Shown in pieces: positions 1 through 12,395 of a stretch of 12,395 nucleotides of DNA. Numbering within the stretch: the stretch's first letter is position 1; each line of letters begins with the position of its first letter. The notes below the pieces were generated by a model. It was not told the DNA's origin. It did no database searches and worked only from the letters and a program-made list of their open reading frames with translations. Location: assembly GCA_029265085.1 (NCBI GenBank), contig JAJUJY010000129.1, positions 1-12,395 on the forward strand, read 5' to 3'. A program made the translations under genes and the position numbers. This stretch comes from Chloroflexota bacterium. GTDB lineage: Bacteria > Chloroflexota > Anaerolineae > Anaerolineales > Anaerolineaceae.

Positions 1-495
1 AGTGATATTTAGGTGCTTAGGCAAATCAGACATTGGAGTAAGGTAAAAAGCGTCAGCTTCTGGGTTTGCTTCTTTAGTGCAAAAATCAGGCCGATCGTCG
101 GAGACTGCAACCGAAAACCCCAACCACTTCGCCAGATGAACAACCGCTTTTCCAACATGTCCACCACCAATAACCACGATGGTTGGTTTAGGCAAGATTG
201 GGTCCACGTAAATTTCCAACTGTCCTCCACAAACACCTGGATCACCAATAGAAGGATCAACCATATTATATTTCAACAACCGGTTTTTTCCATCTTTCAG
301 GGCATCGAGTGCAGCTTGATATACACGGTTTTCAACCTCACCACCGCCAACTGTTCCAATAAATGTCCCGTTTGCAAAAACGAGCATTTTACTGCCCTCG
401 TGGCGAGGAGTTGAACCACGGCTTGAAATAATTGTGCACAAAACTCCTGCCTCACCCCTCTTTTCAAGGTCGGCAATCGCTTGATAAATACTCAT
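1..495 (-). CDS. xdhC: XdhC-family Moco chaperone for xanthine dehydrogenase-type enzyme (C-terminus cut by window edge)
   Basis: The reading frame starts at ATG 495 (GGAG about 8 bases upstream) and stays open to position 1, giving the first 165 residues with no stop in the window. The N-terminal XdhC/CoxI domain is clear: SSRGSTPRHEGSKML at residues 24-38, a GTVGGGEVE motif at 47-55 and a PGVCGG motif at 86-91 containing a Cys. A second domain begins with the Rossmann dinucleotide motif VIGGGHVGKAV at 108-118. XdhC proteins bind molybdenum cofactor, support its sulfuration and deliver it to xanthine dehydrogenase-family enzymes without being a subunit of the final enzyme. It lies 31 bases downstream of the molybdenum hydroxylase gene, its presumed client. 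A YqeB-like protein of selenium-dependent molybdenum hydroxylase systems is also related; the missing C-terminus prevents a firm distinction. Confidence 0.93.
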   Translation of the reverse strand, partial: MSIYQAIADLEKRGEAGVLCTIISSRGSTPRHEGSKMLVFANGTFIGTVGGGEVENRVYQAALDALKDGKNRLLKYNMVDPSIGDPGVCGGQLEIYVDPILPKPTIVVIGGGHVGKAVVHLAKWLGFSVAVSDDRPDFCTKEANPEADAFYLTPMSDLPKHLNIT

Positions 496-526
496 CAAAG
501 AAGCTCCAGATTGCTGTTCAGAACCC

Positions 527-3523
527 TTATTTTCCGTGAATTGACCGCCAGACCCGTTCAGGTGTGGCAGGATTCACAGTCAATTTCGCACCGCAAGCAT
601 CATAAATTGCATTTGCCACCGCAGGCGCTACTCCATCCATCGGAATTTCTGCAACTGCTTTTACACCAAAAGGATGAGTTGGTTCGTATGTTTGGATAAA
701 AATGGTTTGCAATTGAGGCATTTCATCTGCGCGGAAAATGTGATAATCTACAAAATCTTTTTCACGTGCCTGACCTTTTTCATCATACACCATTTCTTCA
801 CAAACCGCATATCCCAATGCCTGTGTCATCCCGCCCTCAATTTGACCAGAAGCCGTAATCGGGTTAACGATCACGCCGGAATCAACAGCCATGATTAATT
901 GATCGACTACGACAACACCGGTTTCGATGTCCACTGTAACTTCTGCAAATTGGGCAGCAAAAGGAGGCGGCGAAGATTGTGAATAATACGACCCAATACC
1001 CATGATTTGTTCTTGATCGTTGTGATGCAATGCATCGAGGGCAATTGCTGATAATGAAATTTGTTGTCCATTTTGTGCAACAGCCATTCGATCAACCAGG
1101 ATAATTTCTTCAACCGAAGAATTTAACATTCGTGCAGCACGAATTCGAATTCTTTCTGCGGCTTGCTCAGTAGCTTTAACAACCGCTGCGCCAGAGATAT
1201 AGGTCGTACTGGAAGCATAAGCGCCCTTATCAAATGGTGTAAAATCCGTATCGGAAGAATAAACCAATATATCTTCTACTGGTACACCAAGAATCTCGGC
1301 AGCCATTTGTGCAAGAACAGTATCTGATCCCGTGCCCAGGTCAGTAGCCCCTACCATTAAATTAAACGATCCATCATCATTCATTTTGATGGTAGCCCCG
1401 CCCATATCCAGATATGGTATTGCTGTCCCCTGCATCACTGTTGCAATACCAATACCTTTACGGAGATGTGGTTTACCAGGCACTTGATGCCATTCCTGAT
1501 TACCAAATTTTTGATCCCAACCAATCGCAGCCTTACCCTGGATTACGCATTCCTCCAAGCCAACCGTATGGATGATTTCAGGGCGTGGTTCTCGTCCTTC
1601 GCTCCAAGCGGTGCTAAAGGGATGCAATTCGCCAGACCGAATCGCATTCTTTAATCGGAATGTAATTGGATCCAACCCGAGTTCCCTGGCGATATTTTCC
1701 ATTTGCCGTTCAACTGCCCAATACCCTTGGGGAACGCCATACCCTCGATATGCGCCTGAAGGAGGTGTGTTGGTGTAAACAACATCAGCATAAAAACGGA
1801 TATTGGGTGATTTGCGGTACTTACCATCACCCACATAAAGCGCCATAGCTTTGTGACCTGTATTTCCAGTAACAGTTAGTGCATGACAACCGTAAGCACC
1901 CGTATCACTCAGCGCATACATTTCGTTCGCTGTAATCGTTCCGTCTAATTTAACCCCAGTTTTTAATTTTATTTTCATTGGGTGGCGTGACCGAGAAGCG
2001 ATAAACTCTTCCTCTCGATCATATTCATAAATGACTGGCTTTCCGGTAGCGATTGTTAGGTGACCAGCAACATCCTCAATTAGCACTTCTTGCTTGCCGC
2101 CAAATCCGCCACCGACTCGTGGTTTAATTACTCGGATTCGTTTCACCGGCAGATTTAATACTGGAGCAAGCATTCTGCGAACATGGAATGGAACCTGAGT
2201 GCTTGTCCGTATAACCAATCGATCGTCTTCATCCCAATAGGTTACAACAACATGCGGCTCGATATGTGCCTGTTGAACTTTTGGAACTTCATATTCTGCC
2301 TCAAAAATCCGATCTGCTTCCTCAAACCCTTTCTCAATATCTCCAATATCAATTCGGATTTCAGCTGCCAGGTTTTTTAACGGATTCGAATCCGCAAAAT
2401 TTTTATATTCTGGCTCATCATGAATCTGAATTGCACCTGCCTTCATAGATTCAGTTGAATCCAATATTGCTGGAAGGATTTCATATTCAACCTCAATTAG
2501 CTTCAACGCTTTTTCAGCAATTTCAGCTGTTTCGGCTGCAACAAAAGCAACTCGATCACCGACAAAACGGACTTTTTTATCTAGAGAAAATGCATCTAAC
2601 GGTCCAGGAATTGGATCAGACTGCCCTGCCGTAGAATAGACAACGCGAGGCAAATCTTTCCATGTAAGCACAGCCGCAACTCCAGGAAGGGACTTCGCTT
2701 TGCTAACATCAATTGATTTAATACGAGCGTGAGCTACAGGACTGTGCAAAACCTTAGCGACCAGCATATCACGTCGTTCAAAATCAGCCGCAAAAGCAGG
2801 TTTACCTTGTACTAGCTTAACTGCATCAACTTTTGGTTCGGGTTTTCCTATTTGTTTCAATACTTGCGGCTGTTCTGCTGCTACTGTAAGTACTTTTGGC
2901 ATCAAATCGACCTGAGTGCCAGCCAAATGAGAACCATGATCGGTCTGAGGAACGGGAGTTTCGGGTAGGTCAGGTTTCTTCGACCAATCCAATCCCATCC
3001 TAATCGCATCATCCCCCCCAACAGGTGGAACTATTTCTCCACGCATAACTGCTGCAGCCCGCATAATCGCCTGAACTGGCTTTAAGTATCCCGTGCACCG
3101 GCATAATACACCCGAAATAGCCTCTCGCACTTCAGCTTCTGTTGGATTAGGATTTTTTTCTAATAAGGCCTTCGCAGCAAGAATAAAAGCAGGCGTACAA
3201 TAACCGCACTGAATTGCGCCGCTTTCAACAAAAGCCTGCTGAAGCTGATGTAATCCCCTGGTTTTCTTCCAGCCCTGTTCAGGATGTTCGCCAATTCCTT
3301 CAATTGTTATAATCTCATGCCCATCAGCTTGTGCCGCTAGCATTGCGCATGAATTTACAGGGTTGCCATCAAGAAGTACTGTGCAGGCACCACATTCGCC
3401 GTGTTTGCAGCCGCCAAATTTCACACTGAAAATTCCGCGCTGCCGAAGCACATCCAACAACGTATCATTTGGGAGGACTTCCCAATTGTAAGCAACACCA
3501 TTTAATTTAATATGAATTTCCAT
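527..3523 (-). CDS. xdhD: XdhD-type molybdenum hydroxylase, fused [2Fe-2S] and molybdopterin-binding subunit
   Basis: A 998-residue xanthine oxidase-family enzyme that hydroxylates a carbon of an N-heterocycle or aldehyde using water. Residues 1-80 form a plant-type ferredoxin domain with cluster ligands C39, C44, C47 and C59. Residues 85-160 form the second [2Fe-2S] domain with C106, C109, C141 and C143. A linker (about 161-225) leads to the Moco domains: a/b hammerhead near 235-350, GGGFGGK at 471-477, PSGAYRGYGVPQG at 588-600, DLGTGSDT at 728-735 and FDKGAYASS at 764-772. E959 in AVAEI matches the catalytic Glu position. Order and motifs resemble E. coli XdhD (956 aa) more than heterotrimeric CoxLMS. 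FAD is supplied by the separate upstream gene. The start is fixed by GAGG six bases before the ATG. The substrate cannot be read from sequence; a purine or related heterocycle is likely from family and from SsnA. Whether it carries labile selenium is unknown. Confidence 0.93.
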   Translation of the reverse strand: MEIHIKLNGVAYNWEVLPNDTLLDVLRQRGIFSVKFGGCKHGECGACTVLLDGNPVNSCAMLAAQADGHEIITIEGIGEHPEQGWKKTRGLHQLQQAFVESGAIQCGYCTPAFILAAKALLEKNPNPTEAEVREAISGVLCRCTGYLKPVQAIMRAAAVMRGEIVPPVGGDDAIRMGLDWSKKPDLPETPVPQTDHGSHLAGTQVDLMPKVLTVAAEQPQVLKQIGKPEPKVDAVKLVQGKPAFAADFERRDMLVAKVLHSPVAHARIKSIDVSKAKSLPGVAAVLTWKDLPRVVYSTAGQSDPIPGPLDAFSLDKKVRFVGDRVAFVAAETAEIAEKALKLIEVEYEILPAILDSTESMKAGAIQIHDEPEYKNFADSNPLKNLAAEIRIDIGDIEKGFEEADRIFEAEYEVPKVQQAHIEPHVVVTYWDEDDRLVIRTSTQVPFHVRRMLAPVLNLPVKRIRVIKPRVGGGFGGKQEVLIEDVAGHLTIATGKPVIYEYDREEEFIASRSRHPMKIKLKTGVKLDGTITANEMYALSDTGAYGCHALTVTGNTGHKAMALYVGDGKYRKSPNIRFYADVVYTNTPPSGAYRGYGVPQGYWAVERQMENIARELGLDPITFRLKNAIRSGELHPFSTAWSEGREPRPEIIHTVGLEECVIQGKAAIGWDQKFGNQEWHQVPGKPHLRKGIGIATVMQGTAIPYLDMGGATIKMNDDGSFNLMVGATDLGTGSDTVLAQMAAEILGVPVEDILVYSSDTDFTPFDKGAYASSTTYISGAAVVKATEQAAERIRIRAARMLNSSVEEIILVDRMAVAQNGQQISLSAIALDALHHNDQEQIMGIGSYYSQSSPPPFAAQFAEVTVDIETGVVVVDQLIMAVDSGVIVNPITASGQIEGGMTQALGYAVCEEMVYDEKGQAREKDFVDYHIFRADEMPQLQTIFIQTYEPTHPFGVKAVAEIPMDGVAPAVANAIYDACGAKLTVNPATPERVWRSIHGK

Positions 3524-3552
3524 TGACCACCTCGTCTACTTATGCACAATGA

Positions 3553-4302
3553 TTACGCGGAATTCAGCATGCGTCGAAGTAAGCGGCTCGCAGCATCCTG
3601 GCGATATTCTGCGCTTGCCCAGGCATCCCCAGAGTTTGAGAGTGAATTTAATACTGCAAACTCTGCACCTTCAGCATTCGGACCATCAAATGCCAATATA
3701 GGATTTTTTCCAAATCCTCCTAAAGCGATGCGCGTTCTGCCAGAATTCCACCGTGCAATGGCGACAATTAGCTGAGATCGATCACCAGGAGTTCGGGCAA
3801 TATATTCCATTGATAACGTTAAATTTGTCTTGATTAAAATTTCACTAATTAGAAAGCTATATTCAGTAGGATTTCGTAAGGATAAATATTCGCCCACACT
3901 TTGCTGCTTACCTGAAGGGCTCCATACCAGCAAAGCATCCATAGATACTAATGCCGCAACCAGAGGTGATTTCCCATCAGAAGCTACAATGGAACCAGCA
4001 ATGGTCGATTGTTGGCGTAAATTAAAATTAGTTTCCTTGCGAACAGCTTCATAAAAATCAATTGGAAAACCTGGTATTTCCAGTAGGTTTTGAAGGGTAT
4101 TGACTGCACCAACATGAAATCCATCACGATCTGTTGAGACCGTACTTAATCCTAGCGACTGAAGATCTACAACAGCAATATCCTCCCCATCCCAATGACT
4201 AATTTTTGTTCCCCCACCTAATGGGATTGATTTTTGGGAGTTGTTTGATAATAATCTAATTGCCTCATCCATTGATTTAGGACGGTGATACTGGGTTATC
4301 AT
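3553..4302 (-). CDS. FAD-binding subunit of molybdenum hydroxylase (YgfM/CoxM family)
   Basis: A 249-residue FAD subunit that would pass electrons from the [2Fe-2S] clusters of the adjacent molybdenum enzyme to an acceptor. The N-terminal FAD_binding_5 domain opens with a typical YHRPKSMDEAIRLL and has the flavin pyrophosphate loop IPLGGGTKIS at residues 26-35. A second FAD motif, QQSTIAGSIVASDGKSPL, is at 97-114 and continues into a VSMDALLVW strand. The C-terminal part (about 160-249) fits the CO dehydrogenase flavoprotein C-terminal domain, with the RIALGGFGKNP stretch at 191-201. It is shorter than usual CoxM proteins (roughly 280-290 residues) and close to E. coli YgfM (259), which also pairs with XdhD. 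It sits 29 bases upstream of the fused subunit and 7 bases after the thioesterase gene, whose last codons (GAGGAGTGA) provide its Shine-Dalgarno sequence. This suggests translational coupling. Confidence 0.9.
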   Translation of the reverse strand: MITQYHRPKSMDEAIRLLSNNSQKSIPLGGGTKISHWDGEDIAVVDLQSLGLSTVSTDRDGFHVGAVNTLQNLLEIPGFPIDFYEAVRKETNFNLRQQSTIAGSIVASDGKSPLVAALVSMDALLVWSPSGKQQSVGEYLSLRNPTEYSFLISEILIKTNLTLSMEYIARTPGDRSQLIVAIARWNSGRTRIALGGFGKNPILAFDGPNAEGAEFAVLNSLSNSGDAWASAEYRQDAASRLLRRMLNSA

Positions 4303-4309
4303 TTTTTAC

Positions 4310-4780
4310 TCACTCCTCGTCCGGATAAACGGTCCAATTATCAGAAGATATCGCTTCCGAATCAACCAATCGTTGTGTGACATCTGTAAAAACACCGTCT
4401 GCTTCAGCCAGAAGATTCCCGTCGGAATCAAAAATTTTGCTGTCAGCGTGTGCGACGAAACCACGATCCTTGGTTAAAATTCCTTCAAGCCTTAAAGGTT
4501 GGTTTACAGGAACAGGTTTCCTATAACGGATTCGAATTTGCGCAGTTACAACAATTCGCTCAGGAGGAGTGCCGCGCATGATGGTGCGTGCTGCGACCTC
4601 ATCTAACATGGATGCAACAATACCGCCATGCGCAACACCCGGATAACCTTGAAACCATTCCGGAATAGTGTAATGAGCAACTACATACCCCGATTCTGGT
4701 TCATAAAATTCCATACATAAGCCGTTTAGGTTTTCTTTACCGCAAACGAAGCAATGTTTGGAATTTGGTTGTTTATCCAT
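4310..4780 (-). CDS. PaaI-family hotdog-fold thioesterase
   Basis: A 156-residue single hotdog domain protein. The N-terminus has the CFVCGKENLNGL motif (residues 10-21) common in this PaaI/4HBT subgroup. The core helix carries VAHGGIVASMLDEVAA at 49-64, where HGG (51-53) and the acidic pair D60/E61 are the expected active-site region. Strands about 75-135 (VVTAQIRIRYRKPVPV and the following segment) complete the fold. Members hydrolyse acyl-CoA or aryl-CoA thioesters, but the substrate is unknown and some act only as binding proteins. It begins 2 bases after the stop of the luciferase-like gene and ends 7 bases before the FAD subunit, so it is embedded in the same transcript. No good Shine-Dalgarno precedes it, so translation probably depends on coupling to the gene upstream. 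No partner CoA ligase is in the window, so its role here is unclear. Confidence 0.87.
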   Translation of the reverse strand: MDKQPNSKHCFVCGKENLNGLCMEFYEPESGYVVAHYTIPEWFQGYPGVAHGGIVASMLDEVAARTIMRGTPPERIVVTAQIRIRYRKPVPVNQPLRLEGILTKDRGFVAHADSKIFDSDGNLLAEADGVFTDVTQRLVDSEAISSDNWTVYPDEE

Positions 4781-4782
4781 AC

Positions 4783-5778
4783 CTAGTGAGCAAACGTATC
4801 AATCAAAAGTTTAACATCTCCGCCAACCGGATAAAGAATTGGGCAGGTGCATCCAGTCTTTTGATACTCAGCTACTTTTGCCCTGGCTTCATCGGGTGTC
4901 CCTGATGCAGTAATCCTATGAATTAATTCTTCTGGTACAAGATGTTTTGCTTTTTGTATTTGCGAGTGGGTAGCAGGCCAACCCAAAATAGATTGAATTT
5001 CAGCAACTACATCGGGTGAAACACCAGACGCTTTAGCAATATGTGGTTGTTGAGCAAGATATTGAGTGAGCAAACCGCGGGTAGTATCAATCGCCTTATC
5101 ATGATCATGATCCACAGAGCACACAATCAATTGTGGTCGATCAATATCTTCAAAACGGAGGCCGGCTTTCTTGGCACCATTATCTAATAATTCAAGTGCC
5201 TTATAGTTATATTCTGGTGGAACACAATAATTTAATACAGCTCCATCGGCAATTTCACCGGTTAATTCCATCATTTGATCGCCTGTAGCGCCAATCATTA
5301 TGGGAACATTTCGGGGTTCTTTTCTTCCATGCACAACATCTAATTCAATCCCATTGACATGGATGAATTCACCTTCAAATGACACCCTTTCCATATTCAA
5401 CAGGCGTTTTAATATCGTAACAGTTTCACGCATTGCGGTTAATGGTTTTCGGCGATCAATGCCAACATTTTTTGCAAGGGGATCCCACCATGCGCCAATC
5501 CCGCAAATTACCCGGTTAGGTGCTAGGTCATCTAACGTAAGAAATGTCGAGGCAAGCAAGCCAATATTTCGGGTCCAATTGTTAATCACACCAGACCCAA
5601 CCTTAAGACGATCGGTCACAGCCGCATAAGCAGCCATTGGTACGATCGCATCCCGCACTAATCGGCTTTCAGCCTGCCAGACAGCTTCAAAGCCTTTTGA
5701 TTCAGCGTACCGCACATAATCTAGACCATCGCGTAAATCATGAGCGTCCTGCAAATAAAGTGCCATTCGGTTTGTCAT
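4783..5778 (-). CDS. Luciferase-like (LLM class) oxidoreductase, probably F420-dependent
   Basis: A 331-residue TIM-barrel protein of the bacterial luciferase/Mer superfamily. Visible family features are [18 protein letters not shown] near residues 21-38, the [16 protein letters not shown] segment at 57-71, and the characteristic [10 protein letters not shown] at 94-102, ending in the usual [11 protein letters not shown] helix (117-127). [21 protein letters not shown] at about 159-179 is the second hallmark. F420-using members include methylene-tetrahydromethanopterin reductase and F420-dependent dehydrogenases, while others use FMN. Location directly after cofC, cofD and cofE favours F420, by inference. 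The start at 5778 is supported by GGAGG six bases upstream; an internal Met at residue 5 is the alternative. The substrate is not identifiable. One possibility is an oxidoreductase step on the heterocycle handled by the neighbouring molybdenum hydroxylase and SsnA. Confidence 0.88.
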
Positions 5779-5822
5779 TTTATGCCTCCGGGTATATGAA
5801 TAGTTTTCTCAGAGAGCTTATT

Positions 5823-6431
5823 TTAGATTTGAACAGATTCAATTTGTTTGAGAATTTCTAAATCTTCTGGTAAATCCAGATCCAGGCCAAATGTAGAAAT
5901 CTGGCAGACTTCAATCCGATACCCTTTTTTTTCCGCCTGTGAGGTATGGTGTTTAAAAGACCCAACCCCAAAACGATAATCGAAATCACCGGCTGGACTG
6001 ATATACAAAGCATTCGTACCGTCCATCCTGCGGTCTGGTGCAATCACCATTACAGGAGGTTTTTCAGCTCGTTTAATCAATTCCTGAATGTCACGTGGGG
6101 TGACAAGTGGTAAATCAGCCGGCAATACCAGGATATCTTCTGCTGCATACATTTTTGCAACAACAGTCGCACGCCGTAATGCTGTATTTAACCCTGGCCT
6201 ACCATCTTCTTGAACAGTTCTTGATCCATATTCTCTTGCCAATGACAATGCTGCTGGATCTCTACTTACCACCAACACCTGATTGATTTCTGTTACTTGT
6301 GTTAATGTTCTTAGTGTATTCCCTAACATCGTGTAGTTCAATACAGCTCTTTCATCTTCAGTTAGTACACCAGATAATCGCGACTTCCCCCTACGAAGAG
6401 GTTTGACCGGTACAATCGCCCATAGGCTCAT
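5823..6431 (-). CDS. cofC: CofC, phospholactate/phosphoenolpyruvate guanylyltransferase
   Basis: A 202-residue nucleotidyltransferase of F420 biosynthesis. It activates a three-carbon phosphate (2-phospho-L-lactate in archaea, phosphoenolpyruvate or 3-phosphoglycerate in some bacteria) with GTP, making the donor used by CofD. The N-terminal nucleotide loop VPVKPLRRGKSRLS is at residues 7-20, VLPADLPLV at 102-110 includes the metal-binding Asp, GTNALYI is at 138-144, FGVGSFKHH at 154-162, and GLDLDLPEDLE at 182-192 closes the fold. Length is normal for stand-alone CofC. The ribosome binding site AGGAGGG overlaps the cofD stop, 11 bases before the ATG. Together with cofD and cofE it makes a contiguous F420 block. 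The sequence does not tell which three-carbon acid is used. Confidence 0.94.
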   Translation of the reverse strand: MSLWAIVPVKPLRRGKSRLSGVLTEDERAVLNYTMLGNTLRTLTQVTEINQVLVVSRDPAALSLAREYGSRTVQEDGRPGLNTALRRATVVAKMYAAEDILVLPADLPLVTPRDIQELIKRAEKPPVMVIAPDRRMDGTNALYISPAGDFDYRFGVGSFKHHTSQAEKKGYRIEVCQISTFGLDLDLPEDLEILKQIESVQI

Positions 6432-6447
6432 TCGGTGTGATTCCCTC

Positions 6448-7392
6448 CTAAAACAATTGGTTCACTAAATCAAGCACTTCTAATGCAAGACGTTTTCGAT
6501 CATGTTTGTCTTTCATAATCGAATTTGTCGTCGAAGTTATTATACCCCAGCGGTTGATCTCGTCAGCATATCCTTCATCAACATTATCCATCACAAAACC
6601 ATTCAAAATACCTCGAAAATGGTCTGCAACCGCTAATGGTGTCGGTGATAATCCTAATTCCAAAAACATTTTTGCTGCAGGCCCCTTGACCGTCTTTCCG
6701 CCAATAATCGGTGATATCGCTATCACTTTTTTCGTAGAGATCAATTCGCGTATTCTTGGAACTGAAAGTATCGGATCAATACTCACAAATGGATTAGAAG
6801 GACAAAGGATAACTGCCTCACACTCAAAGAGTGCTTCTTCAATTTCTGGGGTTAATGTTGCTTTTTCAATTCCTTCGAACAAAAACCGATTCACACACGG
6901 AACACACGATTCTTTGACAAAGTATTCCTGAAATTCGAGCATTCTCCCATCACTGGTAATCACCTTGGTGCTGACAGCTTCGTCACACATAGGGAAAACG
7001 GAATATTCAATATGCCAGGCCGAGCAAAGTCCTTTTATCACCTGAGTCAGGCGAATACCATCCATTAATTTACTTGTTCGAAATAAATGAGTAGCAAGGT
7101 CGCGGTCACCTAGACGAAACCAGGGAGCCTCACCCATTCGCGTCAACTCGTCTAAAACTTGAAAAGTTTCTGCATTTCGCCCCCACCCGGTTTCTGGGTT
7201 TGCCAGATCAGCCAACGTGTAGCATACCGTATCAAGATCCGGACAAATTTTCAATCCGTAATGAGTAAAATCATCGCCCGTATTAGCGATGATTTTTAGC
7301 GAATCGGGGGGCAGGCATTGCGCCAAGCCATCCACCATTTTTGCTCCACCCACGCCACCTGCAAGCGCAACAATTTTCATCACTTTGGGCAT
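6448..7392 (-). CDS. cofD: CofD, 2-phospho-L-lactate (or EPPG) transferase
   Basis: A 314-residue enzyme that transfers the phospholactyl or enolpyruvyl phosphate group from the GDP-activated donor to FO, giving F420-0 or dehydro-F420-0. Family motifs are complete: IVALAGGVGGAKM at residues 7-19, ANTGDDFTHYGLKICPDLDT at 36-55, GWGRNAETF at 69-77, LGDRDLATHLFRT at 94-106, CPSNPFVSIDPIL at 197-209 and SPIIGGKTVKGPAAKM at 227-242. The start is uncertain. For the ATG at 7392 the upstream AAGGA is only about 3 bases away; for the ATG at 7380, which gives the canonical MKIVALAGG N-terminus, it is about 15 bases away. The stop of cofE lies 9 bases before 7392. The 7392 start was kept, but the protein may begin four codons later. 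Confidence 0.95.
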   Translation of the reverse strand: MPKVMKIVALAGGVGGAKMVDGLAQCLPPDSLKIIANTGDDFTHYGLKICPDLDTVCYTLADLANPETGWGRNAETFQVLDELTRMGEAPWFRLGDRDLATHLFRTSKLMDGIRLTQVIKGLCSAWHIEYSVFPMCDEAVSTKVITSDGRMLEFQEYFVKESCVPCVNRFLFEGIEKATLTPEIEEALFECEAVILCPSNPFVSIDPILSVPRIRELISTKKVIAISPIIGGKTVKGPAAKMFLELGLSPTPLAVADHFRGILNGFVMDNVDEGYADEINRWGIITSTTNSIMKDKHDRKRLALEVLDLVNQLF

Positions 7393-7401
7393 ACGTCCTT
7401 A

Positions 7402-8172
7402 TTACCGAAACAAATCCAATTCATCTGGGCGTTTTAATTCCGAAAAACTACCTTCGCGTAATGAATAAGGAAACCCTCGTACATGAACGGCTGGAATTCG
7501 CTCAGCAGCCTGGCCCATCATCAAAGATGCACCAGCAGCTAGTTCATCTGACGCCGCTACGATCGTTACGCGCAGCTGATATCCATAAAGATCTTCTTGT
7601 CCGCGCATATCCACAATTCCTGGTAAACCAGAAATCCCGATTGCCACACCAACCGTTCCAACACGCCAGGCGCGCCCGTGAGAATCAATAATCATAACTC
7701 CGATCTTTTTGCCGGTTAAGCTTTCCAAATCCTCTCTGATTTTTTGACAACTCGCATCAGGATCTTTGGGCAGCAATAAAACCCAATCTTCCGGTTTTCC
7801 GCCCAATGACTGAACGTTTGAATGATCAATCCCTGCATTTGCACAAACAAATCCCAATTTGTGCTCTACAATCAAAGTGCCTGGGCGGGTTCGAAGAACT
7901 TTCTTGCTTTCAGACAACACCAGCTCAACAAAACGGGGATCTTTTTCAGTTTTGTTTGCGATATCGACCGCGTATTGACCTGGAACAATTGTATTGAGAT
8001 CAACAAACCGGCCTTCCGCTTTGGAGACGATTTTTTGAGCGATAACAATCACATCCCCGTCTTCAAGCATAATCGCATTTTCAGATAACGCAATTGTCAG
8101 GAGACTCGAAACTGAATCTCCTGGATTTACCAAGGGCATCCCAGAAATCGGTGTAATAGTTAATGATTTCAT
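7402..8172 (-). CDS. cofE: CofE, coenzyme F420-0:L-glutamate ligase
   Basis: A 256-residue GTP-dependent ligase that adds gamma-linked glutamates to F420-0. Conserved blocks are VIVIAQKIVSKAEGR at residues 41-55, KDPRFVELVLSESK at 77-90, FVCANAGIDHSNV at 108-120, LLLPKDPDASCQKIREDL at 132-149, VMIIDSHGRAWRVG at 159-172 and EDLYGYQLRVTIVAASDELA at 193-212, followed by SLMMGQAAERIPAVHV. It is the single-domain archaeal-type form. The second nitroreductase-like domain of actinobacterial FbiB is absent, so a dehydro-F420-0 reductase, if needed, must come from elsewhere. Its start codon overlaps the npdG stop (ATGA), a sign of translational coupling. The number of glutamates added cannot be predicted. 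Confidence 0.95.
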   Translation of the reverse strand: MKSLTITPISGMPLVNPGDSVSSLLTIALSENAIMLEDGDVIVIAQKIVSKAEGRFVDLNTIVPGQYAVDIANKTEKDPRFVELVLSESKKVLRTRPGTLIVEHKLGFVCANAGIDHSNVQSLGGKPEDWVLLLPKDPDASCQKIREDLESLTGKKIGVMIIDSHGRAWRVGTVGVAIGISGLPGIVDMRGQEDLYGYQLRVTIVAASDELAAGASLMMGQAAERIPAVHVRGFPYSLREGSFSELKRPDELDLFR

Positions 8173-8849
8173 TCAGTTGGAATACCAGTAATCCGAATTC
8201 CAGCTGACTGAATGTTAAATTGCTTGTTCAAGCCAATCAATATCGATGTCATTCCCTCAACAACAACTGAATTTTCAATTGGACCTGCATTCCATCCGGT
8301 TAATCCAGCATCTTTAACCAATGAAATTACTTTCTCGCGGGCTTCTTTATTCCCTCCACAAACCAAAACATCACAGTTCACATCTTCATCATGGATAAGG
8401 TGTTCATATGAAATGTTTTGGAAAGCAGCAACCACTTGGACACCTTCGCCTAACATTTTTTGAGCCTCTTGGGTTGCACTTCCATCTGCCGGCATTTGAA
8501 CCTTGGTTACTTTTGGCGGCACCAAAGGTACTGTAACATCAATTACAATTTTTCCTTCTACAAAAGGTTTAATGAATGCGCACATATCTTTATGAGCAGA
8601 GAAAGGCACTGTAAGTACTACCAGTTCACTTTTTTCTGCCACATCTTCATTAACTGATCCCTGCACCTGGTCAGGAGAACCCAGTAATTCATTTACTTCG
8701 TTTGCGGCAGCCAATGCTTTTTCTACCTGGCGCGACCCGATCATAACGAAATGTCCGGCTTTTGCCCATCGATAGGCCAAGCCTTTCCCTTCTTTCCCTG
8801 TTCCGCCAATAATACCAATACGCATTGGTGATATAGAACCACCCACCAT
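8169..8849 (-). CDS. npdG: NpdG, F420H2:NADP+ oxidoreductase
   Basis: A 226-residue soluble enzyme that moves hydride between reduced F420 and NADP+. The Rossmann domain starts RIGIIGGTGKEGKGLAYRWA (residues 10-29), with the NADP phosphate-binding SR at 39-40 in the VMIGSR motif. LVVLTVPFSAHKD at 77-88 and KIVIDVTVPLVPP at 100-112 are typical of the family. The C-terminal NAGPIENSVVVEGMTSILI (187-205) and GIRITGIP (217-224) match the FNO/NpdG pattern. The strong ribosome binding site GGAGG six bases before ATG 8849 supports this start, which adds eight residues before the usual MRIGIIGGTG. The gene lies 35 bases after ssnA and overlaps cofE by 4 bases. It links the F420 pool to NADPH and is the clearest F420 user in the operon. 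Confidence 0.93.
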   Translation of the reverse strand: MVGGSISPMRIGIIGGTGKEGKGLAYRWAKAGHFVMIGSRQVEKALAAANEVNELLGSPDQVQGSVNEDVAEKSELVVLTVPFSAHKDMCAFIKPFVEGKIVIDVTVPLVPPKVTKVQMPADGSATQEAQKMLGEGVQVVAAFQNISYEHLIHDEDVNCDVLVCGGNKEAREKVISLVKDAGLTGWNAGPIENSVVVEGMTSILIGLNKQFNIQSAGIRITGIPTE

Positions 8850-8855
8850 AAAACA

Positions 8856-8860
8856 CCTCC
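8856..8860 (-). promoter_or_regulatory. Ribosome binding site that decides the npdG start
   Basis: GGAGG on the minus strand stands 6 bases before the ATG at 8849. The next Met (start at 8825), which would give the usual family N-terminus, has only a weak GGGTGG upstream. The longer protein is therefore favoured. Confidence 0.7.
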
Positions 8861-8884
8861 CAGACTATTAATTAATGTGATTTT

Positions 8885-10234
8885 TTATGCAAATTGATTT
8901 TGATATCGCTGCCAAACCGCTGGAACCAATTTTCTGGCCTCAAATGCAATTTTCTCTTCATCGAGAAAAACCAATTCGCGATTATTCATCAATATTTTTC
9001 CGCCAACAATAGTTGTTGTAATCATACTTTCATGAAATCCGAAGATTATTTGCCAGGGTAAATTCCCTTCGGTTAGCGGGGTATATGGATGATAATCAAC
9101 AAAGATTAAATCCGCCTGCGCGCCTTGGCTAATTACACCAATTGGACCTGCCTCAAAATGCTCAGAGACTAATGCGGCATTGTTGTAGATTGCCATCTTG
9201 ACAACATCCGTACCAGACATTTTTCGTGGATCCAAATTCCATAACTTATGAGCGAGGTAAGCAGCTTTCCATTCTTCCCACATCGCATTTGAGAAGCCAT
9301 CATTACCCAGGCAGACCCTCACCCCAGCGCGCATCATTGATTCTGGAATAGACATTCCAACCGCATTGTTCATATTGGAACGTGGCTGGTGAGTTACCCA
9401 GGTATTCGTTTCAGCCAATAAGTTAATTTCATGGGTATCGACATGAACCGCATGTACCACGATAGATTTAGGTCCTAAAATACCATGCCGGTACAAACGA
9501 TCCACAACTCTTTCACCATATTTATGCAGGCTATCATATTCATCGACTGGATGCTCGGCTACATGAATGTGAAAGCCCACGTCTTCCGGCACAGCAGCAC
9601 GGCAGGCGGCCAATGTCTTTTCAGAAAGGGTTAAGCCAGCATGCAAACCAAATGTTGCGGCCAATCTGCCGTTTAATTGCTTGCTTCGCTTAATTCCATT
9701 GATAAAGCGAACATTTTCTCGAATTCCTGCCTGGGCTTTTTCGTCTCCATCTCGGTCTGTAACTTCGTAACACAAAGAAACCCGTAAACCGCTTTCTTCA
9801 ACAGCCTGTGCAATAACATCTAAAGATCCATCTATCGCATTGGGTGAGGCATGGTGATCAATTAAACTGGTAGTACCATGTCGAACAGCATTTACCAAAC
9901 AAACCAATGCAGAGTATTTCACATCCTCTAACGAAAGAGCTTTATCAAGAGACCACCATAATTTACTCAAGATTTCAGGAAAATCTGCCGGAGCTGCCCC
10001 AGGGATTGCTAATCCGCGAGCGAAAGCTCCATAAAAATGCGTATGCGCACAAATATTTCCCGGTAAAACATATTGCCCTTTTGCGTCCAGGGTTTCTTCG
10101 CCAATATATCGTTCTGTCAACGCATTGGAAGGTCCGAGATCATCTATCTTTCCATCTTTGATATAAATCGCATAATTCTCCAGGATGCGATTGGGAGATT
10201 CCCAGGTGACCAATTTAGCATTCTTTATAAGCAT
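8885..10234 (-). CDS. ssnA: SsnA-type amidohydrolase (putative aminohydrolase of TRZ/ATZ family)
   Basis: A 449-residue metal-dependent hydrolase of the amidohydrolase superfamily, first gene of the leftward operon. Metal ligands expected in the family are present: HTH at residues 64-66, HIHVAE at 222-227, H261 in VVHAVH and D312 in LGNDG. It has SsnA-type signatures beyond the general family: LWWSLDKAL at 92-100, SLIDHHASP at 123-131, RSNMNNAVG at 285-293 and EEWKAAYLAHK at 320-330. Length agrees with E. coli SsnA (442). SsnA occurs with YgfM and XdhD, as here, and is presumed to deaminate or hydrolyse an N-heterocycle, but its substrate is not established. The start at 10234 follows GGAGG by 7 bases. 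S-adenosylhomocysteine/methylthioadenosine deaminase would be the generic alternative name, but the motif matches and neighbours favour SsnA. Confidence 0.92.
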   Translation of the reverse strand: MLIKNAKLVTWESPNRILENYAIYIKDGKIDDLGPSNALTERYIGEETLDAKGQYVLPGNICAHTHFYGAFARGLAIPGAAPADFPEILSKLWWSLDKALSLEDVKYSALVCLVNAVRHGTTSLIDHHASPNAIDGSLDVIAQAVEESGLRVSLCYEVTDRDGDEKAQAGIRENVRFINGIKRSKQLNGRLAATFGLHAGLTLSEKTLAACRAAVPEDVGFHIHVAEHPVDEYDSLHKYGERVVDRLYRHGILGPKSIVVHAVHVDTHEINLLAETNTWVTHQPRSNMNNAVGMSIPESMMRAGVRVCLGNDGFSNAMWEEWKAAYLAHKLWNLDPRKMSGTDVVKMAIYNNAALVSEHFEAGPIGVISQGAQADLIFVDYHPYTPLTEGNLPWQIIFGFHESMITTTIVGGKILMNNRELVFLDEEKIAFEARKLVPAVWQRYQNQFA

Positions 10235-10269
10235 ACCGTTGCCTCCGGATATTATTTAAGACAACAACA

Positions 10270-10289
10270 CCGAAAGGAATCCCTTTCGG
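10270..10289 (-). terminator. Hairpin in the ssnA leader, possible attenuator or weak intrinsic terminator
   Basis: A perfect 8 base-pair stem (CCGAAAGG/CCTTTCGG) closes a 4-base loop. In the minus-strand transcript it is followed by UGUUGUUGUCUU, a U-rich but interrupted tract, about 20 bases before the GGAGG site. This could be a conditional terminator of a regulatory RNA, or only a stabilising stem. Read on the plus strand there is no T-tract after it, so it would act, if at all, on the ssnA operon. Confidence 0.4.
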
Positions 10290-10369
10290 CGAACTAAAAT
10301 ACTCACTGCATAAGAGAGTAAACTATCAAGCAATTTTTGGTTAAAAGTGAAAGATGATAGGATAACATA

Positions 10370-10457
10370 GGATCGGTGGCTGAGGATTTGGCGGCACTTT
10401 TCGACGGGTTTCTTTCCCGACGCCAGCTCAAGGATTCCTTGGGCTGACCACCGAACC
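10370..10457 (-). ncRNA. Candidate cis-regulatory RNA (three-way junction) of unknown class
   Basis: The closing stem P1 pairs 10370-10379 with 10448-10457 (nine pairs, one mismatch). Inside, one arm pairs 10426-10433 with 10437-10444 (eight pairs including one G-U, 3-base loop). The other arm pairs 10389-10393 with 10421-10425 and continues over an asymmetric internal loop to 10405-10408 with 10416-10419 (7-base loop, AAAGAAA in the transcript). The junction strand AAUCCUCAG is unpaired. In the minus-strand transcript the structure begins about six bases after the inferred transcription start. It does not match the TPP, SAM, cobalamin, FMN, purine, glycine or tRNA-like patterns I know, and I could not match it to the Moco RNA consensus from memory. 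Orientation on the minus strand is inferred from the promoter; the same stems could form in a plus-strand RNA. Confidence 0.5.
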
Positions 10458-10469
10458 TTGTATAAAAAT

Positions 10470-10498
10470 ATTTTAGCACATTCTAAATAGTTTGTTAA
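10470..10498 (-). promoter_or_regulatory. Sigma-70-type promoter with extended -10 for the ssnA operon
   Basis: Read on the minus strand, the -35 box is TTAACA (10498-10493). After exactly 17 bases comes the -10 box TAAAAT (10475-10470), directly preceded by TGC (10478-10476), which makes an extended -10. The predicted start is near 10463. It is the best promoter-like match in the intergenic region and points toward ssnA. Confidence 0.7.
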
Positions 10499-10519
10499 TC
10501 AATTCTCGCTGAATTTTTA

Positions 10520-10536
10520 TAATTGTATGACAATTA
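10520..10536. promoter_or_regulatory. Inverted repeat, possible regulator operator between divergent genes
   Basis: TAATTGT-ATG-ACAATTA is a perfect 7-base inverted repeat with a 3-base centre. It lies between the divergent promoters: about 57-73 bases upstream of the inferred ssnA start, and just upstream of a possible plus-strand -10 (TATACT, 10540-10545). The size and symmetry fit a dimeric regulator site, but the surrounding AT-rich sequence makes a chance palindrome possible. No regulator gene is in the window. Confidence 0.35.
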
Positions 10537-10584
10537 AATTATACTTGTAGGTAAACGAATCTACCTCTCGAAATCAATTTGAAA

Positions 10585-10590
10585 TATAAT
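10585..10590 (+). promoter_or_regulatory. Possible -10 element for the M20 dipeptidase gene
   Basis: A perfect TATAAT would give a start near 10597. That leaves the ATG at 10622 with a short leader containing its ribosome binding site, and excludes the ATG at 10601. No convincing -35 box is seen 16-18 bases upstream. A second candidate, TATACT at 10540-10545 with a poor TTATAA -35 (10517-10522), would also serve and would give a leader with a small AGGTA/TACCT hairpin (10549-10566). Confidence 0.4.
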
Positions 10591-10604
10591 CAACTCATTC
10601 ATGG

Positions 10605-10612
10605 AAAAGGAG
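10605..10612 (+). promoter_or_regulatory. Ribosome binding site that decides the M20 dipeptidase start
   Basis: AAAAGGAG lies 9 bases before the ATG at 10622. The longer reading frame that begins at 10601 would have this site inside its coding region and has no ribosome binding site of its own, so the shorter start is preferred. Confidence 0.75.
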
Positions 10613-10621
10613 TGGATATCA

Positions 10622-11998
10622 ATGATTAATCGTGACCAGGCAATCAACTATGCTCATATAAACCATGAGCATTTCCTGGAAAGTTTAAAGTCCCTCGTTC
10701 GAATACCATCTGTATCAACCGACACAGAACATAAACAAGATATGGTGCTCACCGCAGAATGGCTTGCAGACGCATTAAATGGCATTAATTGCGCAAATGT
10801 TCAAATACTTCCCACAGGAGGTCATCCTGTAGTTTATGCTGAAAAATTAGACGCAGGTCCAGATAAGCCGACCGTCTTGATCTATGGTCATTACGATGTT
10901 CAACCACCTGCTCCATTAGATTTATGGAACACCGACCCATTTTCACCGGATCAGCGGGGGAAAAATCTTTTTGGCCGCGGTGCATCCGATATGAAAGGTC
11001 AGATTGTTGCCAGCATCAAGGCTGTTGAATCAGTCCTAAAAACGACTGGTTTACCCCTCAATGTGAAATTTATATTTGAAGGTGAAGAAGAAATTGGGTC
11101 GCCAAACCTTCCTGCATGGCTTAAAGAGCACACAGAATTACTTAAATGTGATGTCGCTTTAAATCCTGATGCCGGAATGATTAATAGCTCGCTCCCCACG
11201 ATCACTTATGGCCTCCGTGGATTGGCATATTATGAAATCCGTCTATATGGGCCTGACCATGATTTGCATTCTGGCTTGTTCGGTGGGGTCGTGCATAACC
11301 CCGCCCAGGTAATTTGTGATTTGATCGCTGGCATGCACGACAAAGAAGGCCGAGTAACACTTCCTGGCTATTATGATAAAGTTCGGCCTTTAGATGATGA
11401 TGAGAGAAAAGCGCTCGCTCGACTGCCCATTGGAGATGATTTTTACCTGAAACAAACAGGTGCTCCTGCCTTGTGGGGTGAAACAGGCTATACAGCAGCG
11501 GAAAGGACGGGAGGTCGTCCTACATTAGAGGTCAATGGGATTTACTCTGGTTTTACCGGAACCGGCTCAAAAACTGTCATACCAGCTTGGGCTATGGCAA
11601 AAATTTCGATGCGGCTTGTTCCAGATCAAGATCCTAATGAAGTCCAACAACAATTGTCTGATTACTTATCTCAAAATGCTCCAAATACCGTTCGGTGGGA
11701 ATTGATTCCACACGCTGGTGGTTTTGCATCGATTTCTGATCGTTATCATCCCGCTACAATTGCTATGCATAAATCGATGGAGAAAGTTTGGGGCGTTGAA
11801 CCAGTTTACAAACGAGAAGGGGGAAGTGTACCGATTGTTGGTGAGATGCAAAAAATCTTAGGCGTAGAATCAGTACTAACCGGTTTTAGCCTACCCGAAG
11901 ATAACGTACACTCGCCCAACGAAAAATTACACCTCCCGACCTGGTATCGAGGAATCGACTCGTTAATTCACTTCCTTTACGAATACGCTGAAAGTTAA
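10622..11998 (+). CDS. M20-family metallodipeptidase
   Basis: With the start at 10622 the protein has 458 residues. It is a two-zinc M20 peptidase of the cytosolic dipeptidase/carnosinase-like type. Expected metal and catalytic residues are H90 in IYGHYDVQP, bridging D123 in GRGASDMKG, the base/ligand pair E157-E158 in EGEEEIGS, D183 in NPDAGM and H430 in PEDNVHSPNEKL. The lid/dimerisation domain (about 195-310) has HDLHSGLFGG with H216, normally contributed across the dimer. No signal peptide is seen, so it is cytoplasmic. It probably hydrolyses dipeptides or related amide compounds; substrate is unknown. It is transcribed divergently from the ssnA operon and 8 bases ahead of the DUF1385 gene. 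M20 proteins (YgeY) also occur near ssnA in E. coli, but this one looks more like general dipeptidases, so a functional link is uncertain. Confidence 0.92.
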   Translation: MINRDQAINYAHINHEHFLESLKSLVRIPSVSTDTEHKQDMVLTAEWLADALNGINCANVQILPTGGHPVVYAEKLDAGPDKPTVLIYGHYDVQPPAPLDLWNTDPFSPDQRGKNLFGRGASDMKGQIVASIKAVESVLKTTGLPLNVKFIFEGEEEIGSPNLPAWLKEHTELLKCDVALNPDAGMINSSLPTITYGLRGLAYYEIRLYGPDHDLHSGLFGGVVHNPAQVICDLIAGMHDKEGRVTLPGYYDKVRPLDDDERKALARLPIGDDFYLKQTGAPALWGETGYTAAERTGGRPTLEVNGIYSGFTGTGSKTVIPAWAMAKISMRLVPDQDPNEVQQQLSDYLSQNAPNTVRWELIPHAGGFASISDRYHPATIAMHKSMEKVWGVEPVYKREGGSVPIVGEMQKILGVESVLTGFSLPEDNVHSPNEKLHLPTWYRGIDSLIHFLYEYAES

Positions 11999-12006
11999 AG
12001 TAACTT

Positions 12007-12395
12007 ATGAGCACAGAAGAATTAAAATTGCCCACATACGGCGGCCAGGCGTTAATCGAAGGGGTATTAATGCGCGGCTCAAACAGCGTGGCTGCAGCAA
12101 TGCGAGCACCCGATGGGCAAATCGTGATTGTTAATGAACCATTAAAAGGAATCTATAAAAGTGGCCTGACCAAAATTCCTCTGCTCCGTGGTCTTGTGAT
12201 CTTGTGGGACTCTCTTGGTTTAGGTACACGGTTTCTTACCATCTCAGCCAACACACAGACTGGCGAGGAAGAAAAAATCGAAGGTCCAACGCTGTACATC
12301 ACTCTTGGTGTATCTTTGCTAATTGGTGTTCTACTTTTCTTCGTGGGACCAGCAGCCATCGGCAAATGGTTACAAGGTCTATTAAATACCAGTCC
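12007..12395 (+). CDS. DUF1385 family membrane protein (C-terminus cut by window edge)
   Basis: The open frame from ATG 12007 runs off the right edge, giving 129 residues. The start has the DUF1385 hallmark YGGQALIEGVLMRG (residues 11-24), followed by a predicted soluble strand-rich stretch and then KIPLLRGLVILWDSLGLG (about 57-74), also typical. A hydrophobic segment, LYITLGVSLLIGVLLFFVG (about 99-117), looks like a transmembrane helix. The family (YqhQ in Bacillus) is a multi-pass membrane protein of poorly known function. It starts 8 bases after the dipeptidase stop with no clear Shine-Dalgarno sequence, so it is probably co-transcribed and perhaps translationally coupled. No function can be assigned from this fragment. 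Confidence 0.88.
   Translation, partial: MSTEELKLPTYGGQALIEGVLMRGSNSVAAAMRAPDGQIVIVNEPLKGIYKSGLTKIPLLRGLVILWDSLGLGTRFLTISANTQTGEEEKIEGPTLYITLGVSLLIGVLLFFVGPAAIGKWLQGLLNTS

Follow-up and report, generated by a model that had tools for sequence, protein, structure and literature searches.

The window, that is, the whole stretch of 12,395 nt analysed here, holds a minus-strand operon in which ssnA is followed by F420 genes, an LLM-class oxidoreductase and the two subunits of a molybdenum hydroxylase, whose best NCBIfam matches are of the XDH type and below cut-off (Table 1). The leader of this operon contains an RNA that an initial annotation of the DNA had described as an unassigned, aptamer-like three-way junction at the 5' end of the ssnA transcript. 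This description has held up: the RNA has covarying homologues in many genomes and matches no Rfam family. The annotation had also seen a hairpin with a U-rich tail between the RNA and ssnA, which is indeed there, terminator-like and with a weak tail.

Table 1. Features of the window, with the evidence for each.
Feature	Position	Strand	Evidence or remark
Promoter-like site, TTAACA, 17 nt, extended -10 TG.TAAAAT	10470..10498	minus	predicted start at about 10463
Three-way-junction core, conserved	10390..10457	minus	covariance-model match, 78.7 bits with model R1 (the window itself is among the 22 training rows)
P1 5' strand GGUGG, with two alternative partners	10448..10452	minus	covariation, partner exchange
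Arm P2	10425..10445	minus	two-sided changes at 8/8 pairs
Arm P3, with a U/U mismatch	10402..10422	minus	covariation
Junction strand AAAAGUG	10395..10401	minus	conservation of 76-100% per position in 62 members
P1 3' strand CCGCC (inner P1)	10390..10394	minus	covariation
Linker AAAUCCUCAG, variable	10380..10389	minus	neither sequence nor length conserved
Anti-P1 strand CCACCGAUCC, competes for GGUGG	10370..10379	minus	pairing and energy comparison
21-codon open frame, starting at an AUG 3' of anti-P1	10303..10368	minus	
Terminator-like hairpin, weak U-rich tail	10268..10291	minus	probability 0.99 in both forced states
ssnA, first gene 3' of the RNA	8885..10234	minus	NCBIfam NF005540 and TIGR03314, above cut-off
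F420 genes npdG, cofE, cofD, cofC	5823..8849	minus	TIGR01915, TIGR01916, TIGR01819, TIGR03552, above cut-off
LLM-class (Mer-like) oxidoreductase	4783..5778	minus	resembles F420-dependent families, all below cut-off
Molybdenum hydroxylase, FAD subunit (3553-4302) and Mo/Fe-S subunit (527-3523)	527..4302	minus	

A promoter-like site with an extended -10 box, another element of the initial annotation, lies in front of the RNA as well. A promoter scan of the window alone is at chance level (2 sites found versus 1.3 expected, both strands); across the homologues described below, a TA(A/T/G)(A/G)AT box lies at the same place, at most 35 nt 5' of P1, in 71 of 101 copies, compared with 8, 8 and 1 of 101 in control windows farther upstream. 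The leader RNA folds with -36.4 kcal/mol, as against a mean of -24.2 kcal/mol for shuffled sequences (z -3.66; 1 of 200 shuffles at least as stable).

Homologues and their spread

Homologues were sought through SsnA, which led to 80 loci titled Chloroflexota (one of them Herpetosiphon). A BLAST search with the RNA, followed by a motif search, located the same RNA either directly 5' of ssnA or kilobases upstream, where it heads the operon that contains ssnA. Twenty-two MAFFT-aligned members were built into a first covariance model, R1, which at E<=1e-3 matches 29 of the 80 loci in addition to the window; 21 of these 29 are training members, and the weakest match (L003, 26.6 bits) is doubtful. 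Two copies with long loops (L009, L058) and a diverged one (L021), which were omitted from this model, were later recovered by it. The diverged copy (L021, 3349-3417) lies shortly 3' of what appears by eye to be the 3' end of a tRNA gene. All 29 genomes behind the matched loci contain the RNA, six of them in two copies.

With R1 and a second model of 65 members, R2, we extended the search within Chloroflexota. R1 detects the RNA in 38 of 396 genomes from the class to which genome G011 belongs, and R2 in 21 of 400 genomes from the phylum and in 142 of 301 from the order, the last sample including training genomes. Among the carriers are the cultured species Levilinea saccharolytica (L015), Longilinea arvoryzae (L056) and Anaerolinea thermolimosa (L046). 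Since G011 holds the Levilinea saccharolytica locus L015, the sampled groups should be, by NCBI lineage, Anaerolineae, Chloroflexota and Anaerolineales, respectively. Nineteen of the 21 phylum matches recur in the class or order samples. The remaining two, in genomes G728 and G745 (29.5 bits), were treated as false; the one that was examined for neighbouring genes (L209) has none of the genes sought. Removal of copies identical in the core plus 60 nt reduced 127 aligned matches to 102 non-redundant copies. For the gene context, these represent a subset of the class, phylum and order matches, with the order sample represented for the most part by low-scoring matches and second copies, along with some others.

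Conserved core and covariation

The core consists, in this order, of the P1 5' strand, an unpaired UC, P2, an unpaired GG, P3 with its U/U mismatch, the junction strand AAAAGUG and the P1 3' strand. All three helices covary in three alignments, among them P2 and P3, the two inner arms that had been proposed for this RNA. In the first alignment, that of the 22 MAFFT-aligned leaders, 91.2% of the cells can pair and 11 of 19 pairs show two-sided changes, a result reached in 0 of 500 shuffles. Larger alignments of 65 and 62 members raise this to 16 of 19 pairs each (0 of 500 shuffles in the former; 7 of 500 on that single measure in the latter), with covariation scores of 0.507 and 0.536, respectively, versus 0.203 and 0.199 for shuffled and at most 0.103 for slid alignments. 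These two alignments overlap in their members and favour the structure because they are fitted to the model, and the controls ignore relatedness. Covariation in homologous leaders, which had been suggested as a check, is accordingly found. Per position, the unpaired junction bases are conserved among the 62 members to 98-100% (UC), 97-100% (GG) and 76-100% (AAAAGUG), while the hairpin loops vary. The RNA therefore has what is expected of a riboswitch at the structural level, an aptamer-like domain with covarying helices.

A search of the window against Rfam 15, likewise proposed for the leader, gave zero matches at gathering score, and the same holds for 20 related loci. At E values up to 10, the interval 10200-10700 gave just two matches, with E 1.2 and 6.7, both to snoRNA models and both to the plus strand, which we rejected. 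Among the papers listed in literature searches, no title or displayed abstract names this RNA; the literature covered leaves out most subscription journals and all preprints. That the RNA is a conserved structured element of a new family is, in our view, practically certain, and the family is apparently undescribed.

Genes behind the RNA

Nearly all copies precede a limited set of genes. Within a tally restricted to 16 query proteins, the nearest same-strand gene of the 102 copies is a FAD subunit gene in 57 cases, ssnA in 22, a Mo subunit gene in 13, an ABC permease gene in 6, a NUDIX gene in 2 and a PTP-like gene in 1; one copy has none. The RNA thus lies 5' of FAD, Mo, ssnA, BMP-type ABC, NUDIX or PTP-like genes on the same strand in 101 of 102 copies. 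Likewise, 72 of the 73 copies found blindly, by the model alone, precede such genes (41 FAD, 13 Mo, 10 ssnA, 6 ABC, 1 NUDIX, 1 PTP-like). The gene starts within 250 nt of the RNA in 98 of 101 copies and is never on the opposite strand; the start lies 1206-3376 nt off in three ABC copies, with other frames in between. Anywhere downstream, ssnA is found in 45 and ABC genes in 10 of the 102 copies, many of the stretches being short. A position in the 5' leaders of functionally related genes, the other hallmark of a riboswitch, is therefore evident. Where a contig holds two copies, these can head different operons: L182 (1725-1795 and 6995-7060) and L186 (3112-3182 and 9789-9860) each carry a pair 5-7 kb apart, of which one heads an ABC operon and the other FAD or Mo subunit genes.

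Several of these genes point to purines. The Mo subunit encoded at L199 passes the NCBIfam cut-off for selenium-dependent XDH (TIGR03311), and YgfK, encoded at L203, passes its own (TIGR03315, 1019.7 bits). On the other side, the two hydroxylase subunits encoded in the window (Mo and FAD) fall below the XDH cut-offs, so that purines are putative substrates here, and for the ABC proteins the nearest NCBIfam name, that of a 'putative B6' transporter, lies far below its cut-off. Representatives of the ABC operons encode BPD_transp_2, Bmp (PnrA-like) and ABC_tran proteins; the Bmp protein resembles the PDB entries of an atrazine-binding protein, a basic membrane lipoprotein and tmpC. The tmpC/PnrA protein binds purine nucleosides. 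At L199 (4114-6693, minus strand), the RNA is followed by the TIGR03311-passing gene and then by BMP-type ABC genes. At L203 (543-7102), in a genome of the order sample, the operon consists of the RNA, the Mo subunit, ssnA and YgfK.

According to a published study, SsnA and YgfK convert 2,8-dioxopurine, Chloroflexota lack YgfK, and their ssnA clusters include an F420-dependent luciferase-family protein (PMC12507026). The YgfK of L203 contrasts with this statement on Chloroflexota. The LLM-class protein of the window matches the luciferase-family protein of that account and is possibly an F420-dependent 2,8-dioxopurine reductase, as the same study proposes for Chloroflexota (PMC12507026).

The gene context also bears on the ligands that the initial annotation had offered as guesses, namely Moco, a purine or F420. 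A purine-like compound fits best. An F420-sensing riboswitch might seem natural given the F420 genes in the window's operon and in 36 of the 74 copies whose downstream sequence was read for 6 kb or more; npdG, cofE and cofD are, however, all absent from what was read behind the other 38 of 74, including 5 of 5 copies in which ABC genes come first. We therefore rejected F420 as the ligand and give this explanation next to no weight. In 70 of 102 copies, on the other hand, the RNA precedes a molybdenum-hydroxylase gene (FAD or Mo subunit), as would be expected of a riboswitch that senses the molybdenum cofactor, or the cytosine-dinucleotide form of this cofactor, and exerts general control over Mo enzymes, and a MocA-like gene after ssnA in 4 copies would fit such a cofactor signal too. 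Yet MocA, the Moco-related gene among the queries, is the nearest sought gene in 0 of 102 copies, and 22 copies head ssnA. Moco is a weaker candidate than a purine-like ligand because the RNA also heads BMP-type ABC importer operons (6 copies). Known Moco RNAs are linked to molybdenum enzymes, as is the RNA described here; they are larger and differently built, and their Rfam model matches neither the window nor the 20 related loci. Altogether, we consider a cofactor riboswitch unlikely.

Two partners for one strand

The initial annotation had closed the junction with a nine-pair stem, GGUUCGGUGG/CCACCGAUCC. This turned out to be an alternative pairing, since homologues close the junction with the strand directly after AAAAGUG. 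In the conserved P1, GGUGG (10452-10448) pairs with CCGCC (10394-10390); the outer strand CCACCGAUCC (10379-10370), referred to here as anti-P1, is the alternative partner of the same GGUGG. In distant members, the 3' strand follows AAAAGUG immediately and the stem is longer, as in L131, where CGAUCAAUGG pairs with CCAUUGAUCC; in several members without the outer strand, the inner P1 extends in the same way. Members of the window's type close the junction with GGUGG/CCGCC and have the outer strand as an additional partner. Strictly defined, anti-P1 is present in 38 of 102 copies; the inner P1 goes on for at least 4 of the next 5 pairs in 22 of the 64 copies without anti-P1, as opposed to 5 of the 38 with it. 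For the core plus anti-P1 of the window, the inner form is predicted at -30.0 and the outer form at -34.5 kcal/mol.

The unpaired strand AAUCCUCAG, proposed earlier as one of the features that give the RNA its aptamer-like look, does not qualify as a conserved binding strand and was rejected as such. The stretch that holds it is a variable linker, which differs in sequence and ranges in length from 4 to about 60 nt among homologues; the conserved unpaired bases are instead UC, GG and AAAAGUG. Part of AAUCCUCAG does pair with the 5' flank of P1 in one of the inner states predicted for the window.

In many leaders of FAD subunit genes, anti-P1 adjoins the start codon; among the FAD-type members, L225 has a clear anti-P1. 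Among the 56 copies with a locatable FAD start, the 24 nt before the start codon pair with the P1 5' strand over a mean longest run of 6.70, compared with 5.16 for shuffled sequences and a maximum of 5.55 among 200 shuffled means, and 25 of 56 leaders contain a run of at least 7, versus 6.8 expected; the shuffles permuted single bases and left relatedness in. Over the 75 nt downstream, with dinucleotide shuffles, just 25 of 102 copies reach p<=0.05, which indicates that the anti-P1 platform is not universal. An SD-like motif lies at most 14 nt before the candidate strand in 18 of 80 copies, the 80 being those of the 102 that were evaluated under a loose criterion, many without a real anti-P1.

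At 32 loci, the inner P1 costs a mean of 4.6 kcal/mol to force and the alternative 1.0 kcal/mol, both compared with the free ensemble. With the inner P1 forced, the start region is more open at 29 of 32 loci (0.57 versus 0.40) and less open at 3, a comparison whose outcome is in part predetermined, as the alternative pairs fall inside the scored region. As the inner form is the costlier one and has the more open start region, stabilisation of the junction by a ligand should turn on translation.

Conserved junction bases would suit a regulatory protein too, and the three-way junction could in principle be a protein site in the leader. The conservation resides, however, in the junction strands around a closing stem with a competing partner, as in metabolite aptamers, and the RNA occurs in one to two copies per genome, in front of different operons. 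A protein site strikes us as improbable, and we hold with good confidence that the RNA is a riboswitch instead.

The ssnA leader of the window

In the window, 135 nt separate the end of anti-P1 from the start of ssnA, and the terminator-like hairpin lies between them. An AUG is found just 3' of anti-P1 in 11 of 13 ssnA-type leaders examined (of 22). Since the frame at this AUG reads MIPWNKTYFP in L006, resembling the starts of FAD subunits, the sequences suggest that the FAD gene has been replaced by ssnA in leaders of the window's type, and the 21-codon frame is probably a relic of the lost FAD-subunit start. A translated leader peptide was considered for this stretch and rejected: the differences among three close relatives, counted at codon positions 1/2/3, are 7/3/4, 6/7/4 and 9/10/7 and reveal no constraint on coding.

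The output in the window may run via the hairpin, which is a candidate route. Antitermination by UUCGGUG/CGCCGAA or CACCGA/UCGGUG, two pairings spotted by eye, was set aside, as runs of this length are common in shuffled similar stretches and the hairpin stays at 0.99 whichever state is forced. Across the family, 8 of 102 copies have a hairpin with a T-rich tail no more than 200 nt away, in one case inside a coding region; the clearest is that of L168, with 11 pairs. Two leaders of the Longilinea type (L026, 7890-7956; L056, 7888-7956) have no outer strand, and their CCGCC continues into CCUCC near the ssnA start, which by eye might form pairs with the ribosome-binding site of ssnA as an alternative.

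Comparison with known purine riboswitches

Given the gene context, the RNA might be a diverged member of a known purine family, either of the guanine-type three-stem junctions, including xanthine-II, or of xanthine-I (NMT1). Xanthine-II, a variant of the guanine riboswitch, has a three-stem junction like that seen here and accompanies genes for xanthine dehydrogenase, dioxygenase and allantoinase, a similar context (PMC9295807). The guanine-type family including xanthine-II has, however, kissing P2/P3 loops, and none were detected here: complementary runs between the two loops average 2.34 versus 2.10 in shuffled sequences and reach at least 4 in 6 of 62 members. The Rfam library contains models for the guanine-type and Moco RNAs; the guanine-type/xanthine-II model matches neither the window nor the 20 related loci. 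The junction bases of the guanine family also differ from those of this RNA.

Xanthine-I likewise occurs in a purine-oxidation context, with translation control expected from a sequestered start region, and its discoverers noted that they saw no oxidised-purine degradation genes under the class (PMC7373994). By the same account, it has two stems with a divided P2, in contrast to the three covarying helices here, and it is an OFF switch confined to Proteobacteria, unlike the inferred ON switch of Chloroflexota (PMC7373994). Descent from either family thus appears very improbable. Our best reading is that the RNA works like a purine riboswitch; membership in xanthine-I or xanthine-II is unsupported because each fails a tested defining feature.

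Proposed function

We favour the view that the RNA represents a cis-regulatory class of Anaerolineae, namely a riboswitch for an oxidised purine on which the controlled enzymes act (xanthine, urate or 2,8-dioxopurine, the last an intermediate characterised only recently); the gene context makes a ligand of this kind reasonably probable. The ligand would bind the junction and stabilise the inner P1, GGUGG/CCGCC. This would free anti-P1 (CCACC...), which would otherwise be paired to the same GGUGG, and in the leaders of FAD subunit genes its release would turn translation ON, as anti-P1 directly precedes the start codon in many of them. On balance, we expect such ON control by P1 strand exchange to operate before the FAD genes.

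If this is correct, the RNA would constitute a new aptamer fold and probably a new riboswitch class. The chances seem about even that it adds a third architecture to the natural RNAs for oxidised purines and serves as an ON switch in purine oxidation, in the reductive breakdown of urate and in the uptake of purines. With one P1 strand common to the aptamer partner and the start-codon partner, its mechanism could be tested by a few point mutations. Furthermore, it would give access to the control of purine and urate breakdown in anaerobes, among them the F420-dependent variant that the study cited above proposes for Chloroflexota (PMC12507026).
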